From positions 186,001-250,000 of the forward strand of contig CAJTFG010000002.1 in the NCBI GenBank assembly GCA_910575705.1: a DNA stretch of 64,000 bases. The letters run 5' to 3'. The stretch comes from Erysipelotrichales bacterium (GTDB lineage: Bacteria > Bacillota_I > Bacilli_A > Erysipelotrichales > Erysipelotrichaceae). The notes beneath the pieces were generated by a model. The model made no database searches. It had not been told where the DNA came from and saw only the letters and a list, made by a program, of their open reading frames with translations. Shown here piece after piece: positions 1 to 64,000 of the stretch; position 1 is the first letter of the stretch, and each line of letters starts with the position of its first letter. Both the position numbers and the translations under genes were made by a program.

Positions 1-66
1 GATCATGAAGAACTGCGTGATCAGTTACGGACAGATATCGAAAAAAAGGTGGGATATCATGCTTGA
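1..66 (+). CDS. sufD: SufD C-terminus (partial, left edge)
   Basis: The first frame is open from base 1 and stops at a TGA ending at 66, giving the last 21 residues of a protein (DHEELRDQ...KKVGYHA). It overlaps the start of sufS by eight bases. In Gram-positive SUF operons the gene before sufS is sufD, the partner of SufB and SufC in the Fe-S assembly scaffold, and a short basic C-terminal helix fits SufD. The identification rests mainly on gene order because so little sequence is present. Confidence 0.65.
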   Translation, partial: DHEELRDQLRTDIEKKVGYHA

Positions 67-1291
67 CGTTCATAAAATAAGAAAAGATTTTCCGATGTTA
101 GAAGGACATCGGATGCAGGGAATGCCCTTGATCTATTTAGACAACGCGGCTACAACGTTTAAACCGCAGAGCGTTATCGATGCGGTCACGCATTATTATA
201 CGGATATCAGCGTTAATGCGCATCGCGGTGATTATGAGTTGAGCTATCAGGTGGATACCGAGTATGAAAGTGCTCGTGAGACCGTTGCTCGGTTTCTTCA
301 TGCGGATAAGCGGGAAATCGTTTTTACAAGCGGTGCCAGCGAAGCGTTGAATCTGGTAGCTTATGGGTTTGGCCGTAAACTGCTGAAGCCGGGTGATGTG
401 GTTTTATCGAGTGAGGCGGAGCATGCTTCCAGCATCCTTCCATGGATGAAGACCTGTGAGGAGACGGGAGCGGAATTGACGTATATACCTTTGGATGAGG
501 AAGGACGTTTGACAGCCGATAATTTTGAGAGATGCATGGATCATCACGTGAAAATCGTTGCGCTTGCGCAGGTAACGAATGTGCTTGGTTACGAAATGCC
601 GGTAAAGGAGATCTGTGAGATCGCTCATCGCTATGGCGCTAAAGTCATTGTGGATGGGGCGCAGTCGGTTCCGCATATGCCGGTAGACGTGCTGGAGATG
701 GATTGTGATTTTTTGGCATTTTCCGCTCATAAATTATGCGGACCGACCGGTATCGGTGTTTTGTATGGGAAATATGAATATCTGGATTGGATGGATCCGT
801 TTCTGTTGGGAGGCGGCAGCAATGCGCGCTTTGATATGTGCGGAAATATCATGCTGAAGCAGCCTCCTTATAAATTTGAAAGCGGTACACCGGCGATTGA
901 AGCCGTTCTTGGGATGAAAGCGGCGATTCAGTATATCGATTCCATCGGTATGGAGGAGATCCACGCGTATGAAAGAGAGCTGCATCGGTATGTTGTGGAG
1001 CGGATGATGAAGATGGATAATCTTGTCGTGTATAATCCATACAGCGATTCCGGCATCATTACCTTTAATGTGAAAGATGTATTTGCTCAGGACGGCGCTT
1101 CATTTTTCAATGCGAACGGCATCGCGGTAAGAAGCGGTCAGCATTGCGCTAAACTACTGATGGATAAGTTGGGAACAAGCGCGACCATACGAGCCAGTTT
1201 ATATTTTTATAACACGAAAGAAGAAGCGGATATCTTTCTGGATGTTTGTTCAAAGGCGACTTTGGAAAACTGTTTGGATATCTTCTTCTGA
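59..1291 (+). CDS. sufS: SufS cysteine desulfurase
   Basis: This PLP enzyme takes sulfur from cysteine and passes it to SufU for Fe-S cluster assembly. The 410-residue protein has the class V aminotransferase fold. The PLP lysine lies in SAHKLCGP (about K225), the PLP aspartate in IVDGAQS, and the persulfide cysteine in RSGQHCAK (about C363). I chose the ATG at 59 because a purine-rich AAAAAAGGTGGGA precedes it and family members begin near this point; an in-frame ATG at 5 lies inside sufD. It overlaps sufD, and sufU follows after about 20 bases, so the genes are one operon. The identification is firm. Confidence 0.96.
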   Translation: MLDVHKIRKDFPMLEGHRMQGMPLIYLDNAATTFKPQSVIDAVTHYYTDISVNAHRGDYELSYQVDTEYESARETVARFLHADKREIVFTSGASEALNLVAYGFGRKLLKPGDVVLSSEAEHASSILPWMKTCEETGAELTYIPLDEEGRLTADNFERCMDHHVKIVALAQVTNVLGYEMPVKEICEIAHRYGAKVIVDGAQSVPHMPVDVLEMDCDFLAFSAHKLCGPTGIGVLYGKYEYLDWMDPFLLGGGSNARFDMCGNIMLKQPPYKFESGTPAIEAVLGMKAAIQYIDSIGMEEIHAYERELHRYVVERMMKMDNLVVYNPYSDSGIITFNVKDVFAQDGASFFNANGIAVRSGQHCAKLLMDKLGTSATIRASLYFYNTKEEADIFLDVCSKATLENCLDIFF

Positions 1292-1312
1292 TAGCAGAAA
1301 GAAGGAAACCTT

Positions 1313-1768
1313 ATGTCAGATATGTTGCATGATCCGATGGTTCTTCGTCAGATCATCATGGATCATTATGAATACCCCAGAAATCATGAGCTGAGCAAAG
1401 ATGCGGGCTATTGTCAGAAGCATATGGCTTCTGACTCCTGCATCGATGATATTTACGTTCAGGCGAAAATAGCGAATGGTGTGATCGACGATATACGCTT
1501 TGACGGTGTTGCCTGTACGATCTCAACGGCGAGTACTTCCATCATGAGCGAACTCTTGCAAGGGAAGAGCATTGCAGAAGCCCGGCAGATCTTAGAACAG
1601 TATTATGCAATGATCGATGGGAAGAATTATGATGCGCAAATGCTGGAAGAGGCTGTTGCCTTTCATAATGTCGGCCGGCAGGCAAACCGTATAAAATGTG
1701 CGACGATCGGCTGGAAAGCGATAGAAGAACTGATGGATGAAAGTGAGAAAGCACATGAGCAAGAATAG
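1313..1768 (+). CDS. sufU: SufU sulfurtransferase for Fe-S assembly
   Basis: SufU is the zinc-bound sulfur acceptor that relays sulfur from SufS to the SufBCD scaffold in Firmicutes. The 151-residue protein is IscU-like. Its expected zinc and sulfur ligands are visible: C43 and D45 in DSCIDD, C68 in GVACTIS and C129 in RIKCATIG. These match the Cys/Asp/Cys/Cys set of Bacillus SufU. It sits between sufS and sufB, and its 3' end overlaps the start of sufB, which suggests translational coupling. Confidence 0.95.
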
Positions 1769-3155
1769 CATACATATGGAAGAAGAATACAAATACGGTT
1801 TTCATGACCGGGATGTCAGCGTTTATAAAACAGGCAAAGGTCTTACCAGAGAAACGATCGAGGAGATCTCGCGCTTAAAAGGAGAGCCTCAGTGGATGAA
1901 GGAGTTTCGTCTAAAAGCATTTGAACAATTTTTGCGTATGCCTTTGCAGGATTGGGGACCGGCTCTTACGGACTTGGATTTTGATGCGTATACGTACTAT
2001 ATTAAGCCGAGTGAAAAACAGGGTAAAGATTGGTCCGAAGTACCGGAAACCATCAAAGACACCTTTGCGCGATTGGGGATCCCGGAAGCAGAGGCTAAGT
2101 TTTTATCCGGAGTATCCACACAATATGAATCGGAAGTCGTCTATCATAATATGCTGCAGGAAGTGGAAGAAAAAGGCGTTATCTTTCTTGATACGGATAC
2201 TGCATTGCGTGAACATCCGGATCTTTTCAAGAAGTACTTTGGTACGCTAGTGCCTCCCGGCGATAATAAGTTTGCGGCTTTGAACAGTGCGGTCTGGAGC
2301 GGAGGAAGCTTTATTTATGTACCGAAAGGCGTACATTTGGAAAAACCCTTGCAGTCTTATTTCCGCATTAATTCAGAGCAGATGGGGCAGTTTGAAAGAA
2401 CACTGATCATCGTAGATGAAGGAGCTGACGTACATTATGTGGAAGGGTGTACAGCGCCGACGTATTCGAAAGACAGTCTGCACGCCGCTATTGTGGAAAT
2501 ATTCGTTCATCGAAATGCGAAGTGCCGCTATTCCACCGTTCAAAATTGGTCAGGGAATATCTTGAATCTGGTTACAAAGCGGGCAAAGGTATACGGTCAC
2601 GGTTCCATGGAATGGATCGATGGAAATATCGGATCGCATATTACGATGAAATATCCTGCCTGTGTGCTGGCAGAAGAATATGCGCGGGGAATGACGATCT
2701 CCATTGCGGTTGCCGGCAAACAGCAAATTCAAGATGCCGGGGCAAAGATGATTCATTTAGCACCGCATACGTATAGCAATATCGTATCGAAATCGGTTTC
2801 CCGTTGCGGCGGGGAAGTAAATTACCGCGGACTTATTCATCACGGGCCGCTTGCCGAAGGGGCAAAAAGCAAAGTGGAGTGCGATACGCTTATTTTGGAT
2901 AAGCAAAGCCGCAGTGATACGATCCCTATGAACATAACGAGGAATAAAACGAGTCAGATCGAACATGAGGCGACGGTTTCCAATATTTCTGAAGAACAGC
3001 TTTTTTATCTCATGTCCCGCGGTTTGAATCGTGCGCAGGCTACGGAAATGATCGTCATGGGTTTTTTGGAGCCCTTTACCCGAGAGCTTCCTATGGAATA
3101 TGCCGTGGAATTGAATCAATTGCTGAAGCTTGATATGGAAGGCTCCATCGGATGA
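1755..3155 (+). CDS. sufB: SufB Fe-S cluster scaffold protein
   Basis: SufB is the core scaffold of the SufBCD complex, on which Fe-S clusters are assembled before transfer to apoproteins. At 466 residues it has the usual family length and the beta-helix core, including the YVEGCTAP segment and the conserved C-terminal region around [10 protein letters not shown] and LMSRGL. I placed the start at ATG 1755 (MSKNSIH); ATGs at 1737 and 1776 are alternatives with equally weak ribosome binding sites. It overlaps sufU upstream and shares an ATGA with the next gene downstream. Confidence 0.95.
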
Positions 3156-3688
3156 TGAAGAAGCAGCAGCTGCGCAAGCGTCTTTTAGCAAAGCGAGATC
3201 AGTTGACGAAGCAGGAGATCGCTGATAAGAGCGAACGTATTTTGAAACAGCTGCTTCCTTATCTGCATGACGCAAAGTGTGTCGCAGTGTATAAGAGCAT
3301 CGCATCGGAAGTCGATACTGCCGGTATCATTCGATATTTACTGGAGCATGGCAAAAAAGTAGCGGTTCCCGTATGTGAAAGCGCCGGTATCATGTCTTTC
3401 TATGCAGTGGAGGAGCATACGGTGTTCGTCCGTAATGCGATGAAGATCGAAGAGCCGCAAGATGCCGATATAGTTGCATCAGTGGATATTGATCTTGTTT
3501 TGGTGCCGATGGTGGGCTTTTGCGGTCATGCCCGTCTGGGATACGGAGGCGGGTATTACGATCGTTTTCTTGAAAGCAGCAAGGCATATAAGATCGGGCT
3601 TGCCTTTGCTTGTCAACAGGCGATGTTTGTGAAGGAACCGCATGATATAAATATGGATCTCATCATTCAAGAAAATCAAACGATATAA
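3152..3688 (+). CDS. 5-formyltetrahydrofolate cyclo-ligase
   Basis: This enzyme uses ATP to convert 5-formyl-THF to 5,10-methenyl-THF in cytosolic folate metabolism. The 178-residue protein has the family's N-terminal basic K/R segment ([13 protein letters not shown]) and the glycine-rich signature [11 protein letters not shown] at about residues 130-140. It overlaps the sufB stop codon by four bases and ends at a hairpin terminator, so it is the last gene of the SUF transcript. The coupling to SUF is positional; no functional link is implied by the sequence. Confidence 0.93.
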
Positions 3689-3709
3689 CGGCGTATATGC
3701 CGTTTTTTT
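3688..3709 (+). terminator. Rho-independent terminator after the SUF operon
   Basis: Stem ACGGC (3688-3692) pairs with GCCGT (3699-3703) and is followed by a run of seven T. The stem begins in the stop codon of the cyclo-ligase gene. Confidence 0.75.
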
Positions 3710-3766
3710 GCGATGTTCTCAGATATGGCATAAATATGCAGAATGTCCGCATACTAGCTTTAGGAA

Positions 3767-4930
3767 GTGATCGATATCGAAAAGAAAAAACGATATGCAA
3801 CATATGCTATGAACTTTCTGTCATTTGTTGCGATTTCTATGGTCAATACCCAAATGATCCCTTTTATGACAAGTATTGGCTATGATGTTATACAGCGCGG
3901 ATATATTTTAGCCGCAAACTCTATAGTGGCGATTGCCGGACAGTTTCTGTTCGGATATTTATGCGATCGCTTTTCCCAGATGAAGAAGTTCTTTTTTCTG
4001 GCCTATACGATTCTTTTTATAAGCGGTATTCTGATGTTTTTAAAAACGGAACAGTTTTTTATTTATCATCTGCTGACGATCGCCGTCATGGGAGGGATGG
4101 TAAAAGTCATTATGGGACTGAATGAAACATGGATGCTGGAGTTGGATCCCGAGAATTACGGAAAGCTGCGGGCATGGGGAGCGTTGGGGTTGACTGCGGG
4201 ATCGCCGCTGGCCGGTTTTCTCGTTCGACGGTATTCTTATATTTCACTTATGATAACACTGATTGCCGTATCTTTGTTTTTGTATGGATTGATTATGTAC
4301 AGTCCGGATGTGAAAAAAGAAAGCCGTGAGAGAATATCGCTTTCCAGTATTCAGGATCTCATAAAAAATTTGCGCTATGTCTGGCTTGTCATTATTTATC
4401 TTCTCATCTATATGGTCGGTACGGCCGATCAGTATGTCGTGATTGATAAAATGTTGGATATCGGCGCTTCCAACGGCTTGGTCGGTATCAAATGGGCATT
4501 GCAGTCCTTTATGGAAGTACCGCTTTTTCTGGTTGCGTCGAAGATATTGGATCGCTTTAAACCGGGTACGTTGTTGTTTTTCGGAACGTTCATGTATGGT
4601 ATTAAATTTCTTTTATATGGAATTTCCTATGAAGGATGGATGGTGACGGCGACTGCGGCATTGCAGTTGGTTACGTTACCGATCGTCATGCTGACAAGCA
4701 AGGTCATGATCAAGGAAATCACACCGCAGAAGCTGCAGTCCAGTGCACAGATGTTCGCAATGGCCGTGTTTATCGGTGTCAGCGGTTTGATCACACCGCT
4801 CATCACTTCTTATTTGTCGGAAAATATCGGCTATGATCATACGCTGTACGGTGTGGCGGCCTTTACCTTGCTGCCGCTTGCGCTCATCTTTCTTTATTTG
4901 AAAACAAGCAAAAAGGGACTTGCAAAATAA
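3767..4930 (+). CDS. MFS transporter, LacY/nucleoside symporter-like
   Basis: This is a 387-residue membrane protein with about twelve hydrophobic segments and the major facilitator loop FGYLCDRF between helices 2 and 3. The overall pattern resembles the MFS_1_like group (oligosaccharide or nucleoside proton symporters), but I cannot assign a substrate. A TAG lies six bases before the GTG at 3767, so that GTG is the earliest possible start; its ribosome site (TAGGAAG) is unusually close, and the ATG at 3809 is an alternative. It appears to be a single-gene unit between two terminators. Confidence 0.85.
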   Translation: MIDIEKKKRYATYAMNFLSFVAISMVNTQMIPFMTSIGYDVIQRGYILAANSIVAIAGQFLFGYLCDRFSQMKKFFFLAYTILFISGILMFLKTEQFFIYHLLTIAVMGGMVKVIMGLNETWMLELDPENYGKLRAWGALGLTAGSPLAGFLVRRYSYISLMITLIAVSLFLYGLIMYSPDVKKESRERISLSSIQDLIKNLRYVWLVIIYLLIYMVGTADQYVVIDKMLDIGASNGLVGIKWALQSFMEVPLFLVASKILDRFKPGTLLFFGTFMYGIKFLLYGISYEGWMVTATAALQLVTLPIVMLTSKVMIKEITPQKLQSSAQMFAMAVFIGVSGLITPLITSYLSENIGYDHTLYGVAAFTLLPLALIFLYLKTSKKGLAK

Positions 4931-4975
4931 GGAAAACTTATCTATAATTTTAAAGGAAGAATACTAAGAACAACA

Positions 4976-5003
4976 GAAGCCGTACACATGCGGCTTCTTT
5001 GTT
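4976..5003 (+). terminator. Probable terminator after the MFS gene
   Basis: GAAGCCG (4976-4982) pairs with CGGCTTC (4991-4997), followed by a short T-rich stretch (TTTGTT). The T-run is weak. Confidence 0.5.
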
Positions 5004-5025
5004 ATATCGGATGGGAGAGATGAGG

Positions 5026-5532
5026 ATGAAGATGCTGGAAATTCGCCGAGGTCCCTGCGGTTTTGAAGTGTATGATGATATGACATGCATTTATAAGATC
5101 ATGCAGGAAGAAGGCTGCTATGTATTGAAAAATGTTTATGACCGCAAGGTTGCTGTACTGCGTCCTTCAAAGGATCCCTTTTCGTTTTTTCCAGAAAGAA
5201 AGAAGACGGTCTATGATTTTATCTTTGAGACTAGACAGGCGGGAACGTTCTGTGCAGATCGGCATGCGGCATCTTTGGAAGAAAAGGGGATACGATATAT
5301 ATGTTACAGTGGACGGCTGATGGGAAAAGATATGCTGATCGGCTATGAAGATGATAATTTCATATTTCAGATCGATCACTATGATGAGCGGACGTCCATG
5401 TTTTTAAAACAGCCGGAATATGCGGTATATGCCTCTTTGTATTTTGGTTATTTTATGTTCAATGGAAAACGATACAGTGAATCTGATGATTTTTTATCAC
5501 ATCTTCCGGAAGATATGATGTCTTTTGTATAA
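5026..5532 (+). CDS. Uncharacterised protein
   Basis: I do not recognise this 168-residue protein. It has no membrane segment and no obvious catalytic motif. It reads as a mixed alpha/beta protein with alternating strand-like stretches (YVLKNVYDRKVAVLR, GKDMLIGYEDDNFIFQI), loosely reminiscent of LURP-one/tubby-like beta barrels, though I would not assert that. The start at ATG 5026 follows GGGAGA; ATG 5032 with GAGATGAGG is equally possible. It lies between an MFS transporter and a DedA-type gene on the same strand. Confidence 0.7.
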   Translation: MKMLEIRRGPCGFEVYDDMTCIYKIMQEEGCYVLKNVYDRKVAVLRPSKDPFSFFPERKKTVYDFIFETRQAGTFCADRHAASLEEKGIRYICYSGRLMGKDMLIGYEDDNFIFQIDHYDERTSMFLKQPEYAVYASLYFGYFMFNGKRYSESDDFLSHLPEDMMSFV

Positions 5533-5581
5533 AGTATCATAATTAAAACTCCAGTTCTGTAAACTATAGAGAGGCGATACT

Positions 5582-6139
5582 ATGACAGTACAGGAGTTTT
5601 TTATCGTATGGCAGGATATAGGTCTTTTTCTATATGCGATCTTGAAAGCTTTTTTGCCGCTTCCTTCTTTGGAGGTCATCTTAGTTCCGCTTTGCTTGGC
5701 GAATATGGATAAGTGGATCATATATTCCTTGGAAGGAGCTGCCGGTACATTTATCGGTGGGGCTATCGGTTATTGGATCGCTTATAAAGCCGGTCGTAAC
5801 GCGCTGGTTCATCTGGCAGGAAAGAAAGATGTGGAAGAAGGGGAGCGATTGATGAATAAATACGGTTTGCTTGCTGTATTTATCGGCGGGATCACACCGA
5901 TTCCCGATTTTCTTCTAGCGTACCTTGCCGGTTTTACTCATATGCGGTTTTTATCGTTTGCTTTATGCGATGCGGTAGCGCGATTATTGAGAAGTTTGCT
6001 AGTTACCTATGTGCTGAGAGCATTGGGAACGGTTATGAACGTAGATGCATATGGCACTGTTTTTTCCATGCTGATCATCATATGGCTTTTATGGAAATGG
6101 TGGAAAAATAAACGGGAACTTACAAAGGAGTATTCATAA
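5582..6139 (+). CDS. DedA/VTT-domain membrane protein, YqaA-like
   Basis: This 185-residue integral membrane protein has the VTT (SNARE-associated Golgi) fold. It shows the glycine-rich re-entrant segment EGAAGTFIGGAIGYWIAYKAG at about residues 52-72 and the second signature FIGGITPIPDF at about 100-110. Members of this superfamily are implicated in lipid-carrier or phospholipid flipping and membrane homeostasis; the exact substrate is unknown. A GAGAGGCGATACT precedes the ATG. Its 3' end overlaps the convergent amidotransferase gene by about 20 bases. Confidence 0.85.
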   Translation: MTVQEFFIVWQDIGLFLYAILKAFLPLPSLEVILVPLCLANMDKWIIYSLEGAAGTFIGGAIGYWIAYKAGRNALVHLAGKKDVEEGERLMNKYGLLAVFIGGITPIPDFLLAYLAGFTHMRFLSFALCDAVARLLRSLLVTYVLRALGTVMNVDAYGTVFSMLIIIWLLWKWWKNKRELTKEYS

Positions 6140-6776
6140 AGAAATGAAAGAAGAAAGGGAAGACGGCATCGTTTTCCATGATTTCCGGATGCCACTGTAC
6201 AGCGAAGATCGGTAATGTATCGTGTGCGATCGCTTCGATGCTGCCATCTTCTGCATATGCGCATACGGAAAGGTGTTTTCCCAGCTCATCGATCGTCTGA
6301 TGATGATAGCTGTTGATGGGACCGTCGTTCATGCACATCGACAGTACGGAGTCAGGAACGACATGCAACTTGTGCATATGAGAGCTGCCTTCATGCCGCT
6401 GTGTATCGATATGTTGATGTAGCGTTCCCTGAAAATAGACATTGATGAGCTGGATGCCCCGGCAGATACCTAATATCGGTTTCTTTTTTTTGATGAATGC
6501 ATGAAGAACAGCAAAATCACGCACATCCATCGTAGGATCTTCATACATTTGGGAATGCGGATCATAGTGAGAGCGAAAGTAAAACGGTGCGATGTCATAT
6601 CCTCCGGGAAGGATCAACGCATCACAGAATTGGGCGATCTCATCGTTTCCGCTGTTTCCGTAAACGGGGATCGGCGTATGGGAAAAGGCGATGATCTTCT
6701 GCATGTATGTTTCGTTGACGAAAACTCGGTTTTTCCCATCCAGAAAGTCAGTTCTGGTCATTATGGCGATGTTCAT
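6120..6776 (-). CDS. Class I glutamine amidotransferase-like protein (peptidase C26)
   Basis: This 218-residue protein belongs to the gamma-glutamyl-gamma-aminobutyrate hydrolase (PuuD-like) family. The nucleophile is C105 in GICRGIQ, the oxyanion segment is LPGGYDI, and the His/Glu pair is H196 and E198 in WHPEI. The family hydrolyses gamma-glutamyl amide bonds, and the substrate here is unknown. There are no polyamine genes next to it to support a putrescine role. It is convergent with the DedA-like gene and divergent from the candidate small RNA at 6.9 kb. Confidence 0.88.
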   Translation of the reverse strand: MNIAIMTRTDFLDGKNRVFVNETYMQKIIAFSHTPIPVYGNSGNDEIAQFCDALILPGGYDIAPFYFRSHYDPHSQMYEDPTMDVRDFAVLHAFIKKKKPILGICRGIQLINVYFQGTLHQHIDTQRHEGSSHMHKLHVVPDSVLSMCMNDGPINSYHHQTIDELGKHLSVCAYAEDGSIEAIAHDTLPIFAVQWHPEIMENDAVFPFFFHFFMNTPL

Positions 6777-6884
6777 AACAGTTCCTTTCCAGGTCGTTTG
6801 GTACCTGATTTATGATATTTTTTTTGAAATATGAGAAAATTTATGAAATAACAAATATTGTCAATAAACTTCTATGTAATTTAT

Positions 6885-6913
6885 TTGACAAATAATTGAT
6901 TTTCTTGTAATAT
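6885..6913 (+). promoter_or_regulatory. SigA-type promoter of candidate small RNA
   Basis: A consensus -35 TTGACA (6885-6890) is followed by a 17-base spacer and TAATAT (6908-6913). No coding frame follows; the transcript would begin at about 6919 and run into the hairpins described next. Confidence 0.7.
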
Positions 6914-6918
6914 ATTCA

Positions 6919-7057
6919 CGGGTAGTGATACCTGGCAGTGATCCTAGCTAATCTATCCTTTCTTCCCCCACCCATATGGATAGGTTAGTATCTCCCCCAA
7001 ATTTAAATCTAGGATCACTGTCTTAATCATCAAAGAAAGCACTTCATGTGCTTTTTT
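6919..7057 (+). ncRNA. Candidate C-rich small RNA, about 139 nt
   Basis: No gene lies in this 343-base gap (6777-7119), but it holds a strong promoter, a nested structure and a terminator. A perfect 12-bp outer stem pairs 6936-6947 with 7009-7020. Inside it a 10-bp stem (one G-U pair) joins 6949-6958 with 6978-6987. The 19-base apical loop carries CUUCCCCCACCC, and the 21-base unpaired 3' side of the outer stem carries UCUCCCCC. A terminator hairpin (7036-7054, T-run to 7057) closes it. Exposed C-runs complementary to Shine-Dalgarno sequences are typical of base-pairing sRNAs such as RsaE/RoxS and LhrC in Firmicutes. I do not recognise this as 6S or SRP RNA, though a divergent 6S RNA is not excluded. 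Confidence 0.65.
7036..7057 (+). terminator. Terminator of candidate small RNA
   Basis: AAAGCAC (7036-7042), loop TTCAT, GTGCTTT (7048-7054), with six T in a row from 7052 to 7057. Confidence 0.8.
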
Positions 7058-7079
7058 ATTATATTATGAAGCATAGAGA

Positions 7080-7110
7080 AAAAAGTTCCTACCGAGATTT
7101 TCAGTAGGAA
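7080..7110 (-). terminator. Terminator for the radical SAM gene
   Basis: TTCCTAC (7086-7092) pairs with GTAGGAA (7104-7110). On the minus strand the stem is followed by CTTTTTTC, a good U-tract; on the plus strand there is also a short TTTT. Confidence 0.65.
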
Positions 7111-7119
7111 TTTTAACGT

Positions 7120-8070
7120 TTAGGACTCTTTATATTTTTTCCCCTGCCATGTATTTCTTTTGACCATCTCTTTATCGATATCGTTTAACACGCATACCTT
7201 TTTCTTTGTCCATTGCGGGGCGATCAGCTGATTTTGTATGCCGTCACCGGTAAGGCGTTGAATGATCATACGAGGAGGAAAAAGTTCCAGCTGTGAAATG
7301 ACGATATCGATATATTCCTCTTTGCTTAACAGCGGAAAAGGAGACTGTCTGAACTGTTCTGCCATCTGCGTATGTTCCATGATATGCAGCATGTGGATCT
7401 TTACCGCATGGATAGGCAAGGCGGCTAACGCTGCTGCCGATGCCAGCATATCCTCTTTTGTTTCATCCGGAAGCGAATTAATCAGATGTACACAGCATCG
7501 GATATTCGTAGGCTCCAGGCTCTTGACACAGTCCAGAAAGGTTTCGTATGTGTGACCGCGATGTATCTTTGCGGCGGTATCGTTGTGAATGCTTTGTAGG
7601 CCCAGCTCTATCCATATATCTTTTTGTTTGGTAAGGGAATGCAGATATGCGATTTTTTCCTGTTCCAGGCAATCGGCTCTGGTAGCGATGGCGATCGCCT
7701 GTACATCGTCCATCTGTATGAACGGACGGATCATCTCTTTCAGCGTTTCTAAAGAGCAGTATGTATTGGTATATGCCTGAAAATAAGCGATCGCTTTACC
7801 ATCGGGCCATTTTTTCTTTTGAAGAACCATTCCTTTTTGAAATTGAGTTGTCAGATCTTCTTTTTGGTTGCCGGCACATTCTCCGCTGCCTAAGCTGCCG
7901 CAGAAAGTACAGCCGCCTGTACCACACGTTCCATCTCGATTAGGACAGCTCAATCCTGCATTTAGGGCAACTTTGAATACTTTGTGATGATAGCGATGTT
8001 TCAGGTAATAATTCCATGTATGATAGCGTTTATTGTCATCGCTGTAGGGAAAGGGATTGTTATATGCCAT
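7120..8070 (-). CDS. TIGR01212-type radical SAM protein (YtqA/YhcC family)
   Basis: This 316-residue protein has the family's distinctive N-terminal cluster region: C42 in SCPNRDGTCG, then C54 and C57 in GGCTFCG. These are the expected ligands of the SAM-binding [4Fe-4S] cluster, in the unusual CX11CX2C spacing of this family. The region after it (IAYFQAYTNTY, WIELGLQS) matches the radical SAM barrel. The physiological reaction was not established in this family as far as I know. The start at 8070 follows GGTGATCTT. It is divergent from the YgjP-like gene. Confidence 0.9.
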   Translation of the reverse strand: MAYNNPFPYSDDNKRYHTWNYYLKHRYHHKVFKVALNAGLSCPNRDGTCGTGGCTFCGSLGSGECAGNQKEDLTTQFQKGMVLQKKKWPDGKAIAYFQAYTNTYCSLETLKEMIRPFIQMDDVQAIAIATRADCLEQEKIAYLHSLTKQKDIWIELGLQSIHNDTAAKIHRGHTYETFLDCVKSLEPTNIRCCVHLINSLPDETKEDMLASAAALAALPIHAVKIHMLHIMEHTQMAEQFRQSPFPLLSKEEYIDIVISQLELFPPRMIIQRLTGDGIQNQLIAPQWTKKKVCVLNDIDKEMVKRNTWQGKKYKES

Positions 8071-8175
8071 AAGATCACCGCTGTAATTTTATCATATTTA
8101 ATAGGATTATATATAGAAACTTTGTGTGAAGTATGAGATAATACCACTACAATATGGTGATAGGATGAGTTTTGA

Positions 8176-8856
8176 ATGACAGACAAAAAAGTTTTACAAT
8201 GTAAAAATTCCCCGATTACATATACATTGTTAACGAAGCAAGTAAAACATATCAATATGCGGATACAGCCTTCCGGTGAGATCGTCGTGAGCGCGAATCC
8301 CTTTGTGCCGCAGAAAAAAATCGATGAGTTTGTAAATCAGAAGATCTCATGGATTCTGAAGCATCAAAAGGAATTGATGGAACGGCGTGCGGTATTGACA
8401 TATACGAAGGAGTATTTTGTTTTATTTGGCAGGACATTAAAGGTAAAGTTGATCATGGGCAAGTATTCTCGTGTTCATTATGGGAATGATATCTTATATG
8501 TACATCTGAAAGAGGAAGCTTCCTTTGAATCGGTGATGGAGCGTTTTATGCGGAAGCTGTGCATGGATGTTTTTACGGATATCGCCGGATTGATGCAAAA
8601 GCGGCTGCAAGATTATTCGCTACCGACGCCTGTCCTTAAGATCCGTAAGATGAAATCGCGCTGGGGAAGCTGTATTCCCGCCAAGCAGCAGATCACACTG
8701 AACCAGAATCTGATCCATTATCCGATCGAATTTGCGGAATATGTGATTCTTCATGAACTCGTGCATTTTATTCAACCGAATCATTCCAAAGCTTTTTATC
8801 AAATTATTGAATACTATATGCCGGATTATAAAGAAAGAATAAAACTGGCAGGGTAG
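8176..8856 (+). CDS. YgjP/SprT-like zinc metallopeptidase
   Basis: This 226-residue protein is of the M48-type YgjP (DUF45) family. The zinc site is HELVH at residues 193-197, with a third histidine at 203 (PNHSKAF), and the characteristic KSRWGSC precedes it at 160-166. It has no signal peptide, so it is probably cytoplasmic. The start follows GGATGAG. DegV follows 14 bases downstream, so the two are likely cotranscribed. Substrates of the family are not defined. Confidence 0.88.
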   Translation: MTDKKVLQCKNSPITYTLLTKQVKHINMRIQPSGEIVVSANPFVPQKKIDEFVNQKISWILKHQKELMERRAVLTYTKEYFVLFGRTLKVKLIMGKYSRVHYGNDILYVHLKEEASFESVMERFMRKLCMDVFTDIAGLMQKRLQDYSLPTPVLKIRKMKSRWGSCIPAKQQITLNQNLIHYPIEFAEYVILHELVHFIQPNHSKAFYQIIEYYMPDYKERIKLAG

Positions 8857-8870
8857 AGAAAGGATATATC

Positions 8871-9701
8871 ATGGTTAAAATAATTACCGATACTTCAGCA
8901 TTATATACTATAGAGGAAGGAAAAGAGATAGGAGTGCATGTCGTACCGCTTTGTGTGAGCATCAACGGGAAGCATCTTCGTGATCTGTGCTTTGATACAA
9001 AAGAATTTCTGGATGAAGTTAAACAAGGACATGCGTCGGCATCTTCTCAGCCGCCTATCGGAGAAGTTATCGATGCATATAACGCTTATGATGTTCCTGT
9101 GCTTAACATTACGATGGCGGATGGATTATCCGGAACATACCAGAGTGCGTTAAGTGCAAGAGAACAAGCTGATCATCCGGAGGATGTACATGTGCTGAAT
9201 TCTACGACGCTGTGTGGGCCGCAGCGTTATCTGGTACAAAAAGCCAGTCATTTGGCGAAAGCGGGAAAAAACGTTCAAGAGATCATCGCCGCTCTTCATG
9301 AGAGCATGGAGCATCTGCATTCTTTTCTGATACCGCAGGACTTTGATTTTTTGAAAAGAGGGGGAAGACTGAAACCTTCTGCTGCCAAACTGGGAGGACT
9401 TTTAAAACTGAAACCGATCATGGAAGCTGTGGACGGAGGTACCCGATTGGATAAATTTTCCATCGTGAGGACATTAGGAAAGGCCGCCGATCAGATCGCT
9501 TCTTTCTTTGAGGAGCATAAAGTGAATAAAGACTATAAGATATTCATATCTCATGCCGATGCTATGGACGATGCCATGATGATCATGAACCGCTTAAAAG
9601 AACGCTTTCAGGAAGTTGAATTTGAGCTTTTGGAATTATCACCGGCTTTTATAACGCAGGGCGGTCCATCCTGCATTGCCGTACAATATATAAAGAAATA
9701 A
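8871..9701 (+). CDS. DegV family fatty-acid-binding protein (FakB-like)
   Basis: DegV/FakB proteins bind a fatty acid and present it to the kinase FakA for phosphorylation before phospholipid synthesis. The 276-residue protein shows the N-terminal VKIITDTSA, the SGTYQSA segment that contacts the acyl carboxylate, and FLKRGGRLKPSAA. A catalytic FakA was not seen in this window, although a small FakA-like piece occurs at 31.4 kb. It follows the metallopeptidase by 14 bases and ends at a terminator. Confidence 0.93.
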   Translation: MVKIITDTSALYTIEEGKEIGVHVVPLCVSINGKHLRDLCFDTKEFLDEVKQGHASASSQPPIGEVIDAYNAYDVPVLNITMADGLSGTYQSALSAREQADHPEDVHVLNSTTLCGPQRYLVQKASHLAKAGKNVQEIIAALHESMEHLHSFLIPQDFDFLKRGGRLKPSAAKLGGLLKLKPIMEAVDGGTRLDKFSIVRTLGKAADQIASFFEEHKVNKDYKIFISHADAMDDAMMIMNRLKERFQEVEFELLELSPAFITQGGPSCIAVQYIKK

Positions 9702-9723
9702 AGAGAACGACCGTTCTCTTTTT
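9701..9723 (+). terminator. Terminator after degV
   Basis: AAGAGAACG (9701-9709) pairs with CGTTCTCTT (9712-9720) and continues into a T-run. Confidence 0.8.
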
Positions 9724-9830
9724 ACTATGTTGTGCGGATCCTATGGTTACTATATGTAAAAATGCGGTATAATATAAATATAATGCGGAGGTGGTGTTTC
9801 ATCTATGCACATAAGAGGACGCTTATCGAT

Positions 9831-10880
9831 ATGCAAAAGGTAAAAGATCCGCGTTTTTCCTTGCCCGCATATATCGCGATCGCCGGCAACCGGCGCAAAG
9901 ACGGCTTGTTGGAACCGTGCTATCATGCATATAAGAGAGAAAAACCGGAAGGTACGCAATCAGATTATTTTTATAAAGGTATCCCCGTCGGTCGGATACG
10001 CGATGCGATGGCGGCGGATAATCGAAGTATTACCGACGGACTTGTGGAAGAAAGTACGCTGCGCATACCATTCAGTGATCATCATGTAGAAGCGGTTATG
10101 TATCGTCCTTTCCATAAAGAGGGAAAGTTTTCATGCATCATGTATTTTCATGGAGGTGCTTATGCAGGCGGCAGTATTAAAACGACGGCAAATCTTTGTC
10201 GTACGTTATGCGACCTTCATCAAGCAGTGGTGATCAATGTGGATTATCGTTTGGCGCCAGAACACCCATACCCGCAGGGAAGCGATGATTGTTACGGGTG
10301 TTTTAACTGGATATATGAACATGCGGAGCAATACGGTATCGAGATGGATGCGGTGTATGTGGCTGGTGACAGTGCCGGTGGAAATTTTGCGGTAAATTGC
10401 TGCATACGGGAACAGGAACTGCAGCTGAATCGCATAAAAGCATGTGTCTTATATTATCCGCATGTCAGTATGGTAGAAACAAAAGACTATCCTTGGAAAT
10501 TATCCATGTATTATATAAATGATAAAGATAAAATAGAAATAACGAAAAATATACTGGGGTTGAGAGAAGTGATACGGGCCAGTGAGTTTTACTATTTGCA
10601 GTCCGCCGCCGAGAAAACAGATATGCTTGTTTCACCGCTGTTTTACGAGCAACTGGATATGCTTCCTCCCATGTTGATCATAACTGCCGAGTTTGATTAT
10701 CTGCGCATTCAGCAGGAATACTTTGCTCAGCGCTTGAACAGGGTGACGATGATTCAATATCAAGGGATGCAACATGCTTTTATGGATCGTATCGGATATT
10801 ATCCGCAAGCTGAAGATGCGGTTATGGAAACATGCCGGTTTCTCGCCGCGATAGAACAGAAAAAAACGGATATACTATGA
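9831..10880 (+). CDS. Alpha/beta hydrolase, acetyl-esterase (HSL) family
   Basis: This 349-residue esterase of the hormone-sensitive-lipase group has the oxyanion-hole HGG in YFHGGAYAGGS, the nucleophile serine in GDSAGGN and the catalytic His in GMQHAFMDR. The start is uncertain. TATAAT at 9768-9773 puts the transcript start near 9780, which rules out the upstream in-frame ATG at 9732 and leaves no leader for the one at 9783. A strong GGAGG (9787-9791) serves an out-of-frame ATG at 9805 encoding only 12 residues that overlap this start. I chose ATG 9831 for homology reasons. The M42 peptidase follows 16 bases downstream. Confidence 0.85.
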   Translation: MQKVKDPRFSLPAYIAIAGNRRKDGLLEPCYHAYKREKPEGTQSDYFYKGIPVGRIRDAMAADNRSITDGLVEESTLRIPFSDHHVEAVMYRPFHKEGKFSCIMYFHGGAYAGGSIKTTANLCRTLCDLHQAVVINVDYRLAPEHPYPQGSDDCYGCFNWIYEHAEQYGIEMDAVYVAGDSAGGNFAVNCCIREQELQLNRIKACVLYYPHVSMVETKDYPWKLSMYYINDKDKIEITKNILGLREVIRASEFYYLQSAAEKTDMLVSPLFYEQLDMLPPMLIITAEFDYLRIQQEYFAQRLNRVTMIQYQGMQHAFMDRIGYYPQAEDAVMETCRFLAAIEQKKTDIL

Positions 10881-10896
10881 GAAAAGAGGGATAAAA

Positions 10897-11937
10897 ATGG
10901 ATCGACAATTTTTAAAGGACATGCTGAAGACACCGTCTGTCAGCGGCTATGAAACACAGCTGCAGAAAAAAGTGCTGGCGCATATGCGGCCGTATGCGGA
11001 TAAGCAACATACAGATGCTACCGGCAACGTGATCAGCATTATGAACGAAGAGAGTAAACCGCGTATTTTATTGTGTGGACATGTAGATGAAATCGGCTTT
11101 ATCGTTACGAACGTAACCGCAGAGGGAATGCTGAAGGTAACCAAGGCCGGCGGCATTCATCCGGTTTTATATTTAGGTACGCATGTCCGGATCATAAGTG
11201 CGAAAGGGAATATAGCTGGCGTTGTCATAACGACATCCGATCTTGAAAAGCGCGGCCAACTTCCTGTTGACGCATTGACGATCGATATCGGTGCCTCTTC
11301 TCGTGAGGAAGCGTTGCAGCATGTCGCGGTAGGAGACAGTGTATGTGCGGCAACCGATAGCGAAGAATTGCTGAATGAGCGTTTCTGCGGACGGGCGCTG
11401 GATGATCGTATCGGAGCGTTTATCATCATGGAAGCATTTCAGAAAGCTAAGGAAAAAAAGTGCCGTAACGGTGTTTATTGTGCTACCACGGTTGGAGAAG
11501 AGACAACGATGCGCGGAGCTTACAGCGCTGCGGTATATGCAAAACCCACTTGCGCCGTCATCGTGGATGTGACGTTTACGTCTGATTATCCGGGGGTGGA
11601 TGGGAATGTGACAGGAGAAGTGAGTTTGGATAAAGGACCGGTTTTGTGCAAAAGTTCTTTGGTAAACGATCGCTTGAATGAACGGCTTTTGAAATTGAGT
11701 GAGGAATTGCATATCCCTGTACAATGGGAGATCGCTGCCGGCAAGGCGGGGACAGATGGTGACATGGTGTATTTCACGAATATGGGTGTACCGATCGTAT
11801 TGATATCGATACCGCTTCGTTATATGCATTCTTCTGTGGAAACAGCGAGTTATCGGGATATGCAGCAATGCATTGACCTTCTGAGTGAATTTTTATGTAC
11901 CTTGGAAGAGGATTTCGATTATTGTCCTCTTTCATAG
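10897..11937 (+). CDS. M42 family aminopeptidase
   Basis: This is a 346-residue cytosolic metal aminopeptidase of the tetrahedral (TET/PepA-like) family, trimming short peptides. The two-metal site residues are visible: H in CGHVDEIGF, D in RALDDRIG, the catalytic Glu pair in TVGEET, D in VDVTF and H in PLRYMHSS. A GAAAAGAGGG precedes the ATG. It follows the esterase closely and ends at a bidirectional terminator shared with aroF. Confidence 0.93.
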   Translation: MDRQFLKDMLKTPSVSGYETQLQKKVLAHMRPYADKQHTDATGNVISIMNEESKPRILLCGHVDEIGFIVTNVTAEGMLKVTKAGGIHPVLYLGTHVRIISAKGNIAGVVITTSDLEKRGQLPVDALTIDIGASSREEALQHVAVGDSVCAATDSEELLNERFCGRALDDRIGAFIIMEAFQKAKEKKCRNGVYCATTVGEETTMRGAYSAAVYAKPTCAVIVDVTFTSDYPGVDGNVTGEVSLDKGPVLCKSSLVNDRLNERLLKLSEELHIPVQWEIAAGKAGTDGDMVYFTNMGVPIVLISIPLRYMHSSVETASYRDMQQCIDLLSEFLCTLEEDFDYCPLS

Positions 11938-11978
11938 ACGTATATTGTCGATTTGCGGTATTTACAGGGAAATAGAAA

Positions 11979-12006
11979 AATGATGCTGTCAGCATCATTT
12001 TTTTTA
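11979..12006. terminator. Bidirectional terminator between M42 peptidase and aroF
   Basis: Near-perfect inverted repeat AATGATGCTG (11979-11988)/CAGCATCATT (11990-11999) with A-run on the left and T-run on the right, suited to stop convergent transcription. It overlaps the last codons of aroF by a few bases. Confidence 0.8.
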
Positions 12007-13020
12007 CATATCTCTCCCGATGACATGAGCAATAGCTCTGCCTTTTTCAATAACTCTCTGGAATTTCTCCGGCTTCAAAGACTGCGCTCCGTCACTCCAT
12101 GCACATTCCGGCTGTTCATGCACCTCAATGATCAAACCATCCGCTCCTGCCGCGATCGCCGCTAATGACATGCTCTCTACTAACTTCCAATCTCCGGTTG
12201 CATGACTCGGATCGATGATGATCGGTAAGTGCGTCTTCTCTTTGATGATCGGTATCACACTTAGATCCAAGGTGTTTCTCGTATACTTCTCAAAGGTACG
12301 TATCCCTCTTTCACAGAAGATCACCTTATCGTTCCCTTCGCTCATGATGTATTCCGCCGCCATGATCCATTCTTCGATCGTATTGGCAAGTCCTCTTTTT
12401 AATAGCACGGGCTTGTCACATCGTCCTACCGCTTTTAAAAGATCGAAGTTCTGCATGTTTCTGGCACCGATCTGAATGAGATCGACATACTCGATGAATT
12501 CATCGAGTTTATCGGCGCTCATGAGCTCGGTAACGATCGGAAGACCGCTCATGCTTCTGGCTTTGGCCATAGCTAAGATGCCTTCGCTACCCATGCCTTG
12601 GAAAGCATAAGGGGAAGTTCTCGGCTTATAGGCGCCGCCGCGGAGCATGACACCGCCGGCAGCTTTGACTTGCTGAGCGATTCGGCAGATCATATCGTTT
12701 CCTTCGACAGAGCAAGGACCGCCGATAACGACGATGTTTTCTTTACCGCCGACTTTGATACCAGCTACATCGATAACGCTGTCTTCCGGATGAAACAGAC
12801 GATTCGCTTTTTTGTACGGCGCCGCGATCCTAGTAACGTTTTCTACAAAAGGATTGGCTTTGATCAGACGCTCATCGAGTTTACTGGTATCGCCGACAAG
12901 TCCGAAGACATTAAAGCTTTCTCCTTGAATTTCGGTAACGGATAATCCTCTGTTTTCAAATCCCTTGATCAGATTTCTGATGTCTTCTTTCGAAGCGTTT
13001 TTTTTAACTGTAATAATCAT
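12004..13020 (-). CDS. aroF: DAHP synthase (3-deoxy-7-phosphoheptulonate synthase), type I-beta
   Basis: This enzyme condenses PEP and erythrose-4-phosphate, the first step of aromatic amino acid synthesis. The 338-residue protein has an N-terminal ferredoxin-like regulatory domain (residues 1-70, IITVKKNASKEDI) followed by the barrel, with VIGGPCSVEG, RGGAYKPRTSPY, and the metal/substrate motif DPSHATGDW. The N-terminal domain is the kind that confers Phe/Tyr feedback inhibition in Thermotoga-type enzymes. It lies 14 bases downstream of the aroE-aroK fusion, so both are controlled by the attenuator at 14.3-14.5 kb. Confidence 0.95.
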   Translation of the reverse strand: MIITVKKNASKEDIRNLIKGFENRGLSVTEIQGESFNVFGLVGDTSKLDERLIKANPFVENVTRIAAPYKKANRLFHPEDSVIDVAGIKVGGKENIVVIGGPCSVEGNDMICRIAQQVKAAGGVMLRGGAYKPRTSPYAFQGMGSEGILAMAKARSMSGLPIVTELMSADKLDEFIEYVDLIQIGARNMQNFDLLKAVGRCDKPVLLKRGLANTIEEWIMAAEYIMSEGNDKVIFCERGIRTFEKYTRNTLDLSVIPIIKEKTHLPIIIDPSHATGDWKLVESMSLAAIAAGADGLIIEVHEQPECAWSDGAQSLKPEKFQRVIEKGRAIAHVIGRDM

Positions 13021-13034
13021 TGGTATGTTCTCCT

Positions 13035-14285
13035 TTATGTGTTCTGTATGATTTCTATGTAATGACGCTGTATTTCTTCCGCGGCTTCTTCTGCTGTTTT
13101 ATCGTTTTTTATGATGCAGTCAGCATATTGCCGATAGATAGGAAATCGATCATCATACATCTGATATACCTTTTCCCGGCTGCTGGATAAAGGGCGTTCT
13201 ATATCTTCCGAAACAAGCAGTTCTTTGGAACGATCCAAAAAGAAGAGAATGCCGTTTTGCTGCAGATGTCTTATATTGCTAGAGCGCTTGATGCAACCTC
13301 CGCCCGTGGCGATTACCTGATTATGCCGCATGGCAAAGCGCTTAGTGATCATCTCCTCCATATCGCGGAAATATCCTTCTCCGTTTTCGGCAAATAGTTC
13401 CCGAATGCTTTTTCCGCTTTCTTTTACGATCTCCTCATCGATATCGACAAAGTTTTTATGAAGCTTTTTGGCCATGATGTTGCCGACGGTAGTTTTTCCG
13501 CTGCTCGGCATACCGATCAGTACGAGATTGCTTTGCGTACAAAGGATGTTTCGATAGATGGTATGTATACTGCTATCGCTGATGCGGTTGCCAGTAAAGT
13601 GTTCAACGGCTGCTTTTGCTTGTGCGATGAGCATCTCCAATCCGCCGGCTGTAGGGATACCTAGTTCCTTTGCCTGCATGATAAGCGAAGTGCGAAGTGG
13701 ATTATAAATGATATCAACGACATGCTCCAAAGAAGGAAACTGCCGCAGATCGATCGGAGAGTCGTTATTAGGAAACATGCCGACGGGAGATGTGTTGATG
13801 ATGATTGCAGCATCACGATGACAGCGATAAGCTTCTTCATAGCGAATCGTCTCTTTGCTTGGTCGGCTTTTCACAAGGATGATCTCTTTAGCATGGAGAT
13901 CGTTCAACACGGCTTTGACTGCCTGTGCGGCGCCGCCGTTACCGAGCATTAAAACTTTTTTTCCGATGACCTGTATGCGATGCTGCCGCAAAGTATAGAG
14001 AAATCCGTCATAGTCCGTATTATAGCCGATAAGTCGTCCTTCGTTATGAACGATGGTATTTACGGCGCCGATCCTTTGCGCCTTATCATCGATGCCATCC
14101 AGGTAGGGAAGCACTGCTTGTTTATAAGGAATGGTGACATTGATGGCCCGGAACTCTCTTGCCGTCATGAATGTATGAAATTCCTTTTTGTTTAACGGGT
14201 ACAGATGGTATGTATAATCTGCCAGTTGCTCGTGTATTTCCTTTGAAAAGCTATGTCCTAATGTTTCACCGATAAGACCGTACAT
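13035..14285 (-). CDS. Fused shikimate dehydrogenase - shikimate kinase
   Basis: One 416-residue reading frame carries two successive shikimate-pathway enzymes. Residues 1-250 are AroE: GHSFS for shikimate binding, catalytic Lys in NVTIPYK (about 55), NTDYDG (about 90) and the NADP loop GNGGAAQA (about 115). Residues 252-416 are AroK: P-loop GMPSSGKTT (about 258-266), shikimate-binding DIDEEI, and ATGGGC (about 327-332). There is no frameshift or stop between them. I chose ATG 14285 because AAGGAGGACATGCAA places the ribosome site 8 bases away, whereas ATG 14291 is too close. It is the first gene after the attenuator and is followed by aroF. Confidence 0.93.
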   Translation of the reverse strand: MYGLIGETLGHSFSKEIHEQLADYTYHLYPLNKKEFHTFMTAREFRAINVTIPYKQAVLPYLDGIDDKAQRIGAVNTIVHNEGRLIGYNTDYDGFLYTLRQHRIQVIGKKVLMLGNGGAAQAVKAVLNDLHAKEIILVKSRPSKETIRYEEAYRCHRDAAIIINTSPVGMFPNNDSPIDLRQFPSLEHVVDIIYNPLRTSLIMQAKELGIPTAGGLEMLIAQAKAAVEHFTGNRISDSSIHTIYRNILCTQSNLVLIGMPSSGKTTVGNIMAKKLHKNFVDIDEEIVKESGKSIRELFAENGEGYFRDMEEMITKRFAMRHNQVIATGGGCIKRSSNIRHLQQNGILFFLDRSKELLVSEDIERPLSSSREKVYQMYDDRFPIYRQYADCIIKNDKTAEEAAEEIQRHYIEIIQNT

Positions 14286-14308
14286 TTGCATGTCCTCCTT
14301 TGTGTAAT

Positions 14309-14343
14309 AAAAAAAGCATCTTCGATATGGTTAGATGCTTTTT
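14309..14343 (-). terminator. Attenuator terminator in the aroEK leader
   Basis: AAAAAGCATCT (14343-14333, minus strand) pairs with AGATGCTTTTT (14321-14311) and a seven-T run follows. It lies between the leader peptide and the ribosome site of the aroE-aroK gene, so it would stop transcription before the structural genes. Confidence 0.8.
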
Positions 14344-14345
14344 AT

Positions 14346-14386
14346 GCTCCGAACAGAAAATTCCATGATGATGGATCGTTCGGAGC
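14346..14386 (-). promoter_or_regulatory. Pause/anti-terminator-type hairpin in the aro leader
   Basis: A perfect 9-bp stem GCTCCGAAC (14386-14378) with GTTCGGAGC (14354-14346) starts at the last base of the leader-peptide stop codon. A ribosome stalled at the Phe/Tyr codons would cover its 5' arm. An 8-base perfect complement also exists between the leader's start region (14428-14421) and the base of the terminator (14347-14340). Which pairing acts as antiterminator is not clear from inspection. Confidence 0.55.
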
Positions 14387-14424
14387 TATGAAAAGATAAA
14401 ATAAAAAGATACTGCTACATGCAT
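14386..14424 (-). CDS. Aromatic leader peptide (attenuation), 12 residues
   Basis: The frame ATG to TAG encodes MHVAVSFYFIFS. Four of the last six residues are aromatic: three Phe (TTT) and one Tyr (TAT) clustered at positions 7-11. A purine-rich AAAGAG lies seven bases before the ATG. The stop codon abuts a strong hairpin followed by an intrinsic terminator, just ahead of shikimate genes. This is the arrangement of classical ribosome-mediated attenuators such as pheL. It is too short for ordinary gene finding; I infer its role from composition and position. Confidence 0.7.
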   Translation of the reverse strand: MHVAVSFYFIFS

Positions 14425-14446
14425 AAAATCACTCTTTCTTGCGTAT

Positions 14447-14475
14447 AGCATATAACAAAGTTTAAAGAATTGCAA
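14447..14475 (-). promoter_or_regulatory. Promoter of the aro leader-aroEK-aroF operon
   Basis: On the minus strand, TTGCAA (14475-14470), a 17-base spacer and TATGCT (14452-14447). This would start transcription about 15-20 bases before the leader-peptide ATG. Each hexamer matches four of six consensus bases. Confidence 0.5.
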
Positions 14476-14582
14476 TAGTTATCTGCAAATACATGAAAGC
14501 AAATGTAAAAATTATGAAAATCTGAACATTTTAAGAGTCGCGGGTAATTTTTATGATATACTTATCAGGTAGGAGAAATCGG

Positions 14583-15335
14583 ATGAAGAAATTGGTATGT
14601 GTTAGAAATATTGTCTTAGGCGATGGAACGGTTCATATCTGTGTGCCCGTCGTAGCATCTGATATCGAAGAAATTCAGCGGCAATGCGGTTTGATAAAAC
14701 ACCTCCCTTGTGAACTTGTGGAAATCCGTATGGATTTTTTTACATCGCTTGAGGAAGCAAATCTGTGGGAAGCCTTTTATAGGATACGGGATATCCTTTT
14801 GGACAAAGCGCTGCTGGCAACGTTTCGCAGCCTTGAAGAAGGCGGCAGCAAACCGCTTTCCGATGAAGCCTATGAGCGCTTGTACACCGTGCTGATAGAG
14901 CATCATCTGTGTGATATGATCGATTTAGAGGCGTCACGTCCGCTGCATTTGACGGATGTGCTCCAACAGAAAGCTGAAAAGCAGGGTATTCATACGATTC
15001 TTTCCAGTCATGATTTTCAAGGTACGGCACCACGGGAAATGCTGATAGCGCGATTGCTGCAGATGGCAGAGCGAAAAGCGGATATCGTTAAACTTGCCGT
15101 CATGCCGCATACGGAAGAAGATGTCTTTTGTCTGATGGATGCGGTGCGATGCGTACATGCGAAGATCTCGCAGCCGGTGATCGCCATGGCGATGGGCGAT
15201 ATCGGCAGAAGGAGCCGCATAGAAGCGGCGAGCTTCAACTCTTGTGTAACATTTGCCTGTGCAGAAAAAACAAGTGCTCCGGGACAGATCCCCTGTGCGG
15301 AAATGAGATGTCTTTTGGATGAACACATCGGATGA
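14583..15335 (+). CDS. aroD: Type I 3-dehydroquinate dehydratase
   Basis: This enzyme converts 3-dehydroquinate to 3-dehydroshikimate, the substrate of the neighbouring AroE domain. The 250-residue protein has the class I signature: EIRMDFF, the catalytic His in ILSSHDFQGT, and the Schiff-base lysine in ADIVKLAVMP. The ATG at 14583 is preceded by TAGGAG. It is divergent from aroEK-aroF across a 290-base region that contains the attenuator; its own promoter (TATACT at 14557-14562) lacks a good -35. The nfn genes follow 44 bases downstream with no terminator in between. Confidence 0.94.
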   Translation: MKKLVCVRNIVLGDGTVHICVPVVASDIEEIQRQCGLIKHLPCELVEIRMDFFTSLEEANLWEAFYRIRDILLDKALLATFRSLEEGGSKPLSDEAYERLYTVLIEHHLCDMIDLEASRPLHLTDVLQQKAEKQGIHTILSSHDFQGTAPREMLIARLLQMAERKADIVKLAVMPHTEEDVFCLMDAVRCVHAKISQPVIAMAMGDIGRRSRIEAASFNSCVTFACAEKTSAPGQIPCAEMRCLLDEHIG

Positions 15336-15379
15336 TGCTTCATCAAAAATGATAGATAAGAGAGAGGAAAGGTGAAACG

Positions 15380-16222
15380 ATGTATAAGATTCTTGAGAAG
15401 AAATGCCTGAATCCTACCGTTACGCAAATGGTGGTTGAGGCACCGGCAGTTGCGAAAAAGGCACATGCCGGACAGTTTATCATTCTTCGGGTAAACGAAG
15501 AAGGAGAACGCATTCCGCTGACGATTGCGGATTATGACCGTGAGAAGGGAACGATTACGATCATCTTTCAGATCGTCGGGGCCACGACGATGCTGTTGAA
15601 TGAAGTGAGAGAAGGAGAGAGCATTGCGGATTTTGTAGGTCCTTTGGGTATGCCTTCTCATGTGGAAGGGTTTAAAAAGGTATGTGTGATCGGCGGTGGT
15701 GTCGGTTGTGCGATCGCCTATCCTACGGCCAAAGCTTTGCATGAAAACGGCTGTGAAGTAACGACGATCGCCGGTTTCCGCAACAAAGATCTCGTCATAT
15801 TGGAAGATGCTTTCAAAGACGTCAGCGATTCCTTTTATCTGGTAAGCGATGATGGCAGTACGGGAACGAAGGGATTGGTAACGGATGTGCTGGAAGAACT
15901 GATCCAAAAAGGCGAACAGTTTGATGAAGTAATTGCTATCGGACCGCTGATCATGATGAAGTTTGTCAGCCTCTTGACGAAGAAGTACGATATTAAAACC
16001 GTTGTTTCTATGAATCCGATCATGATCGACGGTACGGGAATGTGCGGCGGATGCCGTCTGACGGTCGGTGGTGAAACGAAATTCGCATGTGTAGACGGTC
16101 CTGATTTCGACGGTCATCTCGTAGATTTTGATGAAGCGATGGCGCGTGGCAGGACTTATCAGGATTTTGAAAAGAGAAAACGGGAAGCAGCATGCAATCT
16201 GCTGCATAAGGAGGTGCGGTAA
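15380..16222 (+). CDS. NfnA-type ferredoxin-NADP oxidoreductase alpha subunit
   Basis: This 280-residue flavoprotein belongs to the sulfide dehydrogenase/dihydroorotate-dehydrogenase electron-transfer family. An N-terminal FAD domain (RIPLTIADYD), a nucleotide-binding loop CVIGGGVGCAIAYP (about 109) and a C-terminal [2Fe-2S] site with DGTGMCGGCRLTV and FACVDGP are visible. Paired with a GltA-like subunit, such proteins form NfnAB, which bifurcates electrons among NADH, NADPH and ferredoxin, or the SudAB sulfide dehydrogenase. Sequence reading cannot separate the two. Its RBS is GAGAGGAAAGGTG and the partner starts two bases after its stop. Confidence 0.88.
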   Translation: MYKILEKKCLNPTVTQMVVEAPAVAKKAHAGQFIILRVNEEGERIPLTIADYDREKGTITIIFQIVGATTMLLNEVREGESIADFVGPLGMPSHVEGFKKVCVIGGGVGCAIAYPTAKALHENGCEVTTIAGFRNKDLVILEDAFKDVSDSFYLVSDDGSTGTKGLVTDVLEELIQKGEQFDEVIAIGPLIMMKFVSLLTKKYDIKTVVSMNPIMIDGTGMCGGCRLTVGGETKFACVDGPDFDGHLVDFDEAMARGRTYQDFEKRKREAACNLLHKEVR

Positions 16223-16223
16223 T

Positions 16224-17615
16224 ATGGCAAACATGTCTCCTAAAAAGGTAGAAATGCCGATACAGCCGGGAAATGTCCGCTGTCATAATTTCGATGAAGT
16301 TACGCTTGGCTATACAAAAGAGATGGCGATGGAAGAGGCGAGCCGCTGTCTGCACTGTCCGACGAAGCCTTGTATGAACGGATGCCCTGTAAAGGTGCAT
16401 ATCCCTGATTTTATCGAACAGGTAGCCAAAGGTGATTTTGAAGAAGCTTATCAGATCATTCATGGAACGAGCTCTTTGCCGGCTGTTTGCGGTCGCGTAT
16501 GCCCGCAGGAAACACAATGTGAAAAGCTCTGTATCCGCGGTATTAAACATGAACCGGTCGCTATCGGCCGTTTGGAACGCTTTGTAGCGGATTATCATAT
16601 GCATCATGGCAAGGAACATGCGGAGGCGATCGCTTCCAATCATCATAAGGTAGCGATCATCGGATCCGGTCCTGCAGGACTTACATGTGCCGGAGATCTT
16701 GCGAATCTGGGATACGAAGTAACGGTATTTGAAGCGCTTCATGTAGCAGGCGGTGTCCTTGTTTATGGGATTCCGGAATTCCGTCTTCCGAAAGAGATCG
16801 TCCGCAAAGAGATCGAAGGACTGAAAAATAAAGGTGTAAAAATTGAAACCAATATGGTGATCGGACGTACGATCACGGTGGATGAACTGTTTGAATCCGG
16901 TTTTGAAGCGATCTTCATCGGCAGTGGTGCAGGTCTTCCGAATTTTATGAATATGCCGGGGGAAAATTTGAACGGTGTTTACAGTGCCAATGAATTCCTT
17001 ACGCGCTGCAATTTGATGAAAGCGTATAAAGAGGATGGAGAAACACCGATCCAGCATGCGAAAAAAGCGGTGATCGTCGGCGGAGGAAACGTCGCTATGG
17101 ATGCCGCACGCTGCGCGAAGCGCTTAGGTGTGGATGAGGTTACGATCGTATACCGCCGCAGCATGGAAGAGCTTCCGGCTCGTAAGGAGGAAGTGGAACA
17201 TGCTATGGAAGAAGGCATTCAGTTTGAACTGCTGACGAATCCGATCCAAGTGCTCGGTGATGAAAACGGATGGGTAAGCGGTATCGAATGCGTGAAGATG
17301 GAACTGGGAGAAGCCGATGCGAGCGGCCGCAGACGTCCTGTGGAAATCAAGGGCAGCAATTTTGTCAAAGAGATTGACTGTATGATCATGGCGATCGGCA
17401 CTTCACCGAATCCGCTGCTGCGGAAGACGACCGATCATCTGGAAACAAATAAGTGGGGATGCATCGTTGCGGATGAAAATGGCGCAACATCTCGTGAAGG
17501 TGTTTTTGCCGGAGGAGATGCGGTTACCGGAGCGGCTACGGTCATTTTGGCGATGGGCGCTGGAAAGACGGCCGCAAAATCCATTGATGAGTACATCCGT
17601 CACAAAAATTCTTAA
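16224..17615 (+). CDS. gltA: NfnB/GltA-type NADPH oxidoreductase subunit
   Basis: This is a 463-residue homologue of the glutamate synthase small subunit. Its N-terminal domain has cysteines for two [4Fe-4S] clusters (CLHCPTKPCMNGCPV and CGRVCPQETQCEKLC), followed by the FAD loop GSGPAGLTCAGDLA and the NADPH loop GGGNVAMDAARCA, and ends with a second FAD segment (FAGGDAVTGAATV). No glutamate synthase large subunit is nearby, so it most likely works with the preceding NfnA-like subunit. ATG 16224 follows AAGGAGGTG; a longer in-frame reading back to 16128 lies inside the upstream gene. Confidence 0.9.
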   Translation: MANMSPKKVEMPIQPGNVRCHNFDEVTLGYTKEMAMEEASRCLHCPTKPCMNGCPVKVHIPDFIEQVAKGDFEEAYQIIHGTSSLPAVCGRVCPQETQCEKLCIRGIKHEPVAIGRLERFVADYHMHHGKEHAEAIASNHHKVAIIGSGPAGLTCAGDLANLGYEVTVFEALHVAGGVLVYGIPEFRLPKEIVRKEIEGLKNKGVKIETNMVIGRTITVDELFESGFEAIFIGSGAGLPNFMNMPGENLNGVYSANEFLTRCNLMKAYKEDGETPIQHAKKAVIVGGGNVAMDAARCAKRLGVDEVTIVYRRSMEELPARKEEVEHAMEEGIQFELLTNPIQVLGDENGWVSGIECVKMELGEADASGRRRPVEIKGSNFVKEIDCMIMAIGTSPNPLLRKTTDHLETNKWGCIVADENGATSREGVFAGGDAVTGAATVILAMGAGKTAAKSIDEYIRHKNS

Positions 17616-17630
17616 TTTGTTTTGAAAGGG

Positions 17631-17660
17631 ATTACATTTTCATGGAAATTATGATATGAT
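17631..17660 (+). promoter_or_regulatory. Putative promoter of a second small RNA
   Basis: ATTACA (17631-17636), an 18-base spacer and TATGAT (17655-17660). It lies just after gltA with no plus-strand gene downstream before the terminator at 17814. Confidence 0.5.
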
Positions 17661-17666
17661 GATATC

Positions 17667-17814
17667 AGGAATAAGTATCTTATTTCTATTCGTAATATTG
17701 GCTCTATTACGAAGTTTAAGGTATGCTTCTGCACATATTCGGAAGCATGGGTATTCATCATATCGATTTCCTTTCGATAATTATTAAAGGCACGTTAAAC
17801 GTGCCTTTAATAAT
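17667..17814 (+). ncRNA. Candidate structured small RNA, about 148 nt
   Basis: The 216-base gap between gltA and trkH has no coding frame, but it has serial hairpins. TTCGTAAT (17689-17696) pairs with ATTACGAA (17706-17713), ATGCTTC (17723-17729) with GAAGCAT (17742-17748), and TATCG (17761-17765) with CGATA (17775-17779). These are followed by the 15-bp terminator stem at 17780-17814. Together with the promoter-like sequence at 17631-17660 this suggests a stand-alone transcript. It could instead be the structured 3' UTR of gltA. I do not recognise the family. Confidence 0.45.
17780..17814. terminator. Bidirectional terminator between gltA and trkH
   Basis: Perfect 15-bp inverted repeat, 17780-17794 with 17800-17814, loop TTAAA. 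The core is AAAGGCACG/CGTGCCTTT with A/T-rich ends on both sides. Confidence 0.7.
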
Positions 17815-17831
17815 GGTTGTTTATTTTAAAG

Positions 17832-19328
17832 TTAAGAGTTTCGCCGTTTGCCCTTTTTTATGGAAGATCTGTGCAGCAAGGGGGATAAAAAGATAATAAT
17901 CGGATATATTTCCAAGCGTCCTATCAGCATAGCGGCACTTAATATGATCTTGGATAAGTTAGAAAACATCGCAAAGCTTCCTAACGGACCGCATAATCCA
18001 AATCCCGGGCCGATATTGCCGAGGCATGCGAAGACGGAAGATATCGTCGTTTCGATATCGAAATTATCTAAGGATACAAGAAGAAGACAAAAGGCCATGA
18101 TGATGATGTAACAGGTGAAGAAACTCATGATCTGATTTACGGTTTCTTCTGCTACGATATGTCCGTTCAATGTGACGGCATTTACTTTCTGCGGATGGAT
18201 CATACGCTGGATATCCAGTTTGATCTTCTTTACGATGATCATGATTCGGGAAACTTTCACGCCTCCACCGGTAGAACCGGCACAAGCCCCGATCACCATC
18301 AGTAAGAGGAGGATTATCTTTGAGAAGGAAGGCCATGTGTTAAAATCGACGCTGGAGAAACCGGTCGTGGTAATGATGGACGCAACCTGAAATCCGCTGT
18401 AGCGAAGACAAGTCGCTGCCGATTGATAAAGCGGATAAATATTGATAGCGATGCATATGATGGCAGCGATGACGATGCCGAAATACGTTCGCATTTCCTC
18501 ATCGCGAAACACATTGCGGTAATTTCGGATCATCAAAAAATAATACAAGTTGAAATTAACGCCGAAAAGCAACATGAAGAGACTGATGATCATTTCACAA
18601 TATACGCTGTCATAAGCGGCGATGCTGATGGATTTTATCGCGAAGCCTCCGGTTCCGGCAGTAGCGAATGTATTGACGAGCGCGTCAAACAGCGGCATAC
18701 CGCCGATACATAAAAGAAAGAATTCGATGATGCTCAGACACATATACATCAGATATAGGATCATAGCGCTTTTTTTTAGGCGAGGTACGAGTTTTCCGAT
18801 CGTAGGACCCGGCGCTTCGGCACGCATGATGTGCATCGTTCGCTCGTTGCTTTTTGGAAGCAGTGCCAAAATAAATACGAGAACGCCCATTCCGCCGATC
18901 CAGTGGGTAAAACTGCGCCAGAATAATAGACCGTAGGATAATGCTTCGACATCGATCAGGATGGAAGCCCCGGTGGTAGTGAAGCCGGATACGGTTTCAA
19001 AAAAGGCATCGATAAAGCTGGGGATCTCCTGTGACAGATAAAAGGGAAGTGCACCGCAAATAGAAACGAACAGCCAAGAAAGACCGACGGCAATAAGACC
19101 GTCTTTGGCAAAGTAGGTCGTTTTTTTTGCACGGATGCATAGCAGAGGAAGCGCAACGATAAGGGTAACGGCGATGCTTAAAAGGAAAGAGGAATATACG
19201 CGTTCCCGATATAATAAGGATACGATCAGCGGAAAAACCATCAAGCAAGCAGTTGCCAGAAGAACATATCCCAGCAAATTTAAAATGATGCACCAGTTCA
19301 ACTTAGTAAGTGCTTTATGCCAGTACAT
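17832..19328 (-). CDS. trkH: TrkH family potassium uptake channel
   Basis: This 498-residue membrane protein is the ion-conducting subunit of a Trk/Ktr potassium uptake system. It shows the four pore-loop repeats of the family: TGFTTTGAS, FATAGTGGFA, TTTGFSSVDF and CLGNIGPGFG. TrkA is encoded immediately upstream, with a 14-base overlap, so the two are translated from one message. Length is typical. It ends at the bidirectional terminator at 17.8 kb. Confidence 0.95.
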   Translation of the reverse strand: MYWHKALTKLNWCIILNLLGYVLLATACLMVFPLIVSLLYRERVYSSFLLSIAVTLIVALPLLCIRAKKTTYFAKDGLIAVGLSWLFVSICGALPFYLSQEIPSFIDAFFETVSGFTTTGASILIDVEALSYGLLFWRSFTHWIGGMGVLVFILALLPKSNERTMHIMRAEAPGPTIGKLVPRLKKSAMILYLMYMCLSIIEFFLLCIGGMPLFDALVNTFATAGTGGFAIKSISIAAYDSVYCEMIISLFMLLFGVNFNLYYFLMIRNYRNVFRDEEMRTYFGIVIAAIICIAINIYPLYQSAATCLRYSGFQVASIITTTGFSSVDFNTWPSFSKIILLLLMVIGACAGSTGGGVKVSRIMIIVKKIKLDIQRMIHPQKVNAVTLNGHIVAEETVNQIMSFFTCYIIIMAFCLLLVSLDNFDIETTISSVFACLGNIGPGFGLCGPLGSFAMFSNLSKIILSAAMLIGRLEIYPIIIFLSPLLHRSSIKKGKRRNS

Positions 19329-20673
19329 CGTTGATATCTCCCATCTTCAGAATCGTGCTGAAAACAATAACGGTATCATGCAGCTGTATGACGGACTGTC
19401 CATTGGCGACACAAGGCTTTCCCTTGTGGGTGATACAGGCGATCAATATACCTTTGCGGAATTTGATCTCGCTTAACGGACGATTCAGAAAGCGGCAGTT
19501 TTCTTTGATTCGGAATTCCAAAATTTCCACACGTTCATCCATGATCCGTAGCAGAGATTCCACATTGCTGCCGACGCTGTTTTGCATTGCCCGCACATAT
19601 TGGATGATCTGATCCGCGGTGATGTTCTTCGGTGTGATGATATTGTCTAATCCCAGTGTTTCGGTCAAAAAGCCAAGAGAGAAATGATTCACTTTCGGAA
19701 GGACTTTACAAACGCCCTGATTGGCGGCAAACAGGCTGATGATGATATTTTCTTCGTCGTTATCGGTTAAGGCGATGAAAGCATCCTGCTTTTCCAGTGC
19801 TTCCGAACAAAGCAGTTCGTGATCGGTACCGTCGCCTTCTATGATACAGGCTGTCGGAAATGTTTCTGCCAAAAGTAGACAGCGATCTCTGTTTTTTTCA
19901 ATGATTTTTACGTTCATACCGGAATCGAGCAGAGAGCCGGTCAGATAAAAGGCGATGCGTCCGCCGCCTACGATCATGACATCGCGGATCTTGCGGGAAA
20001 AGATCCCGATGGAAGACAGGAATTTTTCTATATCGCGCATGGAACCGCTCAAGGTAATGCGATCATTTTCCTGAATGATCGTGGAACCGTTCGGTGTGAA
20101 TACTTCCTGATTTCTTTGGATTATACAAAATAAAACGCGGATCTGCGTCCTTTTCACATAGATATCGCTGATTGCTTTGCCGATCAGCGGATTGCCGCTT
20201 CTCACTTTGAATTCTGCCATCTCCACTCTGCTTTTCGCAAACGTACTGTGCTTTACCTCATTGGAAAAACGCAAAGCGCCGGCAATTTCCCGAGCGGCCG
20301 CCATTTCCGGATTGATATGCATGCTCAGTCTCAGTTCGTCTTTTAAAATAGATAAGCTTTTTATGTATTCAGGATTTCGTATGCGGGCGATCGTAGATCT
20401 TGCGCCGATTTTTTTTGCTAATATGCAGCAGATGATATTGAGCTCATCCGCACTTGTCGCCGCTATCAGAATATCGGCCTCTTTGACATTTGCTTCTTTT
20501 TGTATATCATAATTGGCACCGTTTCCCTGAATGCCTACAACATCCAGAAGATTCATGGTGCTGTTCAGCACGCGCTGCTTCTCTTCGATGATGGTGACAT
20601 CATGACCTTCTTTATCTAACTGTTTGGCAAGGGTAAAACCTACTTTACCGTCTCCGACAATAACTATTTTCAT
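19315..20673 (-). CDS. trkA: TrkA potassium uptake regulatory subunit
   Basis: TrkA is the cytoplasmic nucleotide-binding gate of TrkH. The 452-residue protein contains two RCK modules: the first opens with KIVIVGDGKVGFTLAKQL (residues 2-19) and the second begins near IRDVMIVGGGRIAFYLT (about 230), each followed by a TrkA-C domain. Start at 20673 is supported by AGAGGATGATGC. It overlaps trkH and forms a two-gene operon with it. Confidence 0.95.
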   Translation of the reverse strand: MKIVIVGDGKVGFTLAKQLDKEGHDVTIIEEKQRVLNSTMNLLDVVGIQGNGANYDIQKEANVKEADILIAATSADELNIICCILAKKIGARSTIARIRNPEYIKSLSILKDELRLSMHINPEMAAAREIAGALRFSNEVKHSTFAKSRVEMAEFKVRSGNPLIGKAISDIYVKRTQIRVLFCIIQRNQEVFTPNGSTIIQENDRITLSGSMRDIEKFLSSIGIFSRKIRDVMIVGGGRIAFYLTGSLLDSGMNVKIIEKNRDRCLLLAETFPTACIIEGDGTDHELLCSEALEKQDAFIALTDNDEENIIISLFAANQGVCKVLPKVNHFSLGFLTETLGLDNIITPKNITADQIIQYVRAMQNSVGSNVESLLRIMDERVEILEFRIKENCRFLNRPLSEIKFRKGILIACITHKGKPCVANGQSVIQLHDTVIVFSTILKMGDINDVLA

Positions 20674-20901
20674 AAATGCATCATCCTCTTTTAAAACGAT
20701 ATAATTTTACCATGAATAAAAAGAAAAGAAAGACTAATCATGAAAAAAGTATATAAACATTCATAATGTAGGAACGGCCTTTCGCGGTTTGCTTTTTTTG
20801 ATCTGTACACGAGGATCAAAAATCGTTGGTACTCTTCGTTTTCGGTTTACATACCTATTTAAAAATTTTTCTTCTGATTTTATAAAAGCGTGAATTTGCG
20901 A

Positions 20902-20930
20902 TTGACGAAACGGAAGGAATTGATTATACT
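20902..20930 (+). promoter_or_regulatory. Promoter of the leuS T-box transcript
   Basis: TTGACG (20902-20907), a 17-base spacer and TATACT (20925-20930). The sequence from the -10 on, TATACTGTTTACGTA, recurs exactly at the yebC promoter (23646-23660). Confidence 0.7.
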
Positions 20931-20936
20931 GTTTAC

Positions 20937-21141
20937 GTAATGGCAATGATGCAGAGCAGTACCTGTGGAAGATGGCAAAGAGAGCTGATGAATGGTGAAA
21001 ATCAGAGCATTGGACATGGGGAACTCGCTGTGGAGCTGAGGGATCCGTAAACCTTGCGTTAAAAGGAATGAGTTGCATGCCGATGGTGTGAACTAAGGTG
21101 GTACCGCGTAGTTTTGCGTCCTTAGAGAGGGACGTTTTTTT
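20937..21141 (+). promoter_or_regulatory. T-box leader, leucine specific (CUC specifier)
   Basis: This is a tRNA-sensing leader ahead of leuS. The T-box core AACTAAGGTGGTACCGCG sits at 21091-21108, the AGTA bulge motif at about 20956, and the GGTGAAAATCAG stretch of stem I at about 20995. The specifier is most likely CTC in GGAACTCGCTG, a leucine codon, which agrees with the downstream gene. The terminator CGTCC/GGACG plus a T-run (21117-21141) competes with the antiterminator that uncharged tRNA-Leu stabilises. Upstream, 20674-20901 shows no gene; it holds a hairpin TTTTGATC/GATCAAAA of unknown role. Confidence 0.93.
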
Positions 21142-21162
21142 ATGCTTGAAAGGAGAATGCAT

Positions 21163-23562
21163 ATGAGTTTTGATCATCAGAAAATAGAAAAAAAATGGCA
21201 AAAGGTGTGGAAAGAGCAGAAGACTTTTGCCTGTGATACGAAAGATTTTGAAAAGCCGAAATGCTATGTGTTGGATATGTTTCCATATCCGAGCGGAAAC
21301 GGACTGCATGTAGGACATCCGGAGGGATATACGGCGACCGATGTATTATGCAGGATGCGCCGCATGCAAGGGTACAATGTCCTGCATCCGATGGGATTTG
21401 ATTCCTTCGGTTTGCCGGCGGAGCAGTTCGCTATTCAAACGGGGCATCATCCGGCGGAATTTACGAAGCAGAATATCGATCATTTTCGGGATCAGATCCA
21501 GGCTCTGGGTTTTTCATACGACTGGGATAGAGAGATATCTACGACAGATCCCCAATATTATAAATGGACACAATGGATCTTTTTAAAACTGTATGAAAAA
21601 GGGCTTGCCTATGTTGATGAGATCCCGGTAAACTGGTGTCCGCAGTTAGGTACGGTATTGGCGAATGAAGAGGTGATTGACGGAAAAAGCGAGCGCGGCG
21701 GCTATCCGGTCATTCGTAAACCGATGCGTCAATGGGTTTTGAAGATCACGGCGTATGCGGAACGCTTGCTGGAAGATTTGGAACTGTGCGACTGGCCTTC
21801 TTCAACAAAGGAGATGCAGATCAACTGGATCGGGAAATCTCAGGGAGCCAATGTCATATTTAAGATCAAGGATACCAAGAAAGAATTCACGGTATTTACG
21901 ACGCGCTGCGATACGCTGTTCGGTGCGACGTATTGCGTAATGGCTCCGGAACATCCGTATGTAGATGAGATAACATCTTCATCGCAGAAAGAAGCGGTTG
22001 CTGCATATAAAAAGATGTGCTCTACGAAATCCGATATGGAACGCACGGAGTTAAATAAGGACAAGACGGGGGTGTTTACCGGTGCTTATGCGGTTAATCC
22101 GGTAAACGGCAAAGAAATACCGATCTGGATTTCCGACTATGTATTGGCAAGTTACGGAAGCGGAGCGATCATGGCAGTTCCGGCGCATGATACGCGTGAC
22201 TGGGAATTTGCGAAAAAGTTTGATTTGGAGATCATTCCCGTTTTAGAAGGCGGGGATGTAACGAAAGAGGCGTATACCGAGGATGGTGTACATATCAATT
22301 CTGATTTTTTGGATGGCATGGGAAAGCAGGAAGCTATCGATACGATGATAGAGTGGCTGAAAGCGCATGGCTGCGGTGAGGCAAAAACGACGTATAAACT
22401 GAGAGACTGGTTGTTCTCTCGTCAGCGTTATTGGGGAGAACCGATCCCGATCATCCATATGGAAGACGGAACGACGAGAACGGTCGATGTGGAGGAACTG
22501 CCGCTAGAACTTCCGGAAACGAAGAATTTTCAGCCCAGCGGTACGGGGGAATCCCCTTTGGCGCATTGCGAGGATTGGCTGCATGTGGAAATTGACGGTG
22601 TTAAGGGAATCCGGGAAACAAATACCATGCCGCAGTGGGCTGGTTCCTGTTGGTACTATCTTCGCTATATCGATCCGAAGAATCCGGATGCGATTGCGGA
22701 TGCGGAACTGTTAAAGCACTGGCTTCCTGTCGATCTGTACATCGGCGGTGCCGAGCATGCCGTATTGCACTTGCTGTATGCCCGTTTTTGGCATAAGGTG
22801 TTATATGATTGCGGGGTCGTTCCTACGAAAGAACCGTTCCAGAAGCTGTTCCATCAGGGGATGATCCTTGGAGAGAATAATGAAAAGATGTCTAAGTCTC
22901 GTGGCAATGTCGTTAATCCGGATGAGATCATCGCATCTCACGGTGCAGATGCGCTGCGTCTTTACGAGATGTTTATGGGACCGCTAGAAGCCGCTTTACC
23001 TTGGAATACCAACGGTTTGGACGGTGCCCGTAAATGGCTGGATCGCGTATATCGTCTCTATACGGAATACGATAAGTTCACAACAGAAAACGATGGGAAA
23101 CTGGATCGTGTGTATCATGCGACCGTAAAGAAGGTGACCGGCGATATTGAAACATTGAATTTGAATACGGCGATTTCACAAATGATGATCTTTATCAACG
23201 AATGCTATAAAGCAGATACGATTTATGTGGAATATGCAAAGAACTTCATCAAGATGCTGAGTACATATGCACCACATTTGGGAGAAGAGATCTGGCAGAC
23301 AGTTTTCCATAATGAGAACTCTATCGCCTATGAACCATGGCCACTTTATGATGAGGCGAAACTGGTAGAAGATGAGATCGAGGTGATCGTTCAAGTAAAT
23401 GGTAAGCTGCGTGGTAAATTCATGACGGCTGCCGGAAGTGCAGATGCAGATATCGAAGAAAAGGCGCTGACTATCGCTGCCGTAAAAGCACAACTGGAAG
23501 GCAAAACCATTCGCAAGGTTTTGGTTATCAAAGGCAGGGTTGTCAATATCGTTGCCAATTAG
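21163..23562 (+). CDS. leuS: Leucyl-tRNA synthetase
   Basis: This is a class Ia aminoacyl-tRNA synthetase that charges tRNA-Leu. At 799 residues it has normal bacterial length. The HIGH motif appears as [11 protein letters not shown] (about residue 48), the CP1 editing domain is present in the middle, and KMSKS appears as [10 protein letters not shown] (about 579). ATG 21163 is chosen for its AAAGGAG; an in-frame ATG at 21142 lies in the T-box terminator tail. Expression is controlled by the T-box and the gene ends at a hairpin terminator. Confidence 0.98.
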
Positions 23563-23570
23563 CGTAAATA

Positions 23571-23596
23571 AGCGATTCGATCGAGTCGCTTTTTTA
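23571..23596 (+). terminator. Terminator after leuS
   Basis: AGCGATTCGA (23571-23580) pairs with TCGAGTCGCT (23581-23590, one G-U pair), followed by six or more T. Confidence 0.75.
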
Positions 23597-23681
23597 TGCC
23601 GTAAAGTAGGTATTTCTGTATTTGCATGGAAATCCTGATCTATGATATACTGTTTACGTACATTTGGAAGGTGATGAATAG

Positions 23682-24410
23682 ATGGGTAGACATTTTGAAG
23701 TGCGGGCTGCAGCGATGCAGAAGACTGCCAATGCGAAAGCTAAGGTATATTCCCGTTTTGGGAAAGAGATATTGATGGCTGCGAAGGCAGGTGTTCCGGA
23801 TCCGGATATGAATCTGGCGTTGAAAAAGGTGATTGAACGTGCTAAAGCGAATCAGGTACCGGCTGATGTCATTAAGCGGGCGATCGAAAAGGCAAAGGGC
23901 GGAACGAGTGAAAACTATGCAGCTGCAACCTATGAAGGATTCGGTGCTGGCGGTGCCGCTACGGTCATCATTGATTGTTTGACGGATAACAACAACCGCA
24001 CGATCGCGGATTTACGTGCTTGTTTCAATAAATCGCATGCGAAAATGGGTGTTTCCGGTTCTGTTTCCTTTAATTATGAGAAAGTGGGCATTGCCGTGAT
24101 CGCTTATGAAGATGAAGAGATGATGATGGATACGCTGATCAGTGCGGATGTCGATTTAAAAGATATCGAGATCGAAGACGGTATGATGACGATTACCGTA
24201 GAGCCGACGGATTTGCATAAGGCTAAGGAAGCGATCGAAGGGCTGATTCCAGACGTGAAATTTGAAATGTTGGAGCCGACGATGATAGCGAATGATTACG
24301 TAGAGCTGGAAGGTGAAGACAAAATGCTGTTTGAGCGCTTGATAGCCTTGCTGGACGATGTGGATGATGTACAGAACGTCTATCACAATGTCAGCAATTT
24401 GCATGAATAG
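23682..24410 (+). CDS. yebC: YebC/PmpR family protein
   Basis: This 242-residue protein belongs to the YebC family, described as transcriptional regulators and, more recently, as factors helping ribosomes through difficult sequences. It opens with MGRHFEVR and has the conserved segment GVPDPDMNLAL...RAKANQVPADVI followed by the two alpha/beta domains with YEGFGAGGAA and NNNRTIADLR. A promoter with TATACT at 23646-23651 precedes it, and a terminator follows. It is a single-gene unit. Confidence 0.93.
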   Translation: MGRHFEVRAAAMQKTANAKAKVYSRFGKEILMAAKAGVPDPDMNLALKKVIERAKANQVPADVIKRAIEKAKGGTSENYAAATYEGFGAGGAATVIIDCLTDNNNRTIADLRACFNKSHAKMGVSGSVSFNYEKVGIAVIAYEDEEMMMDTLISADVDLKDIEIEDGMMTITVEPTDLHKAKEAIEGLIPDVKFEMLEPTMIANDYVELEGEDKMLFERLIALLDDVDDVQNVYHNVSNLHE

Positions 24411-24432
24411 AACCTCATAAGAGGTTTTTTTA
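24411..24432 (+). terminator. Terminator after yebC
   Basis: AACCTC (24411-24416) and GAGGTT (24421-24426) flank ATAA and are followed by a T-run. The AAGAGG of the hairpin also sits at ribosome-binding distance from the next ATG (24435). Confidence 0.7.
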
Positions 24433-24434
24433 AC

Positions 24435-24923
24435 ATGGCCATACAAATACGAAGAGCTGAGGAACAGGATATTCCTCAGCTGGAACAATTATACAGAAAG
24501 CGTGTGTTATATAACGAAAGAAAAGGGATTCCGCAATGGACGCTGCAGGATGTAAAGTGGGAGACCTTATGTCGGACATATCGAATCGGGGACTTCTATA
24601 TGCTGTTTGATATACAGCTGATCGCTTGTTGTTGCATCGTGGATGTAGATCCGGTATACTGGCCGGGTAGGAAGAAAGGGGATTCTTTGTATCTGCATAA
24701 GATTGCAACCGATCCGGACTATGAAAAGCAGGGCTATGGTGATATCATGCTTTCCTTTTTCAAGGAAAAAGGAAGACGGGAAGGATACCCTGATGTGCGT
24801 TTAGATGTGAGAGCGCATAAACAAAAGCTGCGTTCTTTTTATGAAAGAAACGGATTTCAGCTTATGGAAGTACGTTCGATATTTCAAGAATATCAGACCG
24901 CTTTATATGTGTATGCATTTTGA
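24435..24923 (+). CDS. GNAT family N-acetyltransferase
   Basis: This 162-residue single-domain acetyltransferase has the acetyl-CoA loop in ATDPDYEKQGYGDIML (Q/RxxGxG-like, about 96-111) and the typical C-terminal LRSFYERNGFQ. The substrate is unknown. Its only visible ribosome site, AGAGG, lies within the yebC terminator hairpin, so translation may depend on read-through transcripts with that hairpin melted, or on a weak start. Confidence 0.85.
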   Translation: MAIQIRRAEEQDIPQLEQLYRKRVLYNERKGIPQWTLQDVKWETLCRTYRIGDFYMLFDIQLIACCCIVDVDPVYWPGRKKGDSLYLHKIATDPDYEKQGYGDIMLSFFKEKGRREGYPDVRLDVRAHKQKLRSFYERNGFQLMEVRSIFQEYQTALYVYAF

Positions 24924-25003
24924 ATCTGATAGGAGATGTGCGTCTGTGATTGCATAATATTTAAAACTTATATATAATATATACTGTTAAGGAGGAAGTT
25001 GCT

Positions 25004-25711
25004 ATGTTTAATAATTCCAATTATGAAATTGACAGTTTATCCGAAAGCAAACAGGCAGATTTTCGTAAATATGTATTAAAAACTTTTGGTACGATGGCTT
25101 TGGGACTTCTGATCACAGCGATAAGTGCCGTGTTGTTTTTGCGTACCGATCTGGTATTTTATGTGTTCCGTTTTCGATGGTTCCCATTAATTCTTATCGT
25201 TGCTCAAATCGCTGTCGTATCTTCTTTCAGCATACGCTTATTTAAATCCAGCGTTAAAACTGTACAGGCGATGTTTTTCTTTTATTCCGTGCTGACGGGA
25301 TTTAACTTTGCGTTATTAGGTTTGGCTTATACAGGTACGGATATCTCTCTGGCGTTTTTTCTGACTTGTGCATATTTCGGAAGTTTGGTTGCCATTGGCT
25401 ATACGACCAAGATGGATTTTTCCAAGATCGCGCCGATCATGTTCACGGGGTTACTGATTCTCATCGTATTTAATATCATTGCTTTATTTACGGATATGCA
25501 GGGCATGGAAATGCTGATATGTTCTGTGGGTTTGTTGCTTTTTACAGGCATTACGGCTTATGATGCGCAGAAGATGAAGAGAAACTATATTCAATTTGAA
25601 GATGATGACTATATGTTACAGCGTTTATCTTTATATTCCGCTTTGGATCTTTACCTGGATTTTATCAATATCTTCATCTATATTCTGAGGATCGTAGGAG
25701 ACCGCGATTAA
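25004..25711 (+). CDS. Bax inhibitor-1/YccA family membrane protein
   Basis: This 235-residue protein has seven hydrophobic segments and the family pattern: a soluble N-terminus ending in FRKYVLKTFGTM, the middle GYTTKMDFSK, and the C-terminal LYSALDLYLDFINIFIYILRI with conserved acidic residues near the calcium/proton site of BsYetJ. Members are pH-sensitive calcium leak channels. AAGGAGGAAG precedes the ATG, and a terminator follows. Confidence 0.92.
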   Translation: MFNNSNYEIDSLSESKQADFRKYVLKTFGTMALGLLITAISAVLFLRTDLVFYVFRFRWFPLILIVAQIAVVSSFSIRLFKSSVKTVQAMFFFYSVLTGFNFALLGLAYTGTDISLAFFLTCAYFGSLVAIGYTTKMDFSKIAPIMFTGLLILIVFNIIALFTDMQGMEMLICSVGLLLFTGITAYDAQKMKRNYIQFEDDDYMLQRLSLYSALDLYLDFINIFIYILRIVGDRD

Positions 25712-25733
25712 TAATTTAAAAATAGTATGAAAT

Positions 25734-25760
25734 AAGGCGCATCGATGATGTGCCTTTTTT
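25734..25760 (+). terminator. Terminator after the Bax-inhibitor-like gene
   Basis: AAGGCGCATC (25734-25743) pairs with GATGTGCCTT (25747-25756, one G-U), followed by T-run to 25760. Confidence 0.75.
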
Positions 25761-25781
25761 ATGCTGTTTTATAAAGGTGAT

Positions 25782-25815
25782 AAAAAACGAAAGAAGATAT
25801 TCATCACTTCTTTCG
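25782..25815 (-). terminator. Terminator of the DUF218 gene
   Basis: On the minus strand, CGAAAGAAG (25815-25807) pairs with CTTCTTTCG (25796-25788) and is followed by six T. The 5' arm includes the last codons of the gene. Confidence 0.75.
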
Positions 25816-26349
25816 CAGTTTGATCTCATAATATAGGCATACCCACATTCTCGTATATTCTGATAGATGATCCCGAATGGTTCCTTTTGAAGGGCATGCG
25901 GTTACATCTCCATGAGGATAAAACTTTTTTGTGAAAAAGGACGCCCGGCGCATATGCGGGGGACTGGTAATGACGAGAAGATGTTTATATGGGAATGCTT
26001 CTTTGGTATATTTCAGATTCTCATATGTGTTTCTTGCATGTGTTTCTTTTTGTATGACAGCATCCGGAAGACGTTTTTTTAAATACGTTTCCATGATGTC
26101 GGCTTCTTTATAAGGGTTATCGACGGCAGCGCCGCTAACGATGATGACGGGAGCTGTTTGGGCTCGGTATAGTGCAATGGCATGATCACAGCGGTCTGTT
26201 AATCTTTTGGATGGGGTTCCATCATTTTTCGCGGGACAGCCTAAGACGAGCATGGCATCATAGGAGGCCTGCAATTTTCCTGATGGCTTGGGAAAGAAAA
26301 TATAAACGCTTCCCAGCATCAGTATGACGAGTAACGAGATGCAGATCAT
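25804..26349 (-). CDS. DUF218 (YdcF/SanA/ElyC-like) membrane-anchored protein
   Basis: This 181-residue protein has one N-terminal transmembrane segment (residues 1-19) and a DUF218 domain with the motifs DAMLVLGCPAKNDGTPS, VSGAAVDNP, E/N in ETHARNTYENL and ITSPPHMRRA. The family is associated with envelope functions (for example ElyC and SanA) but its reaction is unclear. It overlaps the end of tmcAL by four bases, so both genes form a unit. Confidence 0.87.
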   Translation of the reverse strand: MICISLLVILMLGSVYIFFPKPSGKLQASYDAMLVLGCPAKNDGTPSKRLTDRCDHAIALYRAQTAPVIIVSGAAVDNPYKEADIMETYLKKRLPDAVIQKETHARNTYENLKYTKEAFPYKHLLVITSPPHMRRASFFTKKFYPHGDVTACPSKGTIRDHLSEYTRMWVCLYYEIKLRKK

Positions 26350-27446
26350 GATACGTAGATGGGCGGCTGAAGTTCGCTTTGCATCATGGCCGCATTATCT
26401 TGAGGGGGAAGAGGATATGCGTATGTCTGTGTAGCCTTCCACTCCATTTTGCGGTAAGCTTCTGGTATTTGATTAAAGCGGCTGGCTATTTTTATATCAT
26501 GCTTTTTATCTTTTAAATACGCTTTTCCTTTTGCATTGTATGCCAGCAGTCGAACATGATCGAGTGGAGGTAAGCGGTTGATATCTTCCTTTGTCGTCTG
26601 CGTTATGAGATGGATCAGTGTTCTGCGAATTCTGGAAGCTGTGTATCGGCGGCATACGCAGGCATGCAGAAAATCATCATAGTTATGATATTTTTTCGCC
26701 TGTTTGATCAGGTGGTGTTCAATGCCTTCATCCATCATAAACAATGTCGATAAATACGATGGAGAAAGCGTTAGCAGCAGGTGCTGAATGAGCGGATAAT
26801 AGCGGTTCATCTGATGTTCATGCGACAGATGGGACGCCATACACGTGACATGGTCGATGCATTCTCCTTTATAAAAGGCATTGCGGATCGCTGTTGCGCT
26901 GGCGATGTTTCCGGTTAAAGAAAGGTCGTGATAGCTCGTCGTCCGCTTGATGGAAAGCGGCTGTATCTGTGTGTCTTTCATTGCTTTTATGTAGTTCAGT
27001 CCTAAGATATCGTTAGCGTTCATAGTTCCATATAGGGCTTCGTAAGCCTTTACGGGGGATAATCCTTGTGCCATGAGATCCTGATAATCCGTTTCATCGA
27101 TGAGACAGATGCGCTTTAACGTTTGGATATCATCGATTTCGCTGCCGAAGACGATATCGTTGACACCTGCCAGCTGTAAGGATCTCACAGCGCCTTGCGC
27201 GAACCATTTGGCACTTTGCAGCGCATAGGGAAAAGGAAGTTCTATTACGATATCACAGCCGTTGCGTATCGCGGTTTCGGCACGCTGCCATTTGCCGCAG
27301 ATCGCCGGTTCACCGCGCTGTACAAAATGAGGGCTCATGACGCAGATAAGGATATCGCATCGGGTACGTTTTTTGGTTTCGTCGATATGGTAGCGATGAC
27401 CGTTATGAAATGGATTGTATTCTGCGATGATTCCGGTAATATGCAT
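26346..27446 (-). CDS. tmcAL: tRNA(Met) cytidine acetate ligase TmcAL
   Basis: This 366-residue enzyme (YlbM family) activates acetate with ATP and acetylates the wobble cytidine of elongator tRNA-Met. The nucleotidyltransferase motif GIIAEYNPFHNGH (HxGH) lies at residues 5-17. SPHFVQRGEPA and IVIELPFPYALQSA are also characteristic. I start at ATG 27446 because AGGAGA lies eight bases upstream; the frame extends a further 17 codons without support. The DUF218 gene follows with a four-base overlap. Confidence 0.92.
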   Translation of the reverse strand: MHITGIIAEYNPFHNGHRYHIDETKKRTRCDILICVMSPHFVQRGEPAICGKWQRAETAIRNGCDIVIELPFPYALQSAKWFAQGAVRSLQLAGVNDIVFGSEIDDIQTLKRICLIDETDYQDLMAQGLSPVKAYEALYGTMNANDILGLNYIKAMKDTQIQPLSIKRTTSYHDLSLTGNIASATAIRNAFYKGECIDHVTCMASHLSHEHQMNRYYPLIQHLLLTLSPSYLSTLFMMDEGIEHHLIKQAKKYHNYDDFLHACVCRRYTASRIRRTLIHLITQTTKEDINRLPPLDHVRLLAYNAKGKAYLKDKKHDIKIASRFNQIPEAYRKMEWKATQTYAYPLPPQDNAAMMQSELQPPIYVS

Positions 27447-27572
27447 GCTGTTCATCTCCTGTTTTATAAATATAGCATACTTGACACAAAACTTCATCTG
27501 CTATTTTTTAAATAAGGGAAAAGCTTACAAAAACAGAGAAGTATGCTATGATATTGAAAAGAGGTGAGAGAT

Positions 27573-28490
27573 ATGGGTAAGGTGATAAAACAGCAGATAA
27601 AATCGCATTATGATCATTTGCCGCTGAGTGTGCTCGTCTTAAAACCCCAAGGTACGCCGCGCGGAGTTTTGCATATCGCTCATGGCATGTGTGAGCATAA
27701 AGAACGCTATGAAGAATTTATGAACGAGATGTGCCGCAACGGTTATATCTGTGTCATTCATGATCATCGAGGTCATGGCGAGAGCGTGAGAAGCAAAGAG
27801 GATCTGGGATATTTCTATGATGATTCCGGTACGTATATCGTAGAGGATCTTCATCAGGTGATCGTAAAGATGAAGGAGTGCTATCCCGATCTTCCCTATT
27901 ATTTGTTAGGTCACAGCATGGGGTCGATGGTCGTGCGGACCTATGTGAAAAAATATGATTATGAAATCGACGGATTGATCGTATGCGGATCACCGAGTCG
28001 TAATTCGATGGCTCGGCTGGGACGTCTGCTCGTTCGTATTTTGATATCGTTGAAAGGCGAACACTATCGCAGCCGTTGGATACAGAATATGGCCTTTTCT
28101 TCTTATGGAAAGAAATTTCACGAGCATAGCGAGCATGCGTGGATCTGTACGGTGAAAGAGGTCGTTTCGGCATATGATCAGGATGAATACTGTAATTTTA
28201 TATTTACTTTAAATGGGTTTGTGAATCTTTTTTCGTTGATGATACAGACATACGATGATGAGAACTGGATCATGCGTCATAAAGATCTGCCGATTTTGTT
28301 TATCGCTGGAAGCGAAGATCCGTGCATCGTCAGCGAGAGAAAATTCCATCAGGCTGTGGATTTTATGAAAAGGCTCGGATACCGGCATGTGCAGAGCAGA
28401 TTGTATGATGGAAAGCGGCATGAAATATTAAATGAAGATATCCGCTTTCAGGTGTATCGGGACATCGGCGACTGGTTGGAAAGCCTGTGA
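27573..28490 (+). CDS. Alpha/beta hydrolase, lysophospholipase/monoacylglycerol-lipase type
   Basis: This is a 305-residue serine hydrolase of the Hydrolase_4 group. The nucleophile serine is in GHSMGSMVV (about 113), the oxyanion region is HIAHGMCEHKERY, the DHRGHGES strand-loop is conserved, and the acid and histidine fall in GSEDPC and KRHEIL. It is cytosolic as judged by lack of a signal peptide. ATG 27573 follows AGAGGTGAG. No terminator is evident before the strong yceD promoter downstream. Confidence 0.9.
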   Translation: MGKVIKQQIKSHYDHLPLSVLVLKPQGTPRGVLHIAHGMCEHKERYEEFMNEMCRNGYICVIHDHRGHGESVRSKEDLGYFYDDSGTYIVEDLHQVIVKMKECYPDLPYYLLGHSMGSMVVRTYVKKYDYEIDGLIVCGSPSRNSMARLGRLLVRILISLKGEHYRSRWIQNMAFSSYGKKFHEHSEHAWICTVKEVVSAYDQDEYCNFIFTLNGFVNLFSLMIQTYDDENWIMRHKDLPILFIAGSEDPCIVSERKFHQAVDFMKRLGYRHVQSRLYDGKRHEILNEDIRFQVYRDIGDWLESL

Positions 28491-28532
28491 TATTTTTGGT
28501 ATAAATGTGTCTGGAAGGGTGGAATTAATATA

Positions 28533-28561
28533 TTGACTATTTAAAATCATGTGTGTATAAT
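28533..28561 (+). promoter_or_regulatory. Strong SigA promoter for yceD-rpmF
   Basis: TTGACT (28533-28538), 17-base spacer, TATAAT (28556-28561). Because the ATG at 28551 lies inside this promoter, it fixes the yceD start further downstream. Confidence 0.85.
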
Positions 28562-28589
28562 AGACACGTTAGGCAACGAGGTGATCCGT

Positions 28590-29099
28590 TTGAGATGGTC
28601 AAAGGCACAATTTCTGCAAAGCGAAAACAGGACGATTTCTTTTGATGAAGAGATCTGCTTTGAGGAGTCTGTCTTTGCGAAGATGGATCATATCAGAGGA
28701 TTGCATGACGTAAGAGTATCAGGAACTGCCCGTTTTGAAGAATTCAGCAATCAGGTAACTGCCGATATTCATGCAGAGGGGATCATGATCGTTCCTTGTT
28801 CCATCACGATGGAAGATGTCGAAGTTCCTTTTGAAACATCTTCTGAAGAAGTGTTCGCTTTTGATAAATGCGAACATGAAGATGTTCATGAGATAAAAGG
28901 TGATGTCATGGAACTTCTGCCGGTCGTATTTCAGCTGATTTTGATGGAAGTTCCGTTAAAAGTCGTCAAAGAGGGGATCAAGGAATATCCTAAGGGCAAA
29001 GACTGGGAAGTTGTCAAAGAAGAGGATTATCAAAAAGAGAAGAGAAAAGAGATTGATCCTCGTTTAGCAAAATTGAAAGAATTTAAAGCAGAAGAATAA
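28590..29099 (+). CDS. yceD: YceD family (DUF177) protein
   Basis: This 169-residue protein is of the DUF177 family nearly always encoded before rpmF; relatives are linked to 23S rRNA accumulation and ribosome assembly. It has the conserved central strand pattern GTARFEEFSNQVTADIHAEG, and the C-terminal part that usually carries cysteines is replaced here by a charged tail. The start is TTG 28590: GAGGTG is five bases upstream, and the promoter at 28533-28561 excludes earlier starts. rpmF follows after 15 bases. Confidence 0.88.
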   Translation: MRWSKAQFLQSENRTISFDEEICFEESVFAKMDHIRGLHDVRVSGTARFEEFSNQVTADIHAEGIMIVPCSITMEDVEVPFETSSEEVFAFDKCEHEDVHEIKGDVMELLPVVFQLILMEVPLKVVKEGIKEYPKGKDWEVVKEEDYQKEKRKEIDPRLAKLKEFKAEE

Positions 29100-29114
29100 G
29101 CAGGAGGTACCAAC

Positions 29115-29288
29115 ATGGCTGTTCAGCAGAGACGTAATTCAAAGACGAGAAAAGCAAAGCGCAGAACGCATTATAAATTGGCTGCACCTACATTGACGAA
29201 ATGTCCGGTTTGCGGTGAATACAAGCAGATGCACAAAGTGTGCGAATGCGGTGCGTTCAACGGAAAATCAGTTGTAGAAAAAGCGTAG
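29115..29288 (+). CDS. rpmF: 50S ribosomal protein L32
   Basis: This is a 57-residue ribosomal protein with the L32 N-terminus [18 protein letters not shown] and a four-cysteine zinc ribbon (CPVCGEY...CECGAF). AGGAGG is nine bases before the ATG. It is cotranscribed with yceD from the promoter at 28.5 kb and ends at a terminator. The gene is short and easily missed. Confidence 0.97.
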
Positions 29289-29289
29289 G

Positions 29290-29313
29290 AAAGAGTTGTT
29301 TAACTCTTTTTTT
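29290..29313 (+). terminator. Terminator after rpmF
   Basis: AAAGAGTT (29290-29297) pairs with AACTCTTT (29302-29309), followed by T-run to 29313. Confidence 0.8.
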
Positions 29314-29330
29314 ACTTTATAGGAGGTACT

Positions 29331-30644
29331 ATGAGAACGAGAATCGCCATAATTGCCGTTACATTATCGAAATGGCTGCTGTCTCTTTTGGGAAGAGGAG
29401 GCTCCCTTCCCGGAGCGATCGCGTTGAAGATCGATCCTGACTTTTTAAGCAAACTGATCTATCCCGAGCATGTGGTATTGGTAAGCGGCACAAATGGAAA
29501 GACCACGACGGCGAATCAGCTGTATGAAGTTTTAAGCAACAATGGATGGAAGACGATTTCCAATTTAAAGGGCGACAATATGAAAATGGGAATCGTTTCT
29601 CTCATCGGGTCGCATACCGGTTTTGATCGAAAAGTTCGTGCTGATGCTGTCGTTTTGGAAATTGACGAATTGAATATTCCCCTTGTCATTGATGAAATGA
29701 AAGTTTCCGCTTTGATCATGAATAATTTGTTTCGTGATCAAGGAGACCGTTTGGGATCGGTAGAAGCCTTGACGAAGCGCATTGGGGATTCGCTGCGTAA
29801 CTTTTCCGGACTGCTTGTTTTAAACGGTAATGATGCCAATGTTTCGAGCTTGAAACAATATGCTCCTCATGCGAGAGCCTGTTATTTTGGAGTAGGATGC
29901 AGCGAGGTATCGCAGCATAGCGCAAAAGAAGCGGGAGAAGGAAAATTTTGCCCTTCCTGTAAAAAACAGCTGTCCTATACATACTATAATTATGCTCATA
30001 TGGGAGAATTCATATGTCCCGATTGCGGTTTTGGGAATTTTGATTATGCCGCAAAAGCAGAGAACATTCAAAAGGACGGGAGCTTTACGGTGAACGGTAT
30101 GCCTTTCACATCTCCGCAAAATGCGCTGTATGCGATTTACAACTGTTGTGCTATCATCGCGTATACCCAAAGCATCGGTATTTGTACCGATGTGATCGTC
30201 CGTACATTTGCTTCTTTTGAATTTCGTGCTGGCCGCACGGAAACGATTAACGTGCATGGCAAACCGGTAACGATGATGCTGATCAAAAATCCTGCCGGTG
30301 CTAATGAGACGATGAAATATATTGAAGATGATAAGGAAATGAAGGATATTGTTATCATCGTAAACGATGCAGAGGGAGATGGACGGGATGTATCGTGGTA
30401 TTGGGATGCGGATTTTGAAAGGATTATGCAACCGGATGTGGCGCATATCATCTGCAGCGGTCTTAGAGCCTATGATATGGCATTGCGTTTCTTCTATAGT
30501 GGTTATGAAGGAGATCTTCAGGTCATAGAAGAGCCGAGTGCCGCCCTTGATCGTCTGTTGGAATATAAAGAGCATGCTTATGTCATGGCGAATTATACAG
30601 CGCTTGCTCCAACCAGAGCGCTGTTGGAAAGGAAGGCTCGCTGA
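29331..30644 (+). CDS. murT: Lipid II isoglutaminyl synthase, Mur ligase subunit MurT
   Basis: With GatD this enzyme amidates the D-Glu of the peptidoglycan stem to D-iso-Gln on lipid II, at the inner face of the membrane. The 437-residue protein has a Mur ligase P-loop SGTNGKTTT (residues 52-60), a Cys4 zinc ribbon inserted at about 206-231 (FCPSCKK and ICPDCGF), and a C-terminal DUF1727 domain. AGGAGGTACT precedes the ATG. It overlaps gatD by one base (TGATG), so the two subunits are coupled. Confidence 0.95.
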   Translation: MRTRIAIIAVTLSKWLLSLLGRGGSLPGAIALKIDPDFLSKLIYPEHVVLVSGTNGKTTTANQLYEVLSNNGWKTISNLKGDNMKMGIVSLIGSHTGFDRKVRADAVVLEIDELNIPLVIDEMKVSALIMNNLFRDQGDRLGSVEALTKRIGDSLRNFSGLLVLNGNDANVSSLKQYAPHARACYFGVGCSEVSQHSAKEAGEGKFCPSCKKQLSYTYYNYAHMGEFICPDCGFGNFDYAAKAENIQKDGSFTVNGMPFTSPQNALYAIYNCCAIIAYTQSIGICTDVIVRTFASFEFRAGRTETINVHGKPVTMMLIKNPAGANETMKYIEDDKEMKDIVIIVNDAEGDGRDVSWYWDADFERIMQPDVAHIICSGLRAYDMALRFFYSGYEGDLQVIEEPSAALDRLLEYKEHAYVMANYTALAPTRALLERKAR

Positions 30645-31360
30645 TGGAACTGAAAATTTTATGGCTGTATCATGATATTAAAGATGTCTTCGGAGATATG
30701 GGGAATCTTCAGGTTTTGAAAAAGCGCTGCCATATGCGCGGTATAGATTGTTTCGTCACAACGTGTGGGATAAAAGAAGAAGCGGATATGAGCATGTATG
30801 ATCTGGTATATTTCGGTACGAATATCACAGGAAAGGATGCGTATGTTTTAGAAGATCTGCGGCAGCGCAAAGATGGCATCGTACAAGCGTTAAACAGCGG
30901 TGTATTTTTTCTTCTTATATGCGGTGGTTTTCAGGCGTTTGGCAAGCGTTATCTATATGAAGATGAAACGATAGACGCGCTCGGTGTATTTTCATACCAA
31001 AGCGATTATCGAGTCAAGGCTCCGTGTATCGGCAATGTGCGGGTTTCATCTTCTCTTGTAACGCAGGAGATCATCGGTTTTGAAAATCATCCATATCGGA
31101 TATCGGGTATTACAGATCCTTTGGGGAAGGTGCTGCTTGGAAAGGGAAATGGTGATGGCATGACGGAAGGATATGTGCAAGAGCATGTATTCGGCACAAA
31201 TCTGCATGGCCCTCTGTTGCCGAAAAACCCCGCATTGGCGGATAAGATTATAGAACTGGCTTTGCAGCGTCGCTATGGGGATGTTGCATTGCAGCCATTG
31301 GAAGATCGTTATGAACAGAAAGCGAGAGAAGCTTTGCAGAAGCGCTTTAAAATCGCGTGA
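30644..31360 (+). CDS. gatD: Lipid II isoglutaminyl synthase, glutaminase subunit GatD
   Basis: This 238-residue class I glutamine amidotransferase supplies ammonia to MurT. The nucleophile cysteine is in LLICGGFQAFG (about residue 93) and the catalytic histidine is in GTNLHGPLLP (about 188). The N-terminal HDIKDVFGDMGNL is typical of GatD/CobQ-like proteins. It starts in the stop codon of murT and ends before an imperfect terminator. Confidence 0.95.
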   Translation: MELKILWLYHDIKDVFGDMGNLQVLKKRCHMRGIDCFVTTCGIKEEADMSMYDLVYFGTNITGKDAYVLEDLRQRKDGIVQALNSGVFFLLICGGFQAFGKRYLYEDETIDALGVFSYQSDYRVKAPCIGNVRVSSSLVTQEIIGFENHPYRISGITDPLGKVLLGKGNGDGMTEGYVQEHVFGTNLHGPLLPKNPALADKIIELALQRRYGDVALQPLEDRYEQKAREALQKRFKIA

Positions 31361-31392
31361 GAAGAGAACCTCTTTATGAGGGCTTCTTTTTA
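31361..31392 (+). terminator. Imperfect terminator after gatD
   Basis: GAAG...CCTC (31361-31372) pairs with GAGG...CTTC (31378-31386) around an internal loop, then a T-run. Confidence 0.5.
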
Positions 31393-31429
31393 AATGCTAT
31401 AATGAATAGGATGAGAAAGGAGAGTGCCT

Positions 31430-31681
31430 ATGCTGGAATATATATTTGATACTCAGTTTTTAATTGCTGGGGAGCATCTTTGCGAAGATGAGATCCATGA
31501 CTATATCATGCATAACATCGAGGGTGATTGTCTTTTGGCAGTCGGGGACGAAGAACTCGTCAAGGTACATTTTCACACGAATACACCGTGGAAGGTGTTG
31601 GAATACGGTGCAAGTCTCGGTGAGATTTATGATGTGGTCATAGAGAATATGGAACGGCAGGCAAACGGTTTGCCAGGATGA
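31430..31681 (+). CDS. Small stand-alone FakA C-terminal-like protein
   Basis: This 83-residue protein resembles one segment of the fatty-acid/dihydroxyacetone kinase-like protein FakA (YloV): DTQFLI, GDCLLAVGDEELVKVHFHTN and ENMERQANG. No ATP-binding DAK2 region is present, so it cannot be a kinase itself. Such short proteins are annotated in clostridia as kinase to dihydroxyacetone kinase. It may be an ancient remnant or a free accessory domain. AAAGGAG precedes ATG 31430 and TATAAT lies at about 31398, so it appears to be expressed. Confidence 0.72.
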   Translation: MLEYIFDTQFLIAGEHLCEDEIHDYIMHNIEGDCLLAVGDEELVKVHFHTNTPWKVLEYGASLGEIYDVVIENMERQANGLPG

Positions 31682-31731
31682 GGTATTATCGCGTTTTGGT
31701 TCGTTCTTTTTTGTAAAATGATGAAAATAAG

Positions 31732-31760
31732 TTGAATAAATACAGGAATCGTGATATCCT
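31732..31760 (+). promoter_or_regulatory. Promoter of the rimP-rbfA operon
   Basis: TTGAAT (31732-31737), 17-base spacer, TATCCT (31755-31760), about 65 bases before rimP. Confidence 0.6.
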
Positions 31761-31779
31761 AATCATAGATACTTCAAAC

Positions 31780-31800
31780 GGAGTGGGTTATGCCCACTCC
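31780..31800 (+). promoter_or_regulatory. rimP leader hairpin
   Basis: GGAGTGGG (31780-31787) pairs with CCCACTCC (31793-31800) around TTATG. A GAGUGGG/CCCACUC hairpin of this kind commonly sits ahead of rimP in Firmicutes and is thought to control the operon. Here it lacks a long T-run, so it is not a plain terminator. Confidence 0.55.
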
Positions 31801-31825
31801 TTCATTATGTTAAAAAGGAGAATTT

Positions 31826-32293
31826 ATGGAGCAAATCAAGCGTATTGAAGAAATCGCAAATTCCGTATTGGAAGCACAAAATCTCATATTGTATGAAACA
31901 TGTTGGCGCAAGGAAGGCAGCATGAAGATCTTGCAGATCGCGATCATGCGGCATGACGGAACGATGGATATCGATACATGTTCTCAGATAAGCGAAGCTA
32001 TTTCCGCAAAATTGGATGAAGAGGATTTCATTCCTTATGAATACTTTTTGGAAGTATGTTCTCCGGGAGCGGAAAGAGAACTGCGGACATGGGAGGAAGT
32101 CGTAGATGCTGTCGGTGAATACGTTTACGTTAAGCTGAAAAATCCGACAGCTGGTATGGATGGTGTCAAGGGAACGCTCATACATGCACAGGATGGATCG
32201 TTACAGATGGAATATATGGTAAAAGCAGTGAAGAAGAAAATGGACATTGCATATGACAATGTCGCTAACATACGGTTATCTGTTAAAATTTAG
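31826..32293 (+). CDS. rimP: Ribosome maturation factor RimP
   Basis: RimP assists assembly of the 30S subunit. The 155-residue protein has the N-terminal alpha/beta domain with LRIAIMR-like KILQIAIMRHDG and the conserved YFLEVCSPGAERELR, followed by the SH3-like C-terminal domain. AAAAAGGAG precedes the ATG. It is the first gene of the six-gene rimP-nusA-ylxR-ylxQ-infB-rbfA operon. Confidence 0.95.
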   Translation: MEQIKRIEEIANSVLEAQNLILYETCWRKEGSMKILQIAIMRHDGTMDIDTCSQISEAISAKLDEEDFIPYEYFLEVCSPGAERELRTWEEVVDAVGEYVYVKLKNPTAGMDGVKGTLIHAQDGSLQMEYMVKAVKKKMDIAYDNVANIRLSVKI

Positions 32294-32308
32294 AAAGGAA
32301 CAAGGGAT

Positions 32309-33949
32309 ATGAATTTAAAAGATTTTATGGAGGCCATGCAGGCAATTGAATCCGATCGGAAGTTATCGAAAGAAATTGTTGTTGATGCTTTGCAGGAGGC
32401 GCTGGCAAAAGCGTTTCGTAAGCATATTGAAATACCGGATGCATTAGTGCGTGTCGATATTAACGAACGCAGTGGTGATATTCACGTTTATCAACAAAGA
32501 AGCGTTGTAGAAAATGTGGAAGATGATGAGCTGGAAATTTCTTTGAAGGATGCCAAAGCGATCAAGGAAGATTATGAACTTAACGATCTGGTGGATACGG
32601 AAGTCAGTATTGCTAATCTCGGGAGAGCTGCGGTCATATTAGCGAAAAATGTTATGAAGCAGAAGATCCGCGAGGCGGAAAAACAAGTCGTTTACGATGA
32701 ATATTGCGATAAAGTGGAAGATATGGTCATCGGTCTTATAGAATCTGTAGAAGAGAAGTTCGTTGTTGTCAACATAGGAAAAACGCTGGCGTTGATGCCG
32801 AAGAACCAGCAGATCCCGGGTGAGCGGTATCGTGACGGTGAGAAGATCCGCGTCGTTATTACCGAGGTAAATAAAGAGACGAAGGGAGCGCAGGTGATCG
32901 TATCTCGCAGTGATGCCACATTGGTGAAGCGGCTGTTTGAGAAGGAAGTTCCGGAGATCTTCCAAGGAATTATCGAAATCAAGGCGATTGCGCGTGAAGC
33001 AGGGGAACGCACGAAGATGGCGGTATATTCTAAAAATGAGAATATCGACCCGATCGGTGCCTGCATCGGTCCAAGAGGACAGCGTGTACAGGTAATCATA
33101 GAAGAACTCGGCGGCGAGAAAATCGACATTTTTGAATGGAGCGAAGATGTGACGGAGCTTATAAAAAATGCGTTAGCGCCGGCGGAGGTGTTAGCGGTCA
33201 TCCCTAACGAAGAACGCAAAAACGGTTTATTGGTCGTCGTGAATGATTCACAGCTTTCTTTGGCCATCGGTAAGAAAGGGAAAAATGCCCGTCTTGCCGT
33301 TAAGCTTACCGGAAATAAAATTGATATCAAATCTGAGACGGATATGGCGGCAGCCGGCATTGACTGGAAAGAAATCGCCATAAGGCAGCGTGAGGAATTC
33401 ATCCGTCTTCAGGAAGAAGAGCGTTTAAGAAAGCAGCTGGAGATTTTTGAGGAAAATAATCGTCCACAAGAAAACGTTTCTGTAGAAGAGGCTGATTTTG
33501 CATATCGCGATGTAGAGATCGAAGAAGTTGCCGATGAGGAAGAAGTGCTGAAAGAGGATCACAAGGCAGTGATAGAAGAGATAAAACCGGAAGAGAAAAA
33601 GGAAACGGATCTGGAAAGAGCTGCTCGTATCGCAAAGGAAAAACAGCGTCAGGAAGGCCTTAATATCAAAGAGAAACAAACATATGTATCCAAGTTTGAA
33701 GATATTGCGGGTGCACCTGTGAAACAGGAAGAAAAGCCATCTTATAAGAAGGCGAAAAAATATGAGGATAAAGAAGAACCAAAACGCAAGGCAACATTTG
33801 ATCTGACGAACAAGGATTATGAGCTGAAGCCGATCTATTCGGAAGAAGAGCTGGAAGAGATCGCAAATCAGGAACAGCAGGAAGCAGAGAATGATTGGAT
33901 CAATGATGATATCGATTTCGATGAATACGATAAGTATTACGAAGAATAA
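32309..33949 (+). CDS. nusA: Transcription factor NusA with long acidic C-terminal extension
   Basis: NusA binds RNA polymerase and RNA and controls pausing, termination and antitermination. Residues 1-345 hold the standard order: N-terminal domain, S1 domain, then KH1 and KH2 (DPIGACIGPRGQR, AIGKKGKNARLAVKL). Most Firmicute NusA proteins end near here at about 370 residues. This one continues for about 200 residues of low-complexity, Glu/Lys-rich sequence ending in DDIDFDEYDKYYEE. Mollicute NusA proteins also have long tails, and in Mycoplasma pneumoniae NusA bridges polymerase and ribosome. A similar role here is inference. Confidence 0.95.
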   Translation: MNLKDFMEAMQAIESDRKLSKEIVVDALQEALAKAFRKHIEIPDALVRVDINERSGDIHVYQQRSVVENVEDDELEISLKDAKAIKEDYELNDLVDTEVSIANLGRAAVILAKNVMKQKIREAEKQVVYDEYCDKVEDMVIGLIESVEEKFVVVNIGKTLALMPKNQQIPGERYRDGEKIRVVITEVNKETKGAQVIVSRSDATLVKRLFEKEVPEIFQGIIEIKAIAREAGERTKMAVYSKNENIDPIGACIGPRGQRVQVIIEELGGEKIDIFEWSEDVTELIKNALAPAEVLAVIPNEERKNGLLVVVNDSQLSLAIGKKGKNARLAVKLTGNKIDIKSETDMAAAGIDWKEIAIRQREEFIRLQEEERLRKQLEIFEENNRPQENVSVEEADFAYRDVEIEEVADEEEVLKEDHKAVIEEIKPEEKKETDLERAARIAKEKQRQEGLNIKEKQTYVSKFEDIAGAPVKQEEKPSYKKAKKYEDKEEPKRKATFDLTNKDYELKPIYSEEELEEIANQEQQEAENDWINDDIDFDEYDKYYEE

Positions 33950-33964
33950 AAAGGAGAAGCGTAT

Positions 33965-34225
33965 ATGAAGAAGATACCGATGCGTAAATGTGTCGCTACG
34001 CAGGAACAATGTCCTAAAAAAGAATTGATCCGCATCGTGCGAACTCCTGAGCGGAAAGTGGAGATCGATATTACCGGAAAGATGAACGGGAGAGGTGCTT
34101 ATTTGAAAAAAAGCCTAGAAGCTGTGGAAGCAGCGAAGAAACGCAAGGCATTAGCACGGGCACTGGAATGTGAGATCCCCGATGAAATTTATGAACGGTT
34201 AGCGGAGATGTTTGTCAATGAGTAA
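33965..34225 (+). CDS. rnpM: YlxR/RnpM (DUF448) RNA-binding protein
   Basis: This is an 86-residue small basic protein with the family signature PMRKCVATQEQCPKKELIRIV and NGRGAYL. YlxR is an RNA-binding protein recently described as a modulator of RNase P in Bacillus. It lies between nusA and ylxQ as usual, with AAAAAGGAG upstream, and overlaps the next gene slightly. Confidence 0.92.
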   Translation: MKKIPMRKCVATQEQCPKKELIRIVRTPERKVEIDITGKMNGRGAYLKKSLEAVEAAKKRKALARALECEIPDEIYERLAEMFVNE

Positions 34226-34511
34226 TGTAGCTGGGGTTCTCGGACTTGCTCTCAGAGCACGAAAAGCGGCTTTTGGCGAGCAGGTTCTGAAGAGCATTCA
34301 GGGACAGCACGCCAAGCTGGTGGTTATTTCGGATACATGTGGGAACAATACGAGAAAGAAGCTTGTTGATAAATGTTCCTTCTATCATATTCCTTATATT
34401 TTTATTGAAGATGATATCATAAGTCAAATATCCGGCCGAGGGAATCGGAAATCCATCGCGATATTGGATCAAGGCTTTGCCGATAGCATACAGGGTTGTT
34501 TGAAAGGATAG
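34218..34511 (+). CDS. ylxQ: YlxQ, L7Ae/L30e family RNA-binding protein
   Basis: This 97-residue protein has the L7Ae/L30e/Gadd45 fold ([33 protein letters not shown]) and binds kink-turn RNA. ATG 34218 (MSNVAG) follows GGAGATG within the end of ylxR. It is a regular member of the nusA-infB operon; its cellular role is unsettled. Confidence 0.9.
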
Positions 34512-34519
34512 GTGATTAT

Positions 34520-36370
34520 ATGCCAAAAACACAGCATAGAAAAGGAAACAGGAGACCGTCGAATAATAATCGTTATAAGAATAATAATAATTCGGTACCG
34601 AAGAAGCGTGAAGAGGTAAAAGAACTGGTTTATCATGGACCGATGAGTGTCGGAGAGCTGGCGGCTGCGCTGAACCGCAATGCCAGTGAGATCATAAAAC
34701 TGCTGTTTATGATGGGAACGATGGTTACTATAAATTCAACGCTGGATGATGAAAACATCGAGCTTGTCTGCATGGAGTTCAATGTAGAATGCCGTAAGGA
34801 GATCATCATTGAAGAAGATGATTTAGAGGAACTCATGAACGAGGAAGAGGATGAAGCTCTGTTAAAAAGCCGTCCACCGGTAATTACGATCATGGGACAT
34901 GTCGACCATGGAAAGACGACGCTTCTGGATACGATTCGTAAGACGCATGTAACAGAGGGGGAATTCGGCGGCATCACCCAGCATATCGGGGCATATCAGG
35001 TAAATGTCAGTGGAAAATTGGTTACTTTTTTAGATACGCCGGGTCATGAGGCTTTTACGGCTATGCGTGCCCGCGGAGCTAAGGTTACCGATGTTGTCGT
35101 CATCGTGGTAGCTGCCGATGACGGTGTTATGCCACAGACGATGGAAGCGATCGACCATGCGAAGGCAGCTGGTGTTCCGGTTATTGTAGCTGTGAATAAG
35201 ATCGACAAAGCAGAAGCCAATCTGGACCGTATTATGGGCGAGATGAGCGATCATGGTATGATGCCGGAAGAATGGGGCGGTGATACGATCTTTACGAAGA
35301 TCTCCGCAAAATTCGGAGACGGTGTTCCGGAATTGCTGGAAACGATTCTGGTATTGAGCGAAGTAGAGAATTTCCGTGCCAACCCGAATAAAATGGCAAG
35401 CGGAACGGTTATTGAGGCTAAACTTGATAAAGGGCGAGGCCCGGTGACGACATTGCTCGTACAAAGCGGAACGCTGCATACGGGAGATGCGGTCGTTGTC
35501 GGAACTGCCTTCGGGCGTGTCCGTAAGATGGTGGATGACCGTGGACGAGAGATCAAAGAAGCTCGTCCTTCTACTCCGGTAGAGATTATCGGATTGAACG
35601 ATGTTCCGATCGCCGGAGATGTGTTTAAGGCATATGATCATGAAAAGAAAGCTCGCCAGATTGCGGAAACACGTCTTTCTAAGCGCATTGATCAGGAACG
35701 CAATGCTAGCTCCGCTATGTCATTGGATGATTTGGCCCGTCAGATCGAACAAGGGGAAGTTCAGGACATCAACGTCATTATCAAAGCCGATGTACAAGGA
35801 TCCGCAGAAGCGGTAAAAGCAAGCATGGAAAAACTGGATGTCGATGGTGTTCGCGTCAATGTCATCCGTTCTCAGGCTGGTGGAATAACAGAGTCCGATA
35901 TCATGTTAGCCAGTGCATCCAAGGCGGTAATTTACGGTTTTAATGTGCGGCCTAACGCCATGGTTCGTAAAAAGGCGGAAGAAGAAGGTGTGGACATTCG
36001 CCTGCATAATATCATCTATAAGGCATTGGAAGAGATGGAAAGCGTAATGAAGGGAATGCTGGCACCGGTATACGAGGAAGTCGTGATCGGTCAGGCCAAT
36101 GTTCGTCAATTGTATAAGGTATCCAAGATCGGTACGATTGCAGGATGTATGGTAACAGACGGTAAACTGAAAGCGGAATGCAATATTCGTCTGATTCGCG
36201 ACGGTGTCGTTGTATATACGGGACGTCTTGCTTCTTTACGCCGCTATGAAAATGATGTGAAGGAAGTCCAAAACGGCTTTGACTGCGGGTTGACGATCGA
36301 GAATTACAATGATATCAAGGTAGACGATATTATTGAAGCTTATGAAGATCAACAGGTAGAAGCGGTATAA
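34520..36370 (+). CDS. infB: Translation initiation factor IF-2
   Basis: IF-2 is the GTPase that brings fMet-tRNA to the 30S subunit and promotes subunit joining. The 616-residue protein is on the short side because its N-terminal domain is reduced (a basic start, [15 protein letters not shown], then one IF2_N motif). The G domain follows: GHVDHGKTT (about 127-135), DTPGHE and NKID, then domains II, III and C2. ATG 34520 follows AAGGATAGGTG. It is the fifth gene of the rimP operon. Confidence 0.97.
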
Positions 36371-36382
36371 TACGGTGATGTT

Positions 36383-36724
36383 ATGACATTGAAAGCAGAT
36401 AGGATAAGCGGTATCATTCAGAAGGAAGTTTCTGAGATTATTCAGTTTTCTTTGAAAGATCCCAAAGTAGGGTTTATTACGATAACGGATGTTCGTGTGA
36501 CGAATGATTTATCGATTGCTAAGATATACGTTTCTTTCCTCGGACAGGATGCCCGTAAGGAAGCGGGAATGAAAGCGCTGGAACGTTCAAAGGGATTTAT
36601 CCGCAGTGAGCTCGCGAAGAGAATGAGCATTCGCAAGGTGCCTTCTTTAGTGTTTTTGGCAGACGATTCGTTGGAAAAAGGAAATAAGATCGAAAAGATT
36701 ATCGCAGATATTCATTCAAAATAA
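36383..36724 (+). CDS. rbfA: Ribosome-binding factor A
   Basis: RbfA is a late 30S assembly and cold-adaptation factor. The 113-residue protein has the KH-like core with EIIQFSLKDPKVGFITITDV and SIAKIYVSFLG. It follows infB by 12 bases and ends with the operon's terminator. Confidence 0.95.
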   Translation: MTLKADRISGIIQKEVSEIIQFSLKDPKVGFITITDVRVTNDLSIAKIYVSFLGQDARKEAGMKALERSKGFIRSELAKRMSIRKVPSLVFLADDSLEKGNKIEKIIADIHSK

Positions 36725-36726
36725 GG

Positions 36727-36753
36727 AGAGCAGGCAAATGCCTGCTCTTTGTT
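36727..36753 (+). terminator. Terminator of the rimP-rbfA operon
   Basis: AGAGCAGGC (36727-36735) pairs with GCCTGCTCT (36740-36748), loop AAAT, then TTGTTT. Confidence 0.75.
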
Positions 36754-36755
36754 TA

Positions 36756-37382
36756 TCATTTAGGATCTATGGGACGATGTTGATAATAATAAACCGCAAG
36801 CTGTGTGCGATCCCGAAGTTCCAGCTTATCTAAAATGATACTGAGATAATTACGGACAGTTCCTTCACTGAGAAATAAGGTTTCTGCGATTTCTTTATTA
36901 TTCAAGCCTTTTGCGACTAATATGGTAATTTCCATCTCTCGGCTGTTTAAATTATCGATGGGAAAAGATTCCTTTTGCCTCCACAGATCAGGAATGCGAG
37001 TGATGATTTCCGTATTAAATACATTTTGTCCCATATAAACAGCTTCCAAAGCCGGAAGTATGCAATCGTAATTCTGTTTCAGGATATATCCTTTTACCCC
37101 CATCTGTAAAGCCTTGATGATATATTCGTCATCACGAAAGGTCGTCAAAAACAAAATTCTCGCTTGGGGAAAGGAGGAGAGGATCTGCTTGCTGGCATCT
37201 ACACCGTTTATCGTTTCCATACGTATATCCATCAGCAGGATGTCGGGGCGGTGCTGTTCATAGAGCTTTATAGCTTCCGCCCCGTTATTTCCAGTCGCAC
37301 ACACGTGGATCCCCTTTGACGAAAGAATCGTTTTTAACGAGCTGCAAACGAGCTTGTCGTCGTCAATGATGATGATTTTCAT
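36756..37382 (-). CDS. NarL/LuxR-family response regulator
   Basis: This 208-residue regulator has a receiver domain with acidic pocket D7-D9 and phospho-acceptor D52 (LLMDIRM), and a C-terminal LuxR-type helix-turn-helix (SREMEITILVAKGLNNKEIAE). ATG 37382 follows AAGGAGGTGCGCC. The gene overlaps the 3' end of its kinase by about 20 bases. With the divergent three-gene ABC exporter it has the layout of LnrK of Bacillus, so it probably activates the exporter in response to a membrane-active compound. Confidence 0.92.
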   Translation of the reverse strand: MKIIIIDDDKLVCSSLKTILSSKGIHVCATGNNGAEAIKLYEQHRPDILLMDIRMETINGVDASKQILSSFPQARILFLTTFRDDEYIIKALQMGVKGYILKQNYDCILPALEAVYMGQNVFNTEIITRIPDLWRQKESFPIDNLNSREMEITILVAKGLNNKEIAETLFLSEGTVRNYLSIILDKLELRDRTQLAVYYYQHRPIDPK

Positions 37383-38442
37383 GGCGCACCTCCTTAGGAA
37401 TGGTAATAAAGATCTCAAAGCCGTTTTTCGTATTGCATCGGAAATAACCATGCATTTCCTGTACGCGGCTGCGCATGCTTTTTAATCCGATTCCTTCATT
37501 TGATATATGGATGTCACTACCGTTATCGCGTATGATCAGCTGATAGAAGACAGGCTGTTCTCTCAGCAGAATCTCTGCGGTATCGGCATTGGAATGTTTT
37601 ATGATGTTGTTCATCGCTTCTTTGACGATAGAGATGATGTGAAAGGTATGATTATCCGGAAGGTAACTGGCGATATCGTATGTGAGGGTAATTGGACATT
37701 TTGCGAATGCTTGAGTGAGTTTTTGAAGTTCTGATTCCAGATCGATTGATTCCTTATACATATCATGAATGCTTCGCCGTATGGAATCAAGACCGGTGGT
37801 CAGTGTTTTTTTAATGTCTTGCAGAGGTTCTATGAGCGTTGACTGTTCATTGATCGTCTGCAATGCCCCGATTTGCAGAAGAGAACTGGATAAGAGATGT
37901 CCCACGGTATCGTGAATATCCGTTGCAATGCGGTTTCGTTCATGTAGGATCGCGATATGTATTTCCTGATTTTGACGAATCATGAGCTCTTTGTTTTTTT
38001 GTGTCACGAGGATGTTCAGCTCCTCGGTAGCGTCTCTTTGTATCTGATAGGCTTTTTGCAGCTGCTGAGAACGTGTTGATTTTTGTTTTAGTATGACAGC
38101 GGGGAAAAAGGACAGTGCCACGATGATAATGGTAAGCGGGTGTTGGAATATCTGCACGAGTATCGGTAGCAACAGAAGTCCGGATAGCAAAGCCTGTTTT
38201 GGCAAAAACCAGTCATACATCAAAATGGGAAGATAATATAGGAATTGGATGTTGCTGGCGGAGAAGAAGAGGTATAGAACTAATAAAACGGTGTTTTCCG
38301 TTCTTGCAGGGTAAAGATAGCGAAAGCCGCTGATACAGATGGCCGACAGCAATGGTACGATGCTGAAATGGGTAAAGGAGAAAGAAAAGTTGATTAGCAG
38401 ACAAATGCTTAAAAGAATAAATTTATCGGATAAATATGCCAT
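37363..38442 (-). CDS. NarL-type sensor histidine kinase (DesK/LnrJ-like)
   Basis: This 359-residue kinase has several N-terminal hydrophobic segments (residues 1 to about 120) with almost no extracellular domain, then the HisKA_3 dimerisation helix with phospho-acceptor H177 in RIATDIHDTVGHLL and a HATPase domain (EAMNNIIKHSNA, IRDNG, EGIGLKSM). Kinases with few external residues typically sense events in the membrane or work with a transporter. ATG 38442 follows AAAGGAGACC. It is translated before the response regulator in the same message. Confidence 0.92.
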   Translation of the reverse strand: MAYLSDKFILLSICLLINFSFSFTHFSIVPLLSAICISGFRYLYPARTENTVLLVLYLFFSASNIQFLYYLPILMYDWFLPKQALLSGLLLLPILVQIFQHPLTIIIVALSFFPAVILKQKSTRSQQLQKAYQIQRDATEELNILVTQKNKELMIRQNQEIHIAILHERNRIATDIHDTVGHLLSSSLLQIGALQTINEQSTLIEPLQDIKKTLTTGLDSIRRSIHDMYKESIDLESELQKLTQAFAKCPITLTYDIASYLPDNHTFHIISIVKEAMNNIIKHSNADTAEILLREQPVFYQLIIRDNGSDIHISNEGIGLKSMRSRVQEMHGYFRCNTKNGFEIFITIPKEVRHENHHH

Positions 38443-38516
38443 ATATTGGTCTCCTTTGTCGAGATAAATTTTATCATGTCTGAGCGATGACAACAATATA
38501 GAAATAGGAAAAACTC

Positions 38517-38530
38517 ATGACAATTGTCAT
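38517..38530. promoter_or_regulatory. Palindromic candidate operator of the response regulator
   Basis: ATGACAATTGTCAT is a perfect 14-base palindrome in the 163-base region between the kinase and the ABC genes. A further half-site ATGACAA begins 30 bases earlier at 38487, about three helical turns away on the same face. NarL-family regulators bind inverted repeats of this size, so it is a plausible site for autoregulation and exporter control. Confidence 0.5.
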
Positions 38531-38605
38531 TCTCGTTTGTTCATTTTATCACTATAAAAAAAGAGGGCTTCTCTTTATAATAATGTCAGTGAAGGAGGTA
38601 TTTGT

Positions 38606-39538
38606 ATGATCATTCAGATAGATAATTTGGTAAAGCGCTATAAGAGCTTGATTGCTTTGGATCACTTTCATCTGGAAGTGGAAGAAGGAGAGATACTGGG
38701 ATTGTTAGGACCCAATGGCAGCGGCAAGACCACTGCTATCAACTGCATGCTGTCGCTTTTAAAGTATGATAAGGGGAGCATTCGCATATTCGGCCGTGAT
38801 ATGACGGCGGAAAGCTATGATATTAAGCGAAATATCGGCATCGTCATGCAAAATGTAGCGGTTTTTGATACGCTGAGCGTAGAAGAGAATATCGCCTATT
38901 TCTGCAGTTTGTATATCAAAGACAGGTGGCTTTGCAAACAATATGTAGAAGAGGCGATCCGTTTTGTTGAATTGCAGGAATATCGGAAATTTCGTCCATC
39001 TAAACTGAGTGGGGGATTGCGACGTCGTCTGAATATTGCCTGCGGGATCGCACATAAGCCCAAGCTCGTCATATTGGATGAGCCGACGGTAGCGGTGGAT
39101 CCGCAGAGCCGTAATAAGATTCTGGAAGGTATCCGTAAGTTGAATCAACAAGGGGCCACGATCATTTATACAACTCATTATATGGAAGAGGTTGAACAGA
39201 TCTGTACGAGGATCGTTATCCTTGATAAGGGAAAACAGATTGCGGAAGGAACGGCTGAACAATTGAAAGCGATGATCACCTTAAAAGAGAAGATCGATAT
39301 TGAACAGATCGCATTAGACGAACGTCAGCTGCAGGCGATACGGGAACTTGCCAATGTCTTTGATGTTGTGTATAACCAATCGCATTTGCAAGTGAAGTTT
39401 ACGAAGGGAAAGCAAAACCTTATGAACCTCTTGGATTATCTGAAACAGGAAGATGTGCCATTTGGGAAGGTGTATTCTCAGTTGCCGACGTTGAATGATG
39501 TCTTTTTGGAGATTACAGGCAAGGGACTGCGTGACTAG
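38606..39538 (+). CDS. ABC exporter ATP-binding protein (LnrL-like)
   Basis: This 310-residue ATPase has Walker A GPNGSGKTTA (about 35-44), the signature LSGGLRRRLN, Walker B LVILDEPT, and a C-terminal extension of about 90 residues usual in drug and lantibiotic exporters. It is the first gene of a three-gene exporter, with AAGGAGG before its ATG. The two permeases follow directly. The family exports hydrophobic or membrane-active molecules; the actual substrate cannot be read from sequence. Confidence 0.93.
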   Translation: MIIQIDNLVKRYKSLIALDHFHLEVEEGEILGLLGPNGSGKTTAINCMLSLLKYDKGSIRIFGRDMTAESYDIKRNIGIVMQNVAVFDTLSVEENIAYFCSLYIKDRWLCKQYVEEAIRFVELQEYRKFRPSKLSGGLRRRLNIACGIAHKPKLVILDEPTVAVDPQSRNKILEGIRKLNQQGATIIYTTHYMEEVEQICTRIVILDKGKQIAEGTAEQLKAMITLKEKIDIEQIALDERQLQAIRELANVFDVVYNQSHLQVKFTKGKQNLMNLLDYLKQEDVPFGKVYSQLPTLNDVFLEITGKGLRD

Positions 39539-39552
39539 AAAGGAAGAGGTGT

Positions 39553-40671
39553 ATGAATGTATTTAAATATTGCTTTTTGGCTACGATGAGAGGGAAAACA
39601 CTGCTTTTTTGGAATTTGATCTTTCCGATTATCCTTTCTACTTTTTTCGGATTGACGCTTCCGAATGCCTATAAGACGGAAACGTATGAAACGATTCCTA
39701 TCGCTGTTATAGATAATGAAGCTTTTAAAGAGGATATATCGTTTCGAGAAACGCTTGCGGCGGTAGAACATTTAAACGAACCGATGTTCAAGATAACTTA
39801 TACTTCTCTTGAGGAAGCCGGTGATCTGCTGGAAAGCAAAGAGATAGCGGGGATCATTGAAAAGAAAGATACGTTTCATATATATGTAAAAGAAAAGGGA
39901 ATCCAACAGACCATCCTTCAGTCTTTCATGGATACGTATATGCAGACAGACAGTCAGTTAACAAGACTGCTGCAGGATACGGACAGAAACAAGATCATGG
40001 AAAGCATACGGGCAGATGTATCGTATATTGCGGCTGAGCGGCAAAACGATCAAGAGTTAAGCAGTGTATTTTTCTTTACTATCATTGCCATGTGCTGTTT
40101 ATACGGTGGCTTTATTTCTTTGAATATCATTCAGAAGGTACAGGCGAATCAGTCGGATCTAGGGGCGCGGAATGCTGTTTCTCCTTTTTCAAAAACAAAA
40201 ATGCTTCTGATAAGTTTCTTGATCTCTTACAGTATTGATTTTGTCATATTGATGATCATGATGGGGTATATAACCTTTATATTAGGTATAGACTTTGGAA
40301 CTTATACGGGTTATATCCTTCTTTGTATCGCTGTCGGTATATTGGCAGGGAACAGCTTGGGTACTCTAATCGGTGTATCCATCGTAAAAAAGGAACATAC
40401 GAAGATTGCCATTCTAACATCAGTTACCTTGTTTTTATCCATGTTGAGCGGGATGATGTTCATTCAGATGAAATACTTTATCGATACGTATCTGCCGGTC
40501 ATCAGCAGGATCAATCCCGCCAATATGATTACGGATGCTTTGTATTCGCTTTATTACTATGGGGTCTGTGAGCGCTATTTTATGAACTTGGCTTCACTTT
40601 TGGTATTTGCGATCTTCTGTTATACACTTTCTTACCGGATGATAAGGAGGAAGCAATATGCAAGTATTTAG
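39553..40671 (+). CDS. ABC-2 type permease (LnrM/N-like)
   Basis: This 372-residue permease has an N-terminal membrane helix (about 18-38), an external alpha/beta region (about 40-165) and five to six further helices, the ABC2_membrane_3 pattern. GAAAGGAAGAGG precedes the ATG. It overlaps the second permease by 14 bases, so the two are probably made in equal amounts and form a heterodimer. Confidence 0.88.
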   Translation: MNVFKYCFLATMRGKTLLFWNLIFPIILSTFFGLTLPNAYKTETYETIPIAVIDNEAFKEDISFRETLAAVEHLNEPMFKITYTSLEEAGDLLESKEIAGIIEKKDTFHIYVKEKGIQQTILQSFMDTYMQTDSQLTRLLQDTDRNKIMESIRADVSYIAAERQNDQELSSVFFFTIIAMCCLYGGFISLNIIQKVQANQSDLGARNAVSPFSKTKMLLISFLISYSIDFVILMIMMGYITFILGIDFGTYTGYILLCIAVGILAGNSLGTLIGVSIVKKEHTKIAILTSVTLFLSMLSGMMFIQMKYFIDTYLPVISRINPANMITDALYSLYYYGVCERYFMNLASLLVFAIFCYTLSYRMIRRKQYASI

Positions 40672-41854
40672 ACTATATTTTAAAGTACTGCGCCAGATGT
40701 TTCGATCCATCATGTTGTATATCCTTACTTTTTCGTTTATATTTATCGCCTTTATGCTGTATTATCGACAAGATGGATCACAGCAGGAGTATGCATCGGT
40801 AAAAGCAAAGGTAGCCGTACTGGATTATGATCATTCCAAGCTCAGTGAAGAACTTGTCGATTTCTTAAACCGGGAGATGGAAGTGGTGACGATAGAAAAT
40901 GATGAGGAAGCCTTGCGAGAGGCTTTGTTTTTTGATCAGATCCATCTTGCGGTTACAGTGCCGAAAGGGTTTGAAGATGATTTCCGCAAGCATGAGGCGC
41001 AGTTGGATACGCAGATGAAGCCAGATGCTGTCTATGGCTTTTTAGCACAGCATAAGATTACTTCGTATTTGGATAAGGTTCGTGTTTATATGGACTGTTC
41101 GCCACAGAAGGATTTTTTTGAAATCGATAGCTTCGTTCAAGAGGATCTGCAGCAGAGTGCATCGGTATCTTTGTATGAAAAAGGCAGTTCCTTTCATGAA
41201 AGCGAGCAATTTGAAAGGAATTCGCTTACGACATTTTTCAATTATCTGACCTATATGTTTTTAGCGATTGTCGTATTGTCGGTAGGAATGGTCATGGGAG
41301 AATTCAATAGGGTAGAAGTACGCATGCGCAATATCGTTTCTCCACTGCATTCGATATCGTATAACTTGCAGCTTTTGTTAGCTAATCTTTGTTTTTGCAT
41401 AGGCTTATGGCTCTTCTTCTTGATCCTTATCTTTCTTATCTTACCTGCTGCGATGAAAACGATGGAAGGATTTCTATATGCCTGCAATTCCCTTGTTTTC
41501 ATGATCGTCTGCCTGGGGTTATCTTATTTGATAGCTGCGCTGTTCAGCAATGTCCGTCATTCGGAAGATGCGATCAACGGTATCGCCAATATCATCTCAC
41601 TTGGTTCCAGCTTTTTATGCGGCGCCTTTGTACCGCAGGCGATATTGAGCAGTGACGTTCTGATGGCAGCCAGTTTTACACCGGCATATTGGTATATTCG
41701 CTTTAATAATGAAGTATCTGCATTATCCGCACATGCAACGGAAGCGATCGGTAGTTTATTGGGATACATGGGGATCGAGATCTTATTCGGGATCACCTTT
41801 GTCGTTCTTGCTATGGCGGTAACTAAGAGCAAGCGAAGTTCTAAAGAATTGTAG
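40658..41854 (+). CDS. ABC-2 type permease, second subunit
   Basis: This 398-residue protein has the same architecture as the preceding permease: helix at about 15-35, external domain to about 200, then a helical bundle with GMVMGEFNRVEVRMRNIVSP in the usual cytoplasmic loop. The start lies inside the upstream gene and follows AAGGAGGAAG. It completes the exporter unit, which ends at a bidirectional terminator. Confidence 0.88.
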   Translation: MQVFRLYFKVLRQMFRSIMLYILTFSFIFIAFMLYYRQDGSQQEYASVKAKVAVLDYDHSKLSEELVDFLNREMEVVTIENDEEALREALFFDQIHLAVTVPKGFEDDFRKHEAQLDTQMKPDAVYGFLAQHKITSYLDKVRVYMDCSPQKDFFEIDSFVQEDLQQSASVSLYEKGSSFHESEQFERNSLTTFFNYLTYMFLAIVVLSVGMVMGEFNRVEVRMRNIVSPLHSISYNLQLLLANLCFCIGLWLFFLILIFLILPAAMKTMEGFLYACNSLVFMIVCLGLSYLIAALFSNVRHSEDAINGIANIISLGSSFLCGAFVPQAILSSDVLMAASFTPAYWYIRFNNEVSALSAHATEAIGSLLGYMGIEILFGITFVVLAMAVTKSKRSSKEL

Positions 41855-41863
41855 GATATAAAG

Positions 41864-41891
41864 AAAAACCGATTTTCAAAATCGGTTTTTT
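41864..41891. terminator. Bidirectional terminator between ABC exporter and P-type ATPase
   Basis: AAAAACCGATTTT and AAAATCGGTTTTTT form a long stem with A-run on the left and T-run on the right, overlapping the end of the ATPase gene. Confidence 0.85.
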
Positions 41892-44250
41892 AATTCTTTG
41901 TGATATTTTCTAATTTTTCTTTTAGCGGAACCAATGTATTGCCGATCCGATAGATGATATCCATGATGAAAGGAATAGCAATGCCGCCCCCGATTAAAAA
42001 CATCGTTTGCAGAAAGTTCAGCGGGTACAGCATAAACAATTCATGTCCGAATACGATTGCGGTAAAGAAAAGAACGGTCATGGAAAGGAAGATTAACATT
42101 CTCTTCTTTGTAAAAGGAGTACATACGCGGTGTAATACGATCAGTCCGCTGATACCCGTGAGGATGACGCACATGGTCGATGTTGCCTCATCACTGAAGG
42201 TAAAGAGAAACCGTAGGATATTGACATAGAGGATACTGAGAATAACCGTAAGAGCGCCGGGAAAGGCACGGGTAAGAACATTGATCAGGAAATTGCCTTC
42301 TACGCGGTTGTAGTTGTTTTCCAGAGCCAAGAAAAAGGAAGGAACACCGATCGTCAATGTAGATATTAATGTGAGCTGGATCGGTGCATAAGGATATTTG
42401 GCACTTAAAAACAAGGTAAGGATAGACAGTAGGACGGAATATGTAGTTTTCACTAGAAAAAGGGAAGATGCACGCTGAATGTTATTGATGACCCGTCGTC
42501 CTTCTGCGACGATATATGGGACGTTGGCAAAGTTGCTGTCTAAAAGGACGAGATTTGCGACATTTTTTGCGGTTTCACTGCCGCTCGCTACGGCGATAGA
42601 GCAATCTGCTTCTTTCAATGCCATAACATCATTGACACCGTCTCCGATCATAGCAGTAACGTGTCCCTGTTCTTTTAAACAGCATATCATCTGTTTCTTT
42701 TGTTCCGGTGACACCCGGCCGAAGATCGTGTAGCGGCGAACCGCGTCGTTTATATCTTCCTCCTTTAAGGTAGATGCATCAATGTAACGGTCGCAGTTGT
42801 TTATCCCTGCTTTTCTGGCGATCTCATGTACGGTAGCCGGATCATCGCCGCTGATCACTTTGATATCTACCCTTTGCTTTTTGAAGTAATCCAGAGTAGA
42901 TATTGCTTCTTCACGGACAGGATCGCTTAAGGATAGGAAAGCGACTGCCCGAGCATCATCGGGGATCTTTCCATCCTTAATCATAGCGCTGCTGTAGGCG
43001 AGTGTAAGGATACGGTAACCGCGCTCTGCTTCCTGATGCATGGTTTTAAGGATATCTTTATCACTGTGTGCACAAACGAAACGATAAGCACCGAGGATAT
43101 ACGTTCCTTCGTTTTCAAAACTGACCGCGCTCAACTTGCGGGCACTGGAGAAGGGAATTTTAACAACTGGGACCATGGAGGTATCCTTTTCGATATAGCT
43201 GCGGATAGCATAAGAAGTGGAATTTTCATCGGCCAGATGATGCACTAAATTGGAAATTGCTTTTTGATGATCGTTTCCATCGAGGCTGACGATGCTTTCT
43301 ACCTGCATCTCTCCTTTGGTGATCGTACCGGTTTTGTCCAGACACAGCGTATCGACACGAGCGAGCGTTTCAATGCAATAAAGCTCCTGTACGAGTGTTT
43401 TGCGTTTTGCCAGATGAATCGTTCCGACCGCCAATGCAACGCTTGTCAGCAACACGAGACCTTCGGGGATCATACCGATCAGAGCGGCGACGGTAGCCAA
43501 TACCGATTCCTGAAATGTATACTCCTGAAAATGGTATTGTTTTAAAAACAGCAGGATCCCTAACGGAATAATGATGATACCGATGGATTTGATGATGAAA
43601 TTAATGGAATCACGGAGCTGCGATTTGTGTTTTTTCTGCACTTTCACATCACACATGATTGTCTGTGCGTAATTGTCTTTCCCGACATGCTCGATTTGCA
43701 AGACACCGTTTCCGCTTATGACAAAGCTGCCGGAATACAGCGCATCGCCCGGCTGTTTGGATATGATATCGGATTCTCCTGTGACAAGTGCTTCGTTTAC
43801 TTCCAGCCTACCATCTTTCAAAATGGAGTCGCAGCATACTTGTGAGCCGCTCTTTACGAGCATGATATCGTCTAAGACGAGTTCATTCATATGTAATGTG
43901 CATTCTTTTCCATCGCGTATGACCGTTGCGGTAGGCTCTGTGATCAGGGATAATTTGTCGAGTATTCTCTTAGAGCGTATTTCCTGTATGATTCCGATGA
44001 TGATATTGCATAGGATCGTACCTAAAAAAAGGAGATTTTTCCATGAACCGATATAAATGATCATTCCTGCCAGCACGATATTGATAAGGTTGAACAGTGT
44101 CAGCAAGTTATCTTTTAAGATCGTCTGATAGGATTTTGTAAGCCGAGGGATTTCCTCGTTGTACAGATGGTTTCTTTTGCGTTCTTCTACTTGCGAACTT
44201 TGCAACCCTTTTTTTATATCGGGAGTATAGCGTACCGGCTGCTGCGGCAT
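41890..44250 (-). CDS. P-type cation-transporting ATPase (CtpE/Exp7-like)
   Basis: This is a 786-residue P-type ATPase. Seen are the actuator motif VTGESD, the transmembrane-4 segment GMIPEGLVLL, the phosphorylation motif LCLDKTGTIT, the nucleotide-domain region, the hinge MIGDGVND, and C-terminal helices. The IPEGL sequence and domain order fit the CtpE/Exp7 group, linked to calcium uptake in mycobacteria; magnesium or calcium are both possible here. There are no heavy-metal-binding domains or CPx motif. It is a single-gene unit. Confidence 0.88.
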   Translation of the reverse strand: MPQQPVRYTPDIKKGLQSSQVEERKRNHLYNEEIPRLTKSYQTILKDNLLTLFNLINIVLAGMIIYIGSWKNLLFLGTILCNIIIGIIQEIRSKRILDKLSLITEPTATVIRDGKECTLHMNELVLDDIMLVKSGSQVCCDSILKDGRLEVNEALVTGESDIISKQPGDALYSGSFVISGNGVLQIEHVGKDNYAQTIMCDVKVQKKHKSQLRDSINFIIKSIGIIIIPLGILLFLKQYHFQEYTFQESVLATVAALIGMIPEGLVLLTSVALAVGTIHLAKRKTLVQELYCIETLARVDTLCLDKTGTITKGEMQVESIVSLDGNDHQKAISNLVHHLADENSTSYAIRSYIEKDTSMVPVVKIPFSSARKLSAVSFENEGTYILGAYRFVCAHSDKDILKTMHQEAERGYRILTLAYSSAMIKDGKIPDDARAVAFLSLSDPVREEAISTLDYFKKQRVDIKVISGDDPATVHEIARKAGINNCDRYIDASTLKEEDINDAVRRYTIFGRVSPEQKKQMICCLKEQGHVTAMIGDGVNDVMALKEADCSIAVASGSETAKNVANLVLLDSNFANVPYIVAEGRRVINNIQRASSLFLVKTTYSVLLSILTLFLSAKYPYAPIQLTLISTLTIGVPSFFLALENNYNRVEGNFLINVLTRAFPGALTVILSILYVNILRFLFTFSDEATSTMCVILTGISGLIVLHRVCTPFTKKRMLIFLSMTVLFFTAIVFGHELFMLYPLNFLQTMFLIGGGIAIPFIMDIIYRIGNTLVPLKEKLENITKN

Positions 44251-44393
44251 ATCATCACCTCTTTTATTATTATAACAATTTTCTTACGGCTTTACCTTAC
44301 ATTTCCGTAATTTTTATAAGGGATAAGCACAGGAAACCGAAAGTTTGCGCATATCTTGGAAATCCTTCACATATTCTTTAATGAGGTAGATAC

Positions 44394-45587
44394 ATGATGA
44401 AAAAATTAATGATATCGCTGTTATCGCTTTTGGTATGTCTGGGGATGTACATGGCACCGTTACATGCGGAAAGCGAGAAGGAAGAATCAGCGGAAGGTGA
44501 AGAGACTGCTGTTGAATTGGCAAAAAACGCAAAGGCCGCGTATTTGATGGAATATAGCAGCGGAAAAGTGATTTATGCCCATAATGAAACAGAAAAGCTA
44601 TATCCTGCATCCATGACGAAGATGATGGGGCTTTTACTTATCTATGAATCGCTGAATAACGGGAAGATCACTTGGGATGATGTTGTGACGGCAAGCGAAC
44701 ATGCATCGAGCATGGGCGGCAGTCAGATTTTTTTGGAACCCAATGAGACGATGACCGTACGGGATCTGGTAAAGGCGATCAGCATTGCTTCTGCCAATGA
44801 TGCGATGGTCGCTATGGCGGAGAAGGTAGGAGGAACGCATGAAGGCTTTGTCGACATGATGAATAAAAAAGCCAAGGAATTGGGATTGGAAAATACGCAT
44901 TTTGTCAATGCGACCGGACTTCATGATCCTGAACATTATTCTTGTGCCAAAGATATGGGGATTATCGCGCAAGAGCTCATCCGTGTCGGCGATCAGGATC
45001 TGCTGGATATTACCGGTACCTACGATGCGTACATTCGGGAAGACAGCGATCATAAATTCTGGCTGGTAAACACGAATAAGCTTTTAAAGCAGTATGAAGG
45101 CGTGGATGGCTTGAAGACGGGGTTTACTCAGGAAGCGATGTCGTGTATTACCGTTACGGCAAAACGCGATAATCTGCGTCTGATTGCCGTGGTTATGGGA
45201 GAACCGAGCAGTAAGGTGCGCAATGAGGAGATCAAGCAGATGTTGGATTACGGGTATTCTATTTATGCGCAGGATACCCTTATGCCGGCAGGGACGGTAT
45301 TGGAAGAGCGTTTGTTTGAGAACGGAAAACCGAACAAAGCGAATTTGGTCACTACCGAGGATCTGATGTATGTATATGAAAAAGGGAAGCAGACGACAGA
45401 GTCCTCACGGGATATCGTCATAACGAAAAAAGAACTGCCGTATACGGCAGGAGAAGTGATCGGTACAGTGACGGTCACGATGAGCGACGGCTTTGTCATT
45501 ACTTCGGATATTACCGTGGATACGGACATTCAGCCATTGGAATATTTGGATATTTTTATGAAGGCATTTCAGGATTTCTTCTTATGA
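44394..45587 (+). CDS. dacF: D-alanyl-D-alanine carboxypeptidase (DacF-like)
   Basis: This low-molecular-weight penicillin-binding protein trims the terminal D-Ala of peptidoglycan stems outside the membrane. The 397-residue protein has a signal peptide (residues 1-25), SxxK at S73-K76 (PASMTKM), SxN in SAND and KTG in LKTGFTQ, then the PBP5_C beta domain and a C-terminal amphipathic helix (FMKAFQDFFL). Its place just before spoIIA matches B. subtilis dacF, which acts in the forespore. The start may be the second Met at 44397. A terminator separates it from spoIIAA. Confidence 0.93.
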   Translation: MMKKLMISLLSLLVCLGMYMAPLHAESEKEESAEGEETAVELAKNAKAAYLMEYSSGKVIYAHNETEKLYPASMTKMMGLLLIYESLNNGKITWDDVVTASEHASSMGGSQIFLEPNETMTVRDLVKAISIASANDAMVAMAEKVGGTHEGFVDMMNKKAKELGLENTHFVNATGLHDPEHYSCAKDMGIIAQELIRVGDQDLLDITGTYDAYIREDSDHKFWLVNTNKLLKQYEGVDGLKTGFTQEAMSCITVTAKRDNLRLIAVVMGEPSSKVRNEEIKQMLDYGYSIYAQDTLMPAGTVLEERLFENGKPNKANLVTTEDLMYVYEKGKQTTESSRDIVITKKELPYTAGEVIGTVTVTMSDGFVITSDITVDTDIQPLEYLDIFMKAFQDFFL

Positions 45588-45617
45588 AACAATGCAGCAG
45601 GTATGCATTGTTTTTTT
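45588..45617 (+). terminator. Terminator after dacF
   Basis: AACAATGC (45588-45595) pairs with GCATTGTT (45605-45612), then a T-run to 45617. Confidence 0.8.
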
Positions 45618-45643
45618 GTCGTATTTCTTCTAGCTTTGTCGAT
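45615..45643 (+). promoter_or_regulatory. Two candidate Spo0A boxes before spoIIAA
   Basis: TTTGTCGTA (45615-45623) and TTTGTCGAT (45635-45643) match the Spo0A box TTTGTCGAA at 7 and 8 of 9 positions. They have the same orientation, exactly 20 bases apart, 55-83 bases before the spoIIAA start. In Bacillus the spoIIA operon is activated by phosphorylated Spo0A. The first box shares its T's with the dacF terminator. Confidence 0.5.
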
Positions 45644-45697
45644 TATCCACAAAGGGTAAATGAATCGTGATACGATACACGGCGGAGGGATGTAAAC

Positions 45698-46015
45698 ATG
45701 AAACACCAACTAGTGGATGGCGTACTGTATTTTTATTTTTATGGTGATCTGGATAATCTGACAGTATGCAATCTGAAGCAGATATGCATTGATCTGATTG
45801 AAAAATATCAGCCAAAGACCGTGAAGCTCGATTTTGAAGAAGTCACCTTTGTGGATAGTACGGGGATCGGCTTTGTATTGGCAAGATATAAACAGCTGTT
45901 GAAGATGCACAGTGAATTGATCATTTGTAATTTATCGAAACAGAACATGGCGCTGTTTCGTATGTCTGGGATTTTTCAAATCATGAAGTATGAAAGAAAT
46001 GGGGTAAAACTATGA
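45698..46015 (+). CDS. spoIIAA: Anti-anti-sigma factor SpoIIAA
   Basis: This 105-residue STAS protein, when dephosphorylated, binds SpoIIAB and frees sigma F in the forespore. The phosphorylatable serine is S54 in FVDSTGIGFV. GGAGGG precedes the ATG. It overlaps spoIIAB by four bases and leads the spoIIAA-spoIIAB-sigF operon. Confidence 0.95.
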   Translation: MKHQLVDGVLYFYFYGDLDNLTVCNLKQICIDLIEKYQPKTVKLDFEEVTFVDSTGIGFVLARYKQLLKMHSELIICNLSKQNMALFRMSGIFQIMKYERNGVKL

Positions 46016-46449
46016 ATGAAATGACACTTATATTTAAAAGCTGTCTGGAAAATGAAGCATTTGCCAGAACGAGTGCGACTGCATTTCTGATGCCTTTGAA
46101 TCCCAATGTAGAGGAGCTTATGGAGATCAAAACGATATTAGCAGAAGCCGTTGTCAATTGCATGATCCATGGCTATGAGGGAAGTGAAGACGGAAATATT
46201 ACGGTACATATACGTTACGAAGGCAATGTGGTAGATATATGTGTGCGTGATGAAGGATGCGGGATTGAAGATATCGATCTTGCGATGCAGCCTTTGTATA
46301 CGACCAAAGAACATCTGGAGCGTTCTGGTATGGGAATGACGATCATGGCAACGTTTGCGGATGAATTTCATGTGACCTCAACGCCGGGAAAAGGAACAGC
46401 GATATCCATTAAGAAAATATTACATGACACTCACGAAGACAGCAGATAA
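46012..46449 (+). CDS. spoIIAB: Anti-sigma F factor / kinase SpoIIAB
   Basis: This 145-residue GHKL-type serine kinase binds sigma F and phosphorylates SpoIIAA. The ATP-binding boxes are visible: N box EAVVNCMIHGY, G1 VRDEGCGIED and G2 ERSGMGMTIM. It overlaps spoIIAA at its start and sigF at its end (26 bases), as expected for a stoichiometric switch. Confidence 0.95.
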   Translation: MNEMTLIFKSCLENEAFARTSATAFLMPLNPNVEELMEIKTILAEAVVNCMIHGYEGSEDGNITVHIRYEGNVVDICVRDEGCGIEDIDLAMQPLYTTKEHLERSGMGMTIMATFADEFHVTSTPGKGTAISIKKILHDTHEDSR

Positions 46450-47152
46450 CGAAGATCTGATTGCGGCGATTCAGGGAGGAGATATGCATGCCAAGGAGAT
46501 CTTTGTGGAAAAGAATTCTCCGCTTATCTATTCCATTATAAAACGGTTTTCAAAAAACAGGGTATCGATGGATGATCTGTATCAGATCGGCTGTGTAGGG
46601 CTTATGAAAGCATTAAATAATTTTGATCTGAAGTATCAGGTAAAGTTTTCCACGTATGCCGTACCGATCATCATGGGAGAGATCAAACGATTTTTCCGTG
46701 ATGATGGCAGTATGCGTGTATCACGTTCCTTAAAAGAAGGATATTTGAGTATGTGTAAATGCAGGGATGAACTGATGCAGAAGTTGGATCACGAACCTAC
46801 TTTTCAAGAGATTGCAAAGGCCATGTCCTTAGAAGTGGGGGATGTGATCCTCGCTTTCGAAGCTAATCAGTTCATTTATTCTCTGGATGAGCCGATCTAT
46901 GAAAACGACGGTTCTCCGATCCATTTAGAGGATAAAGTCCCTAGCAAGGCGCAGGATGTTGTGATGAAGTTGTCTTTGGATGCAGAGATACAGAAGCTGG
47001 AACAGCGGGAGCGCTTGCTGCTTCATTATCGCTATGAGTGCAGCATGAAGCAGGATGAGATTGCCAAGCGGATGGGAATATCACAGGTTCAGGTATCACG
47101 GCTGGAAAAAAGGATATTGGAAAAGCTGAAGCATCGTCTGATAAACACTTAG
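46424..47152 (+). CDS. sigF: Sporulation sigma factor SigF (SpoIIAC)
   Basis: This is the forespore-specific sigma factor. The 242-residue protein has region 2 (DDLYQIGCVGLMKALNNF, STYAVPIIMGEIKRF), region 3 and region 4 (KQDEIAKRMGISQVQVSRLE). ATG 46424 lies inside spoIIAB with a weak ribosome site; a strong GGGAGGAGAT precedes an internal ATG at 46484, but that start would remove the beginning of region 2. A terminator follows. Presence of sigF with sigK shows a sporulation programme. Confidence 0.95.
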   Translation: MTLTKTADNEDLIAAIQGGDMHAKEIFVEKNSPLIYSIIKRFSKNRVSMDDLYQIGCVGLMKALNNFDLKYQVKFSTYAVPIIMGEIKRFFRDDGSMRVSRSLKEGYLSMCKCRDELMQKLDHEPTFQEIAKAMSLEVGDVILAFEANQFIYSLDEPIYENDGSPIHLEDKVPSKAQDVVMKLSLDAEIQKLEQRERLLLHYRYECSMKQDEIAKRMGISQVQVSRLEKRILEKLKHRLINT

Positions 47153-47176
47153 ATACGATTTTCTAAGTGTTTTTTT
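47143..47176 (+). terminator. Terminator after sigF
   Basis: AAACACTTA (47143-47151) pairs with TAAGTGTTT (47164-47172), then a T-run. The stem starts within the last codons of sigF. Confidence 0.8.
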
Positions 47177-47329
47177 GACAGATGTATGTGATTTTTATGT
47201 TATCGGCAGTGGATCCCTCGTATTTTACGTACTTTTGTATAACTTCGTATACTCATCATGTACATATTTTGATATAATATAACTGCATGATTTATAGATT
47301 ATATTTTTTATTTAGAAGGGATTGACTGT

Positions 47330-47962
47330 ATGGCATTAGAGAATTTATATGCGTTGAATCCATCTGAGATTGCGCTGATTTATAAAGATCTGGCTGAGAA
47401 TTTCTATGATGATGAACTGTATGCTACCGTTTTTCCGGATGAGGAATACCGCATGCAGGCACTGGAAATCTTCTTTAAAGAATACATACGCGGTATGATG
47501 CCGTATTGTACCTTTTATGCAGACAGCGCACAGCGCATTTCGGTAATGGTGGTATTTGATTCGCGCAAGTGTCAGCAATTTTCTTATATGAGGCGGATGG
47601 CAGGAATGAATCTGCGCATGACAAAGCTATTTAATGCGGATCCCGCAGCATTATTCAGAGCGATAAAATATTGGGATATGTTCACGAGCAGATGGACACG
47701 GAATTTTGTGAATAAGGATTACTTTCATTTAGATCTTTTGTATACAAAGAAGAATTTTCGAATGCAGGGATTGGCCAGCAAGATGCTCATTGAACTGATT
47801 CGAGATGCACAGCATCTGGAAATGGATGTTACGATGGAAACGCATGCTAAGGATAATCTGATGTATTATCAGCAGTTCGGCTTTGTCCTCATGAATACGA
47901 TCTCGCTTACGGATATTAACTTGAAGCAGTATTGCCTGATGATACGCAATGACAGGAAGTGA
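47330..47962 (+). CDS. GNAT family acetyltransferase
   Basis: This 210-residue protein has a C-terminal GNAT fold: HLDLLYTKKNFRMQGLASKMLIEL is the acetyl-CoA loop (RxxGxA form, about 136-159) and NLMYYQQFGFVL is the family's last motif. The substrate is unknown. AGAAGGGATTG precedes the ATG. The unrecognised gene at 47967 starts four bases after its stop, so the two are likely one operon. Confidence 0.82.
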   Translation: MALENLYALNPSEIALIYKDLAENFYDDELYATVFPDEEYRMQALEIFFKEYIRGMMPYCTFYADSAQRISVMVVFDSRKCQQFSYMRRMAGMNLRMTKLFNADPAALFRAIKYWDMFTSRWTRNFVNKDYFHLDLLYTKKNFRMQGLASKMLIELIRDAQHLEMDVTMETHAKDNLMYYQQFGFVLMNTISLTDINLKQYCLMIRNDRK

Positions 47963-47966
47963 TTAT

Positions 47967-49016
47967 ATGGAGCTGAGAGAGCGCATTCAAGATTTTTGGA
48001 CGTACTTTACGATTATTCAACGGGATCTCGAAAACGATCTTTTGCATCATGATGAGGAGTGTCTTCGGCAGCATCTCAAAGAGTGCAATGAGAGGGTCGC
48101 GGCTATCAGCGGCGGCAGCATAGAATTTGAAGAGGCAGATGGCTTTTTTGAAATGACGCTTCCTGCTTACGGCAATAGAAGCATACAGTATATACATGCG
48201 CTTATGAAAAAAGATGCGCCGAAAGAACTGCTGGATCGCTGGATCATCAACGCGTATCGCCCGCCGTTAAGTGAAAAGGCGTTTCACAGTATGTTTGAAG
48301 TAGATCAGAAAACGTATCAGGGAAGTGATTTTAAGATTTACTATGAGATTGATGATGTGAATCGGATGATCGCCATTCAGGTTTACTGCAAAGGTCTGGT
48401 AGGACTTGATCCCAAACGGCAGCTGTCTATTGTGCGCACGATGCTGGAACTGTTTATCGGGGAACTGGAAGTTGAGGCTAGGATTTCTTCGATCACGGTG
48501 CTGCAGGAGGAATTGGACGTGTCGGATGTTTGTCTTCTTCCTAATTTTTATGAAGATATATGTGATATCATCATTGATCGCGAATGGATCGAGTATCATG
48601 ATCCTACCGCTATTTATATGGCATATAAGATCGATGAAAAGATTTCTTTTGAAGGACTGCGCAAAGATATGAAGATGATCGTAACGACATTTCCTCAGTT
48701 ACAGGAGGAACTGTTGAATAAGGAAGAGGCCATCTGCCGGGATATGAAGCAAAGGGGTGGAGAATACGGCTATTTATATTTTGCGAATGCCGGCGTATCC
48801 GAAAAGAGTGCACTTGTGCGCCAGCAATTAGAAAAAGAAGTGCATAATCTTTTGTATCCGATATCTATTGCAAGGACGATCGGCGGTGCCAGCGGTACTC
48901 AATATTCCTACATCGACCTTTTGATCTTCGATCGTAAAGCTTTTCAGAATGCATTTGAAAAAATACGCGATCGTCTTTCGTTTGATATTTATTACAAGCC
49001 GTTTATAATGGATTGA
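47967..49016 (+). CDS. Uncharacterised soluble protein, 349 residues
   Basis: I do not recognise this protein. It has no signal peptide or membrane helix. Residues 1-70 are helical and acidic; a region at about 50-62 (IEFEEADGFFEMTLPA) and the end (YSYIDLLIFDRKAFQNAF) look like strands of a compact alpha/beta fold. A run of acidic residues, several tyrosines and a C-terminal GGASGTQYSYIDLL stand out, but no catalytic motif is evident. Translation is probably coupled to the GNAT gene four bases upstream (AGGAAGTGATT before ATG). The real start is 47967, not the earlier in-frame ATG within the GNAT gene. Confidence 0.75.
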   Translation: MELRERIQDFWTYFTIIQRDLENDLLHHDEECLRQHLKECNERVAAISGGSIEFEEADGFFEMTLPAYGNRSIQYIHALMKKDAPKELLDRWIINAYRPPLSEKAFHSMFEVDQKTYQGSDFKIYYEIDDVNRMIAIQVYCKGLVGLDPKRQLSIVRTMLELFIGELEVEARISSITVLQEELDVSDVCLLPNFYEDICDIIIDREWIEYHDPTAIYMAYKIDEKISFEGLRKDMKMIVTTFPQLQEELLNKEEAICRDMKQRGGEYGYLYFANAGVSEKSALVRQQLEKEVHNLLYPISIARTIGGASGTQYSYIDLLIFDRKAFQNAFEKIRDRLSFDIYYKPFIMD

Positions 49017-49041
49017 AAAACCAGAGCACTGCTCTGGTTTT
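49017..49041. terminator. Bidirectional terminator before the phosphonate operon end
   Basis: CCAGAGC (49021-49027) pairs with GCTCTGG (49031-49037), flanked by AAAA and TTTT. It serves both the plus-strand gene and the minus-strand pepM. Confidence 0.75.
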
Positions 49042-49049
49042 CGTATATT

Positions 49050-50348
49050 TTATTCAATCTCGTCAATCAGCGTAATAATATCTTTGATGGACATCAACGC
49101 ATGATCTGCTTCTTTTGCGCGATGATGCTTTAAGATGCTGACGGCAGTTTTCTGCATGGCCGGGAATGCGCTTCTCGTAAGCTGATTGGCATATATGACA
49201 ATGTTGATGCCATGCTGTGCGAGTTCCTCTTCTTTTACGCTATTGAAAGAGGTAGGTACGACAACGATTGGTGTCGTTTCGTTTTGTTTGCGGAAAGCAT
49301 CACAAAATGCAAAGATCTCTTCGGGATCCTTTTTTCGTGAGTGTATCATGATACCGTCGGCACCGGCGCTTACATAAGCGTGCGCTCTTGTCAGTGCATC
49401 TTCCATACCCTTTTCTAAAATCAAACTTTCGATGCGAGCGATGATCATGAAATCCTCACTTCTCTGTGCCCGTTTTCCCGCTTGTATTTTAGCACAGAAG
49501 TTTTCGATGGAATCCTGGGTTTGCACGACCTCGTTTCCAAACAGCGAATTCTTTTTCAGTCCGGTTTTATCTTCGATGATAACAGCACTTACTCCCATGC
49601 GTTCCAAGGTACGCACATTATAGACGAAATGTTCCACCAGACCACCGGTATCTCCATCTAAAATAATCGGTTTGGTAGATACGTCCATGACATCGTCGAT
49701 CGTACGCAAGCGAGAAGACATATCTACTAGTTCGATATCGGGTTTTCCTTTAGCGGTGGAATCACACAGAGAACTGATCCACATCGCATCATATTGATCC
49801 AGTTCCTCGTGATCTTGTACGATGGTTTTTTCTGCGATCAGAGCCGTCAATCCGCTGTGAACTTCCAGAGCCTTGACGATCGGGCGCAGACGCAGAAGTT
49901 CTTTTAATCGCTTTCTGCGGAATTCCGGCATAGCCAGTTTTTCGCGCATCACCCGATCGATCTTACGCACTTCTTCATTTACGGTATAAGGAACTTCCAG
50001 CAGTTCACCGTTCCATTCCCGCAGTGTAGCTATGACGTTTTCACGGATGCCGGATTGTTCGTTATGCTGCCAATTATCACCGTGAATGACGTAATCCGGT
50101 TTTAGCTTTCTTAATATCTTTTCATAAGATACGCTGTCTTGGATGACGATCTCATCAGCTTCGGCGATGTTTTGATAAAGTTGATAACGCTTTTCAAAGG
50201 GGATGGTAGGGTAGCGGTCAAAGCGGATCATCGCTTCATCGGTCAAAACACCAATGATCAGATGGCCGTATTTTTTAGCTTCCCGGATGATGTTGTAGTG
50301 TCCTTCATGCAGCACGTCACTGCTGAAGCAAGCATAGATTTTTTTCAT
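49050..50348 (-). CDS. Cytidylyltransferase - phosphoenolpyruvate mutase fusion
   Basis: The 432-residue protein has two domains. Residues 1 to about 140 form a nucleotidyltransferase (HEGH at 14-17, IPFEKRYQLYQN, IHGDNW), like CTP-using TagD/Ect enzymes. Residues 150-432 are PEP mutase, which rearranges PEP to phosphonopyruvate: metal-binding DGDTGG (231-236) and the diagnostic EDKTGLKKNS (259-268), matching EDKX5NS. The order of domains recalls Fom1 of fosfomycin synthesis, whose N-terminal domain adds CMP to a phosphonate. It is the last gene of the phnW-ppd-pepM operon, starting one base after ppd. No phosphonate transferase is next to it. Confidence 0.9.
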   Translation of the reverse strand: MKKIYACFSSDVLHEGHYNIIREAKKYGHLIIGVLTDEAMIRFDRYPTIPFEKRYQLYQNIAEADEIVIQDSVSYEKILRKLKPDYVIHGDNWQHNEQSGIRENVIATLREWNGELLEVPYTVNEEVRKIDRVMREKLAMPEFRRKRLKELLRLRPIVKALEVHSGLTALIAEKTIVQDHEELDQYDAMWISSLCDSTAKGKPDIELVDMSSRLRTIDDVMDVSTKPIILDGDTGGLVEHFVYNVRTLERMGVSAVIIEDKTGLKKNSLFGNEVVQTQDSIENFCAKIQAGKRAQRSEDFMIIARIESLILEKGMEDALTRAHAYVSAGADGIMIHSRKKDPEEIFAFCDAFRKQNETTPIVVVPTSFNSVKEEELAQHGINIVIYANQLTRSAFPAMQKTAVSILKHHRAKEADHALMSIKDIITLIDEIE

Positions 50349-50349
50349 T

Positions 50350-51474
50350 TTACAGTACCTCGTTTCGTTTCATGAATTGCAGTTTGTTGTCTGTCGGTGT
50401 TTCTTTTGGTCTGCCGAGATCGCTGCGTGAGCACATGCTGACCAAAACTTCGATCATGCACGGCTTCGGCAGTTTATCTAGTCGTTGCAGCAAGTTTTTG
50501 AATCCTGCTTCTTCTCGTATCGTTTCCGCATATTGATATCCGCAGCTTCGTGCGACATCTGCGATCGAAAGCTCGCAGGCACTCGTCGGCATGCCGCCGA
50601 CGGATTCGTGAGCACCGTTGTTTAAAACGATATGCACAAAGTTTTTTAGCTGCTGTTGCGCGATAAAGGCAAGGGACCCCATATGCATCAAAGCAGCGCC
50701 GTCACCGTCAAGACAGATGATTCGTTGTTCAGGAAAGCTGTGAGCCATTCCTGCTGCGATCATGGAGGCGTGTCCCATGGAACCTACGGTTAAGAATGCT
50801 TGATCGTGACATCCCTTTATGCTGTCCAGCTGTTCATATAGCTCCCGAGATATTTTTCCGGTAGTGGAAACGAGAACATCCTCTTTGCGTACTTCTTCTG
50901 CCAGTACGCGTATAGCGCTTTCTCTGATGAAGGTATAGCTGTTTTGATAGTCATAGGAAAGGTCGCTTTTGAACGTTCCTTTTTCAATGACAAAGGCAAA
51001 GGATTTTTTCTGTCGAAGATTCGTCATGCACCGTTCCATAAGCATGAGTATCTCTTCTGTATCAGTAGCAGGGGAAAGCACCGCGTGTTCGATTTCCATA
51101 AGATCGAGCTGCGGTAAGGTGATCCTGCCTTGAAAGACATGTTGCGGTTCATCTTTTTCCCCCGGCTTTCCGCGATATCCGATGAGATAGAGCACGGGAA
51201 TTTCATAAACATCCGCATGGGTAAGAGATGCCATTGGATTTATGGCATTGCCTAAACCGCTGTTTTGCATATATACGCATGCCGGCTTTCCGGTGGATAA
51301 ATAATGACCGGCGGCGACACCTACGGCGGCTCCTTCATTGACGGTGCACATATGATGCTTTTTATCCATTTGATTTAGATGTGCGCATAATACGGATAAG
51401 GTGGAATCCGGTACACCGGCGAAGGTATCGATCCCTGCTTTTTTCAGCATTTGTAAAAACTGTTCTACCTGCAT
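50350..51474 (-). CDS. Phosphonopyruvate decarboxylase
   Basis: This is a ThDP-dependent enzyme that converts phosphonopyruvate to phosphonoacetaldehyde and so pulls the unfavourable mutase reaction. The 374-residue protein has the N-terminal FAGVPDSTLS, the catalytic-glutamate region NEGAAVGVAAGHYL, and the ThDP-metal motif GDGAALMHMGSLAFIAQQ followed by NNGAHESVGG. ATG 51474 follows AAAGGAG. It overlaps phnW by ten bases and sits one base from pepM, so the three enzymes are made together. Confidence 0.93.
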   Translation of the reverse strand: MQVEQFLQMLKKAGIDTFAGVPDSTLSVLCAHLNQMDKKHHMCTVNEGAAVGVAAGHYLSTGKPACVYMQNSGLGNAINPMASLTHADVYEIPVLYLIGYRGKPGEKDEPQHVFQGRITLPQLDLMEIEHAVLSPATDTEEILMLMERCMTNLRQKKSFAFVIEKGTFKSDLSYDYQNSYTFIRESAIRVLAEEVRKEDVLVSTTGKISRELYEQLDSIKGCHDQAFLTVGSMGHASMIAAGMAHSFPEQRIICLDGDGAALMHMGSLAFIAQQQLKNFVHIVLNNGAHESVGGMPTSACELSIADVARSCGYQYAETIREEAGFKNLLQRLDKLPKPCMIEVLVSMCSRSDLGRPKETPTDNKLQFMKRNEVL

Positions 51475-52568
51475 GCAGACCACTCCTTTACATAGCTTGC
51501 CGCACAAGCGAGCATAGCGTTGACATCCTCTTGTGTGATTTCACCGATATTACCGATGCGAAAGGCATCATAAGAAGGCAGTTTTCCGCTATATAATAAG
51601 AACCCATGCGCTTTCATATACTCATAGAAATCACAAAAGTCAAAGTGTTCGGGAATCACATAAGTAGTGATGATCACAGATTGTTCCTTTAGCTTTACTA
51701 ATGTTTGGAAGCCGAGCGCTTCCATTTCTTTTTGAATGCTTTTTTGTAAACCGGCATATGTTTGATGACGCTTCTCAATACCTCCGGTATGGATCAGCTC
51801 ATCAATCGCAGTTTCCAAAGCCGCCAGCACTTGCGTAGGAGAGGTGAAGCGGAATGCGCCGTTTTGTTCTTCCATATATCGGTATTGTTCATAGAGATCC
51901 AGAGAGAGACTGCGGCATATGCCTTTACAGGAGCCGATCGTTTCTTTTTTTGCGAAGATGAGCGCGACACCTGGTACTCCGTGAAGGCATTTGTTAGAAC
52001 TGGTGATCAGATAATCGATATCCAATGCTTTGATGGGAATGGGAAAACCTCCGAAACTGCTCATCGCATCGACAATGCTTATTTTTTTATGTTTGTTTAT
52101 GATATTCATGATGCCTTCCAGATCGTTCATGACGCCTGCTGTCGTTTCACAATGGACAAAGGCGACATGCGTGATGTCATGTTTGCAGATATCCTCTTCA
52201 ATTTCGTCCAAGGGAAGAGAGCGGATCATGGAAAAGCTTTTTTTCTCAAAGGGAATATGCGCTTTTTCACAAATCTCCGCCATCCTTTTTCCATAGGCAC
52301 CGTTTTCCAATATGAGAACTTTGCCTGTTGGGGCTATGGTGCTGGATAAAACGCTTTCCACTCCATATGTGCCGCTTCCTTGCAGCAATACGACAGAATG
52401 CGTATATGCATCGGTTTGTCCTAATGTGAGCAATTTCCCGCGTATGGACTGTACCAGATCGTTAAACGCTGTATCTCGGGTTCCGATATCTTTCATCATA
52501 GCCTGTTTTACCGAAGCGCTCGTTGTCAGCGGACCGGGTGTAAATAAAAGCTTTTGATCGTATAACAT
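51465..52568 (-). CDS. phnW: 2-aminoethylphosphonate-pyruvate transaminase
   Basis: This PLP aminotransferase links phosphonoacetaldehyde and alanine to 2-aminoethylphosphonate and pyruvate. In this operon, beside PEP mutase, it should run in the synthetic direction. The 367-residue protein shows LLFTPGPLTTS at the N-terminus, LQGSGTYGVES, and the PLP lysine in ITSSNKCLHGVPG. ATG 52568 follows AAAGGAGGAAAT. It is the first gene of the operon. The catabolic partner phnX is absent, which favours biosynthesis. Confidence 0.93.
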   Translation of the reverse strand: MLYDQKLLFTPGPLTTSASVKQAMMKDIGTRDTAFNDLVQSIRGKLLTLGQTDAYTHSVVLLQGSGTYGVESVLSSTIAPTGKVLILENGAYGKRMAEICEKAHIPFEKKSFSMIRSLPLDEIEEDICKHDITHVAFVHCETTAGVMNDLEGIMNIINKHKKISIVDAMSSFGGFPIPIKALDIDYLITSSNKCLHGVPGVALIFAKKETIGSCKGICRSLSLDLYEQYRYMEEQNGAFRFTSPTQVLAALETAIDELIHTGGIEKRHQTYAGLQKSIQKEMEALGFQTLVKLKEQSVIITTYVIPEHFDFCDFYEYMKAHGFLLYSGKLPSYDAFRIGNIGEITQEDVNAMLACAASYVKEWSACR

Positions 52569-52602
52569 GATATTTCCTCCTTTTATCGTTACGATATATA
52601 AA

Positions 52603-52631
52603 ATAATATAACTAAAATGAACATAATACAA
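52603..52631 (-). promoter_or_regulatory. Putative promoter of the phosphonate operon
   Basis: On the minus strand TTGTAT (52631-52626), 17-base spacer, TATTAT (52608-52603). The AT-rich gap 52569-52827 also holds a 9-base inverted repeat GTTCATATA (52682-52690)/TATATGAAC (52708-52716) that may be an operator for this operon or purC. Confidence 0.5.
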
Positions 52632-52761
52632 TACATTTTATATATTTATTTAATAAAAATTGATATTTTCATAATATTTATGTTCATATATTATTTATTA
52701 TTTTTGTTATATGAACTGCTAGGAGTGGCGGTATCTCATGTCGGATGGAATGAAAAAAATA

Positions 52762-52789
52762 TTTACAATATAGGTGTTTATGCTATAAT
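52762..52789 (+). promoter_or_regulatory. Promoter of purC
   Basis: TTTACA (52762-52767), 16-base spacer, TATAAT (52784-52789), about 35 bases before the purC ATG. Confidence 0.65.
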
Positions 52790-52827
52790 TATTTCGTGAT
52801 TTTGGTAAATTTCATTCGGAGGTAATC

Positions 52828-53511
52828 ATGAAAAAAATCTATGAAGGTAAGACGAAGGATGTATTTGCATTAGACAACGGAAATGTGATGTTGAAGTTCA
52901 AAGATGACTGCACGGGAAAAGACGGTGTATTTGATCCCGGAGAAAATGCGGTCGGATTGACGATCGACGGTATCGGAAAAGCGAATTTGGAAACTTCTAT
53001 TCACTTTTTTGAAATTTTGAAAGAGGTTGGTGTAAAGACGCATTATGTCGGTGCTGATGTAGAAGATGCCACTATGGAAGTGTTACGTGCAAAGGTATTC
53101 GGCAAAGGGCTGGAAGTCATCTGCCGGCTGATCGCGACAGGAAGCTTTATTCGTCGTTACGGAGAGTACATCGCGGATGGAACGCCGCTGGAAGGCGGAC
53201 TTGTTGAATGTACGCTGAAAGATGATGAAAAAGGCGATCCACTGATTACCAAAGAAGCGCTGGTTGCTTTGCACATCATGTCGGAAGCGCAGTTTGAAAG
53301 TCTGAAAGAGCAGACGCTGAAGATTACGAGAATCGTTGCGGATGATCTGAAAACGAGAGGACTTGATCTATATGATATCAAATTTGAATTCGGTTACCAT
53401 GGGGATGAGGTCATCTTGATCGATGAGATCGCCAGTGGAAATATGCGCGTATATAAAGACGGTCACATCGTTGATCCGATGGATTTGACAAAGATGATTT
53501 TGGATAAATAA
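52828..53511 (+). CDS. purC: SAICAR synthetase
   Basis: This is the purine biosynthesis enzyme joining CAIR and aspartate. The 227-residue protein begins [14 protein letters not shown] and carries the typical [28 protein letters not shown] and [13 protein letters not shown] segments. CGGAGGTAATC precedes the ATG. It stands alone, away from other pur genes in this window, with its own promoter and terminator. No purine riboswitch structure was seen upstream. Confidence 0.96.
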
Positions 53512-53514
53512 AAA

Positions 53515-53552
53515 AAGAAAACTTCAGTGCTGTTCGCTTCTGAAGTTTTTTT
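53515..53552. terminator. Bidirectional terminator between purC and sigK
   Basis: ACTTCAG (53521-53527) pairs with CTGAAGT (53540-53546), with A-run before and T-run after. It overlaps the last codons of sigK. Confidence 0.8.
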
Positions 53553-54237
53553 CATCCTTTTTGAACTCTCTGTATAGTTTCATAAAGGCTCTTTTTTCTA
53601 TTCTGGATACGTAAGAACGCGAGATATGAAGCTGACTGGCGATCTCTCGCTGAGTCAGCTCTTTTTGTCCGTAAAGTCCAAAACGTTTCGTGATGATCTC
53701 CAGCTCTCTTGGATCCAATATGTGAATATAGGATTTCAGTTTGCGTATGTTTTCTTCCAGCATCATGCTTTCTACGACGCTTTTATCTTCCGGACAGGCA
53801 ATCGCATCGATCAAGGTTATCTCACTTCCGTCGTTGTCCGTAGCGATCGGGTCGTTTAAAGAAATGTTCTGAAAGTAGTTTTTGCTGGAACGCAGATACA
53901 TGAGAATTTCGTTTTCTATGCATTTGCTTGCATACGTGGTAAGCTTTCTTCCTTTTTCTATTTTGAAGGAATCGATGGCTTTGATCAGGCCGATGGTTCC
54001 GATGCTGATCAGATCCTCTGTCTGCTCTTTGCGGATATCGTATTTTTTTACGATGTATGCGACAAGCCGCAGGTTATGTTCGATCAGCTTATTTCGCGCT
54101 TCTTCGTTTTTCTCCTGAAGAGCGGCGATGCAGCGCGCTTCTTCTTCCTTATCTAAGGGTTGGAGGAAGCTGTTGTTGCGGATATAGCCAACATAGTATA
54201 AAGCGTTTGATAAAATTTCAAAAGCAAATGTAAACAT
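53524..54237 (-). CDS. sigK: Sporulation sigma factor SigK, uninterrupted
   Basis: This is the late mother-cell sigma factor. The 237-residue protein begins with a hydrophobic stretch (MFTFAFEILSNALYYVGYI) that fits the membrane-bound pro-sequence removed on activation, then sigma region 2 (EDLISIGTIGLIKAIDSF) and region 4 (TQREIASQLHISRSYVSRIE). The reading frame is continuous, so no skin-type element interrupts it. ATG 54237 follows AGGTGATC. A SigE-like promoter lies just upstream. Confidence 0.93.
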   Translation of the reverse strand: MFTFAFEILSNALYYVGYIRNNSFLQPLDKEEEARCIAALQEKNEEARNKLIEHNLRLVAYIVKKYDIRKEQTEDLISIGTIGLIKAIDSFKIEKGRKLTTYASKCIENEILMYLRSSKNYFQNISLNDPIATDNDGSEITLIDAIACPEDKSVVESMMLEENIRKLKSYIHILDPRELEIITKRFGLYGQKELTQREIASQLHISRSYVSRIEKRAFMKLYREFKKDEKNFRSEQH

Positions 54238-54254
54238 TATGATCACCTGATTTA

Positions 54255-54283
54255 AGTATATGTAATGCCTTTTGTTTATATGT
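54255..54283 (-). promoter_or_regulatory. SigE-like promoter of sigK
   Basis: On the minus strand ACATATA (54283-54277), a 14-base spacer and CATATACT (54262-54255). The -10 matches 7 of 8 positions and the -35 5 of 7 of the Bacillus SigE consensus (KMATATT, 14-15 bases, CATACAMT). In Bacillus sigK is transcribed by SigE, so the match fits biology. Confidence 0.5.
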
Positions 54284-54360
54284 TTTAAAAAAAGCGGTAA
54301 ATGCTTTATAGTCGTCTGTCATCGTGGTAAAATATACAATATGTAAAAGGAGAGGTGCTC

Positions 54361-54897
54361 GTGTTAAAATTATTTGCTCCGGATAAGTATATTTCAGGTT
54401 ATGCAAAGGTAAATCCCGATGAATTGAAAAAGCGTGGGATCCGTGTGCTGGTCTGCGACATTGATAATACTTTGGTCGCACACGATGAAGCAGATCCCAG
54501 TGAGGAGGTCAAAGCATTTTTACAAAGGGTAAAGGACTCGGGATTGGAGATCATCCTCATCAGCAATAATGTAGAAGAGCGGGTTTGCCGTTTTGCGAGA
54601 GGGCTTCCTTTTCATGTGCGGTTCTATCCATTCGCGAAAAAGCCGCTGAAGATGACATATCGGAAAATGATGCGTGATACCGGCTATGACCGTTCGCAGA
54701 TTGCCGTGTTGGGCGATCAGCTTTTGACGGATATGTTCGGTGCCAATCGTATGTGCTTTTATACGATCTTGACACATCCGGTAGTACAGCGGGATCTGAG
54801 ATGTACGAAGATCAACCGCATATTTGAAAATATCATATTTCGCTTGCTGGCGGTCAGCGGAAAACTGAAGAGAGGAACGTTTGATGATGAAATGTAA
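54361..54897 (+). CDS. yqeG: YqeG-type HAD phosphatase
   Basis: This 178-residue HAD superfamily protein has the nucleophile motif CDIDNTLVAHD, motif II ILISNNVE and the acidic motif VLGDQLLTD. Family members act on phosphoryl groups, including phosphatidylglycerol phosphate in related proteins; the substrate here is not certain. The start is GTG 54361 with GGAGAGG upstream. It begins the yqeG-yqeH-yhbY-nadD/yqeK-rsfS run and overlaps yqeH. Confidence 0.9.
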   Translation: MLKLFAPDKYISGYAKVNPDELKKRGIRVLVCDIDNTLVAHDEADPSEEVKAFLQRVKDSGLEIILISNNVEERVCRFARGLPFHVRFYPFAKKPLKMTYRKMMRDTGYDRSQIAVLGDQLLTDMFGANRMCFYTILTHPVVQRDLRCTKINRIFENIIFRLLAVSGKLKRGTFDDEM

Positions 54898-55957
54898 GGG
54901 TTGTGGCATTGATATGCAGTATGAGGATCCGAAAGGAATTGGATATACACCGAAAAAAAAGGCAGAATACTGCCAGCGGTGTTTTCGTATACGCAATTAT
55001 AACGATGTGACGATATCGATGAAGGAATCGATTGCCAGCGAAGAGGTGCTCGCCAAACTTCAGCATCTGAATGCGCTTATCGTATGGGTAGTGGATCTGT
55101 TTGATTTTGAGGCGGATATCGTTGCCGGATTGAATCGCCATCTGATTGGTAAGGATATTTTGCTGGTAGCGTCCAAACGTGATTTACTGCCGAAAACGAT
55201 TGGTAATGAAAAACTGTCCGGCTTTATTCAGGCACGGATGAAAGAATATGGGATTCAGATCAAAGGGATCGTTATCATCGGCGATTTGGCGGATCATGCG
55301 AGAGATGATGACAACGGTTCGGCGGATGCTGTATGGAATGCCGTCAATACATTGCGTGCCAACCGTGATGTAGCGGTCATCGGCATGGCAAATGCAGGTA
55401 AGAGTACGATGTTGAATGCAATGTTGGGAAATCGTGACCTGACGGCCAGCCGCTATCCGGGAACGACCTTAGATATCAATGCGATTGATATGGGCGCATA
55501 TACCTTATACGATACGCCGGGATTAACACGCGGAGATTCTCTGCTTACGAGGATCGATGATGCACTTTTGAAAACTATAGTCCCTTCAAAGGAGATCAAA
55601 CAGAGGATCTATCAGCTGCATGGAGATCAAACGCTGTCGGTCGGCGGCCTGCTACGATTGGATCTGTTTGCCTGTGATGCGGCATGTGTGGGATATTTTT
55701 CCGATCGCTTATCGATTCATCGCAGTAAGCAGGAGCGTGCCGATGATCTATGGGGCCGTCATCTCGGGGAGCTTTTATCTCCTGCTATATCTCATGAACT
55801 TGCGGAAATGGACGTATACGATCTTGCGTCTTTTCATGAAAAAACAGATATTGTGATTCATGGATTGGGCTGGTTTTGTATATCGGGACAGCTGGATCGG
55901 CTGCGGGTATACGTACCTAAAGGTGTTAATATAACGTTTAGAAAGGCGATGATATAA
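54884..55957 (+). CDS. yqeH: Ribosome biogenesis GTPase YqeH
   Basis: This circularly permuted GTPase is needed for 30S assembly. The 357-residue protein has a Cys4 zinc finger at the N-terminus (CKGCGID...CQRCFRI), then the G motifs in permuted order: G4 SKRDLL, G1 GMANAGKST and G3 DTPG. GAGGAAC precedes ATG 54884, which overlaps the yqeG end. The stop overlaps the yhbY start (TAATG). Confidence 0.94.
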   Translation: MMKCKGCGIDMQYEDPKGIGYTPKKKAEYCQRCFRIRNYNDVTISMKESIASEEVLAKLQHLNALIVWVVDLFDFEADIVAGLNRHLIGKDILLVASKRDLLPKTIGNEKLSGFIQARMKEYGIQIKGIVIIGDLADHARDDDNGSADAVWNAVNTLRANRDVAVIGMANAGKSTMLNAMLGNRDLTASRYPGTTLDINAIDMGAYTLYDTPGLTRGDSLLTRIDDALLKTIVPSKEIKQRIYQLHGDQTLSVGGLLRLDLFACDAACVGYFSDRLSIHRSKQERADDLWGRHLGELLSPAISHELAEMDVYDLASFHEKTDIVIHGLGWFCISGQLDRLRVYVPKGVNITFRKAMI

Positions 55958-56241
55958 TGTTGAGTACAAAACAGAAGAGCTATTTGCGTAAGCTGGCGCA
56001 TACGAGAAAGGCGCTGTTTCAGATCGGTAAGGATGATATCGGAGGCAATCTGATAAAAACAGTAGATGATTCTTTAAAGGCGCATGAACTCGTGAAGATA
56101 TCGCTATTAAAGACTTGTTCTTTCAGTGTGGAAGAAGCTGCCATCCACCTAGCATCCGCAACACATAGTGAGATCGTGCAGATCATCGGCAGAACGTTTG
56201 TACTATATCGCCGTTCTTCCAAAAATCGGCTGGAGCTGTGA
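55957..56241 (+). CDS. yhbY: YhbY family RNA-binding protein (CRM domain)
   Basis: This 94-residue CRM-domain protein is associated with ribosome assembly. It has LRKLAHTRKALFQIGKDDI and the loop region ending with VQIIGRTFVLYRRS. Its ATG shares a base with the yqeH stop, and the NadD-YqeK gene begins two bases after its own stop. Confidence 0.93.
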   Translation: MLSTKQKSYLRKLAHTRKALFQIGKDDIGGNLIKTVDDSLKAHELVKISLLKTCSFSVEEAAIHLASATHSEIVQIIGRTFVLYRRSSKNRLEL

Positions 56242-56242
56242 T

Positions 56243-57283
56243 ATGCGGATCGCTGTTTTAGGAGGGAGTTTTGATCCCGTCCACAACGGTCATCTGGCGA
56301 TTGCGAAACAGGCGCTGAAGCATCTTCCCATCGATGCTGTATGGTTTATGCCTACAAGGGATACGCCTTTGAAAGAAAGAGTGATCACTCCCTTTGCGCA
56401 AAGGGCTGCCATGATATCTTTGGCGATTTCTCCTTATCGTAAAATGCATTTATGCACTTTGGAAAATGAAAGAGAAGGAACTTCGTTTACGATCGATACG
56501 GTAGAAGAACTGAAGCATCGTTATCCTTTTGATTCTTTTTGCTGGTTGATAGGTTGGGATCAGGCGGTGCAGCTCTCTTCATGGAAAGAGCCGGATCGTC
56601 TTTTGGAATTGATCGATATTTATGTCGTGGATCGGGATACTAAGCCATCCGCTGTACGATATCCCGTTCATTTTTTAAGCATGCCTTTGGTAGAAGTAAG
56701 CTCTACGGAGATCCGTCATGGTAATAAGCTGTGGATGCTTCCGTATGCAGTACGTCGTTTTATCGCTGACCATGGTTTATATGCGGCATCGATGGTGCAG
56801 AGTGCAATGAGCGAATATCGCCTGCAGCATTCTCGCAGCGTTGCGCAGCTATGTGTAGAATTAGCAAAAATACACCATGTGAATGCCGAGAAGGCATATC
56901 TCAGCGGTATGTTTCACGATGTATGCAAACAGTGGCCCAAAGAGGCTTCTGCAATATGGATGCGGCATTTAGAACCGCAGCATATGCAGGAACATCCTAA
57001 TATATGGCATGGATATATCGCATCAAAGTTTGTAAAGCGTTATTTCTGCATACATGACAAAGAAATCTTATTTGCGATCCGTCATCATGTGAAAGGATCT
57101 TCCCGCAGTAAGCTGGCGATGATCTTATATGTGGCGGATAAGCTGGATCCTGCTCGCGGATATGATTCCAATGCTTTGATAGCGCTTTGTAAAAAAGATT
57201 TACAGGCGGGATTTGCGGCTGTATGGAACGAGCAGCAGATATATTTGAAAACGCATGGAAAAAAAGGAGATGAACATGAGTAA
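56243..57283 (+). CDS. NadD - YqeK fusion (NaMN adenylyltransferase + HD phosphohydrolase)
   Basis: This 346-residue protein joins two enzymes that are separate, adjacent genes in Bacillus. Residues 1-190 are NadD, making NaAD from NaMN and ATP: GGSFDPVHNGHL (8-19) and SSTEIRHG near the end. Residues 200-346 are YqeK, an HD-domain Ap4A hydrolase: HSRSVAQL, the HD pair in MFHDVCKQ and VADKLDPARG. ATG 56243 lies two bases after yhbY. The fusion is known from mollicutes. The YqeK part might clear dinucleotides formed near the adenylyltransferase, but that is speculation. Confidence 0.93.
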   Translation: MRIAVLGGSFDPVHNGHLAIAKQALKHLPIDAVWFMPTRDTPLKERVITPFAQRAAMISLAISPYRKMHLCTLENEREGTSFTIDTVEELKHRYPFDSFCWLIGWDQAVQLSSWKEPDRLLELIDIYVVDRDTKPSAVRYPVHFLSMPLVEVSSTEIRHGNKLWMLPYAVRRFIADHGLYAASMVQSAMSEYRLQHSRSVAQLCVELAKIHHVNAEKAYLSGMFHDVCKQWPKEASAIWMRHLEPQHMQEHPNIWHGYIASKFVKRYFCIHDKEILFAIRHHVKGSSRSKLAMILYVADKLDPARGYDSNALIALCKKDLQAGFAAVWNEQQIYLKTHGKKGDEHE

Positions 57284-57608
57284 ATTGCTGGAAACCGCCG
57301 TTATGGCGATCGATGAAAAAAAAGGAGAGGGGATCCTGGTGTATGATTTTCGAAGCGCTAATCCATTTATAGATTATGTCATTTTGTGCAGCGCATCGAA
57401 TTTGCGGCAAGTGCATGCCATTGCTGATAATGTATGGGATCGCGTGAAAGAAGCCGGATTGTCCTTTCGGCATATGGAAGGAAATAAAGACAGCCGATGG
57501 ATCCTTATCGATTTAGAGAGTGTTGTTGTTCATGTCTTTTTTGAAGAAGAGCGTCAATTTTATCGCTTGGAGCATCTGTATGCGGATCTTCCTAGGGTAG
57601 ATATATGA
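57276..57608 (+). CDS. rsfS: Ribosomal silencing factor RsfS
   Basis: RsfS binds L14 of the 50S subunit and blocks subunit joining under starvation. The 110-residue protein has the family core YDFRSANPFIDYVILCSAS and GNKDSRWILIDLESVVVHVF. ATG 57276 follows AAAGGAG and overlaps the upstream gene by eight bases. It shares ATGA with the methyltransferase that follows. Confidence 0.95.
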   Translation: MSKLLETAVMAIDEKKGEGILVYDFRSANPFIDYVILCSASNLRQVHAIADNVWDRVKEAGLSFRHMEGNKDSRWILIDLESVVVHVFFEEERQFYRLEHLYADLPRVDI

Positions 57609-58315
57609 TGTATCAGATACTGGCTCGTTTCTATGATGCTTTGGTTCAGGATGAAGAAGCGACGAATGCGTGGGTTTCGTTTATCCAACGGCACATCCAA
57701 GGAAAGCGCGTGCTGGAACTTGCCTGCGGCAGTGGAGAGATAACCATTGCGCTTGGCAAAAAGGGGTACCGTGTAGATGCAAGTGACATTTCAGAGGATA
57801 TGATTGAAATAGCGAAGCAGAAGCCGGGGGCGGATATGGTCTCATGGAGCGTGCGGGATATGCGAAAGATAGAGGAAGATTCCGGTTATGATGCCGTGCT
57901 GTGTTTGTGTGACAGCATTAATTATATTCTTGAGGAAGCGGAACTGCAGGATATGTTTCAAAGGATCTATAATATGCTACGCGCACATGGAACGTATATC
58001 ATGGATATGCATTCCGTGGATCGCTTAGCGGAATTTTCACAGGAGTTCTTTGAGGACGGTATCATTGAAGGTTGTGGCTATCAGTGGACGATTCAGAGTG
58101 TGGAAGACCGTCTTTATCATACGTTTGCTTTTTATAATCCTGAAGGGAAATGCACTTTGGAGCAGCATATACAACGGGTATATGATCCCGTATACATTAT
58201 GAAGATGTTGGAGGCATGTGGATTTCAGGTAGCGATATACACGGACTTTACATTTTCCGGGATCGTACCAGGTGAAAAGTATTTTTATGTATGCAGGAAA
58301 GGGGAAAACAGATGA
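57605..58315 (+). CDS. Class I SAM-dependent methyltransferase
   Basis: This 236-residue methyltransferase has the SAM-binding motif I VLELACGSGEIT (about 36-47), acidic motif II DASDISEDMI, and motif IV DAVLCLCDSINYI. The substrate is unknown. Its usual position after rsfS in Firmicutes makes a link with ribosome or tRNA work plausible but unproven. It overlaps rsfS and mtnN by four bases each, so it lies in one long operon. Confidence 0.9.
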   Translation: MMYQILARFYDALVQDEEATNAWVSFIQRHIQGKRVLELACGSGEITIALGKKGYRVDASDISEDMIEIAKQKPGADMVSWSVRDMRKIEEDSGYDAVLCLCDSINYILEEAELQDMFQRIYNMLRAHGTYIMDMHSVDRLAEFSQEFFEDGIIEGCGYQWTIQSVEDRLYHTFAFYNPEGKCTLEQHIQRVYDPVYIMKMLEACGFQVAIYTDFTFSGIVPGEKYFYVCRKGENR

Positions 58316-58989
58316 TTGGGATCATTGCGGCTATGCAGGCAGAAGCAAGGGAACTGCAGGCAATCATGGAGCACGTGGAACATCGGAAAATTTCGAATAT
58401 TCATTTTTTTATCGGACAGCTACAAGGAAAGGATGTCGTTTTGATGCAGAGTGGTGTCGGTAAAGGAAATGCGGCGATGACAGCTACGGTGATGTTAGAG
58501 CATTTTGACCTTTGCCATGTTATCAATATCGGAACTGCCGGTGGCTTGCAAGATGAAGAGAATATACTGGATATCGTCGTCGGTAATACGATCGTTCAAC
58601 ACGATTTTGATACGAGCGGAGTTGACGGCGATGACGGTATCGGCTTGTATTTTAAAAGCGATGAGAGGCTTAGAGATGTTTGTACGTCCGTGTTGAAGGA
58701 GATGGGAAGACCGTATCATATCGGCACGGTCGCTTCTGGAGATCAGTTTATACATAGCGATGAACAGGTGCATCGGGTAAAAGAGATGTTTCCCGACGTC
58801 ATCTGTGCGGAGATGGAAGCCGGAGCGATCGCCCAGGTTTGTTCTTTTTATGAAGTTCCTTTTATCGTTTTGCGTTCTTTATCGGATATCGCTCTTAAAG
58901 AAGACAGTCATATGGATTTTTTAGAATATACCGTCCATGCCAGCAAAGCGAGCGCACAGATATGTGAAAGGATCGTTGCGCATATCTGA
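58312..58989 (+). CDS. mtnN: MTA/SAH nucleosidase
   Basis: This enzyme splits 5'-methylthioadenosine and S-adenosylhomocysteine, the by-product of methyltransferases such as the upstream enzyme. The 225-residue protein has IGIIAAMQAEAREL, the purine-nucleoside signature INIGTAGGL, catalytic E in CAEMEAGAIAQVC and D in RSLSDIA. ATG 58312 overlaps the methyltransferase stop. Confidence 0.95.
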   Translation: MIGIIAAMQAEARELQAIMEHVEHRKISNIHFFIGQLQGKDVVLMQSGVGKGNAAMTATVMLEHFDLCHVINIGTAGGLQDEENILDIVVGNTIVQHDFDTSGVDGDDGIGLYFKSDERLRDVCTSVLKEMGRPYHIGTVASGDQFIHSDEQVHRVKEMFPDVICAEMEAGAIAQVCSFYEVPFIVLRSLSDIALKEDSHMDFLEYTVHASKASAQICERIVAHI

Positions 58990-59023
58990 AATTTTTCTTT
59001 CATATAATTTATCAGGTGATAAA

Positions 59024-59614
59024 ATGGGTTTCTGGGAAGTCTTTACCGATGTGAATTTCTGGATGATGGTCATTTCGGAATTTCAGAAATTCGGTCCGTT
59101 CGGTCCGATCCTTTTGGCTGCTTCGGAATCCCTTTTTTCTTTTCTTCCCTTTATTGCAATCGTAGCATTTCATGTGGGAATCTATGGGGAAATAATGGGT
59201 TTTATATACTCTTGGATCGGCACGACGATCGGTTCTGCTGCTGTTTTTCTGATTATTCGCTTTTTTTGTGATCACTGTTTTTTCTTGCGTCGTTTATCGC
59301 TTATAAAAAGGCTGCGCAGCGCTATATCGAAACAGGATCGTCTGGATCTTTTTTTGATGACGGCCTGTGCTTTTATGCCCAGCTTTTTTATCAATCTGGC
59401 ATATGGCTTCAGCGATTTTGATAAGGGCGCGTTCATCAAGACGATCATATGTTCAAAAGCCATCATGACAGCTACGCTCGTCATATTTGGTTCCAGCATA
59501 AAAAAAGCAATGGAAGAACCTCTGTTTTTTCTATGGTCATGTTGCATTTTTTTGATATTATATACGGCTTCTAAATGGATAAAGAAAACGCTGCAGGTAA
59601 AGACAAATGAATGA
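59024..59614 (+). CDS. TVP38/TMEM64-type membrane protein
   Basis: This 196-residue protein of the VTT superfamily has six or so hydrophobic segments, the pattern SLFSFLPFIAIVAFHVGIYG followed by GTTIGSAAVFLIIRFFC, and a second half-repeat MTACAFMPSFFINLAYGFS. It is related to, but distinct from, the DedA-like protein at 5.6 kb. A transport or lipid-flipping role is expected for the family. AGGTGATAAA precedes ATG 59024. Confidence 0.85.
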   Translation: MGFWEVFTDVNFWMMVISEFQKFGPFGPILLAASESLFSFLPFIAIVAFHVGIYGEIMGFIYSWIGTTIGSAAVFLIIRFFCDHCFFLRRLSLIKRLRSAISKQDRLDLFLMTACAFMPSFFINLAYGFSDFDKGAFIKTIICSKAIMTATLVIFGSSIKKAMEEPLFFLWSCCIFLILYTASKWIKKTLQVKTNE

Positions 59615-59647
59615 ATTTTGTGTATAATAAAAACAAAGGAGGCGCTT

Positions 59648-60088
59648 ATGAAAAAATTGCTGATAACGGTTTTTCTGCTTGTCTTACTGGCGGTTTCCTT
59701 AATGATGTTGATTGCGATGTATATCAGCGGTCCCAGTATAAAATACGATAAGGAAATGCAAGTAGAGATGGATCATATCCGGCAAAGTTCAGAAGCGTCG
59801 TTTTTGACGTTGGAACGTCATGTGTTCCGGTACGTCACGTATATCGGAGAAACGGATGATGCGTATTATTGGTTTGACAGAGACGGCAGGGAACTGCTGA
59901 AAAAACCCAAGCAGGAGATACATATGGAAGAGGCTTCTGCCTATGCAGCAGAGGCGCATGATTTATCAGATGTGAAAAAAAGCATCGGCTATGGCTATGA
60001 AAACGGAGCCTATGTTTTGGAAAATGAGGAGTATTTGCTTTTGTTGGATATTGATACATTAGAAGAAATATATTATCGAAGGAAGTGA
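59648..60088 (+). CDS. ypmB: YpmB-like membrane-anchored protein (DUF5590)
   Basis: This 146-residue protein has one N-terminal membrane helix (KKLLITVFLLVLLAVSL) and an external domain of two similar cystatin/PepSY-like halves (ETDDAYYWFDRDG, DVKKSIGYGYENGAYVL). Its place next to dnaD and nth matches B. subtilis ypmB, which supports the name. The function is unknown. AAAGGAGGCGC precedes ATG 59648. Confidence 0.85.
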   Translation: MKKLLITVFLLVLLAVSLMMLIAMYISGPSIKYDKEMQVEMDHIRQSSEASFLTLERHVFRYVTYIGETDDAYYWFDRDGRELLKKPKQEIHMEEASAYAAEAHDLSDVKKSIGYGYENGAYVLENEEYLLLLDIDTLEEIYYRRK

Positions 60089-60092
60089 TCGT

Positions 60093-60632
60093 TTGGAAAA
60101 GCAATGGTGGAAAGAGCGGTTCATTGACCGCAGAAGCTGGATATTGGATCATCTGCAGGAATTGACGATGAACAGCGAAGAGGCTTTGACGATACTGTTG
60201 ATCGATTTTATGAATGAGCATGATATGAATATCAGTCATGGAGTACTTGCGGAAAAGCTGAAGAAGGATTTGGAAGATATTGATAATATCCTGTCAGGGT
60301 TATCAGCAAAGGGATATTTGCAGATACGCTATCATGAAAAAAAGATCGCCTTTTCCATTGATGGTATATTTACATCGCTTCAGGAAAAAACGATGCATTT
60401 CGATGAATCCCTGTTCGATGTGTTTGAAATGGAATTCGGTCGTCCTTTGAGTCAGATGGAATTACAGAGAATGTCCGATTGGATAGAGAATTATGATCAG
60501 AAGCTGATCCAATATGCTTTGCGAGAAGCTATCATGTTTGACAAGAAAAGCTTTGATTACATTGAACGCATTTTGATAGAATGGAAAAATCGTGGACTTC
60601 AGGTTCAGGATATAGAGGATGGAAAACGATGA
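60093..60632 (+). CDS. dnaD: DnaD-domain protein
   Basis: This 179-residue replication-initiation/primosome protein has the N-terminal winged-helix region (EALTILLIDFMNEHDM, LSAKGYLQIRYHEKK) and the C-terminal DnaD domain with FEMEFGRPLSQMELQRMSDWIE and RIEWKNRGL-like IEWKNRGLQ. The start is TTG 60093 with AAGGAAGTGATCG; no ATG is available nearby. It shares ATGA with nth. Confidence 0.92.
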   Translation: MEKQWWKERFIDRRSWILDHLQELTMNSEEALTILLIDFMNEHDMNISHGVLAEKLKKDLEDIDNILSGLSAKGYLQIRYHEKKIAFSIDGIFTSLQEKTMHFDESLFDVFEMEFGRPLSQMELQRMSDWIENYDQKLIQYALREAIMFDKKSFDYIERILIEWKNRGLQVQDIEDGKR

Positions 60633-61276
60633 CAACTGATGAAATATTGGATATTTTAGAAACGAAGTTTCCGCATGCGCATTGTGAATTGATACATCGG
60701 AATGCATATGAACTGATCGTGTCAGTAGTGCTGAGTGCACAGACGACAGATAATGCCGTTAATCAAGTGACACCTGCTTTGTTTGAAGCGTTCCCTACGC
60801 CGCAGGCATTGGCAAAGGCCGATCTTTCGGATATTGAAGCGAAGATTCGTCGAATCGGTTTATACCGCAATAAAGCGAAAAGCATACAAGGGTTAGCCAA
60901 TGCGATCATCGAACGCTATCACGGAGAGATTCCTTCTTCCATGAAGGAGCTAACTTCCTTGCCAGGTGTCGGCAGAAAGACGGCGAATGTTGTCCGCAGC
61001 GTATGGTTTGACATCCCTTCGGTAGCTGTGGATACTCATGTGGAGCGTATCTCAAAGCGCCTGGGTCTTGCGAAACCGCAGGATAGTGTTACCGAAGTGG
61101 AAGAGAAGCTGAAAAGGAAAATTAAGAGAGAGCGCTGGAACCGCGCCCATCATCTGTTTATTTTCTTCGGACGATACGCCTGTATGGCACGTAATCCGCA
61201 ATGTGAACAATGTCCGTTTAAAGAAAGCTGCCGAAAGGATAAGCTGGATGCTTATCAAAGAAAAACAGCCTCTTGA
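60629..61276 (+). CDS. nth: Endonuclease III
   Basis: This DNA glycosylase/AP lyase acts on oxidised pyrimidines. The 215-residue protein has VVLSAQTTDNAVN, the helix-hairpin-helix LPGVGRKTANVV with the catalytic lysine, the catalytic aspartate in VDTHVERI, and the C-terminal [4Fe-4S] cysteines CARN-like CMARNPQCEQCPFKESC. It overlaps dnaD, as in many Firmicutes, and a hairpin terminator follows. Confidence 0.96.
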   Translation: MTTDEILDILETKFPHAHCELIHRNAYELIVSVVLSAQTTDNAVNQVTPALFEAFPTPQALAKADLSDIEAKIRRIGLYRNKAKSIQGLANAIIERYHGEIPSSMKELTSLPGVGRKTANVVRSVWFDIPSVAVDTHVERISKRLGLAKPQDSVTEVEEKLKRKIKRERWNRAHHLFIFFGRYACMARNPQCEQCPFKESCRKDKLDAYQRKTAS

Positions 61277-61285
61277 TGAATAAAG

Positions 61286-61325
61286 AATCCCTAATGCCGG
61301 ATCGATGGCGAAAAGGGATTTTTTT
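61286..61325 (+). terminator. Probable terminator after nth
   Basis: AATCCC (61286-61291) and GGGATT (61315-61320) enclose a small GCC/GGC stem; a T-run follows. Confidence 0.55.
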
Positions 61326-61368
61326 GTTGGTGTTTTGACAGGGGAAGAAACGAAAGCAGAAGTAAAGG

Positions 61369-61399
61369 AAAAGACCCGATCCCTATAGGAATCAGGTCT
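61369..61399 (-). terminator. Probable terminator of the class A PBP gene
   Basis: On the minus strand AGACC (61399-61395) pairs with GGTCT (61376-61372), extended by an imperfect inner stem, with a short T-run after it. Confidence 0.5.
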
Positions 61400-61416
61400 C
61401 ATGAGATTTTTTTGTA

Positions 61417-64000
61417 TTAATCTTTGTCCTTATCTGGATCATCGGTATCATCCGGTTCTTCAATAGGCGGCGAAACTTTTTCTGGGATCTTAACAGAACT
61501 GCATACTTCTGCACTTCGTATATCTGCATTGCTGTAAGCATAGTAACCGCATACTTGTAAGGTAGCGCCATCCGGCACGCCGCCGATGCTTTCTTGTGCG
61601 GAGTTGCTGGAAGACGTTACCGTTTTAATAACGGTTCCGTTATATTTGATATCTGCTTTATATACGACTTTTCCATAAAGCTGCACGTCGCTTACTTCAC
61701 CGTTTTCTTCCGGATCAGACAATTTGCTGGAGTCCGGATAGGCTGCCCAGTTCAACAGAAGAATGTTGGATGTGCCACCCTTTAAGGAACTCGTGAAAGA
61801 AGACAAGGCACTTAAACCGTCGATTTCCACTTTTCCTAAGTTATTGGCGAATTCGCTTTTAATCTCACCGGTGATCGCCCAGCCTGACGGCGTATTAGAC
61901 GGTACAGCAGTCAATGGGAATTTACGTGCCAGATGAGTAATGGAAGAAATACCGCTGCTTGGTCTGGCAATGGCGGCAGGATAGCCGTCCCGATGCATGA
62001 GATCAAGAAGAAGAGATGTTATCCTTCCGGAGTATTCACCAAATAAAACGCTGTCAGAAGGGTATTTGATCGGTGTATCCGCCGGATTATTGTATCCGGT
62101 CCATGTGGCGATGGCATAGCGGCTTGTATAACCGACCATCCATAGATCCTTCATAGCACCTTCGGGAATACCGAGGCTGACTCCTAGATCACCCCAGTCG
62201 GAAGTTCCGGTCTTACCGTAGACAGGATATCCCTTGGCGATCCTTCCTAGCAGGGTAGCATAAGAACCTCTGCCGGAGTTGGTAACCGCATTTCCCAATA
62301 CAGTAGACATCAGATACGCTGCTTGCGGGGATATTGCTTCTACGCCTTCGATCTTGTTTTCAAACACTTCACCGGTTTCACGAATGACAACTTTGCGCAC
62401 TGCGTGCGGCGTGTGATATACACCACCGTTTGCCAATGCAGAATAGGCACCTGTCATCTGAAGCGGGGAAGTAAACATGCTGTCACCGCCACCAATAGCA
62501 GAGTTGGCATCAACGTATTCCAACTGTGTGAAGCCCATGTTATGAAGATAGTCCAAATACTTGTCCTCACCTGCTTTTTCATATGCTGTTTGGAAGGCGA
62601 GAACTGCTGTCGTATTATAAGACTCAGCGATCGCCTTTTCTAAATTTACCCATCCGTGTGCCTTGCGGTCGGAATTCATCATCGTATGCGTACCACCGAA
62701 TACAGATACGGAACCGGTGTCGTTCAAAGGCTGTGTCGTTGCCCATCCAGCCCATTCAAAGGCCGGTGTATAATCCATGATCGGTTTGATGGAAGAACCT
62801 GGCTGATGTCCCAGCCCGATATCCGTTGCTTGATTTTTCCAGTTAGTATCGGTAATACCTTCCAGTGGACGTCCGCCTCCCAAAGCCTTGATCTCACCGT
62901 TGCTGACGTCGGTTACCGCAAAGCCGACATCGAGATAATCATCCGGATATTCAATCACATTGCCTTGCAGTATATCATAGGAATATTCCTGCGCTTCTTT
63001 ATCCATGGCTGTATATATATCCATCTGTATCAGAGCAGGATCCTGTCCGGTAAGTTCTCGAACTTCCTTATAAACCTGATCGAGGTAATCGCGGTATGCA
63101 TCGCTTTCGAACGATGTGCGTCCATTCAATTGGAAAGCGAGTTCCGTGGATACGGCCAGATCATATTCCTCTTTTGTGATGTAGCCGTGATTCAACATTT
63201 GATAAAGTGTCTCATCACGCCGCTTCATGGCATATTCATAATAGTTGTTTGTGAGCGTTCCGTCCTCTGCAAACGTAGGAGAACGGTAAGGGTTATAAGT
63301 ATTCGGAAGATTGATGACACCGGCCAGAAAGGCAGCTTCGGACAGTGTGATCTGTTCGATGTTTTTTCCAAAATAATATTCGGCCCCTTTTTGGATCCCA
63401 CGGGCATTATCACCGAAGTTGATCTTATTGACGTACTTGGTAAATATATCCGCTTTGGTGAATTCTTTTTCTGCTTGCATGCTCATGAAGATCTCCTGGA
63501 TCTTGCGCTTTACTTTTTCGATCGGATTCCCTGTGGCGGGGATACAGGTCGCAGCACCTGCCGGAGGAGTACCGTCTTCGTTGCATGTCACAAAAAAGCT
63601 GTTGTCGATCATCTGCATGGTAAGAGTAGAACCGCCTTGTGCGAAGTCACCGGCGCGCAGATTGACCAGAGCTGATTTCATGAAACGCGGCAAGTCAAAT
63701 CCATTATGAGAAAAATAGCGGGAATCCTCAATGGCCAAAAATGCATCGATGACACATTGCGGGATTTGATCGTATGTAATATTTTCGCGGTTTTCCGCAC
63801 CGAGTTCTCCGACCAGCGTATCATCGCTGGAATAGACCCGGGTCGGCTCTTTTGCGTCCAGGTTTTTCACATCGTACTCCGGCGAATTGTTCAATACATC
63901 GTTTAATATGAAAAAGATGCCGACACCACCGACGAGGATCAAGGAAAGAAAGACGATCATGACGGAATTTATGATTTTTCTCTTATCGAAGGAACGCTTC
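61417..64000 (-). CDS. Class A penicillin-binding protein, PBP1A-type (5' end beyond window)
   Basis: This bifunctional peptidoglycan synthase contains a transmembrane helix, a GT51 transglycosylase domain (catalytic E in FLAIEDSRYFSHNG; GGSTLTMQMIDN) and a transpeptidase domain (PGSSIKP, SYNTT, KTGTSDWG), then a long C-terminal extension ending in an acidic tail (EEPDDTDDPDKDKD). The frame remains open with no stop from the Met at 63960 to the right edge (KRSFDKRKIINSV), a typical basic cytoplasmic stretch, so the true start is probably outside. About 860 residues are seen. Confidence 0.95.
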   Translation of the reverse strand, partial: KRSFDKRKIINSVMIVFLSLILVGGVGIFFILNDVLNNSPEYDVKNLDAKEPTRVYSSDDTLVGELGAENRENITYDQIPQCVIDAFLAIEDSRYFSHNGFDLPRFMKSALVNLRAGDFAQGGSTLTMQMIDNSFFVTCNEDGTPPAGAATCIPATGNPIEKVKRKIQEIFMSMQAEKEFTKADIFTKYVNKINFGDNARGIQKGAEYYFGKNIEQITLSEAAFLAGVINLPNTYNPYRSPTFAEDGTLTNNYYEYAMKRRDETLYQMLNHGYITKEEYDLAVSTELAFQLNGRTSFESDAYRDYLDQVYKEVRELTGQDPALIQMDIYTAMDKEAQEYSYDILQGNVIEYPDDYLDVGFAVTDVSNGEIKALGGGRPLEGITDTNWKNQATDIGLGHQPGSSIKPIMDYTPAFEWAGWATTQPLNDTGSVSVFGGTHTMMNSDRKAHGWVNLEKAIAESYNTTAVLAFQTAYEKAGEDKYLDYLHNMGFTQLEYVDANSAIGGGDSMFTSPLQMTGAYSALANGGVYHTPHAVRKVVIRETGEVFENKIEGVEAISPQAAYLMSTVLGNAVTNSGRGSYATLLGRIAKGYPVYGKTGTSDWGDLGVSLGIPEGAMKDLWMVGYTSRYAIATWTGYNNPADTPIKYPSDSVLFGEYSGRITSLLLDLMHRDGYPAAIARPSSGISSITHLARKFPLTAVPSNTPSGWAITGEIKSEFANNLGKVEIDGLSALSSFTSSLKGGTSNILLLNWAAYPDSSKLSDPEENGEVSDVQLYGKVVYKADIKYNGTVIKTVTSSSNSAQESIGGVPDGATLQVCGYYAYSNADIRSAEVCSSVKIPEKVSPPIEEPDDTDDPDKDKD

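Follow-up and report, generated by a model that had tools for sequence, protein, structure and literature searches.

A putative Phe/Tyr-responsive leader-peptide attenuator, without a detectable classical antiterminator, before shikimate genes in Erysipelotrichaceae

The shikimate operon and its leader region

The stretch of DNA analysed here (the window; 64,000 nucleotides) carries on its minus strand a gene that fuses shikimate dehydrogenase to shikimate kinase (aroE-aroK, 13035-14291; Pfam Shikimate_dh_N and SKI), followed by the operon's second gene, which encodes a DAHP synthase (aroF, 12004-13020; Pfam DAHP_synth_1). A type I 3-dehydroquinase gene (aroD, 14553-15335, plus strand) diverges from the same intergenic region. 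Reading along the minus strand from 14475 to 14309, we found a promoter-like pair, a ribosome binding site (RBS), a 12-codon open reading frame, a hairpin (P1) and an intrinsic terminator (T), and beyond them aroE-aroK, which would be the controlled gene, and the DAHP synthase gene.

The promoter-like pair consists of a −35-like hexamer, TTGCAA (14470-14475, minus), and a −10-like hexamer, TATGCT (14447-14452, minus), with a 17-base spacer between them, and transcription would be expected to start near 14440 on the minus strand. When we compared the upstream DNA of relatives, many had a similar −35/−10 pair at the equivalent place, with TTGC-type boxes where the −35-like hexamer lies. A generic promoter scan did not list this promoter, which scored 8/12 matches against a threshold of 9, and a terminator scan missed T. 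The leader RBS is GAAAGAGTGAT (14428-14438, minus) and is conserved in relatives as AGGAGTGAT, which is complementary to the 3' end of 16S rRNA. The open reading frame (14386-14424, minus; ATG at 14424-14422, TAG stop at 14388-14386) encodes MHVAVSFYFIFS, in the codons ATG CAT GTA GCA GTA TCT TTT TAT TTT ATC TTT TCA TAG. Its aromatic run is F7 Y8 F9 I10 F11, in which Phe7, Tyr8, Phe9 and Phe11 are aromatic.

The G of the TAG stop is also the first paired base of P1 (14346-14386, minus), whose 9-bp outer stem pairs GCTCCGAAC with GTTCGGAGC. In the window's copy, P1 encloses a CCAT/ATGG inner hairpin and has a U-rich bulge on the 3' side; the six bases directly 3' of the inner hairpin (14357-14362, minus) occupy a slot in which the family consensus is TTNTTT. 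Three bases after P1 comes T (AAAAGCATCT...AGATGCTTTTTTT; 14309-14342, minus), which has the stem AAAAGCATCT-loop-AGATGCTTTT and a U-run at 14315-14309. The stretch from 14440 to 14309 folds at −37.9 kcal/mol, compared with −21.0 ± 2.9 for shuffled sequences (z −5.8). An earlier note on this DNA had described the promoter-like pair, the 12-codon frame with Phe/Tyr codons at positions 7-11, a stop abutting a perfect 9-bp hairpin, and a terminator leading into aroE-aroK and aroF; our reading agrees with all of these.

Conservation of the leader, its codons and its helices

To survey relatives, we searched named genomes and the window's GTDB family with the AroE-AroK protein and then read the upstream DNA. 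Orthologues were preceded by leader peptides that included MHTTTYETFYFYFR, MKQTSSKFYFYFR, MHLATSSVFYFYFQ, MKLHHSFFYCFTFR, MKNLISVSYFMFTFK and others, with P1 and T directly after each one; among the named genomes, Amedibacillus dolichus DSM 3991 (L001) and Faecalicoccus pleomorphus DSM 20574 (L008) carry the leader. A covariance model built from 11 leaders (R1) detected this layout in 30/273 genomes and 17/60 genera of the window's family, where about 12 genomes carry two copies. An evenly drawn sample of the order returned the same 30 genomes, every one of them in this family. All of the downstream operons that we inspected consist of shikimate genes, either aroE-aroK, or aroB-aroC together with aroE-aroK, aroA or DAHP synthase, or else DAHP synthase alone (L160 and L161). 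Outside the window's family (f1), no significant match to R1, or to a second model built from both operon classes (R2), proved real, and the class-wide R2 matches that we inspected there were mostly generic terminators, L194 excepted. L194 (G489:C7:53290-53389, plus) belongs to a different family of the class; its upstream open reading frame (uORF), MKKIFNSYFYYYFYYPRT, is packed with Phe and Tyr codons and lies directly ahead of a gene for an ABC-transporter-like substrate-binding lipoprotein, which may serve in the import of aromatic amino acids. A candidate leader of greater length, MNRVSLTETNRFYFYGYFQTGSLGHCFFPLPE, precedes a strong terminator and a DAHP synthase gene at L271 (genome G383), in family f13.

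The window's own genome contains a second copy of the leader (G000:C1:442569-442695; peptide MSKPFSYYYFQ), which R2 matches with an E-value of 4e-7 and which precedes aroB, aroC and a second DAHP synthase. The two DAHP synthases (window 12004-13020, minus; G000:C1:444821-445834, plus) are 91% identical and stand behind two versions of one leader, which points to either a recent duplication or gene conversion. The leuS T-box mentioned in the earlier note is real (RF00230; 20937-21126, plus) and is the only T-box in the window. Among the 18 T-box matches in the genome, none lies near either aro leader.

Across the 42 leader peptides that we read, the aromatic run was kept against the stop in every case (42/42), and no relative had retained the hairpins without aromatic codons. 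With the last codon set aside, Phe and Tyr fill 77% of the final six positions, compared with 6% elsewhere, and the same 42 peptides contain no Trp codon; this composition suggests that the leader would report Phe and Tyr and not Trp. The stop codon, counted in the window (14386-14388) and 41 relatives, is TAG in 33/42, TAA in 7 and TGA in 2. The use of its G to start P1 explains this excess of TAG only in part; termination at UAG that is slow or otherwise special may contribute. We also rejected the idea that P1 stimulates frameshifting on the Phe/Tyr run, as a conserved open frame was seen in neither −1 nor +1.

The two helices are conserved in position and in pairing. In the 42 leaders, the start of P1 falls at −3 to +5 bases relative to the stop codon's end, and the gap between P1 and T is 2-8 bases in 41/42. 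Covariation, which for P1 was seen in 39 relatives, amounted over P1 and T to 109 double-change cells, compared with 25 ± 4 in shuffled and 8-15 in slid controls, counts that are inflated by fitting the alignment to the P1/T structure, a bias that the slid controls share only partly; the covariation score was 0.498 versus 0.18. P1 and T are real helices. The sequence of the P1 outer stem is free to vary (for example, GCCCTGA, GCCTCA, CATCATAAAG and CGTTATAAAG), and the interior is conserved as an RCCA...UGG stem followed by the U-rich bulge. No family in Rfam 15, Phe_leader included, matches the leaders. The layout of the leader is more than chance: aromatic codons, RBS, P1 and T persist together across about 20 genera and before two different shikimate operons, which strongly supports the earlier proposal that Phe/Tyr leader-peptide attenuation would control a shikimate operon in a Firmicute whose other leaders include T-boxes.

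Antiterminator search, putative pause signal and proposed mechanism

We searched for alternative pairings by comparing the complementarity of pairs of segments within each leader with that between different leaders. In this test the arms of P1 (z −15) and of T (z −10) stood out. The 5' arm of T showed no excess complementarity to the leader open reading frame, the 5' UTR or P1, and even a deficit, both overall and in each of the two operon classes separately. No competitor helix covaried in 31-32 leaders. The same test applied as a positive control to 12 Tyr-run leaders (f11 and f15, described below) recovered alternative helices (leader with middle, z −3.9; middle with terminator, z −4.6). 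The method can thus find such helices, which are absent or undetectable in the leaders of the window's family. Folding with the ribosome footprint masked, which the earlier note had proposed as a check, lent no support to an antiterminated state: at equilibrium T formed in nearly every state, the exceptions being L084 and, with the ribosome at the stop, partly L089.

Three specific pairings were rejected as antiterminators. The 8-base complement that the earlier note had pointed out between the leader start and the foot of the terminator (TTTTATGC/GCATAAAA) is present in the window, but as an antiterminator it is not conserved, with no excess complementarity in relatives. An extension of P1 by CUUU:AAAG has its nucleotides conserved in the aroE-aroK group and is absent from the aroB group. 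For poly-U capture of the kind proposed for Staphylococcus aureus ilvD, pairing of the P1 5' arm with the T 3' arm or U-run was not significant. Two weak leads came from the same analysis. Leaders are slightly more complementary to their own T 3' arm than to those of other genomes, at a P value of 0.004 that is uncorrected and from positions that are scattered. The other lead is at the last Phe codon, where a CUUU could form base pairs with an AAAG lying at T's foot; the wobble position that precedes this codon is C in 14/14 cases in the aroE-aroK group, compared with 8/19 for other Tyr codons (Fisher P = 0.0004).

A different kind of signal emerged within P1. Downstream of the inner UGG, the next six bases follow the consensus TTNTTT (22, 21, -, 28, 31 and 30 of 31), in a comparison whose anchor required TTT within four bases of UGG. 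The exact motif lies directly after the P1 inner hairpin in 15 of 31 leaders versus 0.7 under a shuffle null, which leaves a possible role for the same U residues in pairing with the A-rich 5' arm. In the window itself the sequence is AATTTT, a weak match (3 of 5). In Bacillus subtilis, the NusG pause motif TTNTTT occupies positions −11 to −6 and the pause hairpin lies 11-12 bases upstream of the RNA end (PMC12288461), a geometry that P1 and the motif share in the leaders. An Asn-Thr pair in NusG is reported to recognize this motif (PMC12288461); the NusG of the window's genome, which carries AWYIVRNTPGVTGFIG and reads VRNTPGVTGF, has the pair. The conservation of this NusG-type pause signal supports the view that it probably makes polymerase wait for the ribosome. 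To our knowledge, a pause-like signal of this kind has not been described for amino-acid leaders.

Judging from these comparisons, we consider it highly probable that the region acts in cis as a Phe/Tyr-sensing leader-peptide attenuator of transcription. Polymerase would start near 14440, and a ribosome would begin the 12-codon leader at its strong site. A shortage of charged tRNA-Phe or tRNA-Tyr would halt the ribosome in the aromatic run; with an adequate supply it would reach the stop. Since the foot of P1 lies at the stop codon or only a few bases from it, how much of the P1 5' arm is covered would depend on where in the run the ribosome stands: given a typical ribosome footprint, P1 would be free when the ribosome is on the first aromatic codon, and 5-12 bases of the arm would be hidden when it has reached the final codons or the stop. 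Ribosome position would in this way set when P1 folds, with termination or read-through at T as the outcome, and a pause inside P1 would give the ribosome time. In trp-type leaders, stalling frees the segment just after the stop; by analogy, folded P1 would be the induced state, and a shortage of Phe or Tyr would raise expression of aroE-aroK-aroF. We found nothing that explains how P1 would disable T, and our search for a mutually exclusive antiterminator did not find one. In function, then, the element would be a Phe/Tyr leader-peptide attenuator without a detectable classical antiterminator. One tentative way in which it could work is that a NusG-dependent pause at P1 holds polymerase and ribosome position acts through P1 and polymerase, with no base-pair swap.

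Other explanations fare less well. A classical pheL-type attenuator, in which the 8-base pairing or CUUU/AAAG would serve as a mutually exclusive antiterminator, seems unlikely to us. In its favour are the wobble bias, the extension of P1 into T by CUUU/AAAG in the aroE-aroK group and the slight complementarity of leaders to their own T 3' arm; these are outweighed by the loss of CUUU/AAAG in the aroB group, the lack of a covarying competitor helix that the same test does find in the f11/f15 leaders, and the formation of T under most ribosome masks. It is very improbable that an FYFYFR-type peptide itself stalls the ribosome on a small molecule, as in TnaC- or Erm-like arrest. The aromatic run is C-terminal and adjoins the stop, as such a peptide would have it, but Phe and Tyr occur in no fixed order or number (FYFYFR, FYFIFQ, YYYYR, FYCFTFR, YYFYF and YFMFTFK), which fits codon supply and not a specific arrest sequence. 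Least credible is an incidental open reading frame beside a P1 that serves as a metabolite-binding riboswitch or as the target of a protein: the conserved RCCA...UGG stem and U-rich bulge would suit it, but the lack of an Rfam match, an outer stem whose sequence is unconstrained, as that of a ligand pocket would not be, and the conservation of the frame, its start signals, its aromatic codons and its stop at the foot of P1 all argue against it.

Relation to known systems

Firmicutes are the textbook case for control by T-boxes and TRAP. Transcription in B. subtilis has been described as functionally uncoupled from translation (Johnson 2020, as cited in PMC9226507), and leader-peptide attenuation should therefore be disfavoured. 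Here, in a family that uses T-boxes as well, control of the shikimate genes would fall to leader peptides, and a conserved pause-like signal lies where polymerase would meet the ribosome, which raises the question of whether programmed pausing restores the timing needed for attenuation. If a pause-based mechanism without an antiterminator were true, it would show how attenuation timed by the ribosome can work in Firmicutes, in which RNA polymerase is believed to run ahead of the ribosome.

The pheL/pheA and pheM/pheST leaders of Escherichia coli combine a Phe-rich leader peptide with overlapping helices that exclude each other. The leaders of the window's family share with them the Phe-rich peptide, a stop beside a hairpin and a terminator before the gene, but exclusive helices were not found in this family and Tyr codons weigh as much as Phe. 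In S. aureus, the ilv leader-peptide attenuator reads Leu/Ile codons and has been proposed to antiterminate through pairing of the poly-U tail (PMC5794164). It too has a leader peptide in a Firmicute, a terminator about 50 bases after the stop and a terminator stem that stays intact in the proposed antiterminated fold, whereas the Leu/Ile codons and poly-U tail pairing are its own. Leader-peptide attenuation has also been reported for Bacillus hisS/hisZ (PMC2965389).

Phe/Tyr uORFs before shikimate genes have likewise been predicted. uORFC-13-1, a predicted Phe uORF upstream of aroF, was reported only in Acholeplasma and metagenomes (PMC8632094); by its description it has in common with our leaders a Phe-codon uORF, a promoter and RBS, an extra paired element, a terminator and a DAHP synthase downstream. 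Fig. 6b of PMC6429828 (Stav 2019) presents two shikimate candidates with Phe and Tyr uORFs, as in the window's leader; they were found in an analysis of five genomes, none of the window's family, and the likeness lies in the uORF and its place before shikimate genes. The earlier note's remark that such leader peptides are rarely described in Firmicutes needs tempering because of these predictions (PMC8632094, PMC6429828) and the attenuators already reported (PMC5794164, PMC2965389).

The Tyr-run leaders that served as our positive control stand before DAHP synthase genes (L232-L239 and L241-L243 in f11; L269, L270 and L286 in f15). Their peptides include MFLNTFAYYYYYQM, MKKAVYYYYAYLI and MLFTLVGFSYFYYYFK, and downstream of the peptide come AAGGAATG..CATTCCTTTTT, another element resembling AAGGAATG and, apart from these, a terminator. 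Base pairing links the leader to the downstream element and spans 11 bp in L270 and L286. These leaders are probably of the uORFC-13-1 kind, and we infer that they belong to Acholeplasma. Their RNA layout, with covarying alternative helices that look like a multi-state classical attenuator, differs from that of the window's family, and neither R1 nor R2 matches them significantly. The lack of a classical antiterminator in one family and the alternative pairing in others of the same class make a natural comparison.

Our literature search, which had most subscription journals outside its scope, found no report of the leader in the window's family. What is new is an attenuator-like leader that fails the antiterminator test and carries a pause-like signal; Phe/Tyr shikimate uORFs themselves had been predicted before. 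Close parallels to this combination are the vmlR and tlrB leaders of B. subtilis (PMC9226507, PMC12288461). They respond to antibiotics, and vmlR, unlike the leaders described here, has a defined anti-antiterminator and antiterminator, but they share with the leaders of the window's family the same three components: a uORF with predicted or reported ribosome stalling, a NusG TTNTTT pause motif and an intrinsic terminator.
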